Shown: in pieces, positions 1-64,000 of the stretch
How the letters are laid out: every line of letters begins with the position of its first letter
Position numbering within the stretch: position 1 is the stretch's first letter
From: Microbacterium allomyrinae
Lineage (GTDB): Bacteria; Actinomycetota; Actinomycetes; Actinomycetales; Microbacteriaceae
NCBI RefSeq assembly: GCF_020682705.1
Contig: NZ_JAGTTN010000005.1
Coordinates: forward strand, 62,001 to 126,000
DNA length: 64,000 nt
Reading direction: 5' to 3'
Position numbers and translations under genes: made by a program
The notes under the pieces: generated by a model
What the model was told of the DNA's origin: nothing
What the model saw: only the letters and a program-made list of their open reading frames with translations
The model's database searches: none

Positions 1-395
1 AAGAGTTCGCGAAAGAGAAGTTCGCCGAGTTCGACGTGCGGGCCCCGGGAATCGACACGCCCGTGCAGTCCCTCTCCGGCGGCAACCAGCAGAAGGTCGT
101 GCTCGCCCGCGAGCTGAGCCGCGACCTGGCGCTGTTCGTGGCCGCCCAGCCCACTCGCGGCGTCGATGTCGGGTCGATCGAGTTCATCCACAAACGGATC
201 GTCGCGACGCGCGATGCCGGCATTCCGGTCGTCGTCGTCTCGACCGAACTCGACGAGGTCACCGCACTCGCCGACCGGATCATGGTGATGTACCGCGGCA
301 GGATCGTCGGCATCGTGCCCGGCGACACTCCGCGCGACGTGCTCGGCCTGATGATGGCCGGCGTGACTCCCGACTCGGAAGGGGCCGCCGCATGA
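1..395 (+). CDS. Nucleoside (BMP-type) ABC transporter ATPase, C-terminal fragment
   Basis: This is the 3' end of a gene that begins upstream; the open frame runs in from position 3. It carries the C-terminal nucleotide-binding domain of a double-NBD importer ATPase. The ABC signature LSGGNQQK is followed by the block VAAQPTRGVDVGS and a switch-like VVSTELDE. The Gln in place of Walker B acidic residues is usual for the second NBD of nucleoside importers of the YufO/NupO class, so it does not mark a broken gene. The stop overlaps the start of the first permease by 4 bp (ATGA), so the genes are co-transcribed. The lipoprotein receptor expected in such operons would lie upstream of the window. 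The role is energising nucleoside import at the inner face of the membrane. Confidence 0.9.
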   Translation, partial: EFAKEKFAEFDVRAPGIDTPVQSLSGGNQQKVVLARELSRDLALFVAAQPTRGVDVGSIEFIHKRIVATRDAGIPVVVVSTELDEVTALADRIMVMYRGRIVGIVPGDTPRDVLGLMMAGVTPDSEGAAA

Positions 396-1684
396 GCACG
401 GCATCGGCATCCGCGCCCGCTGCACCCGAGACGCAGCAGCCCTCGAAATGGCACGACACGTTCCTGAGGATCACTCAGGGCAACGCGATCATCTCGGTGC
501 TGGCCGTCGTGCTCGCACTCCTCGTCGGCGGCATCATGATCGCGTTCACCGACGAGGACGTCCAGGCGGCGTCCGGATACTTCTTCGCCCGGCCGGGCGA
601 CACGCTCGTCGCGGTGTGGCAGTCGGTCTCCGGCGCGTACGTCGCGCTGTTCCAGGGCTCGATCTACAACTTCAACGCCGTGAGCTTCGAGCGCGGCATC
701 CGCCCGCTCACCGAGACGCTCACCTTCGCGACCCCGCTGATCGCAGCCGGGCTCGGCGTCGCGCTCGCGTTCCGCATCGGCATGTTCAACATCGGCGGGC
801 GCGGTCAGATGCTCATGGCATCGGCCGCAGCAGGCTGGGTCGCCTTCTCGCTGGATCTGCCGTGGGGCATCCACATGATCGTCGCCCTCATCGCGGGGCT
901 GGCGGCGGGGGCCATCTGGGCCGGCATCGCGGGGCTGCTCAAAGCCCGCACCGGCGCGCACGAAGTGATCGTGACGATCATGCTGAACTACGTCGCGTTC
1001 TACCTCATCTCATGGATGCTGCGCACTCCGGGCCTCCTGCAGGCACCCGGTTCCAGCAACCCGAAGACGCCCGCGATGAAAGAGACCGCGATCTTCTTCG
1101 ATCTGCTGGGGCCGCAGTACAACCTGCACTTCGGCTTCGTGCTGGTGATCGGCGCGACGGTGCTGGTGTGGTGGATCCTCAGCCGTTCCAACCTCGGCTT
1201 CCAGTTCCGCGCCGTCGGCGAGAACCCCCATGCGGCGCGTGTGGCGGGCATCAACGTCAAGAACATGTACGTGTACGGGATGCTGATCTCGGGCGCATTG
1301 ATCGGCTTGGCCGGTGTCAACCAGGTGCTCGGGACGATCACGACCGGCTTCACGGCCGGCATCGACGCCGGCATCGGCTTCGATGCGATCACCGTCGCGC
1401 TGCTCGGCCGTTCGACACCGTGGGGAACGTTCGCGGCGGGCATCCTGTTCGGCGCGTTCAAGGCCGGCGGATTCGCGATGCAGGCGGGCCAGCAGATCCC
1501 GATCGAGATCGTGACGGTCGTGCAGTCGCTCATCGTGCTGTTCATCGCGGCCCCGCCGCTGGTGCGCACGATCTTCTTCCTGCCCTCGCCCGAACGAGAC
1601 CGCCGCCGCGCTGAGAAGGCGCGCAAGAAGGCGCTCAAGGCCGAGGTCGCCGCCGAAGCCGAGCTCGAGGGGGTCGCCAAGTGA
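392..1684 (+). CDS. Nucleoside ABC transporter permease (YufP/NupP-like)
   Basis: A 430-aa integral membrane permease of the BPD_transp_2 (branched-chain/ribose/nucleoside) family. One N-terminal membrane helix (about residues 30-52) is followed by a loop of about 50 residues and then the multi-helix core (about 105-390). The motif GARTGAHEVIVTIMLN-like region and FRAVGENPHAARVAGI are the family's conserved cytoplasmic segments, the latter contacting the ATPase. The C-terminal 30 residues form a Lys/Arg/Ala-rich cytoplasmic tail. It overlaps the ATPase gene before it and the second permease after it by 4 bp each, so the three subunits are translationally coupled. Substrate is inferred from the downstream cdd, deoA and add genes; a sugar cannot be excluded. 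Confidence 0.93.
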   Translation: MSTASASAPAAPETQQPSKWHDTFLRITQGNAIISVLAVVLALLVGGIMIAFTDEDVQAASGYFFARPGDTLVAVWQSVSGAYVALFQGSIYNFNAVSFERGIRPLTETLTFATPLIAAGLGVALAFRIGMFNIGGRGQMLMASAAAGWVAFSLDLPWGIHMIVALIAGLAAGAIWAGIAGLLKARTGAHEVIVTIMLNYVAFYLISWMLRTPGLLQAPGSSNPKTPAMKETAIFFDLLGPQYNLHFGFVLVIGATVLVWWILSRSNLGFQFRAVGENPHAARVAGINVKNMYVYGMLISGALIGLAGVNQVLGTITTGFTAGIDAGIGFDAITVALLGRSTPWGTFAAGILFGAFKAGGFAMQAGQQIPIEIVTVVQSLIVLFIAAPPLVRTIFFLPSPERDRRRAEKARKKALKAEVAAEAELEGVAK

Positions 1685-2976
1685 GCGTGCCGCACGTCGC
1701 CACCGCCGGCCTCATGCCCGAGACTCCCGTCACGGCCGAGAAGGCGATCCTCCGCAGCTGGAAGGCGCCGGTCGCGCTCGGCATCTTCACGGTCCTGTTC
1801 GGCATCCTGTTGCTCGCCTCACCGCGAAACGGCGTCACGACGTTCCGCCTCTCCACGCAGGCCGATGCGATCCAGCTTCCCGACCTCACCGTGCCGGTCA
1901 TGGCCACGGCATGGGTGTGCTTCGCGCTGCTCGTCCTCCTCGCTGCGGCGTCCGCGTACTTCGTGCGCGCCGTCGGACGATCACCGCTGTGGATCGTGAT
2001 CGTCTACATCGTGATCTTCGTGGTCGGCTTCCTCACCTGGGCGGCCTCGGGCGCGACCATTCCGGTGCCCGGACTCCTCGCGGGTTCCATCGCCCTCGCC
2101 GTCCCGTTGATCTACGGCGCACTGGGCGGGGTCATCGGCGAACGAGCGGGCGTCGTCAACATCGCGATCGAGGGCCAGCTGCTCGCGGGGGCGTTCACGG
2201 CTGCCGTGGTGTCGTCCCTCACCCAGCAGCCCATCCTCGGGCTCCTCGCGGCGATGTTCGCCGGCATGCTCGTGGCCGCGGTGCTCGCGGCGTTCGCGAT
2301 CAAGTACCTCGTCGACCAGGTGATCGTCGGCGTGGTCCTCAACGTCCTGGTGACCGGTCTGACCGGCTTCCTGTTCTCGCAGGTGCTCCAGCCGAACGCC
2401 GCGACCCTCAATACACCGGTGCGGTTCGACCGGATCCCGATCCCGCTGCTCAGCGACATCCCGGTGCTCGGGCCGGTGCTGTTCCGCCAGACGATCATCG
2501 TCTACATCATGTACGTGGCCGTCGCGCTGGTGTACGTGGGCATGTTCCACACGCGCTGGGGCCTGCGTCTGCGCGCCGTCGGCGAGCACCCGCAGGCAGC
2601 CGACACCGTCGGCATCAAGGTCAACGCCACGCGGTTCTGGAACGTGCTGCTCGCCGGAGCCATCGCGGGCCTCGGCGGCACGGTGTTCACGATCGGCAAC
2701 GGCATCGCCTTCAACAAGGAGATGACCGCGGGCGCCGGCTTCATCGCACTGGCGGCCGTCATCTTCGGTCAGTGGGATCCGATCAAGGCGACGCTCGCTG
2801 CCTTGCTGTTCGGCTTCGCCTCCAACCTGCAGAACACGCTCAGCGTCATCGGCTCGCCGGTGCCGAGCGAGTTCATGCTCATGCTCCCGTACCTCGTGAC
2901 GATCTTCGTCGTCGCCGGAGTCGTCGGAAAATCGCGGGCTCCCGCCGCCGACGGCAAACCTTACATAAAGGGGTGA
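1681..2976 (+). CDS. Nucleoside ABC transporter permease (YufQ/NupQ-like)
   Basis: The second permease (431 aa) of the transporter, again BPD_transp_2 family. It has N-terminal helices at about 30-50, 75-95 and 105-125 and then a core with the GERAGVVNIAIEGQLL segment and LRAVGEHPQAADTVGI, the paralogous counterpart of the motif in the first permease. GTG start in a GTGA overlap with the preceding permease. It would form a heterodimeric channel with it. About 140 bp separate it from cdd, which has its own ribosome-binding site, so cdd could be read through or have its own promoter. Confidence 0.93.
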   Translation: MSVPHVATAGLMPETPVTAEKAILRSWKAPVALGIFTVLFGILLLASPRNGVTTFRLSTQADAIQLPDLTVPVMATAWVCFALLVLLAAASAYFVRAVGRSPLWIVIVYIVIFVVGFLTWAASGATIPVPGLLAGSIALAVPLIYGALGGVIGERAGVVNIAIEGQLLAGAFTAAVVSSLTQQPILGLLAAMFAGMLVAAVLAAFAIKYLVDQVIVGVVLNVLVTGLTGFLFSQVLQPNAATLNTPVRFDRIPIPLLSDIPVLGPVLFRQTIIVYIMYVAVALVYVGMFHTRWGLRLRAVGEHPQAADTVGIKVNATRFWNVLLAGAIAGLGGTVFTIGNGIAFNKEMTAGAGFIALAAVIFGQWDPIKATLAALLFGFASNLQNTLSVIGSPVPSEFMLMLPYLVTIFVVAGVVGKSRAPAADGKPYIKG

Positions 2977-3119
2977 CCGGTGCCTGCTGTTCGCCGCTCG
3001 GCCGACGGATTCCGAGGCGTGGACCCGCGCGCTCCGCAGCTCCGCGCGACGCGCGGCCGTGCGTGGATCGCATGGCGAGCATCCGACCCTCTTGATACCG
3101 ACCCGAAGGATGGCCGCTC

Positions 3120-3521
3120 ATGACCGACATCGACTGGGATGAGCTGCGGGCGGCCGCGACCGACGCCATGCAGCGCGCCTATGCTCCGTACTCCCGCTAC
3201 AAGGTGGGCGCCGCGGCGCTCGTGACCGATGGGCGCATCGTGACCGGCTGCAACGTCGAGAACGCGTCCTACGGCGTGGGCCTCTGCGCAGAATGCGGCC
3301 TCGTGAGCGAGCTGCAGATGTCGGGCGGCGGCAATCTGGTCGCGTTCGTCTGCGTCAATGGCCACGGCGACACCATCATGCCCTGCGGTCGCTGCCGTCA
3401 GCTGCTGTACGAGTTCGCGATCCCGGGCATGCTGCTCGAGACGGTGTCGGGCATCCGCACGATCGACGAAGTGCTGCCCGACGCATTCGGACCGCGCGAT
3501 CTCGAGGGGGCGGCACGGTGA
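3120..3521 (+). CDS. cdd: Cytidine deaminase
   Basis: A 133-aa protein, the usual length of the homotetrameric zinc cytidine deaminases. It converts cytidine and deoxycytidine to uridine and deoxyuridine. Visible active-site elements are GCNVENASYG (substrate loop), LCAEC (first zinc Cys and catalytic Glu) and PCGRCRQ (two further zinc Cys). The start is chosen by AAGGA about ten bases upstream of the ATG. The stop overlaps the GTG of deoA (GTGA), which couples deamination to phosphorolysis of the uridine product. Cytosolic. Confidence 0.97.
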   Translation: MTDIDWDELRAAATDAMQRAYAPYSRYKVGAAALVTDGRIVTGCNVENASYGVGLCAECGLVSELQMSGGGNLVAFVCVNGHGDTIMPCGRCRQLLYEFAIPGMLLETVSGIRTIDEVLPDAFGPRDLEGAAR

Positions 3522-4828
3522 CCGAGCGCACGGCCGTCGACGGCGTCGAAGCATTCGACGCCGTCGACGTGATCCGCACGAAGCGCGACGGGGGAGCGGT
3601 CCCCGAGGACGCGCTGCGCTGGATGATCGATGCCTACACCCGCGGCTACGTCGCGGACTCTCAGATGGCGGCGTTCGCGATGGCGGTGCTGCTCAACGGC
3701 ATGGAGCGCGACGAGGTCCGCGTCATGACCGACGCGATGATCGCGTCGGGCGAGCGAATGAGCTTCGCGAGCCTCGGCAAGCCCACCGTCGACAAGCACT
3801 CGACCGGCGGGGTCGGCGACAAGATCACGCTCCCGCTCGCGCCGCTCGTCGCGTCGTTCGGCGTCGCCGTGCCGCAGCTTTCGGGGCGAGGCCTCGGTCA
3901 CACCGGGGGCACCCTCGACAAGCTCGAAGCGATCCCAGGATGGCGCGCCGCTCTGTCGAACGACGAGATGTTCGCCCAGCTCGCCGACGTGGGCGCCGTC
4001 ATCTGCGCCGCCGGGTCAGGGCTCGCCCCGGCCGACAAGAAGCTCTACGCGCTGCGCGACGTCACGGGTACGGTCGAGGCGATCCCGCTCATCGCGTCGA
4101 GCATCATGTCGAAGAAGATCGCCGAGGGCACCGACTCCCTCGTGCTCGACGTCAAGTTCGGCTCGGGTGCGTTCATGCGCGACGTGGATCGAGCGCGCGA
4201 GCTCGCCCGCGCGATGGTCGCGCTGGGCACCGACTCCGGTGTCGCGACAACCGCTCTTCTCACCGACATGAACACGCCCCTCGGGCTCGCGATCGGCAAC
4301 GCGAACGAGGTGCGCGAATCCGTCGAAGTGCTCGCCGGCGGCGGTCCCGCCGACATCGTCGAGCTCACCCTCGCCCTCGCGCGAGAGATGCTCGCGCTGG
4401 CGGGGCAGCCCGAGGCCGACGTCGAGGCCGCGCTTCGAGACGGCCGGGCGATGGACACCTGGCGCGCGATGATACGCGCGCAGGACGGCGATCCGGATGC
4501 CGCGCTCCCGTCGCCGAACGAGACCCACACGGTGACCGCGACCGACGCCGGATTCGTCACCCGCCTCGAGGCGCTGCCGTTCGGCATCGCCGCTTGGCGC
4601 TTGGGCGCGGGGCGGGCGCGGGCGCAAGATCCGGTCCTGCACGCAGCGGGGATCGATCTGCACGTCAAGCCGGGTGATGTCGTCGTGCCCGGTCAGCCGC
4701 TGTTCACCTTGCTCGGGCAGGATGCGTCGAGGTTCGACCGCGCGCTCGACGCCGTCGCAGGCGCCTGGGAGATCGGCTCGGACGCCCCGGAGCGCACCCC
4801 GCTCGTCCTGGAACGCATCACCGCCTAG
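3518..4828 (+). CDS. deoA: Thymidine/pyrimidine-nucleoside phosphorylase
   Basis: A 436-aa protein with a GTG start in the GTGA overlap with cdd. The long open frame upstream of it is a shadow of cdd. It cleaves thymidine or (deoxy)uridine with phosphate to the base and (deoxy)ribose-1-phosphate. The phosphate-binding stretch KHSTGGVGDK lies at residues 93-102 and the family signature SGRGLGHTGGTLDKLE at about 122-137; the C-terminal barrel-sandwich domain (about 345-436) completes the usual three-domain layout. The sequence does not clearly separate thymidine-specific from broad pyrimidine-nucleoside phosphorylase, so the symbol is provisional. Its product would feed the pentose-1-phosphate mutase step. 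Confidence 0.95.
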   Translation: MTERTAVDGVEAFDAVDVIRTKRDGGAVPEDALRWMIDAYTRGYVADSQMAAFAMAVLLNGMERDEVRVMTDAMIASGERMSFASLGKPTVDKHSTGGVGDKITLPLAPLVASFGVAVPQLSGRGLGHTGGTLDKLEAIPGWRAALSNDEMFAQLADVGAVICAAGSGLAPADKKLYALRDVTGTVEAIPLIASSIMSKKIAEGTDSLVLDVKFGSGAFMRDVDRARELARAMVALGTDSGVATTALLTDMNTPLGLAIGNANEVRESVEVLAGGGPADIVELTLALAREMLALAGQPEADVEAALRDGRAMDTWRAMIRAQDGDPDAALPSPNETHTVTATDAGFVTRLEALPFGIAAWRLGAGRARAQDPVLHAAGIDLHVKPGDVVVPGQPLFTLLGQDASRFDRALDAVAGAWEIGSDAPERTPLVLERITA

Positions 4829-4831
4829 GCT
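4826..4831 (+). promoter_or_regulatory. Possible -10 element for add (TAGGCT)
   Basis: TAGGCT overlaps the stop codon of deoA. The same hexamer sits 6-7 nt before several start codons elsewhere in the window. Here it would give a leader of roughly 85 nt before add, which has a good GAGGAG ribosome-binding site. Confidence 0.35.
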
Positions 4832-4841
4832 GGTGCAGTCC

Positions 4842-4863
4842 CGCTGAGCCCGTCGAAACAGCG
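4842..4863. repeat. Small hairpin with GAGCCCGTCGAA core
   Basis: CGCTG and CAGCG form a 5-bp stem around a loop containing GAGCCCGTCGAA. From memory, related CTGAGCNTGTCGAA sequences recur between genes in Microbacterium and relatives. Only one copy is visible here, so its status as a repeat is inferred. Confidence 0.25.
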
Positions 4864-4923
4864 TCTGTCGAAGCATCCGACTCTTCCCTCCACCAGCGAA
4901 CCCGAACTCCCGAGGAGAACCCC

Positions 4924-6039
4924 ATGCCTATCGACCAGCACGGCGACGCGATGCTCGAAGGCGTATCGATCCGGAGCCTGCCCAAGGTGTCGCTGCACGA
5001 CCATCTCGACGGGGGGCTGCGGCCGCAGACGATCATCGAGCTCGCCGACGAGATCGGGCTCGACGTGCCCGAGACCGACGCCGACGACCTCGCGGACTGG
5101 TTCGCCGAGAAGAGCGATTCGGGCTCGCTCGTCGAGTACCTCAAGACGTTCGATCTCACCACCGCCGTCATGCAGACGCGTGCGGGACTGACGCGCGTCG
5201 CCCGCGAGTTCGTCGAGGACCTGGCGATCGACGGGGTCATCTACGGAGAGGTGCGCTGGGCGCCCGAGCAGCACCTGGCACGCGGGCTGTCACTCGACGA
5301 GGTCGTCGCCGCCGTGCAGGAGGGCATCGAAGAGGGCGAAGACGCCGCGGAGCGCTCGGGTCGCGACATCCGCGTCGGACAGCTCATCACCGCGATGCGT
5401 CACACCGACCGTTCGCTCGAGATCGCTCAGCTCGCCGTCGACTGGCGTGCGCGCGGCGCCGTCGGATTCGATATCGCCGGTCCCGAGGACGGTTTTCCCG
5501 CATCGAACCATCGCGCCGCGTTCGACTACCTGGCGTCGGAGTTCTTCCCCGTCACGGTGCACGCCGGCGAGGCGGCGGGACTCGACTCGATCCGCTCGGC
5601 GCTGATCGACGGGCGGGCACTGCGTCTCGGTCACGGCGTGCGGCTGGCCGAAGATCTCGAAGTCGTCTCGCGCGAGGGCGAAGAGGTGCTCGTGCAGTTC
5701 GGCGACCTCGCGCGCTGGGTCCGCGACCGCGAGATCCCGCTCGAGCTCTCGCCGTCGTCGAACCTGCAGACCGGCGCGATCGCGGCCTGGGGGACGACGC
5801 TCGAGGACCACCCGTTCGACCTGCTGTACCAGCTGGGCTTCTCTGTCACCGTGAACGTCGACAATCGCACCATGAGCCGCACATCGCTCACGCGCGAGCT
5901 CGCGCTCCTGGCCGAGACGTTCGACTACGGACTCGACGACCTCGAGGCATTCCAGCTCAACGCCGCGGCAGGCTCGTTCCTGCCGGTCGAGGAGCGCGAA
6001 GAGCTCGTCGATCTCGTCGCCGAGGGCTTCGAGCAGTAG
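4924..6039 (+). CDS. add: Adenosine deaminase
   Basis: A 371-aa protein of the metal-dependent adenosine/AMP deaminase family. It converts (deoxy)adenosine to (deoxy)inosine, the substrate of the purine nucleoside phosphorylase encoded at 25.2 kb. The metal-binding HDHLDGG is at residues 25-31, the catalytic VHAGEAAG at about 210-220, then RLGHGV, SSNLQTG and the C-terminal NVDNRTMS, which replaces the classical NTDDP as in many actinobacterial members. GAGGAG lies seven bases before the ATG. A hairpin and a possible -10 element in the 95-bp gap after deoA suggest it may be expressed separately. Confidence 0.96.
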   Translation: MPIDQHGDAMLEGVSIRSLPKVSLHDHLDGGLRPQTIIELADEIGLDVPETDADDLADWFAEKSDSGSLVEYLKTFDLTTAVMQTRAGLTRVAREFVEDLAIDGVIYGEVRWAPEQHLARGLSLDEVVAAVQEGIEEGEDAAERSGRDIRVGQLITAMRHTDRSLEIAQLAVDWRARGAVGFDIAGPEDGFPASNHRAAFDYLASEFFPVTVHAGEAAGLDSIRSALIDGRALRLGHGVRLAEDLEVVSREGEEVLVQFGDLARWVRDREIPLELSPSSNLQTGAIAAWGTTLEDHPFDLLYQLGFSVTVNVDNRTMSRTSLTRELALLAETFDYGLDDLEAFQLNAAAGSFLPVEEREELVDLVAEGFEQ

Positions 6040-6059
6040 GGGCGTCGCCGGGTTCGCCT

Positions 6060-6141
6060 GCAGAACTCCACGGGTCAGCGGCTGACACGCCCGGATGCCG
6101 GGCTTCGGCGCTCTGCACGGCCGAGTCTGGTGGAGTTCTGC
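6060..6141. repeat. Palindromic unit A1 (82 bp), distal side of the 6.1-7.0 kb gene
   Basis: Arms GCAGAACTCCAC (6060-6071) and GTGGAGTTCTGC (6130-6141) are perfect inverse complements 58 bp apart. Inside are two small dyads (GTCAGC/GCTGAC and GCCCGG/CCGGGC). The gene that starts at 6986 ends inside the unit, so its last roughly 22 codons are repeat-derived. Unit A2 at 7092-7173 has exactly the same length and arm spacing. Confidence 0.85.
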
Positions 6142-6986
6142 GGGCGAGGGCGCCCGACTATCGCTTTCATCGTGGCCAGCACTTCGTCATATCGGTAGTA
6201 GATGGCCTCGGCGAGTGGGCGCACGGTGGTATATCCCAGGGCTGCGGCTGCGAGATCGCGGCGGCGGTCGCGCTTCTGCGCGGGCCAGCCTTCGTGGAAG
6301 GCCTTGCTGTCGCATTCGACGATCAGCCACCCGTCGACCACGAAGTCCACCCTTCCAACCCCTGCGAGTTCGACCTGTACATCGACTCTGCAGCCGAGTC
6401 CGCGCAGCAGCAATCGCATCAGAGTCTCCGCCCCGGATTCGCTGCGACGATCGAGCAGCTGCCGCAGCGACCCGTAACGATGGGGAAGGCGGGCGAAGAT
6501 CTCAGCGATCTCGGGCTCATCGACGAGCCCGAGATGCCAGGCGCTGTCAAGTGTCGCCACGGCGTCGCGCACGGCCAGACAACGGCAGGCCTGCGTCATC
6601 GCTTCGGTCAGATCGGCCGCGAGCGCGGCGCGCTCCCGCGTCGAGTGGCGCCAGTGCGCCTTCACCCCCGTGGGTCGCGGAGGGAGTCGCGTCGTCCCGG
6701 GTGTGAACTGCAGGTGTAGTCCGGCCGGCTTGTGACGAACGAAGACTCCGAGCGCCGACAGCAGGGACACGCAGTCGAGCCTTCCGCCGAGTCGTCCCGC
6801 GGCGAGCAGGTCGGCGTCCAGATCACGCCGGACGTACCGACCGTTGCGCAGCCGTAGCAGCTCACCGTCCGCCACCAGGCACTGGACCCGATGCCGTCCG
6901 AGGCCCAGCTCGGCCAGCGCCGTGAGGCTCAGGAAGGTCGTCGCCAATATGCGGCGCGCCGCGTCGTGTGTCTGGGCTGTGGCCAT
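6075..6986 (-). CDS. AbiEi-type winged-helix / DUF559 (VSR-like) nuclease-fold protein
   Basis: A 303-aa protein of unknown function. Residues about 10-60 look like the N-terminal winged helix found in AbiEi-type antitoxins. The C-terminal part (about 180-280) has the DUF559/very-short-patch-repair-like PD-(D/E)XK pattern: SESGAE, then RVDFVVD with Asp214, VECDSK with Glu224 and Lys228, and KRDRRRD. No AbiEii-type toxin partner is adjacent. The last 22 residues, from about PQNSTR, are encoded by palindromic unit A1. No clear ribosome-binding site precedes the ATG. It stands alone between two repeat units. A DNA-binding or nicking activity is possible, but no substrate can be named. Confidence 0.8.
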   Translation of the reverse strand: MATAQTHDAARRILATTFLSLTALAELGLGRHRVQCLVADGELLRLRNGRYVRRDLDADLLAAGRLGGRLDCVSLLSALGVFVRHKPAGLHLQFTPGTTRLPPRPTGVKAHWRHSTRERAALAADLTEAMTQACRCLAVRDAVATLDSAWHLGLVDEPEIAEIFARLPHRYGSLRQLLDRRSESGAETLMRLLLRGLGCRVDVQVELAGVGRVDFVVDGWLIVECDSKAFHEGWPAQKRDRRRDLAAAALGYTTVRPLAEAIYYRYDEVLATMKAIVGRPRPQNSTRLGRAERRSPASGRVSR

Positions 6987-7091
6987 ATGTCCATCGGACC
7001 GCGCAGGCGCGAGGGCACGGCGACGCCAACGCTCCTCTGGGGAGAACTCGACCCGAGGCTGCCCTCTGGAGCCGGCTCAGGACGAGGATCC

Positions 7092-7173
7092 GCGAAACTC
7101 CACGAATCTGGTGCGAAACGCCGGGTCGGCGGTGCCTCGATCCACGGAACCCTCCGGTTCCGTGGAGTTTCGC
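7092..7173. repeat. Palindromic unit A2 (82 bp), upstream side of the 6.1-7.0 kb gene
   Basis: Arms GCGAAACTCCAC (7092-7103) and GTGGAGTTTCGC (7162-7173), perfect and 58 bp apart as in A1. The two bases that differ from A1 (GA for AG) change in both arms, so pairing is preserved. A perfect 10-bp hairpin with loop CTCC lies inside at 7142-7165 and could also stop transcription. Orientation appears inverted relative to A1. Confidence 0.85.
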
Positions 7174-7189
7174 AGGTATGCCGGGCGAC

Positions 7190-8143
7190 TCAGCCGCGGG
7201 CGACGCCGGGGTGTGCGCACAAGTAGGCCTCGAATGCCTCCGCCGAGGTCTTTTCGGGCGTGTATCCGAAGTCGCGCTTGAGCGCGTCGTTCGCGAGCAC
7301 CGGGCGGTAGCGGAGAAAGCCGACCTGCTCTGGCCCGTGGACGGTGAGGCGCAGCGCCCGTCCTGCGCGGAGCGCCGACCCGAGCACTGCCGCCGGGACC
7401 GTCACGACCGGTTTGCGCAGGCGCTGGGCGATCTCGCGCACCGTGACCTTGCCGTCGCCTGCCACGTTGTACACCCCCGGCTGGCCGTCGGTGGCTGCGC
7501 GCGCCATCGCCGCCGCGACGTCATCCACCCAGACGAAGACGAACGGCGAGTCCGCGCCGCGCACGGCAAGCAGCGCGGGGCCGTCCCAGAGCGCGGTGAT
7601 CTGATTGCTGACCGTGGGCCCGAGGATGGTGCCGATGCGGAACACCACCTGTTCGAGCTCGGGGTGCGCCGCCCGGTAGCCGGTGAGAAGCTGCTCGACG
7701 AGCCGCTTGTGCTTCGAATACGGGAACTCGTCGTTGCCGCGCACCGGGTCGCTCTCGCGCAGCCAGTCCGGATTGTCGGGATGGTAGCCGTAGGCGGCAC
7801 CGGACGACGACACGACGATCCGCCGGACGCCTGCCGCGATGCAGGCCTCGAGCACGTGGCGCGAGCCGTCGACGTCGACTCGGTACTCGAGGGCGTGGTC
7901 GCGGCCGGGGTTCACGATCGCGGCGAGGTGCACGACGACGTCGATGGCGTGGCGCCGCAGCAGCGGCACGAGGCCGTCGGGGCGTGTCACGTCGCATTCG
8001 TCGTAGACGACACCGTCGACGGGATGCTCGGGCCGCCGCACGTCGCCCGCGACGACCAGCTCGACGCCGGGATGGGCGACGAGGGCCGCCGCGACGTGCG
8101 AGCCGAGGAACCCGGCGCCACCGGTGACCAGGATGCGGCTCAC
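7190..8143 (-). CDS. NAD(P)-dependent epimerase/dehydratase (extended SDR)
   Basis: A 317-aa protein. The Rossmann motif is VTGGAGFLGS (residues 6-15) and the catalytic pattern is Ser-Ser-Ser-Gly then YSKHK (about 140-150). It probably acts on a nucleotide sugar or another hydroxyl/keto substrate, which the sequence does not reveal. GTG start overlaps the stop of the symporter gene (GTGA), making it the last gene of a three-gene operon with a monooxygenase and a carrier. A role on the transported compound is inference from this operon. Confidence 0.85.
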   Translation of the reverse strand: MSRILVTGGAGFLGSHVAAALVAHPGVELVVAGDVRRPEHPVDGVVYDECDVTRPDGLVPLLRRHAIDVVVHLAAIVNPGRDHALEYRVDVDGSRHVLEACIAAGVRRIVVSSSGAAYGYHPDNPDWLRESDPVRGNDEFPYSKHKRLVEQLLTGYRAAHPELEQVVFRIGTILGPTVSNQITALWDGPALLAVRGADSPFVFVWVDDVAAAMARAATDGQPGVYNVAGDGKVTVREIAQRLRKPVVTVPAAVLGSALRAGRALRLTVHGPEQVGFLRYRPVLANDALKRDFGYTPEKTSAEAFEAYLCAHPGVARG

Positions 8144-9159
8144 GGGGCCGGCTCCTCGGGACGTGCGGCGCCGGCCGACCTGGCCGAGTCAGCCGAACCG
8201 GATGCTGCGGCATCCGCTGCCCGCAGCGCATGGCGCGACGCGTCTGCCTTGGGTGAGCCCGTTCGCCTCTTCGTATGCCGTGCCCACAGGGCGGCGACGA
8301 CGAGGCCGGCGATGATGTCCCAGATTCCCCACCAGCCGGCGACGATCGCCATGCCGCCGAGCCCGCCGAAGAAGGTGAAGACGAGCCCGAGCCCGAGGCC
8401 GGCGTTTCGGATGCCGACCTCGAACGTCATCGCCTTGCGCTCGCGCGTGCCCAGTCCTCCGACCACCGCTGTGCTGTAGCCGATCGCGAGGGCGACGGCG
8501 TCGTGGATCGTGACGACGAGCACGATGATGCCGAGGAACGCCACGAAGTACTCCCAGTTGCCGGCGAGTGCGGCGACGATGAACCCGACGAGCGCGAGCA
8601 GCGAGAACCACTTGACGAACGGCTGAACCCTGCCGGCGACGACGGGGAAGCGATTGCGGAGGAGCAGTCCGGCGGCGAACGGAAGCCCGATGATGAGGAG
8701 GATGTCGATCAGCATCGCCCACGGATTGAGTTCGACTGTCTCCAGCAGCGTGCGAGCGGTCGGGTGCAGCGACCCCCAGAACGCGATCGAGAGGGGCAGT
8801 ACGAAGATGTAGATCACGTTCGACACCGCGGTCATCGACACGGACAGGGCGACGTTTCCACCGGAGCGGTGGGTGAGCACCTGCGAGATGTTCCCGGGTG
8901 GGCAGCAGGCGACGAGGATCATGCCGAGAGCCATCGAGGGCGTCACGGGCAGGATCAGAGTGAGTGCGAAGGTCACTGCGGGCAGGACGATCAGCTGCGC
9001 CAGGATCGCGATCACGAAGGGCTTGGGCTTTCGCGCCACGACCTTGAAGTCGTCCACAGTGGTGTCCAGGGCGATCCCGAACATGATGAGTCCGAGGACG
9101 ACGTTCAACAGTACGAGCGTGCCGGGGTTGAAGTTGAGTGCGATGTCGTCGGGGTTCAT
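8140..9159 (-). CDS. Bile acid:sodium symporter family transporter
   Basis: A 339-aa membrane protein with nine to ten predicted helices and the SBF/BASS family features: ACCPPGNISQVLTHRSGGN in the first half and the crossing-region motif FEVGIRNAGLGLGL in the second. The start is the ATG whose A overlaps the stop of the upstream monooxygenase gene (ATGA); a much longer open frame upstream is a shadow of that gene. The C-terminal 45 residues are a low-complexity Ala/Ser/Arg tail absent from most members. Likely a Na+-coupled importer or exporter of an organic anion; bile acid itself is not implied. Confidence 0.9.
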   Translation of the reverse strand: MNPDDIALNFNPGTLVLLNVVLGLIMFGIALDTTVDDFKVVARKPKPFVIAILAQLIVLPAVTFALTLILPVTPSMALGMILVACCPPGNISQVLTHRSGGNVALSVSMTAVSNVIYIFVLPLSIAFWGSLHPTARTLLETVELNPWAMLIDILLIIGLPFAAGLLLRNRFPVVAGRVQPFVKWFSLLALVGFIVAALAGNWEYFVAFLGIIVLVVTIHDAVALAIGYSTAVVGGLGTRERKAMTFEVGIRNAGLGLGLVFTFFGGLGGMAIVAGWWGIWDIIAGLVVAALWARHTKRRTGSPKADASRHALRAADAAASGSADSARSAGAARPEEPAP

Positions 9160-10526
9160 GCGCGCGCTCGCTTCGTGCCGGGTTTCTGTCTTCTGACTCC
9201 GCCGAAGGCGCGGCGCGGCGCGGCGGAGTCGTCGGCGCGCAGTCCCGCGGTCGCGTCGCGGACAGCGCGGCGATAGGCGTCCTTGTTGACGTAATACGAC
9301 ATGCGCTCCAGTCCCAGATAGCGGTAGCCGCCGGTCAGATCGGGCCATGGCTCGGTGGTCGCCTTCGCGCGGAACGCGGCGGCGCGGTCGGGGTGGTGCT
9401 CGAGCGCTGCGAGGTACTCGGCGATCAGTTCCGCCTGCTCGTAGCGGCCCTGCCAGCCGATGCCGGAGGCCTCGATCATGCCCGTGACGTAGAGCCCGCG
9501 GAAGGACGGCGGAAAGGCGTTGAGATAGAGCGTGGGCGACCAGCCGGTCCAGTTGAGCTCGCTCCGGTCGACGAACGGGTAGTCCAGCGAGTAGCCGGTG
9601 GCCAGCAGCACGGTGTCGTATTCGCCGCTCGAGCCGTCGCGGAAGTGCACGGTGCGCCCGTCGAACCTGTCGATATCGGCACGGATGCCCAGGTCGCCCT
9701 GGCCGAGATGGTTGAGGATCAGGGTGTTGACGATCGGGTGCGACTCGTAGAGCTTGTAGTCGGGCCGCGGGAATCCGAAGCGCACCGGGTCGCCGGTGAA
9801 CGCCTGAAGCACGCGCTTGTCGACGAACTGCTTGATCGGCGCGGGGAGCGGCCTGCCCTGGTTGAGCGTGTCGGAGGGTCGGCCGAACAGGTAGCGGGGA
9901 ACGAAGTAGTACCCGCGTCGAACGCTCATGTCGACGGATGCCGCGTGATGCACTGCGTCGACCGCGATGTCGCAGCCGGAGTTGCCGGCGCCGACGATCA
10001 GCACGCGCTTGCCGGTGAGCTGCGTGGCCGTCTTGTAGGCGCTGGTGTGGAGGAGTTCGCCCGTGAACTCGCCGCGGAATGCCGGGATGTGGGGCTCGGC
10101 GAGGGTGCCGTTCGCGAGGATCACCCCGTCGTAGCGCTCTTCGAGGGCGCCGTCCGGTCCTTCGGCCCGCAGCATCCACTCGCCGGCTTCGACCCGCGCC
10201 ACCGAGGTGACCCGCGTGCCGAAGCGGAAGTGCGTGGTGAGGCCGAAGTGGTCGGCGTAGTCCCGGAAGTAGCGGAGCAGGGTGCGGTGGCTGGGGTAGT
10301 CGGCCCTGGAATCCATCGGGAACTCGCGGAACTCCGTCGTCGTCCGCGACGAGATGAGGTGCGCGGACTCGTACATGCTCGAGCGCGGGTTCTCGATGTC
10401 CCAGAGTCCGCCGACGCCTGCGGATGCCTCGTAGCCGTCGAAGGCGATGCCCGCCTTCTGCAGCGCCCGCGCGGCTGCCAGCCCCGAGGGTCCGGCGCCG
10501 ATGATGGCGTAACGGTGCTCGCTCAT
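9156..10526 (-). CDS. Flavin-containing monooxygenase-like FAD/NAD(P)-dependent oxidoreductase
   Basis: A 456-aa protein with FAD-binding GAGPSGLAAA near residues 10-20, the FMO-type signature FRGEFTGELLHTSAYK at about 145-160, the NADPH-binding GAGNSGCDIA and a C-terminal LLATGYSLDYP. These are the elements of class B flavoprotein monooxygenases (FMO and Baeyer-Villiger types). The start MSEHRYAII was chosen over an upstream alternative because GGAG lies four to five bases before it. A possible -10 TAGGGT is at 10576-10581. It is first in an overlapping operon with a BASS carrier and an SDR, suggesting uptake and oxidation of one compound. Confidence 0.88.
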   Translation of the reverse strand: MSEHRYAIIGAGPSGLAAARALQKAGIAFDGYEASAGVGGLWDIENPRSSMYESAHLISSRTTTEFREFPMDSRADYPSHRTLLRYFRDYADHFGLTTHFRFGTRVTSVARVEAGEWMLRAEGPDGALEERYDGVILANGTLAEPHIPAFRGEFTGELLHTSAYKTATQLTGKRVLIVGAGNSGCDIAVDAVHHAASVDMSVRRGYYFVPRYLFGRPSDTLNQGRPLPAPIKQFVDKRVLQAFTGDPVRFGFPRPDYKLYESHPIVNTLILNHLGQGDLGIRADIDRFDGRTVHFRDGSSGEYDTVLLATGYSLDYPFVDRSELNWTGWSPTLYLNAFPPSFRGLYVTGMIEASGIGWQGRYEQAELIAEYLAALEHHPDRAAAFRAKATTEPWPDLTGGYRYLGLERMSYYVNKDAYRRAVRDATAGLRADDSAAPRRAFGGVRRQKPGTKRARA

Positions 10527-10648
10527 AGGTCTCCACGTCGTCGTGCCGGCCGCGAGGCCGGTCTCAGCGTCACAAACCCTAAGCGTTGGCATGCACTCGC
10601 CGAAATCCTTCGCGCGAGATCTGTGGAATCTCGAGATGTGACGAAATC

Positions 10649-10672
10649 CGGATGCCGCGCCCGCGGCATCCG
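10649..10672. terminator. Hairpin between the monooxygenase operon and the hydrolase gene
   Basis: CGGATGCCGC and GCGGCATCCG pair perfectly around a GCCC loop, about 45 bp past the stop of the leftward hydrolase gene. There is no T tract, so termination would be intrinsic only weakly or Rho-assisted. Confidence 0.45.
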
Positions 10673-10717
10673 AGGCCGCCCGGGAATCCGAGCGTGGCGA
10701 TCAGGCGGAGCTCGGTC

Positions 10718-11497
10718 TCAGCCGATCCGAGCCGCGAAGGCACCGATCAGTTCCGTCAGCGTCTCACCCATCTGCTCGTCGGAGATCGTCGGGATGCCGT
10801 CGCCGTCCTGCGCTCCGTAGTCCCCGAACGACGAGTGGGCCGCACCGTCGATGACGTCCATCTCGGCGTCCTCGGGCAGCATCGGCCGCGCGTCGGCGAT
10901 CTTCTCGGCTGTCGACAGCCCGTCCTCGGTGCCGGCGATGCTGATCACGGGCAGGCCGGACTCGGAGAGGTCGCTCGCGCAGTAGCTGGCGAACAGCGCG
11001 AGGGCATCGGCATCCGCCGCCAGTTGACAGGCTCGCACGCCACCGAGCGAATGGCCGCCGACGATCCAGGTGTCGATGCCGGGCGACAGATCGGTGAACG
11101 CCGACAGCGGTCGCAGATCGAAGAACGCCAGGTTCAGCCACGGCTTCGTGATGACGACCGTGACACCGGCCTCGACCGCGCCCGACAGCTTGCTCGCATA
11201 GGCCCACGGATCGACCTTCGCCCCCGGGATGTAGACGAGGCCGATATCGGATCCGCCGTTCGCGGGCTCGAGCACGATGCCGGCCGACGTGTCGGTGATC
11301 GCGATCGCGGAATTCTCACGGACGTCGGCGAGGGGCCCCGGCTCGGCCTGATACACCCCGACCTGGCTCCAGATCACGACGCCGACGACCACGAGCACGA
11401 TCACTGCACCGATGGAGCCGAGGATCCACCACACGATGCGGCGGCCACGCCGGCGCGGCTGCGGTGTCACGGGTTCGGCGGCTTCGGCTTCACTCAC
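10718..11497 (-). CDS. Membrane-anchored alpha/beta hydrolase
   Basis: A 259-aa protein with a short basic N-terminus, one membrane helix at about residues 22-45 and then an extracytoplasmic alpha/beta-hydrolase domain. The nucleophile elbow GGHSLGG is at about 148-154; an acidic residue in GTEDG and the His in DGAAHSSFGD are the likely other triad members. GTG start, supported by the TACGCT hexamer six bases before it. The open frame that continues upstream is a shadow of mtlD. Substrate unknown. Despite following mtlD it probably has its own promoter. Confidence 0.85.
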   Translation of the reverse strand: MSEAEAAEPVTPQPRRRGRRIVWWILGSIGAVIVLVVVGVVIWSQVGVYQAEPGPLADVRENSAIAITDTSAGIVLEPANGGSDIGLVYIPGAKVDPWAYASKLSGAVEAGVTVVITKPWLNLAFFDLRPLSAFTDLSPGIDTWIVGGHSLGGVRACQLAADADALALFASYCASDLSESGLPVISIAGTEDGLSTAEKIADARPMLPEDAEMDVIDGAAHSSFGDYGAQDGDGIPTISDEQMGETLTELIGAFAARIG

Positions 11498-11503
11498 ACC
11501 GCG

Positions 11504-11509
11504 AGCGTA
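11504..11509 (-). promoter_or_regulatory. Leaderless-type -10 element, hydrolase gene
   Basis: TACGCT ends six bases before the GTG start codon and no ribosome-binding site is present. Confidence 0.6.
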
Positions 11510-11535
11510 GCGGCGCGGCCGCGTGCGGCGGGAAT

Positions 11536-12699
11536 CTACTCTCCTGCTGGTCCGAGCTCGGCCTGTCGTGCCGCGACGACCGCTTCGACACGGGCGAAGA
11601 GCGGATGCCCCGGCTCGAGACCCGTGACGGCGGCGGTGAACGAGGCGGCATCCTGCTCGTGGAGCATCCGCTGCAGGTCTACCGACTGCGCGTCTTCGGC
11701 GTCGTCGAACTCGAGCGCTGCCCCCATCGCTGCGATGAGGGCGTCGACGGAGAGCCCGCGCTCGGCCGCTTCGGCGGCGGGGCCGACGAAGCGCTCGTGC
11801 CGAGAGAGCTTGCGCAGCGGCTGGCGTCCCACGCGCCAGACGGTATCGGGGAGCTCGGCGTTGCGGAACCGGCCGAGGATCGTCGCCCGGTACAACGCGA
11901 GCTCGGCCGGGTCGAGACCGTGCTTGGCCTCGAGCAGCGCGGAGGTCTCCTCCAGCGCCGCGGTGACACGGGCGGCGAGGTCGTCGTCGGCGAGGGCTTC
12001 CGAGATCGTCTCGACACCCGCTCGGGCACCGAGGTACGCGGTCGCGGCATGACCGGTGTTCACCGTGAACAGCTTGCGCTCGATGTAGGGGGCGAGGTCG
12101 TCCACGAAATGGGCGCCCGGGATGTTCGGCGGATCGTCGCCGAACGGCGGGCGTTCGATCGCCCACTCGAAGAACGGCTCCACGGTGACGTCCACGCCTG
12201 CGCCTTCGGGCTGGGCCGGCACGATGCGGTCGACGGCGGTGTTGGCGAACACGGCGCGCGAGGCAAGCGCATCCCACGCGTCGCCCGCGAGAGCGACGAT
12301 CTCGTCGTGCAGCAGACCGGTCGCGCCGATCGCGTTCTCGCACGCCATGATCTGGAGCGGCGGTGCGGCGGGGTCGCGCAGCGCCAGGCCCGCGAGGATG
12401 TGCGGGGCGACGAATCTGAGGATCGTCGGGCCGACCGCCGTGGTCACGACGTTGGCGATCGCGACCTCGTCCACGACGAGGTCGGGGTGCTCGGCGCTGT
12501 TGATCGCGCGGAATCCGGTGACGACCGTGTCGCGTCCGCCCGCGCCCACCTCGTGCACGGTGTACGAGTCGACCGCGTTGATCGCATCGACCAGGGCGGC
12601 CGCGACATCCGAGAAGACCAGCTCGTAGCCGCCCTCGTGCAGCAGCAGCCCCACGAAGCCGCGGCCGATGTTCCCGGCCCCGAAGTGGACGGCTCTCAT
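11536..12699 (-). CDS. mtlD: Mannitol-1-phosphate 5-dehydrogenase
   Basis: A 387-aa protein, the usual size of MtlD. It oxidises mannitol-1-phosphate to fructose-6-phosphate with NAD+. N-terminal [11 protein letters not shown] is the nucleotide-binding loop (residues 5-15); CENAIGAT and the catalytic-region block [16 protein letters not shown] (about 210-226) are typical of the polyol-specific long-chain dehydrogenases. The ATG shares one base with the stop of mtlF (TGATG). It is the last PTS gene of the leftward operon. Cytosolic. Confidence 0.96.
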
Positions 12700-13136
12700 C
12701 ACACGCCCGCCGCCGACACCAGGGCGAACAGCTCTTCGGGCGTCTGCACGCCCTTGAGCGTGGCGACCTCGTCCTCCTCCGAGAACAGGATCGCGATCTG
12801 CGAAAGGATCTCGAGGTGCTCGTCGCCCTTGCCCGCGATGCCGATGACGAAGGTCACGGGCTCGCCGCCCCAATCGACGCCGCCGTCGTAGCGCACGACG
12901 GACAGGCCGGACGCCAGGATCGTGCTCTTGGTCTCGTTGGTGCCGTGCGGGATGGCGAGTTCGTTGCCCATATAGGTCGAGACGGTCTCCTCGCGCTGCT
13001 GCATCGCGTCGAAGTACGCGCTGGTGACGGCGCCGACCGCCTCGAGGATGTCGGCGGCCTCTTTCATCGCCTCTTCGCGTGTGGCGCTGCCGGAGTGGAT
13101 TCGTACCTGGCCGATGCTCAGAACGTCGCGTGCCAT
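12699..13136 (-). CDS. mtlF: Mannitol PTS EIIA component
   Basis: A 145-aa single-domain EIIA of the mannitol/fructose (PTS_EIIA_2) family. The phosphorylated His lies in AIPHGTNE near residue 66. It passes phosphate from HPr to the IIB domain of MtlA, from which it is separate here. The long frame upstream of its ATG runs through the MtlA gene in another frame and is not real. A hairpin in the 98-bp gap after mtlA may set its level relative to mtlA. It is translationally coupled to mtlD. Confidence 0.95.
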
Positions 13137-13190
13137 TTCTTCGCCTTTCAGAACGGGCGGATGCCGCGGCACCCGGTTGGTCGAGGGCGA

Positions 13191-13222
13191 TGGGGTCGGG
13201 GGCCTCGCGCCGCCCGACCCCA
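13191..13222 (-). promoter_or_regulatory. Intercistronic hairpin between mtlA and mtlF
   Basis: TGGGGTCGGG and CCCGACCCCA form a perfect 10-bp stem with a 12-base loop, starting 12 bp after the mtlA stop. There is no T tract. It may protect the mtlA message end or attenuate read-through into mtlF and mtlD. Confidence 0.45.
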
Positions 13223-13234
13223 CCGCGGTCTCAG

Positions 13235-14791
13235 CTATGCACCATCCTGGTGCTGGTCGCGGACGAGTTCCACGACCTCGTCGTACCTCGGCGAGTTCAT
13301 GAAGTTGTCGACCGAGATGTGGACCGCGTTCGGCGTCTTCTGCCGGGCGCGGTCGGTGAGCTGGTTCTGCGTGATGACGAGGTCGGCCGAGGCGTCGAGG
13401 CTCGCGATCGCCTTGTTGACGACCGTGACGTCCTCGACGCCGGCCTTCTTGATCTTGTTGCGCAGCACGCTCGCACCCATGGCGGACGAACCCATGCCCG
13501 CGTCGCATGCGAACACGATGTTCTTGATCTCGCGTGTCGTCATCACGGCGGGCTCCACGCCGCCGTCCGCCCCGCTCGCCGCACCGCCGCGGAGGCCGCT
13601 GAGCGCGTCGGACGACTTGCCCTTCGCGGCCTCGGTCTGGGTGATGGCCGCGCCGAACGCGTCGTCGGTCGCCGCCATCGCCTCGAGGTCGCGCTTGCGC
13701 GACGCCCGCAGCATGACGGCCGCGATGAGGAATGTCACGGCCGCCGAGAGGATCACCGACAGGATGACGGCGAAGTATGCGCCCGCCGCCGTCTGTGCGA
13801 GGACAGCGATGATGCTGCCCGGGGCGGCGGGCGCTCGCAGAGCCCCGCCCAGGAGCATGTTGGTCGTGACACCCGTCATGCCGCCGCCGATCAGGGCGAC
13901 GATCAGGATCGGCTTCATGAGCGCATAGGGGAAGTACACCTCGTGGATGCCGCCCACGAACTGGATGAGCGCCGCACCCGGCGCCGACGCGCGCGCTGCG
14001 CCGAGACCGAAGAAGGTGAACGCGAGCAGCAGGCCGAGACCCGGGCCGGGGTTGGCCTCGAGCAGGAAGAGAATCGAGGAACCCTCTTCCGCCGACTGCT
14101 GGATGCCGAGCGGTGTCAGCACGCCGTGGTTGATGGCGTTGTTGAGGAAGAACACCTTCGCCGGCTCGATGAGGATGCTCGTGAGCGGCAGCAGGTTGGC
14201 CTCGACCAGCCAGTTGACCGCGTTACTGAGCGCCTGCATGAGGCCGTTGACGAGCCACGCGATCGGGTAGAACCCGACGATCGCCATGACGAAGCCCCAG
14301 ATACCCGCCGAGAACATGTTGACGAGCATCTCGAAGCCCGCCCTGATCTTGCCCTCCCACAGGCTGTCGAGCCACTTCATCGTGTACGCCGCGAGCGGAG
14401 CCATGATCATCGCGCCGATGAACATGTGCACCTGACCGAGCTGGTTGTCGGCGGGCAGGGTCGCGTTGACCTGGGCGATGAGCAGGTCCGACCCGGCGAT
14501 CGCACCCATCGTCGCGATCGACGCGACGACACCGCCACGGATGCCGTAGACGATGCTGCCGCCCGTGTAGGCGATCAGGAGCGGGAGCAGATAGTGGATG
14601 AACGGACCGACGATCGTTTCCAGGTCCGCGTTGGGTGTGAATCCCTTCGCGATGAAGAACGCGGTGAAGATGCCCCACGCGATCAGCGCGGGGATGTTCG
14701 GCATGATCATGCCGGAGAGGTACGTGCCGAAGCGCTGGACTCCGATCCGTGCCTTGCTGGTGCCCGATGCGGGCACTGACGCCGTTGTCAT
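13235..14791 (-). CDS. mtlA: Mannitol PTS EIICB permease
   Basis: A 518-aa protein. The IIC membrane domain (about residues 15-345) binds and moves mannitol; it begins GTYLSGMIMPNIPALIAWG and contains NHGVLTPLG. After a linker comes a IIB domain (about 420-510) with the phosphorylated Cys in FACDAGMGSS. No IIA domain is fused; mtlF supplies it. GGGAG lies about ten bases before the ATG. It converts periplasmic-side mannitol to cytosolic mannitol-1-phosphate for MtlD. Second-to-last block of an operon that starts with an orphan IIB, HPr and EI. Confidence 0.96.
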   Translation of the reverse strand: MTTASVPASGTSKARIGVQRFGTYLSGMIMPNIPALIAWGIFTAFFIAKGFTPNADLETIVGPFIHYLLPLLIAYTGGSIVYGIRGGVVASIATMGAIAGSDLLIAQVNATLPADNQLGQVHMFIGAMIMAPLAAYTMKWLDSLWEGKIRAGFEMLVNMFSAGIWGFVMAIVGFYPIAWLVNGLMQALSNAVNWLVEANLLPLTSILIEPAKVFFLNNAINHGVLTPLGIQQSAEEGSSILFLLEANPGPGLGLLLAFTFFGLGAARASAPGAALIQFVGGIHEVYFPYALMKPILIVALIGGGMTGVTTNMLLGGALRAPAAPGSIIAVLAQTAAGAYFAVILSVILSAAVTFLIAAVMLRASRKRDLEAMAATDDAFGAAITQTEAAKGKSSDALSGLRGGAASGADGGVEPAVMTTREIKNIVFACDAGMGSSAMGASVLRNKIKKAGVEDVTVVNKAIASLDASADLVITQNQLTDRARQKTPNAVHISVDNFMNSPRYDEVVELVRDQHQDGA

Positions 14792-14855
14792 TGCTGTGTC
14801 TCCCTTGTTCTCGACTTCGGTTTTCTTGGTCGGTGATCGTGCGCCCGCGCGCGAT

Positions 14856-16517
14856 TCAGCGGTTCGCCGCCTGCTGGGCTGCGAACCGGGCGGATGCCGC
14901 GCCGTCTGCGGCCAGGGCCGCGTCGGCGATCGCTCGTGCCTGATCGATCGTGTGTTCGAGCAGGGTCGCCCGCACATCGGCGATCGCGGTCGGAGCCATC
15001 GACAGGCTCGTCGCCCCGAGGCCCACGAGCACGACGGCCAGCAGCGGGTCGGCGGCGGCCTCGCCGCAGATGCCGACGGGCTTGCCATTGATGCGACCGG
15101 CCTCGCCCACCTCTCGGATGAGACGGAGCACCGCCGGATGCCACGGGTCCTGGAACGTCGCGACCGAGCCGAGCAGCCGGTCGGCGGCCAGCGTGTACTG
15201 CGTCAGGTCGTTGGTTCCGATCGACGCGAAGTCCGCATCCGCGAGGATGCGGTCGGCCAACAGCGCCGACGAGGGCACCTCGACCATGACTCCGGCGGTC
15301 TTGATCCCGTAGTCCCGCGCGATGTCGACGAAGTACCTCGACTCCTCGACGGTCGCGACCATCGGGGCCATGACCCACAGATCGGCTTCGGTGGCGGCAT
15401 CCGCCTCGGCCAGGGCCGTGAGCTGCTCGCGCAGGATGTCCTCGCTCGCGCGCAGTGCGCGAATGCCGCGCAGACCCAGCGCGGGGTTCTCCTCGTGCGC
15501 GTCGTTGAGGAACGCCAGCGGCTTGTCGGCGCCCGCGTCGAGGACGCGCACGACGACCTTCTTGCCGGGGAATGCAGACAGGAGCTTCGTGTACGACTCG
15601 CGCTGCTGCTCGATCGTCGGCGCCTGGCTCGAGCTCAGGAACAGGAACTCCGTGCGGAACAGCCCCACGCCCTCGGCGCCGAGGGCGACCGCTTCGGCCG
15701 CGCCCTCGGGGTTGCCGAGGTTCGCCAGCAGCGGCACGGGAGTGCCGTCGGCGAGAGCTCCGTCGGTGATGGGAGCCGAGGCCGCGGCCGCACGATCGGC
15801 GGCGCGGTTCTGTGCCCGATCGAGTTCCTCCGTCGTCGGTTCGGTCGTCACGACGCCCGCCGCGGCATCCACGATCACCATCTCGCCCTCGCGCAGACCC
15901 GTCGCCCCCGTCGCCCCGACGATCGCGACGATCGACTTCTCGCGGGCGAGGATCGCCGTGTGCGAGGTGGGGCCGCCGTCGGTGGTGATCAGCGCGAGCA
16001 CCTTGTCGAGATCGAGCAGTGCCGTGTCGGCCGGTGCGAGGTCCTTCGCGACGAGCACGAACGGATACCCGGGATCGGGGACGCCGGGAGCGGCAACCCC
16101 GCGCAGCCTCGCGATGACGCGCTGTGCGACATCGTCGAGGTCGGCGGCGCGCTCGCCGAGGTAGCCGCCCATCGCGCTCAGCTGGTTGCGGAACGATGCG
16201 AACGCATCGAACACCGCCCATTCGCCGGTCTTTCCCTGAGCGAGACGCGTGTTCACCTCGTCGGCCAGCGTCGGGTCCTCGGCCATCATCGCCTGGGCCT
16301 CCAGCACCTCCTGTGCCGCACCGCCGGCCGCAGCGCCGCGCTCCTCGAGCTCGCGGGCGACGGCGGTGACGGCATCCGTCACGCGCGCGGTCTCTTCGCC
16401 GGCCGTCAGCGCACTCGGCGCATCGCTCGGCGCCGGCGCGGGCTCCGCCATGCGCGCCACCGGACCCTGAGCCACGCCCAGGCCGATGCCCACTCCTCGC
16501 AACTCGGTCATCGTCAT
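14856..16517 (-). CDS. ptsI: Phosphoenolpyruvate-protein phosphotransferase (EI)
   Basis: A 553-aa EI, slightly shorter than the roughly 570 residues common elsewhere. It starts the PTS by taking phosphate from PEP. The phosphorylated His is in GGPTSHTAILAR at about residue 182; the PEP-binding region has LFRTEFLF and the catalytic-Cys stretch near GICGEAA. It lies between ptsH and mtlA with small gaps, so the general PTS proteins are made with mannitol genes. The two near-adjacent ATG codons (MTM) leave the start uncertain by two residues. Confidence 0.96.
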   Translation of the reverse strand: MTMTELRGVGIGLGVAQGPVARMAEPAPAPSDAPSALTAGEETARVTDAVTAVARELEERGAAAGGAAQEVLEAQAMMAEDPTLADEVNTRLAQGKTGEWAVFDAFASFRNQLSAMGGYLGERAADLDDVAQRVIARLRGVAAPGVPDPGYPFVLVAKDLAPADTALLDLDKVLALITTDGGPTSHTAILAREKSIVAIVGATGATGLREGEMVIVDAAAGVVTTEPTTEELDRAQNRAADRAAAASAPITDGALADGTPVPLLANLGNPEGAAEAVALGAEGVGLFRTEFLFLSSSQAPTIEQQRESYTKLLSAFPGKKVVVRVLDAGADKPLAFLNDAHEENPALGLRGIRALRASEDILREQLTALAEADAATEADLWVMAPMVATVEESRYFVDIARDYGIKTAGVMVEVPSSALLADRILADADFASIGTNDLTQYTLAADRLLGSVATFQDPWHPAVLRLIREVGEAGRINGKPVGICGEAAADPLLAVVLVGLGATSLSMAPTAIADVRATLLEHTIDQARAIADAALAADGAASARFAAQQAANR

Positions 16518-16550
16518 CGCTTTCCTCGTCCGTTCACTGTGCTCGTCGAT

Positions 16551-16826
16551 TCACTGGGCGTCGTGGTCGGTCGTGAGCAGCTCGGCAAGCGTGTCGAGCG
16601 CCGCTTCGGCACCGTCGCCGTCAGCCGTGAGCGTCACGTAGTCGCCGTATTCGACGCCGAGCGCGATCACGCCGAGGATGCTCGCCGCGTTCACCGGGCT
16701 CCCGGAGTCCTTCGCAACCGTGATCGGAATCCCGGCCTCCTTCGCCGCCTGCGCGAACAGCTTGGCGGGTCGGGCGTGCAGGCCATGGGTGGATCCGATC
16801 CGGACCGTGCGGGAGATAGCGGGCAT
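16551..16826 (-). CDS. ptsH: Phosphocarrier protein HPr
   Basis: A 91-aa HPr. The active-site His is in HGLHARPAKLF at residue 18, and the regulatory-site region is PVNAASILGVIALGV, where a Ser lies at the usual position 46-48. It carries phosphate from EI to EIIA proteins. A very long upstream frame is a shadow. It lies between the orphan IIB gene and ptsI. Whether an HPr kinase exists cannot be seen here; most actinobacteria lack one. Confidence 0.95.
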   Translation of the reverse strand: MPAISRTVRIGSTHGLHARPAKLFAQAAKEAGIPITVAKDSGSPVNAASILGVIALGVEYGDYVTLTADGDGAEAALDTLAELLTTDHDAQ

Positions 16827-16891
16827 GTCTTGACCTCTCTGTCGTGCGTCTGTTCTGTCGGTGTCTGCTCGTGTGGTTCGTGGGGTGGGCC

Positions 16892-17245
16892 TCAGTCGGG
16901 CGGCTCGGCCGCGGCGCCCGCGGTCGGAGGCGGCCCCCCGGAGCCTCCGACTGCGGCGCGGATCAATGCGAGCGTGCGCGTGCCGTCTCGATCCGTGAAG
17001 ATGTCTGACGGCAGCAGCACGACGGTCGTTCCTCGTGAAGCCGCGTCCTGCTCGATGCGCTCCAGCGCATGAGCGAGATGCGGGCCCACCAGGACGACGT
17101 CCGCCGCATCGAGATCGATGGGAAGCGACCTCTCGGTGCCGGCGAAGGCGGTGTAGGCGAGACCCTGCTCGTGTGCCGCATGGCGCACGCGCTGTGCAAC
17201 GAAGGTGCTCGACGCACCCGCTCCGCAGACGACCAGGATCCTCAT
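16892..17245 (-). CDS. PTS IIB-like protein (lactose/cellobiose type), orphan
   Basis: A 117-aa protein starting MRILVVCGAGASS, where the Cys at residue 7 matches the phospho-Cys of small cytosolic IIB domains. The fold pattern continues with VVLVGPHLAH and a C-terminal Gly/Pro/Ala tail. AAGGAGG seven to eight bases before the ATG is the strongest ribosome-binding site in the window. It is the first gene of the mtl-pts operon, divergent from the regulator. MtlA already has its own IIB and no other IIC is nearby, so the partner is unknown. It may serve a IIC elsewhere or act on the PRD regulator. Confidence 0.8.
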   Translation of the reverse strand: MRILVVCGAGASSTFVAQRVRHAAHEQGLAYTAFAGTERSLPIDLDAADVVLVGPHLAHALERIEQDAASRGTTVVLLPSDIFTDRDGTRTLALIRAAVGGSGGPPPTAGAAAEPPD

Positions 17246-17453
17246 CGACCCGCCTCCTTCTGAGCCATTCTTGTGAAAGCGCTGGGAGCGGACAACCACT
17301 CCTTCTTCCGCGGGGGCGGAAGCAGGTCGGTCGCCCCGGGCGCAGGGCCGCGGCGACGACTCGTCGGAGCGTACGCGCATGCGCCGTCGTGAGCGTGGTT
17401 GACTGGCGTGCAAGGCCGACGCAGACCCGGGTGCGGCCGCGGAGGGAACGCCG
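17246..17453. promoter_or_regulatory. Divergent control region of the PTS operon and its regulator
   Basis: The gap holds several dyads: CTTCCGC/GCGGAAG at 17305-17322 and CGACGA/TCGTCG at 17354-17366. TGAAAGCGCT at 17274-17283 resembles half of a LacI-family/cre-type operator. TTGACT at 17399-17404 is a good -35 match facing the regulator gene, with no clear -10. Assignments are tentative. Confidence 0.4.
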
Positions 17454-19385
17454 GTGACGCGAGCGAGACAGGACCGTCTCCTGGGACTGCTCGTGCGCGA
17501 CGGGGAGTGGGCGACGGCGGCGACACTCGCCGATGCGCTGGGAGTGACCCCGCGAAGCGTGCGCTCGTACGTGACCGCCGTCAACGCGCGGGTCTCGCCG
17601 GGGACCGCGGTCGAATCCGGCCCGCTGGGCTATCGCGCCGGACCCGACGCGGCGGCCGCGCTCCGCGCCGCCGGTGAGTCGGGAACGCCCCGCGATCGTC
17701 TCCACACGCTCGTGCGGGCGCTGCTCGACAACCCCGACGGCATCGACGTCTTCGAGACCTCCGATGCGCTGCACGTCTCGCCCGCCACCCTCGACGCCGA
17801 CCTCGCGCGGGTGCGGGGACTGCTCGGAGGCACCGAGCTCGCACTCGAGCGCTCGGCGTCGCGTGCCCGGCTGCAGGGCACCGAAGCCGCGCAGCGGCGC
17901 CTGCTGAGCAGGCTCGCCCACGACGAGATGGATGCCGGGTCCTTCGACCTGGCGGCCCTGCGGCGAACGCTCGGCGAAGGGTCGGTCGGCGCGAAGGCGT
18001 TCGGTCCGTTCAAGACGGAGCTGGTTGCACGCCTCGGATCGCTCGGCTGGTTCGTGAACGAATTCGGCATCGGTGACGTCGTGATGCACATCGCGATCGC
18101 GGCCGACCGCGTTTCGCGTGACCGCCCGCTCGATGCCGTCGTGCCCGACGCCCGGCCCGAGCAGGCCGAGGTGTCGGCGATCATCGCCGAGCTCGCCGAA
18201 CGACACCTCGGAGTGCAGCTGGGCACCGGCGATCTGCGGCACCTGTCGACCCTCGTGCTCACGCGTATCGTCGCCCCGGGGGCGGAGCGGACGGATGTCG
18301 CCCATGAGCACACCCGCGCGCAGCTCGAGCCGGAGGTCGAGACGGTCGTCCGCGAGGTCGTCGAACAGGCCGCGGCGGAGTTCCTGGTCGACATCGTCCA
18401 CGAGGACTTCATCCTGCGCCTCGCCCTGCACGTGCAGAACCTTCGCCTCCGTGCGCGCGAGCAGGCGTGGTCGCGAAACCCTCTGACCCGATCGCTCAAG
18501 GCGACCTATCCGATGATCTTCGAGGTCGCCGTCTTCATCGCCAACGGACTGCACGAGCGGCTCGACATCCCGCTGCTCGACGACGAGATCGCGTACATCG
18601 CGATGCACGTCGGCGGACGGCTGGAGCGCAGTCGCCGCGCCGACCAGCTGCTGACCGCGACGATCGTGTGCCCCGGCTATTACGAGCTCCACGAGCTGCT
18701 GCGCTCATCGGTCGATCGCTCGCTCGGTCAGGCGATCGAGGTCGTGGGTGTCGAGACCCGCGCCGATCCGGATTGGGCATCGATCGACACCGATCTCGTC
18801 CTCACGACGATCGAGCCCGCCGTGCCGGGGGAGCGCATCGTGCGCATCCAGCCGTTCCTCACAGATGCCGACATCGAGCGGGTCCAGGCGGCAGCAGGCC
18901 GGGTGCGCCGTTCGCGACGCCTCGCCCGGCTGCGTGCCGAGCTCGAGGGCTACTTCGTCCCCGCCGCGTTCGTGCGCGGGCTCGACCCCGCGCTGGGCGA
19001 GGAGGGCGTGATCCGCCTCCTCGGCGCCCCGCTCGTCGCCGGCGGCATCATCGATGCCGAGTACGTCGAGCGCACGATCCAGCGGGAGCATCTGTCGTCC
19101 ACGGCGTTCACCGACGCCCTGGCCGTTCCGCACGCGCTCGGCATGACGGCATCCCGCACCGCGATCGCCATCGGCATCGCCGATCCCTCGATCCCGTGGG
19201 GTGATGGCAGGGTGCAGGTCGTGGCGCTCGTCGCGTTCTCCGAGACCGACCGAGGGGCGTTCCAGACGGTGTTCGAGCAGTTCGTCGAGGTGTTCTCCGA
19301 ACGCGACAGCGTGCAGCGCATCGTCCGTCGTGCGTCGTCGTTCCCGGCCTTCCTCGACGAGCTCGTCGCCGTCATCGACGGCTGA
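17454..19385 (+). CDS. mtlR: PRD-containing PTS transcriptional regulator (MtlR-like)
   Basis: A 643-aa protein. Order: N-terminal helix-turn-helix (about 1-60, LADALGVTPRSVRSY), a second wHTH-like region, two PTS regulation domains (about 165-395, with HEDF and DDEIAYIAMHVGG), a IIB-like domain (Cys in TIVCPGYY, about 405) and a C-terminal EIIA-like domain with the phospho-His in VPHALG (about 563). This is the layout of DNA-binding PRD activators such as MtlR, not of RNA-binding antiterminators. GTG start with GGAGGG upstream. Divergent from the mtl-pts operon, which it probably activates when its PRDs are suitably phosphorylated. The mannitol link is from context. Confidence 0.88.
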   Translation: MTRARQDRLLGLLVRDGEWATAATLADALGVTPRSVRSYVTAVNARVSPGTAVESGPLGYRAGPDAAAALRAAGESGTPRDRLHTLVRALLDNPDGIDVFETSDALHVSPATLDADLARVRGLLGGTELALERSASRARLQGTEAAQRRLLSRLAHDEMDAGSFDLAALRRTLGEGSVGAKAFGPFKTELVARLGSLGWFVNEFGIGDVVMHIAIAADRVSRDRPLDAVVPDARPEQAEVSAIIAELAERHLGVQLGTGDLRHLSTLVLTRIVAPGAERTDVAHEHTRAQLEPEVETVVREVVEQAAAEFLVDIVHEDFILRLALHVQNLRLRAREQAWSRNPLTRSLKATYPMIFEVAVFIANGLHERLDIPLLDDEIAYIAMHVGGRLERSRRADQLLTATIVCPGYYELHELLRSSVDRSLGQAIEVVGVETRADPDWASIDTDLVLTTIEPAVPGERIVRIQPFLTDADIERVQAAAGRVRRSRRLARLRAELEGYFVPAAFVRGLDPALGEEGVIRLLGAPLVAGGIIDAEYVERTIQREHLSSTAFTDALAVPHALGMTASRTAIAIGIADPSIPWGDGRVQVVALVAFSETDRGAFQTVFEQFVEVFSERDSVQRIVRRASSFPAFLDELVAVIDG

Positions 19386-19477
19386 TCGGGCATCCGCTCG
19401 TCGTCTCGGGCGTGATTTCGCGTCCTCCTGAGTTCGGGGGGACTCGCGTGGGCCGGTGCGGGACCGCCGCCACGATA

Positions 19478-19544
19478 CCCCGGGGCGGGTTTGTCACGTC
19501 GGGCCGGGGTTTTCCCGCCCCGCGGTGCGGCATGCGTCCCGGGG
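19478..19544. repeat. Palindromic unit B1 (67 bp)
   Basis: CCCCGGGG (19478-19485) at the left end and TCCCGGGG (19537-19544) at the right, with a G+C hairpin around TTTT centred near 19511. About 91 per cent identical to B2 over 75 bp (seven mismatches). Confidence 0.85.
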
Positions 19545-19562
19545 CGCATGCGCGGCCTGTGT

Positions 19563-19604
19563 CGGTTGCGGTTGCGGGTGCGGTTGCGGGTGCGGTTGAG
19601 GTGA
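19563..19604. repeat. 12-bp tandem repeat between units B1 and B2
   Basis: CGGTTGCGGGTG occurs twice exactly (19569-19592), preceded by a half copy and followed by the variant CGGTTGAGGTGA. Confidence 0.8.
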
Positions 19605-19651
19605 CGGTGACGGGCGAACGGCTGGGCCAGGTGATCGAGCAGCGTCGGGTG

Positions 19652-19718
19652 CCCCGGGGCCGGTTTGTCACGGCGGGGCGGGCTTTTCCCGCCCCGCGGT
19701 GCCGCATGCACCCCGGGG
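19652..19718. repeat. Palindromic unit B2 (67 bp)
   Basis: CCCCGGGG at 19652-19659 and 19711-19718; centre hairpin GCGGGGCGGG/CCCGCCCCGC (perfect 10 bp, loop CTTTT) centred at 19685. Both CCCCGGGG centres are 29.5 bp from the hairpin centre. It ends 38 bp past the stop of the leftward gene. Confidence 0.88.
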
Positions 19719-19756
19719 CGCATGCGATCGATCGTGGACGCGTCCGCGGATGGGAG

Positions 19757-20719
19757 TCAGCGACGGGGTGGACGCACGCCGAAATGCGCCAGGCGTCGAC
19801 CCAGTTCTTCGGGGGTGGTGATGTGCTCCCACTGCCATCGGACGAGCTTGAGGCCAGTCACGCCACGGATCCAATCCTCACGGGCCTTCTCGTCGTCGAG
19901 TGCCTGTTGCGGGGTGCGTCCAGCGAGGAACTTGGGATCGGAGTACTTTCCCTTGCCATCGAACTCCGCAAGAGATTCGACATCGTCCAGACCCAGATCG
20001 ACGTAGTAGTTCCCGCCGTTCGGGGCGCGGACGGCTACCTGCAGACGGGGGATGTCGAAGCCGAGTTGAACGAGCCGGACCCGGCTGATGCTCTCGCCGG
20101 GCAGCTCGGCACGTCCGTCGCCGAATGACAATGCTCGTCGCGCGCGGGATGGTCCGTGCGAAGCGCGCGTCGAGATCACCAGGGCTTTGTCGCGAAGAAC
20201 TCCAGCCGCGTTCTCGTCGTATTTCCGCTCATGCACCGACACGGAACGCAGAGCCGCATCGATGGCAGACACGGAGGTCTCGCGGCGTTGCGTTCGCGCG
20301 ACATCCGCGAGGGTGCGCTCGATCGAGGTGCACAACATGCCATCCACCTCGACGATCTCGTCGTCACGAAGCGGCCCGCGATGACGCACGACACCCGCGA
20401 GCGCACCGCCTCGTTCCCGCCGTGCAGTTGTGTGCACCCCGCTGACGTCTGCGAAGACGACCGGCAGACCGTGCTGGGCGAGGGCTGTGAGGTTCGAGAA
20501 GATGTGGACGTTTCTCGATGATCGCTCGACGGCTCGTGCTCGCAACCTCATCCGCTCCTCGGGTGTGAGAGTCGCCCATTCGTCGGTGAACACGCAGATT
20601 CCTGGCCTCACCATTGTCAGCACCTTCCGCTCACGCAGCTCTGCTGCCTTCCGCCAGCCGATGCCACGCTCGGCGAGATCCTGTCGGTCCAGGAGCGTAC
20701 TGGGCGCGAGAATGTCCAT
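19757..20719 (-). CDS. AbiEi-type winged-helix / DUF559-like nuclease-fold protein (second copy)
   Basis: A 320-aa protein (322 if the GTG at 20725 is used; the ATG was preferred because GGGAG then lies nine bases away instead of three). The N-terminal part (about 10-50) resembles an AbiEi winged helix. The C-terminal domain has a PD-(D/E)XK-like pattern: ELPGES, YYVDLGL, AEFDGKGKY (E-x-D-x-K) and EKAREDWI. Same architecture as the 6.1-7.0 kb gene but only distant in sequence. No toxin partner adjoins it. Two palindromic units lie on each side. Function unknown; repeat-linked DNA nicking or host regulation are both speculative. Confidence 0.8.
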   Translation of the reverse strand: MDILAPSTLLDRQDLAERGIGWRKAAELRERKVLTMVRPGICVFTDEWATLTPEERMRLRARAVERSSRNVHIFSNLTALAQHGLPVVFADVSGVHTTARRERGGALAGVVRHRGPLRDDEIVEVDGMLCTSIERTLADVARTQRRETSVSAIDAALRSVSVHERKYDENAAGVLRDKALVISTRASHGPSRARRALSFGDGRAELPGESISRVRLVQLGFDIPRLQVAVRAPNGGNYYVDLGLDDVESLAEFDGKGKYSDPKFLAGRTPQQALDDEKAREDWIRGVTGLKLVRWQWEHITTPEELGRRLAHFGVRPPRR

Positions 20720-20852
20720 CGCCACAGACTCCCGCGCTCCCTCGCCTGTGCTTCGCCCGTGCGCTCGATCTGCCGACTAGTGGCTCCCACCGCGAGTTGG
20801 GGAGGAGCGGTCCGGTGTCGCTCGGCACGGGGTTGCCGCCGGGCGAGAACGC

Positions 20853-20919
20853 CCCCGGGGCGGCTCCGACACCGCGGGGCGGGAATATCCCGTCCCGAGG
20901 TGGTTCCGCCGCCCCGGGG
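20853..20919. repeat. Palindromic unit B3 (67 bp)
   Basis: CCCCGGGG at 20853-20860 and 20912-20919; centre dyad of 15-bp arms (two mismatches) around ATA at 20885-20887. End-to-centre distance 29.5 bp on both sides, as in B2 and B4. Confidence 0.88.
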
Positions 20920-20931
20920 CGGTGCAGACGT

Positions 20932-21021
20932 GGCGGATGTTGCGGGGGCGGCGGATGCTGCGGGGCCGGCGGATGCTGCGGGCCCGGCGGATGCAGCGGG
21001 GCCGGCGGATGCAGCGGGACC
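20932..21021. repeat. 18-bp tandem repeat, five copies, between units B3 and B4
   Basis: Five consecutive 18-bp copies of GGCGGATGCTGCGGGGCC with small variants and a broken sixth. Open frames through it give GPAASA-type hexapeptides, but no gene is supported. A likely length-variable locus. Confidence 0.88.
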
Positions 21022-21028
21022 GGCGATG

Positions 21029-21095
21029 CCCCGGGACGCTTCTCGCACCTCGGGGCGGGAATATCCCGCCCCGAGGTGGCTCTTGCGCCCCGGGG
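21029..21095. repeat. Palindromic unit B4 (67 bp)
   Basis: CCCCGGGA at 21029-21036 and CCCCGGGG at 21088-21095; between them a perfect 15-bp dyad (21046-21060 with 21064-21078) around ATA. Spacing identical to the other three units. Confidence 0.88.
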
Positions 21096-21159
21096 TAGGC
21101 GTACGGACGGCGCAGCCGGGCCGGACGGTGGTCTCGTCTGCACCCCCTCGACCGGTGTC

Positions 21160-21744
21160 TCAGCCGCGGCCGAGGCGCTCGGTCAGACCGAGCCGTACGG
21201 CGGGCCACTCGTGGGGGAGGATCGAGAAGACCACGGTGTCGCGCAGCGTGCCATCCGGACCGAGCCGGTGGCTGCGCAGCACGCCGTCCTGCTGCGCGCC
21301 GAGCCGGGCGATCGCGGCGCGGGACTGACGGTTGTGCCAATGCGTGCGGAACTCGACCGCGATGGCGTCGCATTCCTCGAATGCATGCCCGAGCAGCAGC
21401 AGCTTCGACGCGGTGTTGACGGCGGTGCGCTGCGCTTCGACTCCGATCCAGGTGTGCCCGATCTCGACGTGGCGGTTCGGCTGGTCGATGTTGCAGAAGG
21501 TCGTGGTGCCGACGACGACGCCGGTGTCGAGGCGTCTCACGGCCCAGGGGTTCATCGTTCCCGCAGCGCGCCACTCCAGGCGCTGGGCGATGTCGGCTGC
21601 GACCTGATCCGCGCGCGGGACCGAGGTGTACCACGCGTGCTCGAGGCCGACCGCTGCGGCCGCCAGGTCGGAATCGTGCGCGGCCGAGAGAGGCTCCAGT
21701 CGGACGAATTCGTTCTCGAGGGTGACGGGGGTCGTGAGCAGCAT
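21160..21744 (-). CDS. GNAT-family N-acetyltransferase (RimJ/RimL type)
   Basis: A 194-aa protein of the RimJ/RimL branch of GNAT acetyltransferases. Pattern: VRLEPLSAAHDSDL at the N-terminus, VVGTTTFCNID, EIGHTWIGVEAQRT (acetyl-CoA-binding strand region) and HWHNRQSRAAIARLGA near residue 145. The acceptor could be a protein N-terminus or a small amine; the sequence does not decide. TAGGCT six bases before the ATG suggests a leaderless transcript. Monocistronic, downstream of repeat unit B4. Confidence 0.87.
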   Translation of the reverse strand: MLLTTPVTLENEFVRLEPLSAAHDSDLAAAAVGLEHAWYTSVPRADQVAADIAQRLEWRAAGTMNPWAVRRLDTGVVVGTTTFCNIDQPNRHVEIGHTWIGVEAQRTAVNTASKLLLLGHAFEECDAIAVEFRTHWHNRQSRAAIARLGAQQDGVLRSHRLGPDGTLRDTVVFSILPHEWPAVRLGLTERLGRG

Positions 21745-21750
21745 TCCCCG

Positions 21751-21756
21751 AGCCTA
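21751..21756 (-). promoter_or_regulatory. Leaderless-type -10 element, GNAT gene
   Basis: TAGGCT with a six-base spacer to the ATG; no ribosome-binding site between them. Confidence 0.65.
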
Positions 21757-21776
21757 CGGCCGCGCGACTCGGCCGG

Positions 21777-23267
21777 TTACGCGTCCTTGGCGTGCATCTC
21801 GGCCTCCACCACGGCCGCCACTGCGGCCGAATCGTGGTCGGTGACCTCGGCGGCGCGACGCGCCGCGGCGATGGCGCGCTGCCCGGCCGGCAGCCAGACT
21901 GCGAGCCCGACCACGATGAACGTCAGGATGCCCGCAGCCACCAGGAGAAGTTCGATCGGCACGACGTCGGCGAGGGGGCCGAACACGACCATGCCGATCG
22001 GCATCGCGACGGCCATCACGATGCCGACGAATCCGAACACGCGGCCCTGTCGCTCGGGCTCGACGGTCTCTTGCAGGAGCGTCATCGAGGGCGTCGAGAA
22101 GAACGGCACGGCGAGCCCGACCAGGAACATGAACCCGAAGAAGACCCAGATGTTCGACGACAGGCCCAGTGCGATCGATAGGGCCCCGAAGACGAGGGAT
22201 GCCACGATGATGAGTCCGACGCGACTGCGCTTTGCGAAGAACGATGCGACGAGGATGCCGCCGAGCATCATGCCGATGCTGAACGCGACCTCGAGAACCG
22301 CGAGGTTGACGACGTTCTGCGCCTCGCCCGCGGGGAACGAGCGCACGAGCATGAGCGGCGTGAGGTTGGACGGTGCCACCGTCAGCACGAAGATGATCGC
22401 GAAGAGCACGAGCAGCCAGCGCACGAACGCGTGGTGCGCGATGTAGCGCACACCGTCGACGAGGTCGGCGAAGTAGCCGGTCTGGGTATCGGCGGCGCGA
22501 CGGATCGTGGACACCGGGATGAGGGCGAGGATCCCGACGCCGATCACCGCGGTGACGACATCGATGAAGAAGATGGGAATGAGGGATGCCGCCGTCCCGC
22601 CGGTCGCGGCGGAGGCCCAGGCGTACAGTGCTCCCGCGAGGGCGGGGGCCAGCAGCGCCATCGCGGACTGGATCGATCCATTGACGCCGTTGACGCGGAT
22701 GAGGTTTCGCGTCGGTACGATCTGGGGCAACAGCGATGCGACGGCCGGCATCTGGATGCCCGCACCCGCGGAGCGGATCGCCATCGTGGCGAAGATGAGC
22801 CAGACGGCGTCGTAGCCGCTCATCATGATGAGGGCGAGCGCGAGGGTCGACAGTGCGATCGCCGCGTCGGCGCCCATGATGAGGTACTTGCGGTTGTGGC
22901 GGTCGGCCCATACTCCGCCGAAGATCGAGACGACGGCCTGCGGAAGGAATCCGAAGAGCGCCGCGAGCGTCATGACGAGGCCCGACTGGTAGGTGATCGT
23001 CAGGTACCAGAACACCGCGTACTGCACGAGCATCGAGCCGAAGAGGCTCACCGTCTGCCCACTGAGGAACAGCACCACGTTGCGCAGCCAGTGCGGGGGA
23101 TCGGGGGTCGTCGGGACACCGCCCTCCACGGGCAGACTCGCGTCGGTCCCGTCGGGCGTCGCGTCGACGGCTCCGGCGACTCCCGCCGTACCGGGCGGCA
23201 AGATCGTCGGAGGAACGGATGCCGTGGCCTCGGCATCCGCGTCGTCGTGGTCCGCGCCCGCCATCAT
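21777..23267 (-). CDS. MFS transporter (DHA3-type)
   Basis: A 496-aa major-facilitator protein from the chosen start. A hydrophilic, Ala/Asp-rich N-terminal segment of about 60 residues precedes twelve predicted helices (first at about LRNVVLFLSGQTVSLFG). The loop motif GGVWADRHNRKYL after helix 2 is the MFS signature. Members of this branch include macrolide and other drug exporters, but no substrate can be assigned. The start is set by GAGGAG just before two consecutive ATGs; a frame 20 codons longer lacks a site. It probably acts alone, as its neighbours differ in function. Confidence 0.88.
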   Translation of the reverse strand: MMAGADHDDADAEATASVPPTILPPGTAGVAGAVDATPDGTDASLPVEGGVPTTPDPPHWLRNVVLFLSGQTVSLFGSMLVQYAVFWYLTITYQSGLVMTLAALFGFLPQAVVSIFGGVWADRHNRKYLIMGADAAIALSTLALALIMMSGYDAVWLIFATMAIRSAGAGIQMPAVASLLPQIVPTRNLIRVNGVNGSIQSAMALLAPALAGALYAWASAATGGTAASLIPIFFIDVVTAVIGVGILALIPVSTIRRAADTQTGYFADLVDGVRYIAHHAFVRWLLVLFAIIFVLTVAPSNLTPLMLVRSFPAGEAQNVVNLAVLEVAFSIGMMLGGILVASFFAKRSRVGLIIVASLVFGALSIALGLSSNIWVFFGFMFLVGLAVPFFSTPSMTLLQETVEPERQGRVFGFVGIVMAVAMPIGMVVFGPLADVVPIELLLVAAGILTFIVVGLAVWLPAGQRAIAAARRAAEVTDHDSAAVAAVVEAEMHAKDA

Positions 23268-23397
23268 CGGCTCCTCGCCTCGATATCGATTCCCGCGACG
23301 CACGTGCTCCACCGACGCCTCCGGCAATTCACGATATGTCGCGACGAGACCTTAGCGCGAGGCCCGGACATCGTTGAGGGTGTCCAGACCGGGGACT

Positions 23398-25251
23398 TCA
23401 GCCTCCGTATTCGGCCAGCAGCGCGCGGGCGCCGTCGGCGAGAGCGGCGATGCGCGCGGCGGCATCGTGTGGCGATTCGCCCCGCACGTCCAGGTACAGC
23501 TTGAGCTTCGGCTCGGTGCCGCTGGGGCGCACGATCACGCGAGACCCGTCGGTGAGCCACAGCCGCAGCACGTCGCCGTACGGATCGTCGCCCTCGGCCT
23601 CGAGCAGATCGTCCACGCGGTCCACCGGGATCTCGCCGACGGACTGCGGATGCCGCTCACGCAGCGCCGTCATCATGCGAGCGATCTGCGACACGTCGTC
23701 CACGCGGACCGAGACCTGATCGCTCGCGAACGACCCGAAGGCCGCGTCGAACTCGACGAGCAGGTCTGACAGTCCTGCGCCTCGCCCGCGCGCCTCGGTG
23801 ACCATCCCGAGGATGGCGACGGCGGCGGAGATCCCGTCCTTGTCGCGCACCGTGCCGGGATTGACCAGGTAGCCGAGGGCCTCTTCGAATCCGAAGACGA
23901 TCCCGGGTGCCCGCGAGATCCACTTGAAGCCGGTGAGCGTCGCGTGGAAGTCCAGCCCGTAGCGCTCCGCCACGGTCTGCAGCCCCGGCGACGACACGAG
24001 CGAGCACGCGAGCGACGCGCCTTCGGCGGGTCCGTCGGCGGCCGCGCGCTGTGCCGCGCGCCAGCCCAGGAGCAGGCCGATCTCGTTGCCGGTGAGGCGT
24101 CGCCATCCGCCGTCGGCCGAGTCATCGGGGAGGGCGACCGCGAGCCGGTCGGCGTCGGGATCGTTCGCGATCACCAGCTCGGCACCCGCCTCACGGGCGG
24201 CCTCGAACGCGAGGTCCATCGCGCCGGGCTCCTCGGGGTTGGGAAACGCGACGGTCGGGAAGCCGCCGTCGGGTTCGAGCTGCGCCGTCACCGGCACGGG
24301 GGCGGGGTAGCCCGCAGCCTCGAGGATCCGCGACAGGGTCTCCCACCCCACGCCGTGCATGGCGGTGTACACCCAGCGCAGTCCCGCTGCGCCCTCGGGT
24401 GCGGGAGCGACCGCGACCGTCTCGGCGACGTAGTCGTCGACCACCGCTTCGGCCGCGATCTCATACGCGAGCGATCGGGGCAGGGAGCTGATATCGCCCG
24501 CGTCGGCCACCCGCTCGATGTGCGCGGCGATCTCGGCATCGGCCGGCGACACGATCTGCGATCCCTCGTCGGGTCCGCCGAGATAGACCTTGTAGCCGTT
24601 GTCGTTCGGAGGGTTGTGACTCGCCGTGACCATCACGCCCGCCGCCGCGCCGAGGTGGCGCACCGCGAACGCGAGCACCGGCGTCGGCAGCAGTCGCGGC
24701 AGCAGGATCGCGCGAAGACCCGCTCCCGCGAAGATCTCGGCCGAGTCCTGCGCGAACACGTGCGAGTTGCGACGGCCGTCGTACCCGATCACCACGATCG
24801 GGGCGTGCTCGAGAATCGGAGGCAGGACCGGATCGGCCAAATCCACGATCTCGTCGTGGTCGGCGGCATCGGTGACGTTGTCGGCCTCCGCCGTCGGCAC
24901 GTCGTCCGTCGTCTCCGAGTCGCGCATGCCGGCCTTTTCGCGCACGTATGCGGCGAGCCCGGCGGCAGCCTGTGCGACGAGCACGCGGTTCATGCGATTG
25001 CTCCCGGCGCTGAGCTGTCCGCGAAGCCCCGCCGTACCGAATGCGAGGCGGCCCGCGAACCGGTCGGCGAGCTCAGCGGCTGCGGCCGCGTCGCCTTCTT
25101 CGGCGGCGGTGATCAGGGTGCGCAGCTCCGCCCGGGTTTCGCCGTCGGGGTCCTGCGCGAGCCACGCGTGGGCCCGCGCGAGGACGTCCGCCGCGGCATC
25201 CGCCGGCGTGGTGTCCGCAGCCGCACCATCCGGCGCGGCATCACTGCTCAC
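23398..25251 (-). CDS. Phospho-sugar mutase (alpha-D-phosphohexomutase family; possible phosphopentomutase)
   Basis: A 617-aa protein, longer than the usual 550-580. Catalytic phosphoserine loop TASHNPPNDNGYK at about 207-219, metal-binding DPDADRLAVA at about 362-371, sugar-binding loop GFEEALGYLV and phosphate-binding RPSGTEPKLK near the C-terminus. An insertion rich in Asp/Thr at about 105-135 separates the first strands. GTG start overlaps the PNP stop (GTGA). Similar genes are annotated as phosphomannomutase or phosphoglucomutase, yet coupling to PNP suggests it converts (deoxy)ribose-1-phosphate to the 5-phosphate, as the related PGM2 does. The open frame running on to 27.7 kb is a shadow. 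Confidence 0.93.
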   Translation of the reverse strand: MSSDAAPDGAAADTTPADAAADVLARAHAWLAQDPDGETRAELRTLITAAEEGDAAAAAELADRFAGRLAFGTAGLRGQLSAGSNRMNRVLVAQAAAGLAAYVREKAGMRDSETTDDVPTAEADNVTDAADHDEIVDLADPVLPPILEHAPIVVIGYDGRRNSHVFAQDSAEIFAGAGLRAILLPRLLPTPVLAFAVRHLGAAAGVMVTASHNPPNDNGYKVYLGGPDEGSQIVSPADAEIAAHIERVADAGDISSLPRSLAYEIAAEAVVDDYVAETVAVAPAPEGAAGLRWVYTAMHGVGWETLSRILEAAGYPAPVPVTAQLEPDGGFPTVAFPNPEEPGAMDLAFEAAREAGAELVIANDPDADRLAVALPDDSADGGWRRLTGNEIGLLLGWRAAQRAAADGPAEGASLACSLVSSPGLQTVAERYGLDFHATLTGFKWISRAPGIVFGFEEALGYLVNPGTVRDKDGISAAVAILGMVTEARGRGAGLSDLLVEFDAAFGSFASDQVSVRVDDVSQIARMMTALRERHPQSVGEIPVDRVDDLLEAEGDDPYGDVLRLWLTDGSRVIVRPSGTEPKLKLYLDVRGESPHDAAARIAALADGARALLAEYGG

Positions 25252-26081
25252 AGCGCGCCGATCACGCGAGCCAGCAGCGATGAGATGACCGGCTCGGCCT
25301 CGCGGCCCGCGTCGAGCACCTCGTGATGGCTGAGGGGGGTCTTCTGGATGCCGGCGGCCATGTTGGTGATGAGCGAGAAGCCGAGCACCTCCATGCCCGC
25401 CTGCCGCGCCGCGATCGCCTCGAGCGCCGTCGACATGCCCACGATGTGGCCGCCGATCGCCTTCGCCATCTGCACCTCGGCGGGCGTCTCGTACTGAGGC
25501 CCGTGGAACTGGCAGTACACGCCCTCGTCGAGCGTCGGATCGATCGACCGGGCGAGATCGCGCAGCCGCAGCGAGTAGAGATCGGTGAGGTCGATGAAGG
25601 TGGCGCCCTCCAGCGGCGTGGCGCCGGTGAGGTTGATGTGATCGCTGATGAGCACGGGGGTACCCGGTGTCCAGGTGTGCTTGATGCCGCCGGCGCCGTT
25701 GGTGAGCACCATCGTCCGCGCGCCGGTCGCCGCCGCGGTGCGCACGCTGTGCACCACCCGGCGCGGACCGTGACCCTCGTAGAAGTGGGTGCGCGCGCCG
25801 ATCACCAGCACCCGGCGCCCCTTGGGAGTGACGACGCTGCGGAGCGTTCCCACATGCCCGGTGAGAGCGGGGGCGCTGAAGCCCGTGACCTGGGTGGCGG
25901 GGAAGCTGGCCGTGGTCTCGCCGAGGAGCTCTGCCGCCTTGCCCCAGCCGCTGCCGAGCGTGAGGGCGATGTCGTGGCGTTCGACGCCGGTGATTCGGGC
26001 GATGTCCTCGGCGGCGGTGGCCGCGACCTCGAACGGGTCGGCGGCGGGGTCGTCGAGAGGGTTGCCGGTGCTGTCTGACAT
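25248..26081 (-). CDS. punA: Purine nucleoside phosphorylase (trimeric type)
   Basis: A 277-aa protein of the trimeric inosine/guanosine phosphorylase class. Elements: LTLGSGWGKAA (phosphate site, about 40-50), RTHFYEGH (about 96-103), NGAGGIKHTW, FHGPQYETPAE and the purine-site stretch NMAAGIQ near residue 243. It cleaves inosine, guanosine and deoxy forms to base plus pentose-1-phosphate and completes the path begun by Add. First gene of a two-gene operon with the mutase. A TAGAGT hexamer six bases before the ATG suggests leaderless transcription. Confidence 0.95.
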   Translation of the reverse strand: MSDSTGNPLDDPAADPFEVAATAAEDIARITGVERHDIALTLGSGWGKAAELLGETTASFPATQVTGFSAPALTGHVGTLRSVVTPKGRRVLVIGARTHFYEGHGPRRVVHSVRTAAATGARTMVLTNGAGGIKHTWTPGTPVLISDHINLTGATPLEGATFIDLTDLYSLRLRDLARSIDPTLDEGVYCQFHGPQYETPAEVQMAKAIGGHIVGMSTALEAIAARQAGMEVLGFSLITNMAAGIQKTPLSHHEVLDAGREAEPVISSLLARVIGAL

Positions 26082-26087
26082 GCCCCC

Positions 26088-26093
26088 ACTCTA
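26088..26093 (-). promoter_or_regulatory. Leaderless-type -10 element, PNP gene
   Basis: TAGAGT with a six-base spacer (GGGGGC on the coding strand) to the ATG. Confidence 0.65.
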
Positions 26094-26168
26094 GGAACCC
26101 CGGCGCGCGAGGGCCACCAGCGCGCACGGATGCCGTGCCGCATGTCGTCCGCCGGGCATCCGGCGGGA

Positions 26169-26174
26169 GAGAAT
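26169..26174 (+). promoter_or_regulatory. Possible leaderless -10 variant (GAGAAT)
   Basis: GAGAAT is followed by seven bases and ATG at 26182. The same hexamer and spacing precede the GTG at 55400. Weaker than the TAnnnT sites. Confidence 0.35.
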
Positions 26175-26181
26175 GGGAGTC

Positions 26182-27630
26182 ATGTCCTTGAGCTTCGAGA
26201 CCACGCAGAGCGTCGCGATCATCGGCGGTGGCCCCGGCGGCTACGAAGCGGCGCTGGCCGCCGCTCAGCTCGGAGCCGAGGTGACGGTGGTCGAGCGCGC
26301 GGGAATCGGCGGCTCGGCCGTGATCACCGATGTCGTTCCGTCCAAGACGCTCATCGCCACCGCCGACGCCGCAGTGGCGATCGCCGGCGCGAGCGACCTG
26401 GGCGTGCAGCTGTTCGCGAAGAGCAAGGACGGGAAGCCTCTCAAGCCCGAGATCGCGATCAACCTGAACGCGGTCAACAAGCGGCTCCTCTCGCTCGCGC
26501 GGCAGCAGTCCGACGACATGCGCGCCTCGCTCGTCGAGGCGGGCGTGCGGATCATCTCCGGTCACGGCAGGCTCGAGGGCGACAATGCCGTGGTCGTCTC
26601 GACCGGCCCCGGAGGAACCGACTTCGACCGCATCGAGGCCGACACGCTCGTCCTGTCGGTCGGTGCGTCGCCGCGTCAGCTGCCGTCCGCCATGCCCGAC
26701 GGCGAGCGGATCCTCACCTGGACGCAGTTGTACGACATGACCGAGCTGCCCCCGCACCTGATCGTGGTGGGGTCGGGTGTCACCGGCGCCGAGTTCGCCG
26801 GCGCCTATATGAATCTCGGCGCCAAAGTCACGCTCGTGTCCAGCCGCGACCAGGTGCTCCCCGGCGAAGACAAAGACGCCGCGGCCGTGATCGAGAAGGT
26901 CTTCAAGCGCGGAGGGATGACGCTGCTGTCGAAGTCGCGTGCCGACACCGTCGAGCGCGTCGCAGACGGCGTCGTCGTCACGCTGTCCGACGGTCGCACC
27001 GTCGAAGGCAGCCACTGCCTGATGGCGGTCGGCTCGATCCCGAACACCGCGGGCCTCGGGCTCGAGCAGGCGGGCGTGCAGATGACGGAGTCCGGTCACA
27101 TCCAGGTCAACCGGGTCGCGCGCACATCGGTGCCGAACATCTACGCCGCCGGCGACTGCACCACGTTCGTGCCGCTCGCCTCCGTCGCCTCGATGCAGGG
27201 TCGCACCGCGATCTTCCACGCTCTCGGCGATGTCGTGATCCCGCTCGAGCGCCGCCGCATCACGTCGAACATCTTCACCGCGCCCGAGATCGCGACGATC
27301 GGCTGGCAGGAGAAGGACATCGAGGACGGCCTCATCAATGCCGTCGTGCACAAGCTCCCGCTCGCCTCCAATCCGCGCGCGAAGATGATGGGCATCAAGG
27401 ACGGCTTCGTGAAGCTGATCGCCCGGCAGGGCAGCGGCAGCGTCGTCGGCGGCGTCATCGTCGGCCCGCGCGCGTCCGAGCTCATCTACCCGATCGCGAT
27501 CGCCGTCGAGAGGCGTCTGACGGTCGACCAGGTGTCGCGCGTCTTCGCGGTCTACCCGTCGCTGTCCAGCAGCATCACCGACGCCGCACGCGCCATGCAC
27601 GTCGTAGACCACAACATCTACGGGGCCTGA
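26182..27630 (+). CDS. NAD(P)H-quinone dehydrogenase, dihydrolipoamide-dehydrogenase homologue lacking the redox cysteines
   Basis: A 482-aa flavoprotein of the pyridine-nucleotide disulfide reductase fold: FAD loop IIGGGPGGYEAA (12-23), NAD(P) loop VVGSGVTGAEFAG (about 195-207) and FAD motif IYAAGDCT (about 315). The segment after GIGG reads SAVITDVVPSKT, so both cysteines of the CxxxxC redox pair are absent, and the C-terminal dimer domain lacks the usual catalytic His-Glu context. This matches mycobacterial LpdA (Rv3303c), a quinone reductase, rather than a true lipoamide dehydrogenase. The ATG at 26173 is an alternative start. Monocistronic and divergent from PNP; synteny with PNP and mutase is also seen in Mycobacterium. 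Confidence 0.88.
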   Translation: MSLSFETTQSVAIIGGGPGGYEAALAAAQLGAEVTVVERAGIGGSAVITDVVPSKTLIATADAAVAIAGASDLGVQLFAKSKDGKPLKPEIAINLNAVNKRLLSLARQQSDDMRASLVEAGVRIISGHGRLEGDNAVVVSTGPGGTDFDRIEADTLVLSVGASPRQLPSAMPDGERILTWTQLYDMTELPPHLIVVGSGVTGAEFAGAYMNLGAKVTLVSSRDQVLPGEDKDAAAVIEKVFKRGGMTLLSKSRADTVERVADGVVVTLSDGRTVEGSHCLMAVGSIPNTAGLGLEQAGVQMTESGHIQVNRVARTSVPNIYAAGDCTTFVPLASVASMQGRTAIFHALGDVVIPLERRRITSNIFTAPEIATIGWQEKDIEDGLINAVVHKLPLASNPRAKMMGIKDGFVKLIARQGSGSVVGGVIVGPRASELIYPIAIAVERRLTVDQVSRVFAVYPSLSSSITDAARAMHVVDHNIYGA

Positions 27631-27661
27631 CCGCTGAGTTCGAGGCCCTGCTGCGAACCGC

Positions 27662-28597
27662 TCACGCCATACGCGAGAACTCGGCGCGGTACGCGCTGGG
27701 CGATGCGCCGACGTGGCGGTGGAAGGTCGCACGAAGCGCTGCGGCGCTGCCGAGGCCGGTTCGCTGCGCCACCGTCTCGACGGGATCTGAAGTGGTCTCG
27801 AGCAACTCCCGGGCGGCGTCCACGCGCGCGAGGGTGAGCCAGGCGAGGGGCGTTGTGCCGGTGGCGGCGGAGAACCGTCGCAGGAACGTGCGGCGTGACA
27901 TGTGCATCGCGCGGGCGAGGTCGTCGATGCGGTGCGGCTGATCGAGCCGGTCGAGCATCTGCCGGCACAGATCCGCGATGCAGTCGCTGTCGACGGCAGG
28001 TACGAGGCGCTCCCGGTACGCCGTCTGCGATCCCAGGCGACGAGGAGGAGCGACGAGCGCGCGAGCGCGGTCGTTGGCGGCCGCGGCGCCGCGATCGCTG
28101 CGGACGATGTGCAGGCACAGGTCCAGTCCCGCCAGCACGCCCGCCGATGTCAGGATGTCGCCGTCGTCGATGTAGAGCTGGGCGGGGCGAACGTCGACGA
28201 GCGGGAATCGTCGCCGGAGATCGTCGACCGCTCGCCAATGGGTCGTCGCGAGTCGGCGGTCGAGCACGCCGGCCGCGGCGAGCGCGAACGCGCCCGTGCA
28301 GATCGACACCAGGCGGGCTCCGCGGGCGTGTGCCCCGCGGAGCGCGGCGAGCACTGCCTCCGACGGCATCCGATTCCACTCCGCATATCCCGGGACGATC
28401 ACGGTGTCCGCCTCATCGAGCGCTGCGAGCGGTGCCAGCCGGTCGATGTGCATGCCGGATGCATCCACGCGTGGGTCCTGGCCGCAGAGAGTCACCGTGT
28501 AGTGCGTGGGAGTGAACGTCTGCACGGGGATGGCCAGATCCAACGGGAGCGCGCCGGGCAGAACGAGTACGGCCATGCGATGCGGAACGCGCGACAT
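27662..28597 (-). CDS. GlxA-type AraC-family transcriptional regulator
   Basis: A 311-aa protein. Residues about 5-170 form a DJ-1/PfpI-like (class I glutamine amidotransferase-like) sensor domain with SICTGAFALAAAG, in which Cys100 is at the nucleophile-elbow position. Residues about 210-305 are an AraC double helix-turn-helix (IDDLARAMHMSRRTFLRRF, then VAQRTGLGSAAALRATFHRHVG). The start is backed by TACGAT six bases upstream; an ATG seven codons later is the alternative. Divergent from the HD gene, with which it shares a very short promoter region, so that gene is the likely target. Confidence 0.9.
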   Translation of the reverse strand: MSRVPHRMAVLVLPGALPLDLAIPVQTFTPTHYTVTLCGQDPRVDASGMHIDRLAPLAALDEADTVIVPGYAEWNRMPSEAVLAALRGAHARGARLVSICTGAFALAAAGVLDRRLATTHWRAVDDLRRRFPLVDVRPAQLYIDDGDILTSAGVLAGLDLCLHIVRSDRGAAAANDRARALVAPPRRLGSQTAYRERLVPAVDSDCIADLCRQMLDRLDQPHRIDDLARAMHMSRRTFLRRFSAATGTTPLAWLTLARVDAARELLETTSDPVETVAQRTGLGSAAALRATFHRHVGASPSAYRAEFSRMA

Positions 28598-28603
28598 GGC
28601 ACG

Positions 28604-28609
28604 ATCGTA
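28604..28609 (-). promoter_or_regulatory. Leaderless-type -10 element, AraC-family gene
   Basis: TACGAT with a six-base spacer to the ATG. Confidence 0.6.
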
Positions 28610-28655
28610 GCGATCTACGGCATTCGTGCCAGCCGTCGTTCGGGGCTCCGATCCC

Positions 28656-28661
28656 TAGCGT
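28656..28661 (+). promoter_or_regulatory. Leaderless-type -10 element, HD gene
   Basis: TAGCGT with a seven-base spacer to the ATG at 28669. It lies 46 bp from the divergent -10 of the AraC-family gene. Confidence 0.6.
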
Positions 28662-28668
28662 GAGAGAC

Positions 28669-29301
28669 ATGACCGATACTCTCGCCCTGCCGACCGGACC
28701 GATGGCCGACGGCATCCTGGCTGCCGTCCACGCGAGCGAATCCGGCGCTCTCGCCCGGCACAGTATTCGCACTTTCCTGTTCGCCGAGATCATCGCCGCC
28801 AGGTCGGGAGCGGACGCGCATCCCGAATACGACCGCGACGTGCTGTTCGCCGCTACGGTGCTGCACGATCTCGGCCTGGGCTCGGAGGCCCCGGGCAGCG
28901 AGCGCTTCGAGATCGAGGGGGCGGACCGCGCCGCCGCGCTGCTGCAGGAGCACGGGATGGCGCAGGGCGACATCGAGCGGGTGTGGGACGCCATCGCGCT
29001 GCACACGTCGGCGGGCATCGCCGAGCGCCGTGGAGTGATCGCGTCGCTCACCCGTGCGGGCGTGGCCGCCGACCTCGGCCGGTACGCCGATGCCGTCTCG
29101 GACTACGAGGCAGTCATCCATGCGGCGTACCCGCGCTCCCGCGCCGTGGGGGCGATCGTCGACGCCGTCGTGATGCACGCCGGCCGGTCGGCGACTGCGG
29201 GCGCGCCCTACACGCTCGCCGGGGAACTCGCCCGGGAGAGGTTGCTCGGCGGCCCGACGAGGCTCGAGCTGTCGGTCGCAACGGTCCCGTGGTCGACGTG
29301 A
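28669..29301 (+). CDS. HD-domain hydrolase (cyanamide-hydratase-like)
   Basis: A 210-aa HD-domain protein. Metal-ligand candidates are His in ARHSIRTF (about 31), the paired His66-Asp67 in VLHDLGLG and a later His in ALHTSAG (about 107). The arrangement resembles the cyanamide hydratase/DDI2-like branch of HD proteins, but phosphohydrolase activity is also possible. The ATG at 28669 was chosen over the in-frame GTG at 28660 because it sits seven bases after TAGCGT. Single gene, paired with the divergent GlxA-type regulator. Confidence 0.82.
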   Translation: MTDTLALPTGPMADGILAAVHASESGALARHSIRTFLFAEIIAARSGADAHPEYDRDVLFAATVLHDLGLGSEAPGSERFEIEGADRAAALLQEHGMAQGDIERVWDAIALHTSAGIAERRGVIASLTRAGVAADLGRYADAVSDYEAVIHAAYPRSRAVGAIVDAVVMHAGRSATAGAPYTLAGELARERLLGGPTRLELSVATVPWST

Positions 29302-29335
29302 GGGCAATCGAGTCCCGACCGCCGAGGTCGGAATC

Positions 29336-31102
29336 TCAGGAGATCGTGAGCAGCTGGTGCCCCGCCGACACGGTCGTGCCGGCGTCGGCGTTGATCGCGC
29401 CGATCACGCCGTCTTTGTGGGCCTGAATCGGCTGCTCCATCTTCATCGCCTCGAGCACGACGACGAGGTCGCCCTTGACGACCTGCTGGCCGTCTGCGAC
29501 GGCGACCTTGACGATCGTCGCCTGCATCGGCGCCTTGACGGCATCGCCCGACGCGGCCGAGACGACCGAGGGGGAGTGCGACCGGCGAGACGGCGGTACC
29601 GCGGCCGGGCGGCCGGCGGCGCCGGGCGCGGACACCACGCGGTCGGGCAGATTCACTTCGAGGCGCCTGCCGGCGACCTCGACGACCACGGTGTGGCGCG
29701 CCTCGGAGGGCTTGGGCGACTCGAGCTCGCCGTCCCACGGCGCGATGTCGTTGACGAAGTCGGTCTCGATCCAGCGCGTGAAGACGCCGAAGACGCCGTC
29801 CTCCGCGGTGAACGCGGGGTCGCGCACCACTTTGCGGTGGAAGGGCAGCACCGTGGGCAGGCCGGCGACCTCGAACTCATCGAGCGCACGCCGAGCCCGC
29901 TCCAGGGCCTCGGCACGGTCGCGACCGGTCACGATGATCTTCGCCAGCAGCGAGTCGAACGCGCCCGAGACGCTGTCGCCCGCGGTCACGCCGGAGTCCA
30001 GACGGATGCCCGGGCCGCCGAACGTCTTGAAGACGTGGATCGGGCCGGGCTGGGGGAGGAACCCGCGACCGGGGTCCTCGCCGTTGATGCGGAACTCGAT
30101 CGAGTGGCCGTCGGCCACCGGATCGTCGTAGCCGATCTCCTCGCCCTCGGCGAGACGGAACTGCTCGCGCACCAGGTCGACGCCGGTGATCTCCTCCGAG
30201 ACCGGGTGCTCGACCTGCAGGCGGGTGTTGACCTCGAGGAACGAGATCGTGCCGTCGGCGCCGATGAGGAATTCGCAGGTTCCCGCGCCGACGTAGCCCA
30301 CCTCGCGCAGGATCGCCTTGGACGACTCGTACAGGATCGTGTTCTGCTCGTCGCTGAGGAAAGGGGCGGGCGCCTCTTCGACGAGCTTCTGATGGCGACG
30401 CTGCAGCGAGCAGTCGCGCGTCGAGATCACGACGACGTTGCCCGCGGCATCTGCGAGGCACTGCGTCTCGACGTGGCGCGGCTTGTCGAGGTACTTCTCG
30501 ACGAAGCACTCGCCGCGACCGAAGGCGCTGATCGCCTCACGTGTGGCCGATTCGAAGAGTTCGGGCACTTCGTCGATCGTGCGGGCGACCTTGAGTCCGC
30601 GTCCGCCGCCGCCGTACGCGGCCTTGATGGCGATCGGCAGGCCGACGGTCTCGGCGAACGCGATGACCTCGTCGGCACCGGCCACGGGACCGGGGGTGCC
30701 CGGGGCGAGAGGTGCTCCGACCTTCTCGGCGACCGAGCGGGCGGTGACCTTGTCGCCCAGGGCTTCGATGGCTTCGGGGCTCGGGCCGATCCAGGTCATC
30801 CCGGCATCGATGACGGCGCGGGCGAACTCGGCGTTCTCCGCGAGGAAGCCGTACCCGGGGTGGACGGCGTCTGCGCCGGAGCGCCGGGCGATGGAGAGGA
30901 TCTTCTCGATCGAGAGATAGGTCTCGGCGCTCGTGGCGCCGTCGAGCGCGAATGCCTCGTCGGCGAGCCGCGCGTGCATGGCATCGCGGTCCTGGTCGGC
31001 GTAGACGGCGACCGACGCCTTTCCGGCGTCGCGGGCGGCACGGATGACGCGGACGGCGATCTCGCCGCGGTTGGCAACGAGAACCTTGGCGATCTGAGGC
31101 AT
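29336..31102 (-). CDS. Acyl-CoA carboxylase alpha subunit (biotin carboxylase plus biotin carrier)
   Basis: A 588-aa protein. Biotin carboxylase domain, about 1-450: [21 protein letters not shown]-binding YGGGGRGLK, and the catalytic-region [14 protein letters not shown]. The carrier domain at about 515-588 has the biotinylated Lys in EAMKMEQ near residue 553. It corresponds to AccA3-type subunits of acetyl-/propionyl-CoA carboxylases. The start MPQIAK follows TAGGCT by seven bases; an upstream in-frame ATG is less likely. It works with the AccD/AccE subunits at 36.6-38.4 kb and is biotinylated by BirA at 38.5 kb. Confidence 0.95.
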
Positions 31103-31109
31103 GGATGCC

Positions 31110-31115
31110 AGCCTA
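31110..31115 (-). promoter_or_regulatory. Leaderless-type -10 element, carboxylase alpha gene
   Basis: TAGGCT with a seven-base spacer to the ATG. Confidence 0.65.
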
Positions 31116-31180
31116 CCGACGCTCACCCCGCCGCTTTTGAGCGGTTCATACAAGAACCGACGAGAAACGTGGGATTCCTA

Positions 31181-31861
31181 CTACAAGCCCGGACGACCGT
31201 CGGCGAGGGAGGGGTCGGTCGTGTTCCACAGCGTCGGCCAGTCGACGCCGAGCTCGCGCACCAGCGTCCGCAGGGTCGACACCGACATCCCGACGACGGT
31301 GGACGGGTCGCCGTCCACCCGCGAGATGAACGCGCCGCCCAGGCTGTCGACCGTGAACGCGCCGGCCACCTGCAGCGGCTCGCCGCTCGCGACGTACGCC
31401 TCGATCTCGGCATCCGTCACGTCGTCGACGAACGAGACGGATGCCTCGGCCACCGCGTGCACCTCGCGGGGAGTCGTTCCCGGCTCGAGGCGCACCACGG
31501 CGTGCCCGGAGTGCAGAACGCCGGTGCGCCCTCGCATCGCCCGCCAGCGTTCGGTGGCGTTCTGGGCGGTGCGTGGCTTGCCGAGCACCTCGCCGTCGAG
31601 CTCGAACATCGAGTCGCCGCCGATCACGATCCCGTCGAAGCCGGGGATGTCGTCGGCCAGGCGCGCCGCCACATCGGCGGCCTTGCGCCGTGCCAGCAGC
31701 AGCACGTGCTCGTCGGGGGCGAGGCGTCGCCCCTCGGCGGCCTCGACGGCGGCGACCACCGCGTCCTCGTCAACGTCGGGAGCGAGGGTGAGGGGGCGGA
31801 TGCCGAACTGCTGCAGGAGCATGAGCCGGGCGGGAGAGGTCGAAGCGAGGCACACGCGCAT
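31181..31861 (-). CDS. maf: Maf-family nucleotide pyrophosphatase
   Basis: A 226-aa Maf/YhdE protein that hydrolyses non-canonical or modified nucleoside triphosphates to monophosphates. N-terminal LASTSPARLMLLQQFGI is the Maf signature (S-x-R near residues 8-12), followed by ARRKAADVA, GGDSMFELDGEVLGKP (metal-binding Asp) and the C-terminal VVGMSVSTL. Slightly longer than the 190-210 common elsewhere. Its place between the carboxylase alpha gene and accD-birA is also found in Mycobacterium. TAGCCT precedes the ATG by six bases. Confidence 0.92.
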   Translation of the reverse strand: MRVCLASTSPARLMLLQQFGIRPLTLAPDVDEDAVVAAVEAAEGRRLAPDEHVLLLARRKAADVAARLADDIPGFDGIVIGGDSMFELDGEVLGKPRTAQNATERWRAMRGRTGVLHSGHAVVRLEPGTTPREVHAVAEASVSFVDDVTDAEIEAYVASGEPLQVAGAFTVDSLGGAFISRVDGDPSTVVGMSVSTLRTLVRELGVDWPTLWNTTDPSLADGRPGL

Positions 31862-31867
31862 GCCCCC

Positions 31868-31873
31868 AGGCTA
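31868..31873 (-). promoter_or_regulatory. Leaderless-type -10 element, maf
   Basis: TAGCCT with a six-base spacer to the ATG. Confidence 0.65.
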
Positions 31874-31928
31874 CCGAGCGCACGCCCCGAGCTGAGCCGG
31901 TCGCCGGCGCATGTGGAATGCTCTTCAG

Positions 31929-33278
31929 GTGAGCGAACCCGGCGAGACCATCGACCTCGACATCACCGATGTCGCCCACGGCGGCGTCTTCGTCGCCCGC
32001 CATGAAGGCCGGGTCGTCTTCGTGCCCGACGCGATCCCGGGCGAGCGCGTGCGCGCACGGCTCGCCGACGCGACCAAGGCCTCGTTCTGGCGTGCCGAGG
32101 CGCTGGAAGTGCTGGATGCCTCGCCCCACCGGCAGCCGCACGCCTGGCGCCAGGCAGACATCGACGTCCCGCCCGAGGATCGGCCCGGCGGAGCGGACTT
32201 CGGACACATCGTGCTCGAGCATCAGCGCGACCTCAAGCTGCGCGTGCTGCAGGACGCTCTCCATCGGTTCGGCGGACTCGACGTGCCCGCGGGCATCCGC
32301 TCCGCCGAGGAACTCGCCGCGGTCGACGAGCTGCTCGGCAGCGACGCCGTGGACGGACTGCGTTGGCGCACCCGCGTGAGTCTGCACGTGGACGACGCCG
32401 GGCGCGTCGGGCCGTACGCGGCCCGCAGCCACCGGGTGATCCCGGTGGACGACCTTCCCCTTGCGACCGCCGACGTGGAGCACGCCGCGCTCGCGCTCCC
32501 CGGCGGCGAGCCGGGTCGTATCGACCTGGTCCAGCCGGCGGACGGGCGCGTGCGCGTCCTGCCGCGGCCCGAGAAGACACGGGATGCCTCGCCCCGCCGT
32601 GGGCGCGGAGGCCCGCGCACCCAGCCGCACGCGCCGCGTCGCTCAGCAGAGGTCGTCATCGAGCGGGTCGGCGATCGGGACTTCCGCGTCGACGCGGAGG
32701 GGTTCTGGCAGGTGCACCGGCACGCGGCATCCGCTCTCACGAGCCTCGTGGACTCGTCGCTGCGCGAGCTGGCAGCCGGCGGCCAGGTGCTGGACCCCGA
32801 TGCATGGCACCTCGATCTGTACGGGGGTGTGGGTCTCTTCGCCGCCACGCTGGGCGACCTCGGGGGTGCATCGACCCGCGTCACCAGCGTCGAGTCGGAT
32901 GCCCGTGCCACCGAGCACGCCGGCGAGAACCTCGCCGAATGGGTCGGCGCCCGCGCCGAGACCGGGCGCGTCGACAGATGGCTCGCGCGGCTCGTCGCCG
33001 AGGCATCCGCCGCCGAACGCGAACGGCTCTCTCGCGGGGTCGTGCTGCTGGACCCGCCGCGCGCCGGGGCGGGCCGAGAGGTCGTGCAGTCCGTCGTCGA
33101 GCTGGCCCCCGTGGCCGTCGTGTACGTCGCGTGCGATCCCGTCGCCCTCGCCCGCGACCTCGGCACGTTCCGCGCCGCCGGCTACGAGACCGCCCGAGTG
33201 GACGCGCTGGACCTCTTTCCGAACTCGCACCACGTCGAAGCGGTCGCCGTCCTCACCCGACCCGGCGTCGATGGCTAG
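31929..33278 (+). CDS. Class I SAM-dependent RNA (uracil-C5) methyltransferase, TrmA/RumA family
   Basis: A 449-aa protein from the GTG at 31929; an ATG at 31911 is the alternative. The GTG was chosen because the N-terminal TRAM-like domain (ETIDLDITDVAHGG) then starts as in the family and AATGCT lies six bases before. SAM-binding DLYGGVGLFAA at about 295-305, DPPRAGAGREV at about 375, catalytic Cys in YVACDP near 401, and the C-terminal FPNSHHVEAV. The iron-sulfur cysteines of some RumA proteins are absent. It would make 5-methyluridine in tRNA or 23S rRNA; which one is not clear. Confidence 0.9.
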   Translation: MSEPGETIDLDITDVAHGGVFVARHEGRVVFVPDAIPGERVRARLADATKASFWRAEALEVLDASPHRQPHAWRQADIDVPPEDRPGGADFGHIVLEHQRDLKLRVLQDALHRFGGLDVPAGIRSAEELAAVDELLGSDAVDGLRWRTRVSLHVDDAGRVGPYAARSHRVIPVDDLPLATADVEHAALALPGGEPGRIDLVQPADGRVRVLPRPEKTRDASPRRGRGGPRTQPHAPRRSAEVVIERVGDRDFRVDAEGFWQVHRHAASALTSLVDSSLRELAAGGQVLDPDAWHLDLYGGVGLFAATLGDLGGASTRVTSVESDARATEHAGENLAEWVGARAETGRVDRWLARLVAEASAAERERLSRGVVLLDPPRAGAGREVVQSVVELAPVAVVYVACDPVALARDLGTFRAAGYETARVDALDLFPNSHHVEAVAVLTRPGVDG

Positions 33279-33281
33279 GCT
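33276..33281 (+). promoter_or_regulatory. Leaderless-type -10 element, response regulator gene
   Basis: TAGGCT overlaps the stop codon of the methyltransferase gene and is six bases from the ATG. Confidence 0.65.
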
Positions 33282-33287
33282 GACGAC

Positions 33288-33965
33288 ATGACCCGAGTGG
33301 CTCTCATCGACGACCACGAGTCCGTCCGGCTCGGGCTCGAGGCCGCGTGCGCCCGCGCCGGGACCATGCACGTGGTGTTCTCGGGCAGCACCGTGACCGA
33401 GTACCTGGACTGGCGTGCGTTCTCCGCTGCGCCGCCGGCCGACGTCGTCGTGCTCGATCTGACGCTCGGAGACGGCACGACCGTGACCGAGAATGTGCGC
33501 AGGCTGGTGCTGGACGGCTCGAGCGTCATCATCCACAGCGTCGCCGACCGGCCCGCCGCGGTGCGTGAGGCGCTCGCTGCGGGCGCCGCCGGCGTCGTGA
33601 GCAAATCCTCGCGCATCGACGACGTGATCGCCGCCGTGCGCACGGTCGCCAAGGGCGAGCCGCTGAACAACGTCGAATGGGCCAGTGCGGTCGAAGGCGA
33701 CCGCGAGTTCGCCGACGCCCAGCTCTCGGCGCGCGAGCGCGACGTCCTGCGGCTGTACGCCGCGGGCCTGCCGCTCAAGGTGGTCGCCGACCGCCTCGGC
33801 GTCGCCTATTCCACCGCCAAGGAGAACATCACCCGGGTGCGCGTGAAGTACGTCGAGGTCGGTCGCCCCGCCCCGACGAAGGTCGACCTGCTGCGCCGGG
33901 CCATGGAGGACGGGCTCCTCGCGGATTCGGCATCCGACGCGGAGGACATCGCGCGTGGCCGCTGA
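33288..33965 (+). CDS. NarL/LuxR-family response regulator
   Basis: A 225-aa response regulator. Receiver domain (1-125): acidic pair Asp8-Asp9 in LIDDHE, phospho-acceptor Asp in VVLDLTLGDG (about 55) and the conserved Lys in VSKSS (about 105). DNA-binding domain (about 145-205): LSARERDVLRLYAAG and STAKENITRVRVKY, a LuxR-type helix-turn-helix. Its 3' end overlaps the sensor gene by 11 bp, so both are translated together. Confidence 0.93.
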   Translation: MTRVALIDDHESVRLGLEAACARAGTMHVVFSGSTVTEYLDWRAFSAAPPADVVVLDLTLGDGTTVTENVRRLVLDGSSVIIHSVADRPAAVREALAAGAAGVVSKSSRIDDVIAAVRTVAKGEPLNNVEWASAVEGDREFADAQLSARERDVLRLYAAGLPLKVVADRLGVAYSTAKENITRVRVKYVEVGRPAPTKVDLLRRAMEDGLLADSASDAEDIARGR

Positions 33966-35205
33966 CGGCCAGGGCTCGGTGCTCGACACCGCATGGGCCC
34001 AGATCCCGCACTCGCGGGAGGTGTCGGCCGGAATCGGCTCGTTCACCCGGTCGCGGGTCGAGCGGATCATCTCGCTCGTCGCCGGTGCATTCGGGTCCCT
34101 CATCCTCGGGGTCCAGGCGTTCGCGGCGGCACTGGGCCCCTCGGACGAGCGTCCGGGGTGGCACGAGCCGCTGATGATCGCGGTGTTCGGCACGCTCGCC
34201 GTGATGATCCTGGCGTGCGTGATCGGCCGCGGCGTGCGCGTCGCCGCCGGCGCATTCGCGATGGTCTATGTGCTCGCGCTCGCCTCGTGGCCCATCGCGA
34301 CCGCCGGGATCGAGCCGCAATCGCTCGACGAGCCGTGGATCTGGTACCTCGTCAACATCGCGACCCTCGCGGCGGTGCTCGCCTTCCCGTTTCCGCTGCA
34401 GATCGGGTGGACCATCCTCGCGCCCGTCCTGTTCGGGCTGGTGCGGCTCATCCAGGGCGACTTCGCGTGGGCGTACTGGGTCACCGTCGGACTCGACGTG
34501 TCGTTCGCGCTCATCCTGGGCGGCATGATCCTCACACTCGGGTGGCTGTTCCGCTCCATCGCGGCCAACGTCGACGAGACGAGGGCGCGGGCCGTCGCCT
34601 CGTACGCCAGGGCGGCTGCCACCGACGCCGCCGAGCAGGAGCGCATCGCCGTCGCGGCGCTCATGCACGACAGCGTGCTCGCCGCGCTCATCGCTGCCGA
34701 GCGCGCCGACACGCCCCGCGAGCGCACGCTGGCTGCGACCATGGCGCGCGAGGCGCTCACCCGTCTGGCGAACACAGAGAACGATGCGCACGAGGGCACC
34801 GACGAGCCGCGCGATGCAGACGGCCTCGCGGACGACATCGAGACCGCCTCGCGCGAGCTCGGCGTCGATGTCACTGTGCGCCGCGATGTCCGCCCGGATG
34901 GGCCGATGATCCCGGGACGCGTGGCCCGTGCCCTCGCACTGGCCGCGACACAGGCGGTCGCCAACGCCCTGCAGCACGCGGGGGGTGCGGGGCTGTCGGC
35001 CGCGGTCACGAGTGCCGATGGCCGGGTGAGCATCGAGGTGCGCGACGCCGGAGAGGGCTTCGACCTCGATGCGGTGCCGGACGACCGCCTGGGCATCCGT
35101 GCCTCGATCGTGGCCCGCGTGGCAGCCGTCGGCGGCACTGCTGACCTCGAGACCGGATCCCACGGGACCGTCGTCCGTCTGGCCTGGCAGGAGCCCGCTC
35201 TGTGA
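33955..35205 (+). CDS. Membrane histidine kinase (atypical NarX-like)
   Basis: A 416-aa sensor. A cytoplasmic segment of about 40 residues, then five or six membrane helices (about 45-210) with almost no extracytoplasmic loops, a linker helix, an H-box-like LMHDSVLAALIAAE with His238, and a C-terminal HATPase_c domain (N-box AVANALQHA, G1 VRDAGEGFD, G2 GSHGTVVRLA). No separate periplasmic sensor exists, so it may sense the membrane or a wall-lipid state. GTG start overlapping the regulator gene; its stop overlaps the next gene (GTGA). Confidence 0.88.
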   Translation: MAADGQGSVLDTAWAQIPHSREVSAGIGSFTRSRVERIISLVAGAFGSLILGVQAFAAALGPSDERPGWHEPLMIAVFGTLAVMILACVIGRGVRVAAGAFAMVYVLALASWPIATAGIEPQSLDEPWIWYLVNIATLAAVLAFPFPLQIGWTILAPVLFGLVRLIQGDFAWAYWVTVGLDVSFALILGGMILTLGWLFRSIAANVDETRARAVASYARAAATDAAEQERIAVAALMHDSVLAALIAAERADTPRERTLAATMAREALTRLANTENDAHEGTDEPRDADGLADDIETASRELGVDVTVRRDVRPDGPMIPGRVARALALAATQAVANALQHAGGAGLSAAVTSADGRVSIEVRDAGEGFDLDAVPDDRLGIRASIVARVAAVGGTADLETGSHGTVVRLAWQEPAL

Positions 35206-36254
35206 TCAGTGTCAAGAACGTCCTGGTCGTTCTCGCGATCGCTTTCACCGCGTACCTCGCTGCCCGCGGCCTGTGGTGGACGACTGCCCCCGTCCCGCAG
35301 CCGCTCGTCGTGGTGGCGACGCTCGGGCTCTACCTGGCCACGACCTGGTTCTGCATCTTCTGGGAGCCGGCATCCGCTGCCGCCGACGAGCAGCCCGATG
35401 CCGGTGGCATCCGCGGTCCTCGCAGGCTTCCCGCGCTCGCCCAGTTCCTCGCGCTCGCGTGCGCGGCGATCGTCCCGAGCGCCATCGCTTTCGCGGTCGG
35501 GCCGGACTCGCGCACCGCGTCCTTCGCGACCTGGTACCTCGGAGGAATCGGCGCCCTGATGACCATCGTGATGGTGCGAAGAAGGCCGTGGACAGCCTGG
35601 ACGGGGATCGTGATGCTCGCCATCGCGTCGATGGTGTGGATGGGGCCGCTCGAAGCCCTCGCGCTGGGACTCGTCGGCTCCGTGGTGTGGGTGACGTGCG
35701 CACAGCTGCTCGTCCGGTCGATGGACCGCGCAGCCCGCGACACCGCGCGCCTCACCCGCCTGCAGCGCGCAGCATCCGCCTGGCAGGCCTCGCAGGTCGT
35801 GCGGCAGCGGGAGCGCCGTGTGCAGGTGCAGAAGGCCCTGGTGGTCGCCGGGCCTGTGCTGACCCGCACCGTGGCGAACCTCGGCGAGCTGGATGACAAG
35901 GACCGCCTCGAGGCGCGGATCGCCGAAGGACGGCTGCGGGATGAGATGCGCGGGCCGAGACTGCTCGACGACGACGTCCGCGCCGAACTCGAGCGCGCTC
36001 GCCGACGCGGAGCCAACGTCACGGTTCTCGACGAGGGTGGGCTCGACGGGCTCGACGAGGATGCGCTGTCGATCATCCGCGGGCAGCTCGCCGAGACGCT
36101 GCGATCCGCGAGCTCGGACCGCATCTACATCCGCACCTCGCCGGACGCGCGGATCGCCGTCACCGTCGTCGGCCGTTCGCCGTCGACGGGGGGATCGAGC
36201 GATGAGGACGCCGTCGATCTGTGGCGCGAGATCCCGCACCCCGGCGTGGGGTGA
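35202..36254 (+). CDS. Membrane protein co-encoded with the two-component system, unknown function
   Basis: A 350-aa protein I do not recognise as a defined family. Five or six membrane helices occupy about 5-175; the cytoplasmic half begins with a basic, coiled-coil-like helix (about 180-225, rich in Arg/Gln) and ends in a compact domain with LDEGGLDGLDEDALSIIRGQL and TSPDARIAVTVVG. The layout mirrors the upstream kinase (membrane domain, helical linker, cytoplasmic domain) but the H-box and HATPase boxes are missing. GTG start in a GTGA overlap with the kinase gene. A kinase-modulating partner is a reasonable inference. Confidence 0.75.
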   Translation: MISVKNVLVVLAIAFTAYLAARGLWWTTAPVPQPLVVVATLGLYLATTWFCIFWEPASAAADEQPDAGGIRGPRRLPALAQFLALACAAIVPSAIAFAVGPDSRTASFATWYLGGIGALMTIVMVRRRPWTAWTGIVMLAIASMVWMGPLEALALGLVGSVVWVTCAQLLVRSMDRAARDTARLTRLQRAASAWQASQVVRQRERRVQVQKALVVAGPVLTRTVANLGELDDKDRLEARIAEGRLRDEMRGPRLLDDDVRAELERARRRGANVTVLDEGGLDGLDEDALSIIRGQLAETLRSASSDRIYIRTSPDARIAVTVVGRSPSTGGSSDEDAVDLWREIPHPGVG

Positions 36255-36571
36255 CCTGTCGGCACGACCCGCTCGCACGGCAACGAGTCTGAACGCGAAG
36301 TCGCTCCCCGCCTGGCAGGGGAGGGGAAGCCAGACAGGGAGCGAAACGGAAGGAGGCGAGGGGCGGCGAAGCCGCCCGCCCCTCGCCTGGCGGACAGTTA
36401 CCCGAAAACCGTCCGCAAAGCCGGATCCGGGTCGTCCGCAGAGCGGAGGTCGGACCGGCCGAACGCAGAAGCGTTCCAGCGGTTCCAGTATCACTGGGGT
36501 GCAAGCCCCGCGTCTGTAGGTATTTCGGGGGACAAGCTCGCGCCGCCGAGAATTCGGGCCCCGAACGCGGA
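36255..36571. other. Gene-free region packed with hairpins
   Basis: 317 bp between convergent operons. Besides the strong hairpin listed separately, short dyads occur at 36304-36323 (CTCCCC/GGGGAG), about 36389-36414 (GCGGACAGTT/AACCGTCCGC, one mismatch), around CCGGATCCGG, AACGC/GCGTT, CCAGT/ACTGG and GGGGTGCAAGCCCC. No tRNA cloverleaf or convincing open frame was found. A REP-like cluster, double terminator or structured RNA are all possible. Confidence 0.6.
36354..36388. terminator. Strong GC hairpin between convergent operons
   Basis: AGGCGAGGGG and CCCCTCGCCT form a 10-bp outer stem, with an inner GGGCGGC/GCCGCCC alternative around a GAA loop. It lies 100 bp past the two-component operon and about 185 bp past accE on the other strand. 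No T tract on either side. Confidence 0.5.
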
Positions 36572-36811
36572 TCAGCCCCGCGTCCACCCGAGTTCGCGCC
36601 GAAGGGGCTGACGGAGCGACCGCTGCGAAACCGCCCACGCGGTGCGTTCGGGGCGATCCTCGGCGACCGCCTCGGCGGTCTCGCCGGTGTACGCCTCGGT
36701 CACGACGGCGATGAGTGCCGCGAGCTCGTCATCCGTGGGCGCGCCGCGGCTGACGTCGATCCTGATGCTCTCGGCGACATTCTGGTCCGTCGCCGGTGTC
36801 TCGCCGCTCAC
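36572..36811 (-). CDS. accE: Acyl-CoA carboxylase epsilon subunit
   Basis: A 79-aa protein from a GTG that overlaps the stop of the carboxyltransferase gene (GTGA). Actinobacterial epsilon subunits are short, variable at the N-terminus and end in a conserved helix; here [20 protein letters not shown] and the C-terminal [10 protein letters not shown] fit. They bind the AccA-AccD complex and raise its activity. The position directly after accD is typical. A 226-aa frame that extends upstream in the same frame is a shadow of accD. Confidence 0.85.
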
Positions 36812-38397
36812 AGCGGGATGTTCCCGTGCTTCTTCGGCGGCAGGCTGGCGCGCTTGCCGCGGAGGGCTCGCAGCGCCTTCGCGATCGACACGCGCGTCTG
36901 GGCCGGTTCGATGATGCTGTCCAGCTCGCCGCGCTCGGCGGCGAGGAAGGGGGACGCCACGTTGTACGTGTACTCGTTCGCGAGGCGCGTGCGTACCGCC
37001 GTGACGTCTTCTCCCGCTTCCTCGGCCCGCTTGATCTCGCCGCGGTAGAGGATGTTGACCGCGCCCTGGCCGCCCATGACCGCGATCTCGGCCGTCGGCC
37101 AGGCGAGGTTGATGTCGGCGCCCAGCTGCTTGGAGCCCATCACGATGTACGCGCCGCCGTACGCCTTGCGCAGGATCACCGTGACGAGGGGGACGGTGGC
37201 CTCTGCGTACGCATAGAGCAGCTTCGCACCGCGGCGGATGACTCCTGTCCACTCCTGGTCGGTGCCGGGGAGGTAGCCGGGCACATCGACGAGCGTGACG
37301 ATCGGGATGGAGAAGGCGTCGCAGAAACGAACGAATCGGCTCGCCTTCTCGCCCGCCTCGATGTTCAGCGTGCCGGCCATCTGAGACGGCTGATTGGCGA
37401 TGATGCCCACCGAGCGTCCCTCGACGCGGCCGAAGCCGATCACGATGTTCGGCGCGAACAGGGGCTGCACCTCGAGGAAGTCCTCGGCATCGACGATTCC
37501 CCGGATGACCTGGTGGATGTCGTACGGCTGGTTGGGGGAGTCGGGGATGATCGTGTTCAGCGCACGGTCGGCATCCGTCGTCTCGAACTCGAACCCGGTC
37601 TCGTAGACGGGTAGCTCCGCCATGTTGTTGTCGGGCAGGAAGCTGAGCATCGAGCGGACGTAGTCGAGCGCGTCGTCCTCGTCCTCGGCGAGATAGTGCG
37701 CGACGCCCGAGCGGGTGTTGTGCGTGTGCGCGCCGCCCAGCTCGTCCATGCCGACGTCTTCGCCGGTGACGGTCTTGATCACGTCGGGACCGGTGACGAA
37801 CATCTGGCTGGTCTTGTCGACCATCACGACGAAATCGGTGAGCGCGGGGGAGTACACCGCGCCGCCGGCTGCGGGGCCCATGATGATGGAGATCTGCGGA
37901 ATCACGCCGGACGCCTGGGTGTTGAGGCGGAAGATCTCGCCGTACTTGCCGAGCGCGACGACACCTTCCTGGATGCGTGCGCCGCCGGAGTCGAGCATGC
38001 CCACGATCGGGATGCCGCTGCGCAGCGCCAGTTCCATCACCTTGATGATCTTCTCGCCGGCCACTTCGCCCAGCGATCCGCCGAATGTCGAGAAGTCCTG
38101 CGCGTACACCGCCACGGTGCGGCCGTGGATCGTGCCGGTGCCCGTGACGACGGAGTCGCCGTAGGGCCGGGACTTGTCCATGCCGAACGCCGTGGTGCGG
38201 TGTCGGACGTACTCGTCGAGTTCCACGAAGCTGCCGGGGTCGACGAGCAGGTCGATGCGTTCGCGCGCCGTTCCCTTGCCCTTCGCGTGCTGCTTCGCCT
38301 GAGCGACCGTCTCGGGGTCGAGGACGGCCTCCTGGTATCGGGCGCGGAGGTCGGCGATCTTGCCGGCGGTCGTCGAGAGGTCGGGCTGCTCGGTCAC
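36808..38397 (-). CDS. accD5: Acyl-CoA carboxylase carboxyltransferase (beta) subunit, AccD5/PccB type
   Basis: A 529-aa carboxyltransferase. The N-terminal half binds carboxybiotin ([23 protein letters not shown], the oxyanion-hole Gly-Gly of [13 protein letters not shown]) and the C-terminal half binds the acyl-CoA ([27 protein letters not shown]). It transfers CO2 from biotin on the alpha subunit to acetyl- or propionyl-CoA. GTG start seven bases after TAGGGT was preferred to a longer upstream frame; the length then matches family members. Operon with accE; divergent from birA. Confidence 0.95.
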
Positions 38398-38404
38398 GGA
38401 TTCC

Positions 38405-38410
38405 ACCCTA
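38405..38410 (-). promoter_or_regulatory. Leaderless-type -10 element, accD5
   Basis: TAGGGT with a seven-base spacer to the GTG. Confidence 0.6.
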
Positions 38411-38520
38411 TCGGCGGCGGTGCCACTGACGTTGGAGGGTTCGCACAAGGGGTTTCCGGATCCGCTGTGCCCGTCGGGTCATCGGGGTGGGACGGCGGGA
38501 CGGATGCTGCGGCGCGCGAG

Positions 38521-38526
38521 TACCGT
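38521..38526 (+). promoter_or_regulatory. Leaderless-type -10 element, birA
   Basis: TACCGT with a seven-base spacer to the ATG at 38534; the divergent accD5 element is about 110 bp away. Confidence 0.6.
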
Positions 38527-38533
38527 GGGGTGC

Positions 38534-39328
38534 ATGGCGTTCCCGACCGAGGGCTACCCTCTCACCGCAGCGGTCAGCCCGCGTGCTCAGGTCGTCGAGG
38601 CGACCGACTCGACGAACGCGGACGTCGTGCAGCACGTCATCGCCGAGCCTGCGGCATGGCCGCACCTCTCGCTGCTTCTGACGACGGACCAGCGTGCCGG
38701 CCGCGGTCGCCTGGATCGCTCCTGGGTCACGCCCGCGGGCACCGCCCTCGCTGTGTCGGTCGTCGTCCACGTCGATGCGCTGCCGCCGGCGTCGCGGGGA
38801 TGGGTCTCACTGATCGCGGGCGCGGCGATGACCCGGGCAGTCGGCGCTCAGATCGGGTCGGGGCACAGCACCACCCTCAAATGGCCGAACGATGTACTGG
38901 TCGACGGTGGCAAGGTGTGCGGGATCCTCGCCGAGGTCGTGCCGGGACACCCGGATGTCGTCGTCGTCGGCTCGGGCGTGAACACGCGGATGCCGAAGGC
39001 CGATCTTCCCGTCGAGACCGCGACGTCCTTCGCGTCGCTGGGAGTGGTCTGCGACGAGGACCGACTTCTCGCCGACTACCTCGTCGCGCTCGACGAGCAG
39101 CTTTCGGCGCTCGCCGCCTCGCACGGAGACGCGGCGGCGGCCGGTGTGCTGGCCGAGGTCGAGGCGCTGTGCAGCACCGTGGGCAGCGAAGTCGTGGTGT
39201 CGCTGCCGGATGGCGAGACGCTGCGGGGGCGCGCGCAGCGCATCGACCCCGACGGCCGGCTCGTGGTCGTGCAGGCTGCCGAGTTCGAGAGCATCGTCTC
39301 GGCCGGCGACGTCGTCCACGTGCGCTGA
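38534..39328 (+). CDS. birA: Biotin--[acetyl-CoA-carboxylase] ligase
   Basis: A 264-aa group I biotin protein ligase without the N-terminal DNA-binding domain of E. coli BirA. The biotinyl-AMP loop GRGRLDRSW is at about 57-65, KWPNDVLVDGGKVCGILAE at about 116-134, and a C-terminal SH3-like domain follows (about 215-264). It attaches biotin to the EAMKMEQ lysine of the carboxylase alpha subunit. The ATG was chosen over a longer frame because the catalytic domain starts just after it and a -10-like hexamer ends seven bases before it. Confidence 0.93.
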   Translation: MAFPTEGYPLTAAVSPRAQVVEATDSTNADVVQHVIAEPAAWPHLSLLLTTDQRAGRGRLDRSWVTPAGTALAVSVVVHVDALPPASRGWVSLIAGAAMTRAVGAQIGSGHSTTLKWPNDVLVDGGKVCGILAEVVPGHPDVVVVGSGVNTRMPKADLPVETATSFASLGVVCDEDRLLADYLVALDEQLSALAASHGDAAAAGVLAEVEALCSTVGSEVVVSLPDGETLRGRAQRIDPDGRLVVVQAAEFESIVSAGDVVHVR

Positions 39329-39418
39329 CCGCGCTCGATCGACACGGGGTCAGTCGATCGCGCACAGCTGGATGGGGCAAAACCGGCGGGTGCGCGCGGG
39401 TCTGTCGGCCGCTGCCTC

Positions 39419-39424
39419 CAGAAT
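39419..39424 (+). promoter_or_regulatory. Possible leaderless -10 variant (CAGAAT)
   Basis: CAGAAT with a six-base spacer to the ATG of the PH-domain gene; lacks the initial T of the other sites. Confidence 0.4.
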
Positions 39425-39430
39425 GGATGC

Positions 39431-40006
39431 ATGACGCAGCCGACGAGCTACGGCGGCAGACCGCTGATGCCGGCCCCCGGCGCGCCGACGCCGGAGCTGC
39501 TCGTCGCCAGGTTCCGTGCTCACGCGCGTCGCCTGACGTGGTCGGCGATCCTGCTCGTCGTGGTCGCGGGCGCGTCCGGGTACTTCTACGGCAATCTGCC
39601 GGCGCCGTTCGAGGACTGGATGCTACTGGCCGCGGCCGGCAGCATCGTCCTCCTGCTCGTGCTGGTGCCGTTCCTGCGATGGTGGGCGCACGTCTACACG
39701 ATCACCACCCGGCGCGTGCTGGAGCGTCGTGGCGTGATCGCGGTCAAGCGGCGCGAACTCGTCCATGTGCGCGGCTACACCGTGCAGGTGCGGCGCGGCA
39801 TCCTGCAGCGCATTTGGGGTGCCGGCACCCTCACGCTCGCCAACGGCGTCGACCAGCCGCTGCGGCTGGCGAACATCCCGAGCGTCGAGCTGGTGCACGA
39901 GGCGCTCGTCGACCAGGTCGAGGTCAACCAGATCCTCGCCCACCGCGACGCGCAGCCGCTTCCGCCCGGCACGCCGCCCGCGCCCCCCGCCCCACCGACG
40001 GCATGA
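39431..40006 (+). CDS. PH-domain membrane protein (bPH2 type)
   Basis: A 191-aa protein with a short Pro-rich N-terminus, two membrane helices (about 36-55 and 64-84) and a bacterial PH-like domain (about 88-165: YTITTRRVLERRGVI, RRELVHVRGYTVQV, NIPSVELVHEAL). The last 20 residues are Pro/Ala-rich. A homologue lies between birA and purK in Mycobacterium (Rv3278c, from memory). Function unknown; bPH2 proteins are membrane-linked and some affect cell-envelope traits. Confidence 0.88.
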   Translation: MTQPTSYGGRPLMPAPGAPTPELLVARFRAHARRLTWSAILLVVVAGASGYFYGNLPAPFEDWMLLAAAGSIVLLLVLVPFLRWWAHVYTITTRRVLERRGVIAVKRRELVHVRGYTVQVRRGILQRIWGAGTLTLANGVDQPLRLANIPSVELVHEALVDQVEVNQILAHRDAQPLPPGTPPAPPAPPTA

Positions 40007-40067
40007 GCCTCGCCGGCCATCGTGCGCCGGCCGGATGCGGGATGATGGAGGCGACGGAAGGAACGGT

Positions 40068-41204
40068 ATGTCGCTGCGAGTCGGAGTCGTCGGGGGCGGG
40101 CAGCTCGCCCGCATGATGATCGCGCCCGCGGTCGAGCTCGGGGTCGAGCTCCGCGTGCTCGCCGAGGACGTCGGCATGTCGGCATCCCTCGCCGCCACGG
40201 CGGTCGGCGACTATCACGACGCCGACACGGTCCTCGCGTTCGCGCGCGACGTCGACGTCATCACCTTCGACCACGAGCACGTGCCGCAGGATGTACTCGC
40301 CGTCCTCGTCGACGCGGGCGTCGCGGTGCACCCCGGCCCGGATGCGCTGCGCGTCGCCCAGGACAAGCTGGTCATGCGCGCCCGGCTGGCAGAGCTCGGG
40401 ATGCCGCAGCCCGACTGGGCAGCCGTGACCGACGCCGCCGAACTGCAGGCCTTTCTCGACGCGCACGGCGGCCGCGCCGTGGTCAAGACGCCCCGCGGCG
40501 GCTACGACGGCAAGGGCGTACGGGTCGTGAGCGCAGGAACCGAGGCCGACGACTGGTTCGCCACGCTCGCCGAAGACGCGCGCGGCGGGGCACTGCTCGT
40601 CGAGGAGCTCGTCGACTTCGCTCGCGAACTCGCGCAGCAGGTGGCACGTCGCCCCTCGGGCGCGATGCGGGCGTACCCGGTCGTCGAGACCGTCCAGCGC
40701 GGCGGCGTCTGCGCAGAGGTCATCGCTCCTGCCCCGCACTCGAGCGAACGTCTCCGCGCCGTCGCGGCGGAGATCGGCGTCGCGATCGCCGAGGGCCTCG
40801 AAGTGACCGGGATGCTGGCGGTCGAGCTCTTCGAGACGACCGACGAGCGGCTTCTCGTGAACGAGCTCGCGATGCGCCCCCACAACAGCGGGCACTGGAG
40901 CCAGGACGGCGCCGTGACGAGCCAGTTCGAGCAGCACCTCCGCGCTGTGCTCGACCTGCCGCTGGGCGATCCCGACCCGGTGGCCGAGTGGGCGGTGATG
41001 GTGAACATCCTCGGCGGACCGGCCGAGGAGTCGCTCGACGCGCGCTTCGCCGCCGCGATGTCGGAGCATCCGCAGGCGAAGGTCCACACGTACGGCAAGG
41101 CGCCGCGCCCCGGGCGCAAGGTGGGGCATGTCAACGTCTCGGGCGACGATCTCGACGACGTCGCGTACCAGGCCCGGGCCGCGGCATCCTTCTTCCTCGA
41201 CTGA
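40068..41204 (+). CDS. purK: N5-carboxyaminoimidazole ribonucleotide synthase
   Basis: A 378-aa ATP-grasp enzyme. It makes N5-CAIR from AIR, bicarbonate and ATP in purine synthesis. N-terminal GVVGGGQLARMM (5-16), FDHEHVP, the ATP-grasp loop KTPRGGYDGKG (about 136-146) and NELAMRPHNSGHWSQDG (about 265-281) are diagnostic. AAGGA lies five to six bases before the ATG; the longer frame upstream is a shadow of the PH gene. About 70 bp separate it from purE, which performs the next step. Confidence 0.96.
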   Translation: MSLRVGVVGGGQLARMMIAPAVELGVELRVLAEDVGMSASLAATAVGDYHDADTVLAFARDVDVITFDHEHVPQDVLAVLVDAGVAVHPGPDALRVAQDKLVMRARLAELGMPQPDWAAVTDAAELQAFLDAHGGRAVVKTPRGGYDGKGVRVVSAGTEADDWFATLAEDARGGALLVEELVDFARELAQQVARRPSGAMRAYPVVETVQRGGVCAEVIAPAPHSSERLRAVAAEIGVAIAEGLEVTGMLAVELFETTDERLLVNELAMRPHNSGHWSQDGAVTSQFEQHLRAVLDLPLGDPDPVAEWAVMVNILGGPAEESLDARFAAAMSEHPQAKVHTYGKAPRPGRKVGHVNVSGDDLDDVAYQARAAASFFLD

Positions 41205-41262
41205 CCGCGATCGTCACGAGGGGCAAGGCGCGCCGTTGCGGGGATCTTCCAGCCTCGCACCC

Positions 41263-41268
41263 TAGCCT
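41263..41268 (+). promoter_or_regulatory. Leaderless-type -10 element, purE
   Basis: TAGCCT with a six-base spacer to the GTG at 41275. Confidence 0.6.
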
Positions 41269-41274
41269 TGACGA

Positions 41275-41808
41275 GTGCCACCGTCCCCGATGAGTTCCGT
41301 GCCGCTGCATTCCTCCGAGTCGCCGCTGGTCGGCGTCGTGATGGGCTCCGACTCGGACTGGCGCGTCATGAGCGACGCGTCGCAGGCGCTGACCGACTTC
41401 GGCGTGCCGCACGAGGTCGAGGTCGTGTCGGCCCACCGCACCCCCGACAAACTCATGCGGTACGGCCGTGAAGCGCGCGGGCGCGGACTGAAGGCGATCA
41501 TCGCCGGTGCCGGGGGAGCGGCTCACCTTCCCGGCATGCTCGCTTCGCTCACGGCTCTGCCGGTCATCGGCGTTCCCGTGCAGCTGGCGACGCTGGACGG
41601 CATGGATTCGCTGCTGAGCATCGTCCAGATGCCCGCGGGGATTCCGGTCGCGACCGTTTCCATCAACGGCGCGAAGAACGCCGGCCTCCTCGCCGTGCGG
41701 ATTCTCGGCGCGTCCGACCCCGCCGTCGCGGAGCAGGTCGAGAAGTACGCGCGCGACCTCGAGGCGCAGGTGGACGAGAAGAACCGGCGGCTCAAGGACT
41801 CCCTGTGA
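41275..41808 (+). CDS. purE: N5-carboxyaminoimidazole ribonucleotide mutase
   Basis: A 177-aa class I PurE that rearranges N5-CAIR to [13 protein letters not shown] (about 22-30) binds the phosphate, [11 protein letters not shown] holds the catalytic His (about 55), and [12 protein letters not shown] closes the site. The N-terminus is about 15 residues longer than in E. coli; the GTG is preferred on the basis of the upstream TAGCCT, with an in-frame ATG at 41290 as alternative. Its stop overlaps the LCP gene (GTGA), so a wall ligase is co-transcribed with purE. Confidence 0.96.
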
Positions 41809-43280
41809 GCGTGATGACCCCGCCGCGCCAGACGGCCCGCGGTGCGCGGGGGTCGTTCGTGCAGGAGCGCCCGCTCCGATATCCGGATGCCTCCTCCCGC
41901 GGTGTCATGACCCGTCGCGGGTGGTGGCTGATCGTCCTCAACTTCCTCATCCCGGGATCCGCTCAAGTCCTGGCGGGAAATCGCCGGCTCGGACGCTTCG
42001 GCCTCGGCGCCACGCTCGCCATGTGGGTCGTGGCGATCGCCGCCGGTCTGCTCGCGCTCCTCTGGCCGACCGCGCTGGTGACGATTGCGCTCGGAACCTG
42101 GATCCCCGATTGGCTCGCGTGGTTCCGCTGGCTGCCGCTCACCATCGTGCAGGTCGCGCTCGTGGGCTATGTCGCGCTGTGGGTCGTGCTCACGGTCGAC
42201 ACGCTGCGCCTGGTGCGCCTGGTCAAGACGGGGACGTTCGCACGGTTCGGCATCGCCCTGGTCTCGGCCCTCCTCCTGGTGGGGTCGGGTGCCGGCGCCG
42301 CATACGCTGCGAACGTCGCCGGCACGACGCGTGACACGCTCGGTGCGATCTTCGGAGAGAGCGGACCCTCGGTGCCGCCGTCCGACGGGTACTACAACAT
42401 CCTCCTGCTCGGTGCCGACAGCGGTGAGGGGCGCGACTCGATGAGATTCGACAGCATCTCGGTCGTGTCGATCAACGCCGAGACGGGTGCGACCACGATC
42501 ACCGGCATCCCGCGTGACATGCCCAACTTCCCGTTCTCGGCGGGCCCGATGCAGGACAAGTACCCGAACGGGCACGAGGGACACGCGGACGCGAGCTGCG
42601 GCTGGGGGAGTGGGATCAATCAGCTGCGCACCGAGGTCGAGGTATGCCAGGACGGCACCCTGCTGTACCCGGATGCCGAGGCCAACGGCTCGGAGCCGGG
42701 CGTCGAGGCCACGAAGGACGCCGCGGAGGGCATTCTCGGCATCGAGATCCCGTACTACGTCTTCATCGACATGCACGGCTTCGCCTCACTCATCGATGCC
42801 CTCGGCGGCGTGGAGATCACCGTCGCCGAGCGCCTGCCGAAGGGCGGCGGACCTTCGTACTCGGGCCAACCCGCCGACGAGTGGGCGATCGGCTGGATCG
42901 AGGCGGGCACCCAGCACATGGATGGCGACACCGCGCAGTGGTACGCCCGTTCGCGGTACACGACCGACGACTTCGATCGCATGGAGCGCCAGCGCATCCT
43001 GCAGCAGGCGATGCTCGCCCAGTTCACGCCGCAGACCGTGCTCACCCGTTTCCAGGAGATCGCCACGGCCGGCACCGACATCGTCGAGACCGATTTGCCG
43101 CAGTCTCTCGTGCCGTTCCTCGCCGAACTCGCGCTCAAGGCGAAGGAGCAGCCGGTGCAGACGATCGAGCTCACCCCCGAGGGCGGCGTCGACGAATACG
43201 AGCCCGACTTCGCCGCCATCCAAGAGCTCGTGCGCACGAAGCTCCACCCGCCCACTCCGACCTCGACGCCGGAGGGATGA
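41805..43280 (+). CDS. LytR-CpsA-Psr (LCP) family wall-polymer ligase
   Basis: A 491-aa membrane protein. Four predicted helices (about 40-60, 66-88, 105-128 and 143-165) precede the extracytoplasmic LCP domain (about 190-440). That is more than the single helix of most LCP proteins. Conserved elements: [32 protein letters not shown] with the conserved Arg and Asp, and the C-terminal [20 protein letters not shown] enzymes transfer undecaprenyl-linked glycopolymers to peptidoglycan. Co-encoded with purE, and just before the rhamnan cluster, whose product it may attach. Confidence 0.93.
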
Positions 43281-43283
43281 GTC

Positions 43284-44411
43284 GTGGTCGCGACCTTGCG
43301 TGTCGTCCTGGATCAGCTCGTCGCGCCGACCGAGCCCGAGCTCGCCGAGGCTTCCCGGGAACTCGTTCGCGCTCTGGTGATCAGCGCGCCCGCGGGGTGC
43401 GAGGTCGAAGGCATCGCTCCGGCCGGTGGCGATGACACCGCGCTGACAGCGGTCGCCGGTCTCGCGGGCATTCGCCGGACCGCGCTGCAGCGGCGGGAGC
43501 TGACAGCCGCGCTCCAGCTGGGCGTGGGCACCGGGATCGGCGGTGGCATGATCCATTCGCCGACGCTGTTCGCCCCGCTGGTGCGCCACGACCGCGTGCA
43601 CGACAACGACCAGACCGTGGTGACCGTGTGGGATCTTCGGCCGTGGGAGTCACCGGGCGAGCTGCCGCGCACCGTCGTGGCGTGGCACAAGGCGATGCTG
43701 AAGCGCGCGGTCAAGCACGCCGACGCCATCGTCGCCCCCACGCACGCGCTCGCCGAGCGTCTCGCCGAGATCGCCCCCCTCGGCGACCGCATCCGCGTCA
43801 TCGCCGGTGCATCGCCGCACGACTACGCCGTGCCCACCGACGAGGTCGGGCGCCGCCGCGAACTCGACGTGCCGGAAGGATTCATCCTCCTCTCGGGGGG
43901 ACCCCTGGCCTCGGAGGGGCTGGATGCCGGTCTCGCTGCGGTCGCGGCATCCGGCGTCGACCTCCCGGTCGTCGTGATCGACGTCGAGGAGGGCCACGAA
44001 CCCGCGGTGGCGGATCTCGCCGCGGCTGCCGGCCTCCCCGAACGCGTGCTGCACGTGCGGGGCGCGCTCGGAACGGCCGATCGTGCCGCGATCTTCGGCG
44101 GTGCCGTCGCGTTCGTCGCCCCCTCTCGCCGGGCCGCGTTCCCCTGGCGCGTGGTCGACGCGCTCACGCTCGGGGTGCCGGTGATCGCCGCGTCGTCCGC
44201 GGTGCACACCGAGATCGTGCTCGACGGGGGAGTGCTCGTCACAGCCACGGATGCTTCAGAGCTCAGCGAAGGGCTGGGCTCGGCCCTGGCCGCAGCAGTG
44301 GGCTCGACGGCGGCGGCCGAGCGATTGGGTGTGCTCGCAGGCGACCGGGGCCGCGCGTTCTCGTGGCGCGAAGCGGCCGACAAGGTGTGGATGCTGCACG
44401 CCGAGCTGTGA
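43284..44411 (+). CDS. Glycosyltransferase, GT4 (GT-B fold)
   Basis: A 375-aa cytosolic protein of the GT-B glycosyltransferase type. The N-terminal acceptor half has MIHSPTLFAP and VVTVWDLRPWESP; the C-terminal half has ILLSGGPLASEGLDAGL, VAFVAPSRRAAFPWRVVDALTLGVPVIA and VHTEIVLDGGVLV, the E-x7-E-like nucleotide-sugar region of family GT4 in diverged form. GTG start three bases after the LCP stop, so it belongs to the purE-LCP transcript. Donor sugar not identifiable; wall-polymer assembly is inferred from context. Confidence 0.85.
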   Translation: MVATLRVVLDQLVAPTEPELAEASRELVRALVISAPAGCEVEGIAPAGGDDTALTAVAGLAGIRRTALQRRELTAALQLGVGTGIGGGMIHSPTLFAPLVRHDRVHDNDQTVVTVWDLRPWESPGELPRTVVAWHKAMLKRAVKHADAIVAPTHALAERLAEIAPLGDRIRVIAGASPHDYAVPTDEVGRRRELDVPEGFILLSGGPLASEGLDAGLAAVAASGVDLPVVVIDVEEGHEPAVADLAAAAGLPERVLHVRGALGTADRAAIFGGAVAFVAPSRRAAFPWRVVDALTLGVPVIAASSAVHTEIVLDGGVLVTATDASELSEGLGSALAAAVGSTAAAERLGVLAGDRGRAFSWREAADKVWMLHAEL

Positions 44412-44485
44412 CGGGCAACCTCTCTGCCGAGCGCAATCGGGCGAGCGGACTGGCCACCAGCTTTCACTTACGCCACACTGGTCAC

Positions 44486-46558
44486 ATGTCGGGGCCTAGG
44501 GACCATACCATCCACGCACGCGCGCGCGCTGTGGTGATCGCGTGGGCCGCGGTGCTCGTGCTCGTGGTCGGGCTGATCCCGACGCACGCAGCGAGTGCGC
44601 AAGCAACTTCATCCCGTGAAGTCGAGACATCGTCAGTCGCTGCTGCCGGGACCGTCGAGGCGGGTGTCGTCAGGGCGGCAGATCTCTCCCGATTCCAGGC
44701 CGGCAACATCGTCAGCGATGCCGTGTTCTTCTATAAGGATTCGATGTCGGAGGCGCAGATCCAAGCCTTCCTCGAGAGCAAGGTCCCGTCGTGTCAGGCG
44801 GGGTACACCTGCCTCAGGGACTGGTACGACACGTCGCGCACCACTACCGCCGACGCCATGTGCGGCGCGTACTCGGGCGGAGTCCGCGAGCGTGCGTCAC
44901 GAATCATCTACAAGGTCGCTCAGGCGTGCGGTATCAACCCGCAGGTCATCCTCGTCATGCTCCAGAAGGAGCAGGGTCTCGTCAACCACGTATGGCCGAG
45001 CGAGTTCCGGTACACCCTCGCGATGGGGCAGGGATGCCCCGACACCGCGGGCTGCGATGCGCGCTACCACGGCTTCTTCAACCAGGTCTACGGAGCTGCG
45101 TGGCAGATGAAGCGATACGCCAATCCGCCCGGTACGAGCCAGTACTTCACCTGGTACGCACCCGGAAAGACCTGGAACGTGCTGTACCACCCGCCATTCA
45201 ACGTCAACGGCGCATGGGTGGACCGATGCGGATCCTCGCCCGTCCAGATCCAGAACCAGGCCACCGCCAACCTGTACTACTACACGCCCTACCAGCCGAA
45301 CGCTGCGGCGCTGCGGGCCGGGTACGGCGAGTCGAGCGACACCTGCGCGTCGTACGGGAACCGCAATTTCTACAACTACTTCACCGACTGGTTCGGCTCG
45401 ACCCAGGTGCCCGCGAACGCGTGTGCACAGCCGGCATCGGTGACGGCAGCCGACGGCGAGTTCGCCGTCAACGTCGCCTCGCTGAATCTGCGACTGGCGC
45501 CGACCACCGCGTGCGAGCCTATTGCGGGGTCTCTCAGTCAGGGGACGGTCGTTACCCGCACGGGCATCTCCGGCGAGTGGTGGCGCATCCGCATCGACGG
45601 CGTAGTCTTCTGGGCGCACAGTGCGTACCTGTCGCCCGCGGCTTCGCCTGCTTACACGACCAGTCGGCTCTCCGGCGTGAACCGGTACGACACCGCTGTC
45701 GCCGTGTCGAAGACCGCCTATCCGTCCGGGACGCGGAAGGTGTACATCGCGTCCGGGACCGAGTTCCCCGATGCTCTCGCGGCCGGTGCGGCAGCGGCGC
45801 ACACCGGCGCATCATTGCTGCTGACAGAACGGGACCTGGTTCCGGGCAGCGTGCTCGCGGAGCTGCAGCGCTTGGCGCCGACGTCAGTCATCGTCCTCGG
45901 GGGCACGGACCGCATCTCGCAGGCGGTCCAGGACTCCGTCGCAGCGGCTGTGCCCGCCGCCGCGATCAAGCGAGTCGCCGGGCGCGATCGCTATGAGACG
46001 AGCCGGCTGATAGCCGCAGAGGCGTTTCCTCAGGCGAGTGCGGCCTACATCGTGACGGGCACGCGATACCAGGATGCGGTCGCTGCGGCGGCATTGGGCG
46101 GGGCGACCGGTTCACCCGTCATCCTCGTGGCGGGCGCGGATGGATCGCTCGATGCGGCGACAGCTGCGACGCTGCGCGAGCGCGGGATCAAGACAGTGAC
46201 GGTAGCGGGTGACACCGCCGCGGTGAGCGCGGGGATCGAGGCGGGCCTCCGGTCCAGCGGAGTGAGCGTGAACCGGATCGGCGGGGCGAACCGGTACGCG
46301 ACCAGCCTCCTGCTCAACCAGGCGGTCTATCCGCAGGGCGGGCCGAGCGTCTACCTCGCCACGGGGACCGATTTCCCCGATGCGCTCAGCGGTTCGGTGC
46401 TGGCGGGCATCACCAAGTCGCCGTTGGTGACCACGTCCGGAAACTGCATGTCGGGACAGGCCAAGACGTGGTTCACCGCCAACAGCGTTCAGAAGGTCAC
46501 GCTCATCGGTGGCGAGCCGACGCTGAGCGCCGACGTGGCCCGCTCCATCCGCTGCTGA
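44486..46558 (+). CDS. Secreted CWB2-repeat surface protein with lysozyme-like and SH3 domains
   Basis: A 690-aa secreted protein. Signal peptide at about 10-38, ending THAASA. Residues about 50-310 form a Cys-containing domain with CGINPQVILVMLQKEQGLV, a lytic-transglycosylase/goose-lysozyme-like helix pattern with the candidate catalytic Glu in KEQG. An SH3-like domain follows (about 320-390, NVASLNLRLAPTT), then three cell-wall-binding type 2 repeats (about 395-690), each starting with R-[LI]-[SG]-G-x-[ND/DR]-RY and having a GTxFPDAL-like segment. CWB2 modules in Clostridia bind anionic wall polymers. It sits between an LCP ligase and rhamnose genes. The long upstream frame is a shadow. 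Confidence 0.88.
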   Translation: MSGPRDHTIHARARAVVIAWAAVLVLVVGLIPTHAASAQATSSREVETSSVAAAGTVEAGVVRAADLSRFQAGNIVSDAVFFYKDSMSEAQIQAFLESKVPSCQAGYTCLRDWYDTSRTTTADAMCGAYSGGVRERASRIIYKVAQACGINPQVILVMLQKEQGLVNHVWPSEFRYTLAMGQGCPDTAGCDARYHGFFNQVYGAAWQMKRYANPPGTSQYFTWYAPGKTWNVLYHPPFNVNGAWVDRCGSSPVQIQNQATANLYYYTPYQPNAAALRAGYGESSDTCASYGNRNFYNYFTDWFGSTQVPANACAQPASVTAADGEFAVNVASLNLRLAPTTACEPIAGSLSQGTVVTRTGISGEWWRIRIDGVVFWAHSAYLSPAASPAYTTSRLSGVNRYDTAVAVSKTAYPSGTRKVYIASGTEFPDALAAGAAAAHTGASLLLTERDLVPGSVLAELQRLAPTSVIVLGGTDRISQAVQDSVAAAVPAAAIKRVAGRDRYETSRLIAAEAFPQASAAYIVTGTRYQDAVAAAALGGATGSPVILVAGADGSLDAATAATLRERGIKTVTVAGDTAAVSAGIEAGLRSSGVSVNRIGGANRYATSLLLNQAVYPQGGPSVYLATGTDFPDALSGSVLAGITKSPLVTTSGNCMSGQAKTWFTANSVQKVTLIGGEPTLSADVARSIRC

Positions 46559-46603
46559 CGAGTCGGGTCTGGGCGCCGGCCGCAACCGGCGCCCTGCCCG
46601 CCA

Positions 46604-48015
46604 TCACTCCGCGCGGAGATAACCGGCGAGCGAAGCGACAGCATCAGCGGGCTCGTAACCCGCTGCCGCGATCTTGGTGAGGTCGAGCACGCTGTTGCGC
46701 GGGCGTGGTGCGATGGGACCCGCGGCAGTCGAGAAGTACTGCTCCGTCGTGACGCCGGTGACGCGATCAGGATCGTGGCCTGACAGCTCGAAGACGTGGC
46801 GGGCGATGCCGGCCCACGACTGGGGCTCTCCGGCTCCGGTGAGGTTGTAGACGCCGGGGGCCGCACCGCTGTCGACCAGGTGCCGGATTCCGCGAGCGAT
46901 GTCCGTCGTGAACGTGAGCCGACCGATCTGATCGTCGACAACCGTGGGATCGATTCCCCGCTCGGCGAGCGATGCCATCGTACGCACGAAGTTCTTGCCT
47001 TCGCCGATGACCCATGAGGTGCGCACGATGTAGTGGTGAGGGACGGTGGCGACGATGGCGTCGGCGGCCGCTTTGGTCTGCCCGTAGACGCCGAGGGGGC
47101 ACATCGCGTCGTCTTCGCGATACGCCCGATCGAGCGTGCCGTCGAAGACGTAGTCGCTGGACACGTGCACCAGCACGATGCCATTCGCTGTGGCGATGCG
47201 CGCCAACGCGGCAGTGCCGGAGGTGTTCGACGCCCACGCGTCGCGACGGCCTTCGGCGGTCTCGGCGACATCGACCGCGGTGTAGGCCGAGGCATTGATG
47301 ATCACGCCGTAGTCGCGCCAGCGGCGTGCCGATTCGAGCTGCGGGTCGGTGAGGTCGAGATCGGCACGTGCGGCGAACTCGACGTGCGCCTGTCCGGCGA
47401 ACTCCTCGCGCAGGGCGAGACCCAGCTGGCCGTTGGCGCCCACGACGAGCACCTTGCGGGGCGGGATCGGGATCACGTCTGCCAGTCGCGGGTGGGCGAG
47501 GTCTTTCGGCGAGATCTCGACGTCGGCGAGCGCGATCGGCCAGTCGATGGCCGCTGTCTCGTCAGCGAGGTTGAGGAACGAGTACGACGCGTCCGGTGAC
47601 CAATGGTCGTTCACGAGGTACGTGTAGGCGGTGTCGGGTTCGAGCGTCTGGTAGGAGTTGCCCACGCCCCGTGGAACGAAGATGGCACGCGACGGGTCCA
47701 GCTCGGTCGTGAACACGGCGCCGAAGGTCGGGCCTTCGCGCAGGTCCACCCACGCTCCGAAGATGCGACCCGTCGCCACCGACACCCATTTGTCCCAGGG
47801 TTCGGCGTGGATGCCGCGAGTCGTGCCGATCGCATCGTTGAACGAGATGTTGTTCTGCACCGGTCCGAAGTCGGGGAGACCAAGCGAGGTCATCTTCTCG
47901 CGCTGCCAGTTCTCTTTGAACCAGCCGCGCGAATCGCCGTGCACGGGCAGTTCGAACACGACCATCCCCGGGATGGGGGTTTCGACGATCGAGAGCGGCT
48001 TGCCGAACTCCGCCA

Positions 48016-48016
<1 letters not shown>
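46604..48016 (-). CDS. rmlCD: Fused dTDP-4-dehydrorhamnose 3,5-epimerase / dTDP-4-dehydrorhamnose reductase
   Basis: A 470-aa two-domain protein. Residues 1-185 are RmlC (DSRGWFKENW, GTTRGIHAEPWDKW with the catalytic His, VPRGVGNSYQTLEPDT). Residues about 190-470 are RmlD (VVGANGQLGLAL, SSDYVFDG, YGQTKAAAD with the catalytic Tyr-Lys). The fusion performs the last two steps of dTDP-L-rhamnose synthesis. In most bacteria these are separate genes; the fusion is common in Micrococcales. The ATG shares a base with the rmlB stop, so rmlB and this gene form an operon. Confidence 0.94.
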
Positions 48017-49026
<1,010 letters not shown>

Positions 49027-49094
49027 CCGGGATGACGCGGAGGCCCCGGGTGGTTCGACGCGGCGTCGGTCAGGGTTCGCGGAGGCCCGTCGAA

Positions 49095-49100
49095 TAGGCT
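49095..49100 (+). promoter_or_regulatory. Possible -10 element for the membrane-protein/rmlA operon
   Basis: TAGGCT, the commonest hexamer among the leaderless sites, lies about 88 bp before the ATG at 49188, which here has a GAGGG ribosome-binding site. A leader of roughly 80 nt is implied. Confidence 0.4.
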
Positions 49101-49187
49101 GGGTCTCCGTGCGCTCCTCGGCAGCGGTCGCGGAACGAGTGACGCGACACATGTGGTGGTCGCAGACGGTTTTCGAGAGGGTGCCAA

Positions 49188-50591
49188 ATGTCCGAGGAAT
49201 CGACGTCGGGGGTGCAGGCAGAGGTCGAACCGCGCCCGCGGGACGGGGCAGCGAAGCCCTCCTGGCTACACCCCACGGGACGGCGGGTGGATTGGTTCGT
49301 CTCAGTGTTCCTCGTGATCGCGAGCCTCGGGCTGGTGCTCTGGCAGGTTCCTCAGCACGAGATGGTGTCGCCGATCGACGAGTACGTCTACATCGACTAC
49401 CTCGCGAAGGTTCCCACGCAGGGCGTCGTGCACCGCGGCGAAGAGACCGGCGACTACGCGCGGAACTACTTGTCGTGCAACGGCGTGCGCACGCTCGGCT
49501 TCTACCCGGAGTCCTTCTGTACAGACTGGCAGGCGTCCGACGAGGAGACGATGCCCAACGCGGGCAAGACCACTGCCGACATCTACACGCCGGCGTACTT
49601 CGGAGCGACCTGGCTGATGGCGCAACCTCTGGTGCTCCTGGGCATTGACGACATCACCGAGGCCGGACGATACACCGGGGCCGTCTGGCTGGCCGCTGCT
49701 GCGGTCCTGCTCTATCTGACGCTGCGTCGGCTGCGGGTCGACATCGTGGTGGCCGGATCGATGGGACTGCTGCTGATCGGCTCGCTGTCCGCCTACTGGT
49801 CGAACACGTACATCAGCACGGATGCGACTTCGCTGTTCACCGGCTCGCTCATGGTCTTCTGCCTCACGATGTTCCTCCGTGGATCCCGTTGGGTGCCGTG
49901 GATCTTCGTGGTGTCGGCGATTCTGCTGACGTTGGCGAAGATGCAGAACCTGATGGGAGTCGCCGCTGCTGCGGTCGCCCTGATCTTCTGGGCGATCGCC
50001 GACGCGTTCCGTCGAGGCCGGGAACGCGGCGGTCGCTGGCGTTCCCTGATCCGCGATCGGCGCGTCGTTTCCGCGTTCTCCGCCGTCATCCTGTCCGTCG
50101 TGGCCCAGGGAGTGTGGGCGGTGATCAGAAATCTCATCGTCTACGACACCCGTGCCGATCAGGGCGTGGAGGCCCCGCTCACGATGCGCGCGCTGGTCGA
50201 GGAGGTGCTGCGCTTCTTCCCCGGTGTCGCGAAGGGCGCCATCGAACCGGGGCTGGTGGGCATCGGAGCCGAGGTCGCCGCGGCCGTGATGACCTGGGTC
50301 GTCGTCGCGGGCGTCATCGGACTGATCGCGGTCTCGCGACGGGGTTCGCGCTCCGAATCGTTCGCCCTCGCGACCTTCTTCGTCGCCCTCGTCTCAGGGC
50401 CGCTCCTGGCGATCGCGACTGTGCTGATGGCCGGGTACTACTTCTACCTTCCGGCACGTTATGGGATGTCGCTCCTGGCGTTCTTCCTGGTCTGCGCCGG
50501 CCTTCTTTTCGCACGTTCGGTTTGGACGCGGTGGTTCTCTGTCGCAGCAGCGGTCGTCAGTTACGCGGCGGTGATGACGCTCACGGGCTGA
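49188..50591 (+). CDS. Multi-pass membrane protein, DUF2142/GT-C-like
   Basis: A 467-aa protein with a 30-residue soluble N-terminus and about ten to eleven membrane helices. After the first helix comes a large outer loop (about 60-140) holding [12 protein letters not shown], an acidic motif at the place where GT-C glycosyltransferases and DUF2142 proteins carry catalytic Asp/Glu. GAGGG lies seven bases before the ATG. Located just before rmlA and the RgpF genes, so addition or processing of a polyprenyl-linked sugar outside the membrane is likely but unproven. Confidence 0.75.
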
Positions 50592-50647
50592 ACTTCGACG
50601 ACAGGCGTGGTTTGGACGGCGTGATCGAAATGACGGAGACTAGAACA

Positions 50648-51520
50648 ATGCGTGGCATCATCCTCGCCGGTGGCACCGGCTCGCGGCTCCACCCGATCAC
50701 CCTCGGCATTTCGAAGCAGCTGGTCCCGGTGTACGACAAGCCGATGATCTACTACCCGCTCTCGACGCTGATCCTGGCGGGTATCCAGGACATCCTGATC
50801 ATCACGACGCCGCAGGACTCCGACCAGTTCCAGCGACTGCTGGGCGACGGGTCCCGATTCGGCGTATCGCTCACCTACAAGACTCAGCCCTCGCCCGACG
50901 GGCTCGCGCAGGCGTTCATCCTCGGCGAGGAACACATCGGATCCGACAGCGCGGCGCTCGTGCTCGGCGACAACATCTTCTATGGGCAGGGGATGGGTAC
51001 TCGTCTTCGCCAGTACACCGACCTCGAGGGCGGGGTCGTCTTCGGGTACTGGGTCGACGATCCGACCGCTTATGGCGTCGTCGAGTTCGACGGAGAAGGA
51101 CGAGTGGTCTCCCTGGAAGAGAAGCCCGCCGCGCCCAAGAGCAACTACGCCGTGCCCGGACTGTACTTCTACGACAACGATGTGATCGAGATCGCCAAGA
51201 ACCTCCGGCCCTCGCCTCGCGGTGAGCTCGAGATCACCGATGTGAACAAGGTGTATCTCGAGCGTGGGACGCTCAGCGTTGAACTGTTGCCTCGGGGCAC
51301 GGCATGGCTCGACACCGGAACATTCGACTCGCTCAGCGAGGCCACAGACTTCATCCGTACCGTCGAGAAGCGACAGGGTCTTTCCATCGGCTGCCCCGAG
51401 GAAGTCGCCTGGCGAATGGGGTTCCTCTCCGACGATGAGCTGCGCGCACGCGCGGAGCCGCTTGTGAAGAGCGGATACGGCGCCTACCTTCTGAAGGCGC
51501 TCGAGCAGGGCCGACACTGA
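50648..51520 (+). CDS. rmlA: Glucose-1-phosphate thymidylyltransferase
   Basis: A 290-aa protein with the nucleotidyltransferase signature [14 protein letters not shown] (4-17), [29 protein letters not shown] and [10 protein letters not shown], typical of the short RmlA class. It makes dTDP-glucose for RmlB. The ATG at 50648 gives the canonical MRGIILAGG start; an ATG six codons earlier is possible. It lies 17 bp before the first RgpF gene. Confidence 0.95.
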
Positions 51521-51537
51521 CGGAGAAGAGCACTTCG

Positions 51538-53451
51538 ATGGATACCAGCCTCGTGAGTCCGCCGGCATCCCTCACTCAGGACAGTCGCCGCCTCATCGTC
51601 TACGTCGTATGGGACAAGCGAGGAGATGTCGAGTCCTACATCCCTTACGCGCTGTCCGCGCTCCGGGAGCACTCCACGAGGATCGTCGTGGTCGTCAACG
51701 GAGAGCTGAGCGAACAGGGGCGCGTTGCACTCGCCCCCGTCTGCGACGAGATCGTCGTGCGTGAGAACATCGGATTCGACATCTGGGGCCACAAGGCGGG
51801 GCTGGATCATGTCGGCGATGCCATCTCCGACTTCGACGAAGTGGTACTCACGAACGACACCTGGTTCGGCCCCGTGCGGCCGTATGGGCCGGTCCTCGAA
51901 CGCCTGGGGAACACAGCGGTCCACTTCTGGGGGATGACGGACCATGCGCGGGAGGAGCCCAACCCCTTCACGGGGGAGGGTGTGCTGCACTACCACCTGC
52001 AATCCTTCTGGATCGCCGTCCGTCGCGAGATGTTCCTGACCGAGGCCTGGCGCCAATACTGGCGGGATCTGCCCGCGATGCCGGACTACTACGATGCCGT
52101 CCTGAAGCACGAGACGGTTTTCACCGAGCACTTCGCTACGCAGGGATTCGTCCACGCGGCCGCCTTCCCCGCGGCGGAGTATCCGACCGACCATCCGGCT
52201 CTGTTCAACGCGGATCTGCTGCTGGCGGACGGCTGTCCCCTGTTGAAGCGCCGGCCCTTCTTCCACTACCCGCCATTTCTCGACCGTCACGCGGTGATCG
52301 GCCGGGAGATCCTCGAGATGGTCGACGACCTCGGCTATCCGATGCCTCTGATCTGGCGCGATCTCGCACGCAATGTCGCTCCGCACACGCTCAACACGGA
52401 TGCCGCGATGCTCGAGATCCTGCCGGACTTCGAGGACCGCTACGACAGCAGCCGGCCGCTGCGCATCGCCGCCGTGGTGAACATCGTTCACCCCGACATG
52501 ACCGGTGAGCTCCTCGATCGCGTCGCGTGCCTCCCCGGAGACGTCGATGTGTTCGTGACCTCGAACGAGCGGCGAAGAGCCGACAGTATCCGTGCTGTGC
52601 TCCGTGACCGCGGACGCGACGACATCGATGTCCGCGTCGTCCCCTCGAAGGCAGGCAAGCACATGAGCGCCTTCCTGATCGGATGCCGCGATGTGATCGT
52701 CGACAGCCGATACGACCTGGTCGTCAAGCTCCACTCGAAGCGCTCGGTGACGAAGTCGTTCAATGCCAGTCGATACTTCACCCGTCATCAGCTCGACAAT
52801 CTGCTCAGCTCGCCGGGCTATGCGGCCAACATCATCGGTCTGTTCCAGCGCGAGCCCGGCCTGGGCGTGGTCTTCCCGCCGACCATCCACACCGGCGTCG
52901 CTACGATGGGCAGCGGATGGGGCAGCTACCGGGTGCGGGCCGAATCGCTGGCTGCAGAGCTCGGCATCGAAGTTCCTATCGATGAGATCACCCCGCTCGC
53001 GCCCTTCGGCGGTATGTGGATCGCACGGCCTGAAGCGCTGGCGCAGCTGACCGAAAGGGTCTGGGAGTACGACGATTTCGCGCCGTCGAACGAGTTCCCG
53101 GATGTTGCGCTCGGCCCCACGATCGAGCGTCTCGTCGCGAACGCGGCGGGCGAGCGCGGGTACCACTCGCGTACCGTCCTGAACGCGGAGCACGCCGAAC
53201 TCAGCCACACGTCACTCGAGTTCAAGCTCGACCAGCTCTCGTCGACGACGCCGGGCTATCCGGTCGAGCAGATCCAGTTCCTGCATCGTGCCGGGCCGAC
53301 CGGTCACGGCGGCGCCATCGGTCTGGGCCGCATGTATCTTCAGCTGAACCACCCCGCTGTCGCGCGCGCGATATCTCCGGTGTACATGGCGGCCCGACGC
53401 GTCGTCGGCGGTCTGCGCCGCGTCACCGGGACGAACGGAGATCGAGGATGA
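51538..53451 (+). CDS. Rhamnan synthesis protein F (RgpF) family, copy 1
   Basis: A 637-aa protein of the RgpF family, implicated in rhamnose-polysaccharide synthesis in streptococci. The N-terminal half (LIVYVVWDKRGDVESY, ENIGFDIWGHKAGLDH, VVLTNDTWFGPV) resembles a GT-A-like domain with DIWGHK in place of a DxD. The C-terminal half has SAFLIGCRDVIVDSRYDLVVKLHSK and PLAPFGGMWIARPEAL. No membrane helix is seen. GGAGAAG precedes the ATG. Its stop overlaps copy 2 by 4 bp. Likely a rhamnosyltransferase acting at the membrane surface. Confidence 0.88.
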   Translation: MDTSLVSPPASLTQDSRRLIVYVVWDKRGDVESYIPYALSALREHSTRIVVVVNGELSEQGRVALAPVCDEIVVRENIGFDIWGHKAGLDHVGDAISDFDEVVLTNDTWFGPVRPYGPVLERLGNTAVHFWGMTDHAREEPNPFTGEGVLHYHLQSFWIAVRREMFLTEAWRQYWRDLPAMPDYYDAVLKHETVFTEHFATQGFVHAAAFPAAEYPTDHPALFNADLLLADGCPLLKRRPFFHYPPFLDRHAVIGREILEMVDDLGYPMPLIWRDLARNVAPHTLNTDAAMLEILPDFEDRYDSSRPLRIAAVVNIVHPDMTGELLDRVACLPGDVDVFVTSNERRRADSIRAVLRDRGRDDIDVRVVPSKAGKHMSAFLIGCRDVIVDSRYDLVVKLHSKRSVTKSFNASRYFTRHQLDNLLSSPGYAANIIGLFQREPGLGVVFPPTIHTGVATMGSGWGSYRVRAESLAAELGIEVPIDEITPLAPFGGMWIARPEALAQLTERVWEYDDFAPSNEFPDVALGPTIERLVANAAGERGYHSRTVLNAEHAELSHTSLEFKLDQLSSTTPGYPVEQIQFLHRAGPTGHGGAIGLGRMYLQLNHPAVARAISPVYMAARRVVGGLRRVTGTNGDRG

Positions 53452-55340
53452 CCCCCGACGCACCGGTGGGGGCCCGACGGGATGTCTCCCGCCTCGTCAT
53501 CTACGCCCTGTGGGACAGGCGCGGCGCCGTGGACGACTACGTGCTGTTCGCCTTGGAGGCGCTGCGGTCCCACGCGACGCGCATCGTCGTCGTCGCGAAC
53601 GGGTCGCTGATACCTGAGGCGCACGCGAAGCTGGATCGCGTGGCGGACGATGTGCTCGTACGTGACAACGTCGGGTTCGACATCGGGGCTCACAAGGCGG
53701 GTCTCGAGCATGTGGGTGTCGACATCGCCCGGTTCGACGAGGTCGTCCTCACCAACGACACCTGGTTCGGCCCGGTCCGGCCGTTCGGACCGGTGTTCGA
53801 TCGCATGGCGGAACAGCCGGTCGCCTTCTGGGGCATGGCCGACCACCCGCAGCAGGTGCCCAATCCCTTCACGGGGGACGGCGTGCTGCCGTATCACCTG
53901 CAGTCCTTCTGGATCGCGGTGCGTCCGGAGATGTTCCTGTCCGCTGCCTGGAAGGCCTACTGGCGAGACCTGCCCGAACTGGTCAGCATCCAGGACGCGA
54001 TCCTGCTGCACGAGGCGACGTTCACGCGCCATTTCGCCGAGCACGGGTTCGCCCATGCCGCAGCGTTCCCGGCGAGCGACTACCCGAGCGAGCACCCGGC
54101 GCTGTTCAACGCCGACCTGCTGATCGATGCGGGGTGCCCCCTTTTGAAGCGGCGGCCGTTCCTGCACTGGCCGCCGTTCCTCGATAGGCACGCGGTCATC
54201 GGGCGCTGGGTCATGGAGGCCGCCGAGCGTCACGGCTATCCCGTGCATCTGGCGTGGCAGAGCCTCGCTCGCAATGTCGAACCGCGCGTGCTGTACACCG
54301 ACGCAGCCATGCATCACGTGCTCTCTCACCGGGACGCGGGCTACGATCCGACACGACCCTTCCGCATCGCGGCGCTGCTGCACATCTTCTACGTTGAGAT
54401 GACGGACGAGATGCTCGACCTCGTCGATACGCTGCCGGGAACATATGACCTCTACGTCACGACCCCCGACGCGCAGAAGGCCGCCGAGATCACCGCGGTG
54501 ATCGACGGCCGCCCGCGCGAAGGGCGAACCGTGGACGTGCGCGTCGTCGACAATGCTGGCCGCGACCAGAGCGCGTTCCTCATCGGATGCCGCGACGTGA
54601 TCCTCGACGGCGGCTACGATCTCGTCGTCAAGCTTCACTCGAAGAAGACGCCGCAGGACGGGCACAACGTGGGCCGGCACTTCAAGTCCCAGCAGTTCGG
54701 CAACCTGCTTCCGAGCGCAGGATATGCCGCCAACGTCCTGGCGATGTTCCAGAAGGAGCCCGGGCTCGGGCTGGTCTACCCTCCGATGATTCATGTGGGC
54801 TACCCGACGATGGGACGGGGTTGGTGGTCCAACAAGCCCGGTTTCGAGGAGTATTGCCGCACTCTCGGCATCCACGTTCCGTTGGACGAGATCTCGCCGC
54901 TCGCGCCCTACGGCTCGATGTACATCGCGCGGCCGGAGGCGCTGCGCCTTCTGGTGGAGCATCGCTGGACGCACGAGGACTTCGGCGGCGCGGAGGCCTA
55001 TCGCGACGGCGGCCTCGCGCACATCCTCGAGCGGATGCCGTCGTACGTGGCCGGCGAGCTCGGGTACCACACGCGCACGGTGGCGACCGCGGAATACACC
55101 TCGATCAGTCACACCTCGATGCAGTTCAACTTCGATCAGATGTCGGCGACGATCCCCGGCGACAGCGTCGAGCGGATCATGTTCATCAAGCAGGCAGGGT
55201 ACGTGGGGCAGGGGCGGCTGCGTGATTTCGTAAGGATGTACTTCGGACTTCATCCTCGGGTGGGTCGCCGGCTCGGGTGGATGATCGATCCGTCGAATCG
55301 CCTGGTCCGTGTGGCGACGCGGCTGACGCGGCGCCGGTGA
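53448..55340 (+). CDS. Rhamnan synthesis protein F (RgpF) family, copy 2
   Basis: A 630-aa tandem paralogue of the preceding gene, colinear over its full length (RLVIYALWDRRGAVDDY, DNVGFDIGAHKAGLEH, VLTNDTWFGPVRPFGP, QSAFLIGCRDVILDGGYD, PLAPYGSMYIARPEAL). The two differ most at the ends and in the stretch before SAFLIGCRD. ATGA overlap with copy 1 and GGAG seven bases upstream. An old duplication with divided acceptor or linkage specificity is likely. Confidence 0.88.
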   Translation: MTPDAPVGARRDVSRLVIYALWDRRGAVDDYVLFALEALRSHATRIVVVANGSLIPEAHAKLDRVADDVLVRDNVGFDIGAHKAGLEHVGVDIARFDEVVLTNDTWFGPVRPFGPVFDRMAEQPVAFWGMADHPQQVPNPFTGDGVLPYHLQSFWIAVRPEMFLSAAWKAYWRDLPELVSIQDAILLHEATFTRHFAEHGFAHAAAFPASDYPSEHPALFNADLLIDAGCPLLKRRPFLHWPPFLDRHAVIGRWVMEAAERHGYPVHLAWQSLARNVEPRVLYTDAAMHHVLSHRDAGYDPTRPFRIAALLHIFYVEMTDEMLDLVDTLPGTYDLYVTTPDAQKAAEITAVIDGRPREGRTVDVRVVDNAGRDQSAFLIGCRDVILDGGYDLVVKLHSKKTPQDGHNVGRHFKSQQFGNLLPSAGYAANVLAMFQKEPGLGLVYPPMIHVGYPTMGRGWWSNKPGFEEYCRTLGIHVPLDEISPLAPYGSMYIARPEALRLLVEHRWTHEDFGGAEAYRDGGLAHILERMPSYVAGELGYHTRTVATAEYTSISHTSMQFNFDQMSATIPGDSVERIMFIKQAGYVGQGRLRDFVRMYFGLHPRVGRRLGWMIDPSNRLVRVATRLTRRR

Positions 55341-55386
55341 GCCGGCCGGCGCGAAGATGGCGGAATCTCGCGCGCCCCTCATCGGG

Positions 55387-55392
55387 GAGAAT
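55387..55392 (+). promoter_or_regulatory. Possible leaderless -10 variant (GAGAAT)
   Basis: GAGAAT is seven bases from the GTG at 55400, the same hexamer and spacing as before 26182. Confidence 0.35.
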
Positions 55393-55399
55393 GGGTGAT

Positions 55400-56290
55400 G
55401 TGACAGGCGAGGGCGATGATCAGAGCGTCGGCGCGGTGGTGCTGGCTTACCATCCGGACGCGTCCCTCGTCGACAACATCCTGGCGCTCGCGCCGCAGGT
55501 CGGCGCGGTCTTCATCGTCAACAACTCCCCGGGTGACGAATCCACGGTGTTCGACCGGCTGCGGACGATCCCCGACGTCGAGGTCATCGATCAGCCCGGC
55601 AACGTCGGCGTCGCGGCGGGTTTCAACTCCGGCATGCGGCGGGTGTTCGATTCCGGACACCGCTACGCGGTCATCTTCGACCAGGACAGCACTGCGCCGG
55701 CGGGACTGGTCGAGGGACTCGTCCGCGCGTACCGCTCCTTCGGTCCGGGCGCGGGGATCGTGGGCCCGGCGCTGCGCTCGGGTGTGACCGGCCATGAGTT
55801 CCGTCGCGAACGCGGCTCGGGCGTCGGTGTGCGTGAAACGCTCATCAGCTCGGGCGCGCTGTTCGCCCGCGAGGTCGTCGATCGCATCGGGCTCCACGAC
55901 GAGGGTCTGTTCATCGACTACGTCGATCACGACATCAGCCTGCGCGCCGGCCGACGAGGTCTGAAGAACCTCAAGGCGTTCGACGTGGTCCTCGACCATC
56001 GCTTCGGCGGAGCGGTGCCTCGACGTGTCCTCGGACGGGACTTCTTCGTCGCGGACTACTCGCCGACGCGCCAGTACTACATGTCGCGCAATCGCCTCGT
56101 TCTCATCCGTCGTTACGGGTTCGGCCCCTGGTTCTGGGAGGACCTGTCGTACTTCGGCAAGGCATGGACGAAGGTCCTGCTGTTCGAGGACGACCGTCCG
56201 CAGAAGATCGCGGCGTTCGTCCGCGGCGTGCGCGACGGGCTGAGGTACGACCGTTCCATCGATGATCAGGGTGCGGGCGTCACGTCGTAG
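55400..56290 (+). CDS. GT2-family glycosyltransferase (rhamnosyltransferase-like)
   Basis: A 296-aa GT-A glycosyltransferase. VGAVVLAYHPDASLVDNI at the N-terminus, QPGNVGVAAGFNSGM, the metal site FDQDST (a DxD, about 93-98), ISSGALFAREVVDRIGLHDEGLFIDYVDHDI (ED-Y-type base region about 155-185) and a C-terminal amphipathic tail match rhamnosyltransferases such as RgpB/WsaF-like GT2 enzymes. The ATG at 55391 is an alternative start. Its 3' end overlaps the convergent membrane-protein gene by 25 bp. Confidence 0.87.
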   Translation: MTGEGDDQSVGAVVLAYHPDASLVDNILALAPQVGAVFIVNNSPGDESTVFDRLRTIPDVEVIDQPGNVGVAAGFNSGMRRVFDSGHRYAVIFDQDSTAPAGLVEGLVRAYRSFGPGAGIVGPALRSGVTGHEFRRERGSGVGVRETLISSGALFAREVVDRIGLHDEGLFIDYVDHDISLRAGRRGLKNLKAFDVVLDHRFGGAVPRRVLGRDFFVADYSPTRQYYMSRNRLVLIRRYGFGPWFWEDLSYFGKAWTKVLLFEDDRPQKIAAFVRGVRDGLRYDRSIDDQGAGVTS

Positions 56291-58263
56291 ACGTACTGCG
56301 TGCGACCGGACCACGGGAGGCGTGCGATCTCGGTCAGGCACGGGGCGTCGAGCGGGCGCGTCGAGACCACGTGCCGAAACTCGGGGATCCTCTTCTGGAC
56401 CAGGCACGGTGAGGCCCGCAGAATCAGCGTGTCCGCGTACGGCTGATCGAACTCGATGCCCGACGACGTCCATTCGAACGCGATGTGTGTGCCGCCGCGG
56501 TTCCACATCGTCTCGAACGCGCCCGTCGGATCGAGCAGCTCCCAGCGTTCACGATCCGGTCCGATCTGCTGCCGGTAGCTGAGCGTCGGCACCGCGGTGG
56601 CGGCCATCAGCGAGTTCATCGCCGGTGAGTCCGACGCCCAGACCGTGCCGTCCGTGCGGCTGGCGTCGGCCCAGAGCGTCATCTGCTGCGCCGTCGAACT
56701 GGCGTGCAGGTCGCCGAGGCCGAACAGGACGGGCTGGGCGGTGACGGTAACGGCGAGGGCGGCTGCTCCGGCGGTGATCAGGGGCCAGATTCGAGTCGGC
56801 CAGAAGATCACCGCGAACACCGCGAATCCTGCGACGACCGCGGACAGCGCGATCATCCAGGGTGCGAGCTCGGCGAGCAGGCCCGAGGCTCGCAGTGAGA
56901 CTCCGCCCCACACCGAGAGTGCGACGACGGTCGCAGCGGACGAGCCGGCGACGACCAATCGCCTCTTCCCGGCGACATGGAAGTGGGACAGGGCGAGGCA
57001 GAAGGCGATGACGGCGAGATATCCCGCTCCCATGGCTGCACGGCTCGCCGGCACACGGTTGATCAGGGGGATCGAGGAACTCCAGTCGCCCCACGAGACC
57101 AGGGCCCAACTCGTCCAGAAGAGCGCCGGAATGGCCACCGCCAGGATGATCCACCGAACGCGGCGGCCACCGCTCAGTCGACCCACCGCCAGCAGGATCA
57201 TCACCGCCGCGATGAGGGCGACGTACGAGGTGGTGATCTCGGACTGATTCGATCCGGCCCCGACTGTTTGGAAGCGCAGCCACCCGAGGTTGGTCGCGCC
57301 GAACACGAAACCCGCATCGAGCGCTTGGCCGCTGCTCTGGCGTAGCCCGGGATACACGGTCGTCAATCCGGTCGCGATCGCGTCTCGGCTCTCCCACAGC
57401 AGCGCGCCGGTCCAGAGGATTCCCGATGCGGTGACGGCCGCGAGACCGGCGATTCGGACGCGCAGGCGCGAGCGATCGGTCAGGATGACGAGCGCTGTGG
57501 CCAGCACGAGGGGGATGCCGACGACGATCGCGGTCGGCTGATAGTACGTCGGTGTTCGAGCGAGCAGGATCCCCGCGAGCACGAACGCGAGAGCGGCCCG
57601 CACCCAGAGCCGCGACGACAGCGCCCGTGAGCCGAACACCGCGAGAGCGCACCCGGCCGATACGAACCCCAACGTGTTCACCGGGATGCCCGACCACCAC
57701 GCGGTTGCGGGCGAGACCGCCACGAGTACGGCGGCGAGGTATCCCCACCGCAGCCTGCCGGAAATCTGTCGGAACCACACCGGCAGCCCCAGGAAGAGCA
57801 GGTAGGTCGGAAGCCACCACTTCATGGCGAAGAGCATCTCGGCGGGCACGATCGAGCCGAGGTGGAACGCGGTGCTCTCGAAGAAGACGATGGTCGAGAT
57901 CGGCCCGGACGGGAGCTGGGCGAACAGGTCGCCGGAGGCGCTGAGCGGGGGGATCGCGGATACGCCGTCTCTGGCGATCTGCCCGATCCAGATCGGGGAG
58001 CCGGTGCCGAACTCGTCGGACCGGATGCTCTGGTCGCCGCCGATGTGCAGTCCCAGCGGCTGCTGCGGGTCTTGTCGCTGCGAGTCGATTCCGATGTTCG
58101 ACGTCGTCGCGCCCAGCAGGATCAAGAGGAGATACACGACCGTCGGGACGACGAAGACCGCGAGGTCAGTGATGCGTCGAGTCCGGGTCGCACGGTCCTC
58201 GTGTGCGGCGTCCGACGCGAGCGTGGAGTCATCGACGTCTGTGTCGGTGGGCGCGGAGTGCAC
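56266..58263 (-). CDS. Large membrane protein, GT-C/YfhO-like
   Basis: A 665-aa protein with a 35-residue soluble N-terminus, 12 to 13 membrane helices (about 38-545) and an extracytoplasmic C-terminal domain (about 555-665) with several Cys. The loop after helix 1 contains GGDQSIRSDEFGTGSP, an acidic motif like those of GT-C polyprenyl-dependent transferases. The overall plan recalls YfhO-type proteins, but I cannot name the family firmly. GTG start with AGAGGA seven bases upstream; the frame extending upstream is a shadow of the divergent GT2 gene. Likely transfers sugars onto the growing wall polymer. Confidence 0.78.
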   Translation of the reverse strand: MHSAPTDTDVDDSTLASDAAHEDRATRTRRITDLAVFVVPTVVYLLLILLGATTSNIGIDSQRQDPQQPLGLHIGGDQSIRSDEFGTGSPIWIGQIARDGVSAIPPLSASGDLFAQLPSGPISTIVFFESTAFHLGSIVPAEMLFAMKWWLPTYLLFLGLPVWFRQISGRLRWGYLAAVLVAVSPATAWWSGIPVNTLGFVSAGCALAVFGSRALSSRLWVRAALAFVLAGILLARTPTYYQPTAIVVGIPLVLATALVILTDRSRLRVRIAGLAAVTASGILWTGALLWESRDAIATGLTTVYPGLRQSSGQALDAGFVFGATNLGWLRFQTVGAGSNQSEITTSYVALIAAVMILLAVGRLSGGRRVRWIILAVAIPALFWTSWALVSWGDWSSSIPLINRVPASRAAMGAGYLAVIAFCLALSHFHVAGKRRLVVAGSSAATVVALSVWGGVSLRASGLLAELAPWMIALSAVVAGFAVFAVIFWPTRIWPLITAGAAALAVTVTAQPVLFGLGDLHASSTAQQMTLWADASRTDGTVWASDSPAMNSLMAATAVPTLSYRQQIGPDRERWELLDPTGAFETMWNRGGTHIAFEWTSSGIEFDQPYADTLILRASPCLVQKRIPEFRHVVSTRPLDAPCLTEIARLPWSGRTQYVYDVTPAP

Positions 58264-58371
58264 GGCGGTCCTCTGAGGCGGGGAAGCGGCCCGGGCATCC
58301 CGGACAAGAAAAACTAACACGACCGGTTCCGTGTGCTCGGCCGCGCTGGCAGCGACCTCGGGCGCAGTTGA

Positions 58372-58377
58372 TAAGAT
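58372..58377 (+). promoter_or_regulatory. Possible -10 element, polyprenol-phosphate glycosyltransferase gene
   Basis: TAAGAT ends nine bases before the ATG at 58387, giving a leaderless or near-leaderless transcript. Confidence 0.45.
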
Positions 58378-58386
58378 GACTGCACC

Positions 58387-59118
58387 ATGCCCGAACCCGC
58401 CGAGCGAACGCTCATCATCGTTCCCGCATGGAACGAGTCGCGAAACGTCGGCAATACCGTCCGCGAGATCCTCGAGCAGTTCTCGCACTACGATGTCGTG
58501 GTCGTGGACGACGGCTCCGTCGACGATACTGCCCAAGTCGCTCGCGATGCGGGTGCGCGTGTGCTGGTGCTTCCCTTCAATATGGGTGTCGGCGGTGCGA
58601 TGCGCACGGGCTTCACGTTCGCGCAGAGGCACGGGTATCAGCAGGCGATCCAGGTCGACGCCGATGGGCAGCATAATCCCCGTAATATCCCCGAAGTCCT
58701 GGCCGGTCTGGAGCATGCCGACATCTCGATCGGAGCGCGGTTCGCGGAGGTCGGCGACTATGAGGCGCGCGGTCCTCGCCGGTGGGCCATGATCTTCCTG
58801 GCGAGCGTGCTCTCGCGCGTTGCGAAGACCCGGTTGACGGATGTCACGAGCGGGTTTCGTGCGGCGAATCGACGGGCGATCGATCAATATGTGCACTACT
58901 ACCCGGCGGAGTATCTCGGCGACACCGTCGACTCCCTGGTCAGCGCCATCCACTCGGGGCTGACGGTGACCCAGGTTCCGGTCGCGATGAGGGCTCGGGT
59001 GCACGGCAAACCCAGTCAGAACCCCGTGGGGTCCACGATCTATCTTCTCCGGTCGGTCTTCGCCCTCACGCTCGCGCTCATGCGCGGTCGGCGTGGCTCG
59101 ACGGAGGTGAGCGCATGA
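58387..59118 (+). CDS. GT2 polyprenyl-phosphate glycosyltransferase (DPM1/GtrB-like)
   Basis: A 243-aa protein. IIVPAWNESRNVGNTV (10-25), VVVDDGSVDDT (about 38-48), FNMGVGGAMRTGF and VDADGQHNP (the DxD, about 91-99) define dolichol-phosphate-mannose-synthase-like GT2 enzymes. It lacks C-terminal membrane helices. Such enzymes load a sugar onto undecaprenyl phosphate for GT-C transferases like the divergent 665-aa protein. ATGA overlap with the following DUF2304 gene. Confidence 0.9.
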   Translation: MPEPAERTLIIVPAWNESRNVGNTVREILEQFSHYDVVVVDDGSVDDTAQVARDAGARVLVLPFNMGVGGAMRTGFTFAQRHGYQQAIQVDADGQHNPRNIPEVLAGLEHADISIGARFAEVGDYEARGPRRWAMIFLASVLSRVAKTRLTDVTSGFRAANRRAIDQYVHYYPAEYLGDTVDSLVSAIHSGLTVTQVPVAMRARVHGKPSQNPVGSTIYLLRSVFALTLALMRGRRGSTEVSA

Positions 59119-59540
59119 TCGCGCTCGCCGGTATCGGGTTCGCTCTGGTGGTCCTCACGATCATCGTGTCGCTGCTGCTGCGCCGTCAGCTGCGGGAGAA
59201 GTACGCGACGCTGTGGATTCTGATCGGTGTCGTCATTCTGCTCCTCGCGATCTTTCCGGGGCTGCTCTTCGGACTGTCGCAGACGCTGGGTGTCGAGGTC
59301 CCTTCGAACCTGCTCTTCGCGCTCGCGCTCGTGCTCCTGATCGGAGTCGCCCTCCATCTGTCCTGGGAGCTGTCGCAGGCGGAGGACGAGGTCCGCAGGG
59401 TTGCCGAGGATGTCGCCATCCTGCGGGCAGAAGTGGAGGAGCTGCAGCTGAACGCGAGGTCGGCGGGGGAGCGGCGTTCGACCGACGCTGCGGAACCGCA
59501 GTCTGCGATCGACTCCGTCCGCGACGACGATGAGAGCTGA
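59115..59540 (+). CDS. DUF2304 membrane protein
   Basis: A 141-aa protein: three membrane helices (about 2-20, 32-52 and 64-84), then a coiled-coil-like acidic segment (about 86-115) and a disordered tail. DUF2304 genes typically sit beside GT2 polyprenyl glycosyltransferases; here the ATGA overlap with one on the left and an 11-bp overlap with a flippase-like gene on the right support a membrane-anchoring or partner role. The longer upstream frame is a shadow. Confidence 0.85.
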   Translation: MIALAGIGFALVVLTIIVSLLLRRQLREKYATLWILIGVVILLLAIFPGLLFGLSQTLGVEVPSNLLFALALVLLIGVALHLSWELSQAEDEVRRVAEDVAILRAEVEELQLNARSAGERRSTDAAEPQSAIDSVRDDDES

Positions 59541-60771
59541 GTCTGCCGCAACCGGTCTGCGCAAGATCCTCATCGCCACCGCGGTGGCGGGTGTGCTCGG
59601 CTACGCGATCCAGATCCTCGCTCCGGCGCTGCTTCCCGACGGCGCCGCGTACGTCACGTTCTCGATGTACTGGTCGACGCTCTACCTCTGCGTCGCCGCG
59701 CTCTCTGGCGTGCAGCAGGAGGTGACCCGGGCCGCGCAGCCGGCGACGGATCCGCAGCCGAGCACGGTTCTGCGAACCTTCACACTGATCGCGATCGGTG
59801 TCGTCCTCGTCGCCACCGCAGCCCTCGCGCTGCTGGTGGGTCCGATCGTCCTGCCCGGAGGCACAGGCGTCCTCGCGGCGGCTCTGGGCGCGGGGCTGAT
59901 CGGCTACGTACTCATCGCGGTCTGGGCGGGCGTCCTCTACGGGCTGCAGCTGTGGAGCGCGGTTGCGTGGCTGACGATCGTGGATGCGGTGTGCCGCGGC
60001 GCGCTCGTCGGGGTTGCCCTCGTCGCGGGATGGTCGCCGGAGTGGATCGCCTTCGCGGTCTCGCTGCCTTTCGGCGTCGCATTCCTTCTCGTGTGGCTGC
60101 GGACGCGCGGCACGGTGGTCGGCGCATTTCGCCTCGACGTGCGGCTGGGACGACTGCTGGCGAACGCCGCGGGAACCGTCACGGCGGCGGCAGCGATGGG
60201 CGTCATGATGAATGGGATGCCCCTGCTGCTCGGCGCGATGGCGCACGACGCCGACGAGGTGCTCCTCGCGGGCCTCATCCTGACGATCACGCTCACCCGC
60301 GCACCGCTGGTCGTCCCGCTCCTCGCGCTGCAGAGCTATCTCATCTCGATCTTCCGCGAGGCGGGGCGGGCTGTCATGCGGCGCGTCCTGGGCGTGCTGG
60401 GGATCGCCGCCGTCGCCGTCGTGCTGCTGGCCGCCGCGGCGTGGGCGATCGGTCCGTGGGTCATCGAAGTCATATCGTCCGGTCGCTACACGGTGACCCC
60501 GGCCATGATCGCGACGATCACCGTCAGCGCCGGGCTGGTGGCGATGATGTGCGTGACGGGCCCGGCGCTCTTGGGGCGCAATCGACATGTGCCTTACACC
60601 GCAGGGTGGGTGGTGGCCGCAGTGCTGACGATCGTGGCGTTGGCCTTGCCCATAGCATTCGAGCCGCGCCTTGTCCTGGCGCTGGTAGCCCCACCGGCGA
60701 TCGGACTCTGCGTGCACGTGATCGCCGTGTCGCGGCATCGAGAAGACGCGGTCGCGTCCACGGGACGCTAG
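59530..60771 (+). CDS. Polysaccharide flippase-like membrane protein
   Basis: A 413-aa protein with about 12 predicted helices and few charged loops, resembling the MATE/Wzx-type polysaccharide exporter superfamily (paired helices, LARLL-like cytoplasmic arginines, ALQSYLISIFREAG between halves). Sequence identity to Wzx proteins cannot be judged by eye. It overlaps the DUF2304 gene and ends the rightward operon. Translocation of an undecaprenyl-linked glycan is the likely role. Its 3' end faces a leftward GT4 gene. Confidence 0.78.
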   Translation: MRAESAATGLRKILIATAVAGVLGYAIQILAPALLPDGAAYVTFSMYWSTLYLCVAALSGVQQEVTRAAQPATDPQPSTVLRTFTLIAIGVVLVATAALALLVGPIVLPGGTGVLAAALGAGLIGYVLIAVWAGVLYGLQLWSAVAWLTIVDAVCRGALVGVALVAGWSPEWIAFAVSLPFGVAFLLVWLRTRGTVVGAFRLDVRLGRLLANAAGTVTAAAAMGVMMNGMPLLLGAMAHDADEVLLAGLILTITLTRAPLVVPLLALQSYLISIFREAGRAVMRRVLGVLGIAAVAVVLLAAAAWAIGPWVIEVISSGRYTVTPAMIATITVSAGLVAMMCVTGPALLGRNRHVPYTAGWVVAAVLTIVALALPIAFEPRLVLALVAPPAIGLCVHVIAVSRHREDAVASTGR

Positions 60772-60834
60772 CGAGCGCCTGGCCAGGGCGAAACCCGGCG
60801 GTCGCTTGTCGGAGGGTCGTTGTCGACCAGGGCC

Positions 60835-61932
60835 TCACCTACCGGCGAGTGCGCGTTCGAACACGGCCAGGGTCTCGCGCGCAGTTCTCTCCCACGTGAA
60901 CAGGCGCTCCTGTGCGTGCCCGGCGATCGTCATTCGCGCCAGTTCAGCGGGATCGTTCACGACGTCATCGATCACGCGCGCCAACGCGGGAACATCCTGA
61001 GTGGGGAAGAAGCGGGCGGCCCTGCCGCCGACGTATCGGTGTACCTCGATATCGCTGAGCAGTACGGGCACTCCCGCGCTCATCGCCTCGAGCGTGGGGA
61101 GAGAGAAGCCCTCCGCCAGCGATGGGATCGCGAGGGCGGAGGCCGTGGAGTACAGGCGCGCCACCTCGTCGTCGGTGACCCAGCCACGCAGTTCGACCCA
61201 AGGCTCGACCTCGAGCTCCTTCACGAGCGGTGCGAGCGGGTCGTCGCCGCGGCTTCCCGTGATGATCACGCGGGGGCGACGCTCGGGCGGCAGCAGCGCG
61301 ATGGCCTGCGGCAGCGCTGCCCAGTTCTTGTGCGGCCTACGATTTCCCATCGCGATGATCAACGGGCCCTCGGTGCCTGCCAGCGATCGGTCGACACCGG
61401 CGGGATGTCCGCCGGCAAGGGGGACGACATGGACCCGTCCTGGGTCGACGGGAAGGTACTTCAGGATCTCGGAGGCCGATCCGGGGCTGACGGTGATGAT
61501 GTGCGCGGCATTGCGGGCGACCTGGCGCTCCATCCACTTCACCGGTTCGGTGTACAGCGGAGTGGACATGAATTCCGGATGACTCCAGTAGAGCATGTCG
61601 TGCATCGTCACCACGGTGGGGATCTTCGTCCGGCGTGGCCCGAGCGTAGCGGGGGAGTGCACGAGCTCGACACCCAGGCGACGTGCGTGCCGTGCGACGG
61701 AGAACAGCTCGCCGTACGCCCAAGCGAATCGATTCTCGCCGCTGATCCCCGAATCGATCGTGCGTCCGGGAAACCACGATCGGTCGAGCTCGTAGCCCTC
61801 CCTGCTGAGGTAGCCGATGAAGTCCCATGACGGGGCGATCTCGCCGAGCTGCTTGTACAGCTCGCGCGTGTAGACCTCCATGCCGCCCTTGGTCCCCGAG
61901 TACGAGAGCAGGTCTACCAGCACGCGAGGCAT
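60835..61932 (-). CDS. Glycosyltransferase, GT4 family
   Basis: A 365-aa GT-B enzyme. YSGTKGGMEVYTREL (N-terminal acceptor loop), VHSPATLGPRRTKIPTVVTMHD, IAMGNRRPHKNW (donor domain start, about 190) and LAIPSLAEGFSLPTLEAMSAGVPVLLSD (the E-x7-E nucleotide-sugar site, about 260-287) are clear GT4 features. Likely a mannosyl- or rhamnosyltransferase in wall-polymer synthesis. TAGACT seven bases before the ATG marks its own promoter. Confidence 0.9.
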   Translation of the reverse strand: MPRVLVDLLSYSGTKGGMEVYTRELYKQLGEIAPSWDFIGYLSREGYELDRSWFPGRTIDSGISGENRFAWAYGELFSVARHARRLGVELVHSPATLGPRRTKIPTVVTMHDMLYWSHPEFMSTPLYTEPVKWMERQVARNAAHIITVSPGSASEILKYLPVDPGRVHVVPLAGGHPAGVDRSLAGTEGPLIIAMGNRRPHKNWAALPQAIALLPPERRPRVIITGSRGDDPLAPLVKELEVEPWVELRGWVTDDEVARLYSTASALAIPSLAEGFSLPTLEAMSAGVPVLLSDIEVHRYVGGRAARFFPTQDVPALARVIDDVVNDPAELARMTIAGHAQERLFTWERTARETLAVFERALAGR

Positions 61933-61939
61933 AGTGACG

Positions 61940-61945
61940 AGTCTA
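61940..61945 (-). promoter_or_regulatory. Leaderless-type -10 element, GT4 gene
   Basis: TAGACT with a seven-base spacer to the ATG. Confidence 0.65.
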
Positions 61946-62005
61946 ACAACGGGGGGTGCGGCCGCCCGGGCGCAGCCGCCACCACCGGACTCCGTACGAC
62001 GAACC

Positions 62006-63106
62006 TCAGAGAGCGCCGCGGACGGCTCCGACGGCGTGCGCAGGCACCGTCGCGTGCGATCGTCTGCGAGTCGCGCGCATCACGGGGCGCTCGATGAGCA
62101 GCCAACTCGCTACTGCAAAGACGAGAGTGACGAGCACGTTGACCCCCATGAATGCCCAGACTCCCAGCTGCGCCGCACCGACGAGCATGAGCAGTTGAGC
62201 ACTCGGCCATGCGTAGATGTAGAAGCCATACGACACGTCGTGCTTGGCGATCAGCTTGGGCTGGGGAATCACGGTGCTGAGCCAGAGCAGTCCGTATGCG
62301 AGCGCCGGAGCGGCGAGCTGGCCGCCGAATCCGGGCACGAGGAAGATCGGGACGAGTGACCCCAGCAGACAGGCGATGCCGATCGGAGCACGCATGCCCC
62401 ATCGATCGAAGATCACGTAGGCGACCACTCCTCCGAGGAAGAACGGCAACAGCTTGAACAGCAGGGTGAAGTCGAAGTCCAGTCCGAGTCGAGTCCAGAA
62501 CCCCATCGTGGCATGCACCGCAACCGAGACCACCCATAGCACGACGGGAAACCACACGGTCCGTTTGAAGATCGCGAGGAAGCCGAGCACCCAGACGATC
62601 ACGTAGCAGAAGAACTCGTAATAGAGCGTCCACAGCGAACCGTTCCACGCACCGGGGTAAGGCACCGTCTGGAGCGTCCACGAGACGGAGTACGACTGGA
62701 TGTACAGGCCGATGTTGCCCCAGATGTACTCGAGCGGTGTCACCGGCGTGGTGAACAAGCCGCCCAGTTCGCCGCGTTCGAGCAGCCCGGCGATCGGCGC
62801 GAAGAACAGGGCGGTCACGACCAGCACGACCAGGAACGCGGGGTAGATGCGCGCGATCCGGTGGACGAGGAACTCGCCAGCCGTGTGTCGGAAGCGGCTT
62901 CCGGTGATGAGGAATCCGCTGAGGACGAAGAAGCCCGCCACTGCCCAGCCGCCGAGGTTCTCGCCGTGGAGCATCGGACCGGTTCCGTTGCCGGTGATGT
63001 AGAACGCGTGAGCGAACAGCACCGTCGCGGCGAGGACGAGGCGGAAGAGATTGAGGCTGTTCCGGCGGTGCGGGAAGGCGCGGCTGGAGGTCGGGGCCGT
63101 GACCAT
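62006..63106 (-). CDS. Acyltransferase 3 family membrane O-acyltransferase
   Basis: A 366-aa integral membrane protein of the OafA/NodX/YrhL type, with about ten helices. LNLFRLVLAATVLFAHAF holds the catalytic-type His near residue 35; GFFVLSGFLITGSRFR and RIARIYPAFL are the conserved acyltransferase-3 segments. It would O-acetylate sugars of the surface polymer. The ATG shares a base with the stop of the upstream epimerase gene (TAATG), so modification and nucleotide-sugar synthesis are coupled. A frame 27 codons longer lacks support. Confidence 0.9.
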   Translation of the reverse strand: MVTAPTSSRAFPHRRNSLNLFRLVLAATVLFAHAFYITGNGTGPMLHGENLGGWAVAGFFVLSGFLITGSRFRHTAGEFLVHRIARIYPAFLVVLVVTALFFAPIAGLLERGELGGLFTTPVTPLEYIWGNIGLYIQSYSVSWTLQTVPYPGAWNGSLWTLYYEFFCYVIVWVLGFLAIFKRTVWFPVVLWVVSVAVHATMGFWTRLGLDFDFTLLFKLLPFFLGGVVAYVIFDRWGMRAPIGIACLLGSLVPIFLVPGFGGQLAAPALAYGLLWLSTVIPQPKLIAKHDVSYGFYIYAWPSAQLLMLVGAAQLGVWAFMGVNVLVTLVFAVASWLLIERPVMRATRRRSHATVPAHAVGAVRGAL

Positions 63107-64000
63107 TACTTGAGCAGACTCCGCTCGGTCATCTCTTTCAACGAGCGCTCGTAGCCGCTCTCCTCGATCGGCTCGGTCAGCACCCATTCGACGAAGCGAG
63201 CCACGCCCGTGCGAAAGTCGGTCTGCGGTTCGTACTCCAGGACCTCACGCAGAACCGTCGTGTCCGCGACGTTGTGGCGGATGTCGCCGAGACGATAGTT
63301 GCCGGTGATCGTCGTCGGCACCTCGGTGTCGAACGCGGCGAACAACGAGGCGACGACCTCGTTGACGGTCGTGGCGACCCCACTGCCGACGTTGATCGTG
63401 CGGCCGACCGCGGCGGGCATCGTAGACGCGCGGAACGTGGCTTCGACGATGTCGTCGATGTAGACGAAGTCGCGGCTTTCGAGTCCGTCTTCGAAGATGT
63501 TGATGGCCTTGCCCTGGCGGATGAGCGTGGAGAAGATCGAGAGGATCCCCGTATAAGGGTTCTTCAGCGACTGCCCAGGCCCGTACACGTTCTGATACCG
63601 CAGCGCGACGGGCTCGAGTCCGATCGTGGGACCGACCGTCATCACGAGGGACTCCTGCATCTGCTTCGTGATGCCGTAGACCGACGACGGATGCAGCTTC
63701 GCGTGCTCGTCGGTCGGGATCATCTCGAGCGATTGCTCGCCCGCCATGTGCACATCGAAATCGCCGGCCGCCATGTCGGCATCGGCGCGGTGAGGCGGAT
63801 AGACGATCCGCCCGTCCGCAGTGCCGTACGCGCCTTCGCCGTAGATCGACCGCGACGACGCGATGACCACGCGTTTCACGGTGTGGGGCTCGTTCGCCAG
63901 GATGTCCAGGAGCTTCGCCGTTCCGCCGACGTTCGCCTCGACGTACCGGTCGATCTCGTACATCGACTGGCCGGTCCCCGTCTCGGCGGCGAGGTGCACC
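63106..64000 (-). CDS. dTDP-sugar epimerase (dTDP-L-rhamnose 4-epimerase-like), partial
   Basis: The N-terminus, including the NAD-binding glycine loop, lies beyond the window. The visible 298 residues are an extended SDR: HLAAETGTGQSMYE, ASSRSIYGEG, the catalytic YGITKQMQE and RYQNVYGPGQS. The AETGTGQSMYE block is typical of the dTDP-L-rhamnose 4-epimerase group, which makes dTDP-6-deoxy-L-talose. With rmlABCD in the same cluster this is plausible; UDP-glucose 4-epimerase-type activity is the alternative. First visible gene of a leftward operon with the acyltransferase. Confidence 0.82.
   Translation of the reverse strand, partial: VHLAAETGTGQSMYEIDRYVEANVGGTAKLLDILANEPHTVKRVVIASSRSIYGEGAYGTADGRIVYPPHRADADMAAGDFDVHMAGEQSLEMIPTDEHAKLHPSSVYGITKQMQESLVMTVGPTIGLEPVALRYQNVYGPGQSLKNPYTGILSIFSTLIRQGKAINIFEDGLESRDFVYIDDIVEATFRASTMPAAVGRTINVGSGVATTVNEVVASLFAAFDTEVPTTITGNYRLGDIRHNVADTTVLREVLEYEPQTDFRTGVARFVEWVLTEPIEESGYERSLKEMTERSLLK

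Follow-up and report, generated by a model that had tools for sequence, protein, structure and literature searches.

The window analysed here is a 64,000-nt stretch of Microbacterium allomyrinae DNA, in which a candidate nuclease gene is bracketed by two units with inverted arms. Its immediate neighbours, according to Pfam, are an adenosine deaminase gene (add) and an NAD-dependent epimerase gene (the SDR gene). The locus comprises the following features, given in window positions:

6060 to 6141, no strand: left unit, with inverted 12-bp arms at 6060-6071 and 6130-6141 and AACTC/GAGTT cores spanning 74 bp
6075 to 6986, minus strand: candidate nuclease gene (303 aa), an AbiEi-like N-terminal part followed by a Vsr/EDxHD-type nuclease, with its 3' end within the left unit
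6141 to 6440, minus strand: predicted nuclease domain (residues 183-282), with invariant residues and best matches to I-Bth0305I and Vsr
6450 to 6935, minus strand: AbiEi-antitoxin-like fold (residues 18-179), matching 6y8q (Foldseek E=1e-4, VIA Z 7.3)
6690 to 6704, minus strand: putative specificity loop (residues 95-99), a loop in the model whose residues track arm bases
7092 to 7173, no strand: right unit, with arms at 7092-7103 and 7162-7173 and cores spanning 74 bp

The Pfam matches of the window protein, MTES_1575 (E=1e-6) and DUF559 (E=0.003), both fall under the curated cut-off, and PADLOC gave a weak AbiEi match (E=4e-4). Among 47 homologs, matches at Pfam E<=0.1 were obtained for MTES_1575 in 46, DUF559 in 45 and AbiEi_4 in 25. 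The AlphaFold2 model is confident (pLDDT 92.7, pTM 0.87). The top Foldseek match of residues 18-179 is the AbiEi antitoxin 6y8q (E=1e-4), with a VIA Z of 7.3 over 155 residues (rmsd 4.3), a range that alone could reflect a common arrangement. Residues 183-282 correspond to the homing endonuclease I-Bth0305I (VIA Z 13.5, 96 residues, rmsd 2.5) and also to 3hrl (Z 12.5) and Vsr (Z 11.9). Residues E187, D214, E224, D226 and H231 are invariant in 47/47 aligned homologs, in an alignment that excludes L108 for its stop codon, many others for a flagged stop or a partial match, and L106 and L107 for neither of these reasons. The Pfam and fold matches bear out the AbiEi/DUF559 (Vsr-like) kind proposed for the gene in the preliminary description, and the invariant residues and the modelled fold make its product a candidate site-specific nuclease, predicted to cleave DNA. 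The coding sequence of the C-terminal tail, from about residue 282 on, falls within the left unit, and this tail is poorly predicted. This is the only copy of the gene in the genome at E<=0.001. Proteins of this type are common here: at E<=1e-15, 269 of the 295 genus genomes have a match, as do 95 of 150 genomes from a family-level sample that includes two of this genus.

Both units measure 82 bp with an exact 12+58+12 layout, confirming the coordinates and spacing first described. The left-unit arms are GCAGAACTCCAC (6060-6071) and GTGGAGTTCTGC (6130-6141), and those of the right unit are GCGAAACTCCAC (7092-7103) and GTGGAGTTTCGC (7162-7173). The right unit starts 105 bp upstream of the start codon of the nuclease gene, the left unit overlaps the 3' end of the gene, and the inverted match of the left unit extends to 6054-6147, corresponding to 94 bp. 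With at most one mismatch, GCRRAACTCCAC is found 6 times in the window, where 1.1 would be expected, and none of 100 shuffles gave as many. Two arm bases differ between the left and the right unit and the change is mirrored in the partner arm of each. This difference, already pointed out in the preliminary description, is real and seen in both flanking units, but it is not a rule, as mixed-arm units occur in the same genome (GCAG/GCGA at C1:795502 and GCGA/GCAA at C14:20208). The proposal that each unit carries a small hairpin on its outer side did not hold, the outer half folding more stably in only 23 of 52 gene-flanking units.

Elsewhere in the window, a second AbiEi-like gene (19757-20725, minus strand) has two 67-bp units on each side (19478-21095), which by inspection share no sequence with the 82-bp units, as had been claimed. 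When up to 2 mismatches are allowed, the central motif of the 67-bp unit is found again at other places in this genome, some of them clustered (C1:1245127-1245579, C1:1198233-1198582 and C13:36102-36346), with none in the reversed control. This gene and its units are possibly a second nuclease/repeat pair.

The anatomy of the 82-bp units across genomes was profiled in 57 non-redundant units of the 74-bp class, the 73- and 75-bp units being dropped from the complementarity and AT profiles. Agreement between the arms exceeds expectation over roughly positions -6 to +11 relative to the AACTC core, whose own agreement is built in because the unit scan requires it. Further inward, starting at about position 12, complementarity stays close to the expected level apart from a slight excess around positions 25-32, so that only arms of about 16 bp match within a unit. 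Compared with shuffles, the interior has only a slight folding advantage (mean z -0.35, sem 0.11), the value for the whole unit being -2.19. Since interior complementarity is near expectation, the unit is not one long hairpin, and we rejected a long-hairpin or RNA reading. Among the 36 units of the AACTCCAC family, 22 have matching outer 4 nt in their two arms, where random pairing would give 16 (p=0.002), and the inner 4 nt are uncoupled (7/36 against 6.7 expected). The earlier claim that pairing was selected thus draws weak support from the outer nucleotides and none from the inner ones, with a barely pairing interior and mixed-arm units in this genome; the arm agreement is better explained if both arms, in all copies, are sites for the same protein.

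The AACTC...GAGTT span is fixed at 73-75 bp, and the AT content between the cores peaks near positions 12, 22.5, 32.5, 42.5, 52.5 and 63. This period of about 10 bp is phase-locked to the arms in two unit sets with some common members, 59 units from the examined loci and 63 from the genus-wide unit list (0/2000 and 0/500 shuffles), and it reappears when the AC, GG, TG and TC arm families are taken one by one (17, 14, 13 and 11 units, all with the same arm type on both sides). The core distance and the AT period together place the cores seven helical turns apart on double-stranded DNA. Among eight adjacent unit pairs in G051, G204 and G236, some of which are the same site in different species, six are spaced by 94-95 bp and two by 103-106 bp. 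Because the left-unit match covers 94 bp and abutting units are mostly 94-95 bp apart, the full element probably measures about 94 bp. In G051, two arm families lie side by side at C1:96303/96398, C5:20949/21043, C23:122672/122766 and C23:156603/156697, 94-95 bp or nine helical turns apart, as if inserted beside each other or laid down paired.

The units accompany the gene well beyond this genome. Units on both sides with a shared arm of at least 9 nt were found at 23 of the 30 closest homologs and 7 of 11 further genus homologs (picked by hand, 44-57% identical to the window protein), against 0 of 180 control pseudo-loci. A family-level search detected them at 11 of 29 loci (10/28 in other genera, L117 being of the same genus) and did not detect them at the other 18. 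At 8 nt or more the figures were 25/30, 8/11 and 12/29, with 1/180 in the control. Arm sequence differs between gene lineages: in 4 of the 7 further genus homologs the arms lack the AACTC core (for example GTGAAAGCGCCGGGC and CGTGCACAACGTCG), and others retain it (for example GTTCAAAACTCAGGAGA).

The 30 best-matching loci, to which the closest-homolog flanking test was also confined, were compared at the position after add. The gene is there in 18 and absent in 12. Within the DNA examined, the scan found at least one unit in 17 of the 18 gene-bearing loci and at least two in 14; the remaining locus, in G175, has one adjacent unit in the genus-wide list. No unit was found in the 12 gene-free loci, where the SDR gene comes next in 10 and not in 2, again within the DNA examined. 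Units being absent wherever the gene is absent, gene and units come and go together at this site, so that the check proposed in the preliminary description, whether the 1.1-kb segment between add and the SDR gene is present or absent as a block, supports a block. In none of the 30 loci did we see what would have spoken against it, namely palindromes without the gene or terminators kept for the neighbours.

We also compared pairs of relatives, some of which share members. In six pairs with different arms the flanking DNA is 83-92% identical and the proteins are 56-67% identical. In three of four same-arm pairs the genes are about as similar as the flanks, with protein identities of 87, 88 and 79%, and in the fourth (L025/L026) the gene has diverged too (67% against 84-88% in the flanks). 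The different-arm pairs show the pattern that replacement of whole blocks would give, the alternative being fast change in place.

In addition to bracketing the gene, the units are dispersed. The strict two-arm pattern occurs 7 times in the whole genome (4.02 Mb), always with 81-82 bp, and the looser core AACTCC-N58..66-GGAGTT 13 times, always spanning 73-75, with 0 in the reversed control of either search. A separate unit scan detected none, either in 640 kb of Markov sequence or in 186 kb of real loci that had been reversed. Across the genus, AACTCC-N61..63-GGAGTT is found in 191 of 295 genomes, with up to 65 per genome, the reversed control giving at most 2 in any of the 295. The strict ACGG-type pattern is found in 17 of the 295, with two spacing outliers of 93-94 bp in G045 and G049. 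Some matches are regarded as false positives: C1:1222150 in this genome (G000), one of the 13 loose-core matches, which looks like a coding coincidence and, like G136:C3:325021 and G138:C1:437591, falls with a span of 75 bp in an apparently conserved coding stretch shared by several genomes; G204 2655289 and 2835178, likely coding matches in the close-clade scan; and some spacers containing GTTGACGT, picked up by the loose pattern. Pattern matches containing GTTGACGT (G236:C1:1168630, G204:C1:645157, G051:C23:87166, G085:C1:1042434 and G106:C7:726830) lie in spacers resembling promoters or operators, which have an arm-like end in common and are present in several species.

Unit number goes with the presence of a close homolog of the protein. 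The median is 13 units (AACTCC-N61..63-GGAGTT) in genomes with a close homolog (E<=1e-80, n=68) and 1 in those with a weak one or none (E>1e-43 or no match, n=112), with a U-test p=2e-16 that ignores kinship among genomes. This comparison covers 180 of the 295 genomes, the other 115, among them G183 (3.5e-45), being left out, and six match-free genomes were assigned to the weak group by their absence from the homolog table. Relics, other cores or another protein must be invoked for the 17 of 112 weak- or no-homolog genomes that hold at least 5 units, and for the 6 of 68 close-homolog genomes with zero units of this core.

The dispersed units, located with a crude ORF call, occur in tandem, convergent and divergent spacers, many of them near gene ends, and some in ORFs. 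For two solo units of this genome we compared the site in related loci, retaining those where both flanking genes could be placed. The unit at C14:169859 sits at an operon junction, without a nuclease gene; among 23 of 30 placed loci it is present in 2 (this genome and G013), the genes overlap or lie at most 5 bp apart in 19, and 2 have other spacers. The unit at C1:848276 is present in 1 of 14 placed loci out of 30 (this genome), where 12 spacers measure -2 to 26 bp and one of similar length has no clear unit. At these two sites the solo units resemble inserted segments of about 100 bp. Within a close clade, comparing sites in pairs showed an exact-core unit at the corresponding position in 18 of 28 cases, and most other cases had a spacer about as long, so that units can also be long-lived; a search there for precise insertion junctions met mostly shared old units and resolved no junction or target duplication.

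Other arrangements were seen in single genomes. In G010, the same unit lies at two places within apparent coding sequence (L097 and L098; C1:693977 and 938899), and unit plus about 246 bp around it are 97% identical. In G204 (C1:2843651-2846516, within the 20-kb stretch L239) a 2.7-kb segment lies between two units and contains a large ORF resembling, by eye, a Lon-type protease, and the relative G236 has a single unit (C1:2608927, L206), which we read as a possible unit-bounded gain or loss of other genes. In G051, whose own gene has TCAA-type arms, 9 of 21 units are TGCA-type, the type of the genes of its relatives, and 9 of 21 are TCA-type, two of them beside its own gene, a mixture expected if the specificity of the gene was replaced and the old units stayed.

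A homing-type gene drive is a possible, rather doubtful explanation of these patterns. The nuclease would cut units or unit-free sites and the block would be copied into the break by homologous recombination, solo units being targets or scars that do not move by themselves. The nearest fold, I-Bth0305I, would suit it, as would the apparent replacement of blocks of different specificity at one locus and the contrast between the unit-bounded 2.7 kb of one relative and the single unit of another. Against it, the gene-free loci after add hold no unit (0/12), the flanking units are intact rather than a split site, and a solo unit stands at an operon junction without the gene.

Next, we compared arm bases 6-10 with each variable column of the protein, with overall identity regressed out, in 33 of 36 candidate gene loci (the scan gave no arms for L048, L103 and L117). 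The strongest of 246 columns were 99, 96, 134 and 98 (r 0.42, 0.42, 0.36 and 0.33), the 99th percentile of the permuted maximum being 0.30. The observed maximum and the best five-residue window were reached by 0 of 2000 permutations, a result that overstates certainty, with an optimistic p-value, because permutation breaks kinship. Three of the top four columns fall in one loop, which is independent support for the reading of the arms. Residue 99 is S in 20/20 proteins with C6-T7 arms, and T in 7/9 with C6-A7 and 2/2 with A6-T7 arms. At residue 96, the two TTCG-type proteins have M, 4/4 TGCA-type (one of them divergent) and 4/5 TCCA/TCCG-type proteins have R, and TCAA/TCAG/TCAT-type proteins have N or V; P is found there in 7/7 ACGG-type and 0/2 ACCG-type proteins, as well as in four proteins of other types. 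The outer arm bases showed no significant link to residues in these 33 loci (p=0.08). This tracking of arm bases by residues 96-99 indicates that the protein probably reads the arms.

Alternatively, the protein could be mainly a regulator or DNA-architecture factor, the units being operators or loop sites, the solo units selected regulatory sites and the nuclease domain secondary. AbiEi proteins are reported to bind inverted repeats and bend DNA (PMC7319586), one flanking unit lies just upstream of the gene start, and the phased AT of a unit seven turns long would suit a bent operator. We consider this explanation unlikely, given that the catalytic residues are invariant in 47/47 homologs, that units lie on both sides of the gene with the downstream one overlapping the stop, and that solo units occupy tandem, convergent and divergent spacers and some ORFs (crude ORF call) and differ in presence between relatives. 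That the units are usual bidirectional terminators, or RNA hairpins of the REP type, kept for the genes next to them, as inverted arms and the many units in spacers near gene ends might suggest, is highly improbable and already contradicted by the almost unpaired interior, by a search of the region that gave no terminator-like site and no Rfam family at gathering score, by units in divergent and tandem spacers too, by their absence after add when the nuclease gene is absent (0/12) and by arm bases that track nuclease residues.

On balance, we think it fairly probable that the gene encodes an AbiEi/Vsr-type nuclease served by dispersed recognition units of its own, as one case of a partnership spread across the family that includes arm reading, cutting and block movement. 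Each protein molecule would read one arm, with loop residues 95-99 of the AbiEi-like part reading the family-specific bases beside the AACTC core, and two or more molecules would bind the two arms of a unit, which at a distance of seven turns would face the same side of a bent or wrapped double helix. This two-arm binding is proposed from our data together with reports that AbiEi-family proteins bind inverted repeats at their own promoter, the S. agalactiae protein bending DNA (PMC7319586), and that the I-Bth0305I family is able to dimerise on a target of nearly 60 bp (PMC3943268). The Vsr-like domains would then cut or nick within or beside the unit, and binding at both bracketing units would probably autoregulate the gene, as AbiEi antitoxins do at operators. 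Cutting would give the units and the unit-gene-unit block the means to copy or move, so that solo units would accumulate as insertions of about 94-100 bp in spacers and blocks of other specificity could replace the resident one.

Several observations weigh against the dedicated-nuclease proposal. The flanking unit pairs are intact, whereas a homing insertion normally destroys its recognition site, and an active nuclease would need to tolerate many chromosomal sites. Units of the close clade are mostly shared and not freshly moved (18/28), 17 of 112 weak- or no-homolog genomes hold at least 5 units and 6 of 68 close-homolog genomes lack this core, the same-arm pair L025/L026 diverged in the gene too, and matched units went undetected at 18 of 29 family-level loci. 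On the protein side, P96 also accompanies four proteins of other arm types and is absent in both ACCG-type proteins, the outer arm bases lack a significant residue link, and the VIA Z to AbiEi could reflect a common arrangement, though AbiEi is the top Foldseek match.

We would give about even chances to the wider view that this is a new class of mobile repeat, in which a Vsr-type nuclease with an AbiEi-like reader of two arms, seven turns apart on wrapped DNA, spreads units of about 94 bp, a few loop residues and the arm bases change together, and many mutually blind families coexist and replace one another across this bacterial family. Nothing that our search of the open-access literature brought up, subscription literature being mostly outside its scope, linked DUF559, AbiEi or MTES_1575 proteins to flanking or dispersed repeats or gave a function for these proteins. 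The genomic patterns point to a repeat-spreading partnership between the gene of a probable DNA-cutting protein and scattered units, of which we found no description there. The correspondence between residues and arms would supply a DNA-recognition code that is direct and can be tested, the phasing over seven turns hints at a nuclease that works on wrapped DNA, and the partnership, if true, would add to RAYTs a second way for bacteria to gain dispersed palindromic repeats.

Among known systems, the protein shares the MTES_1575-type Vsr REase domain (Pfam PF18741), matched at E<=0.1 by 46 of the 47 homologs. That domain was named from a large multi-domain HEPN/helicase protein, with no repeats mentioned in the accessible part of the source (PMC3710099). 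With the AbiEi antitoxin of type IV toxin-antitoxin systems it shares the AbiEi-like wHTH of the N-terminal part. The antitoxin is reported to occupy two inverted repeats of its promoter, 23 bp each and 3 bp apart, and to bend the DNA (PMC7319586), whereas here the cores span 74 bp, the protein is fused to a nuclease and the units are dispersed. No cognate AbiEii nucleotidyltransferase toxin was found by Pfam among the two immediate neighbours. Like the EDxHD homing endonuclease I-Bth0305I and Vsr-fold nucleases, the protein has the fold (Z 13.5) and the E...D...ExD...H residues; unlike I-Bth0305I, it has an AbiEi-like N-terminal part and intact, multi-copy candidate sites in the same genome, and no intron or intein was seen here. 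A homing gene splits its own site and leaves it intact in the gene-free allele; with 0 of 12 gene-free loci holding a unit, the gene here is no homing gene of the classical sort, provided that the unit is what it targets.

The closest organisation is that of REPtrons, described as RAYT genes bracketed by REP/TIR repeats that are also dispersed, in several families each with its own gene, where the flanking repeats may overlap the ends of the RAYT gene (PMC3733652). Here, too, a nuclease-type gene is bracketed by repeats that are also dispersed. The parts differ: RAYTs are HUH tyrosine transposases, and the enzyme here is Vsr/EDxHD-type, with no HUH transposase family among its Pfam (MTES_1575, DUF559 and AbiEi) or fold (Vsr-type and AbiEi) matches. 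REPs are hairpins of 20-40 bp with GTAG/CGTC tags, unlike these two-arm units with arms seven turns apart and an almost unpaired interior, where the constant arm core is AACTC and no self-pairing hairpin with a GTAG or CGTC tag was found. Having neither an HUH enzyme nor such hairpins, the system is not a REPtron member, and in our best reading it belongs with the repeat-plus-dedicated-nuclease kind, organised like RAYT/REP and built from unrelated parts.
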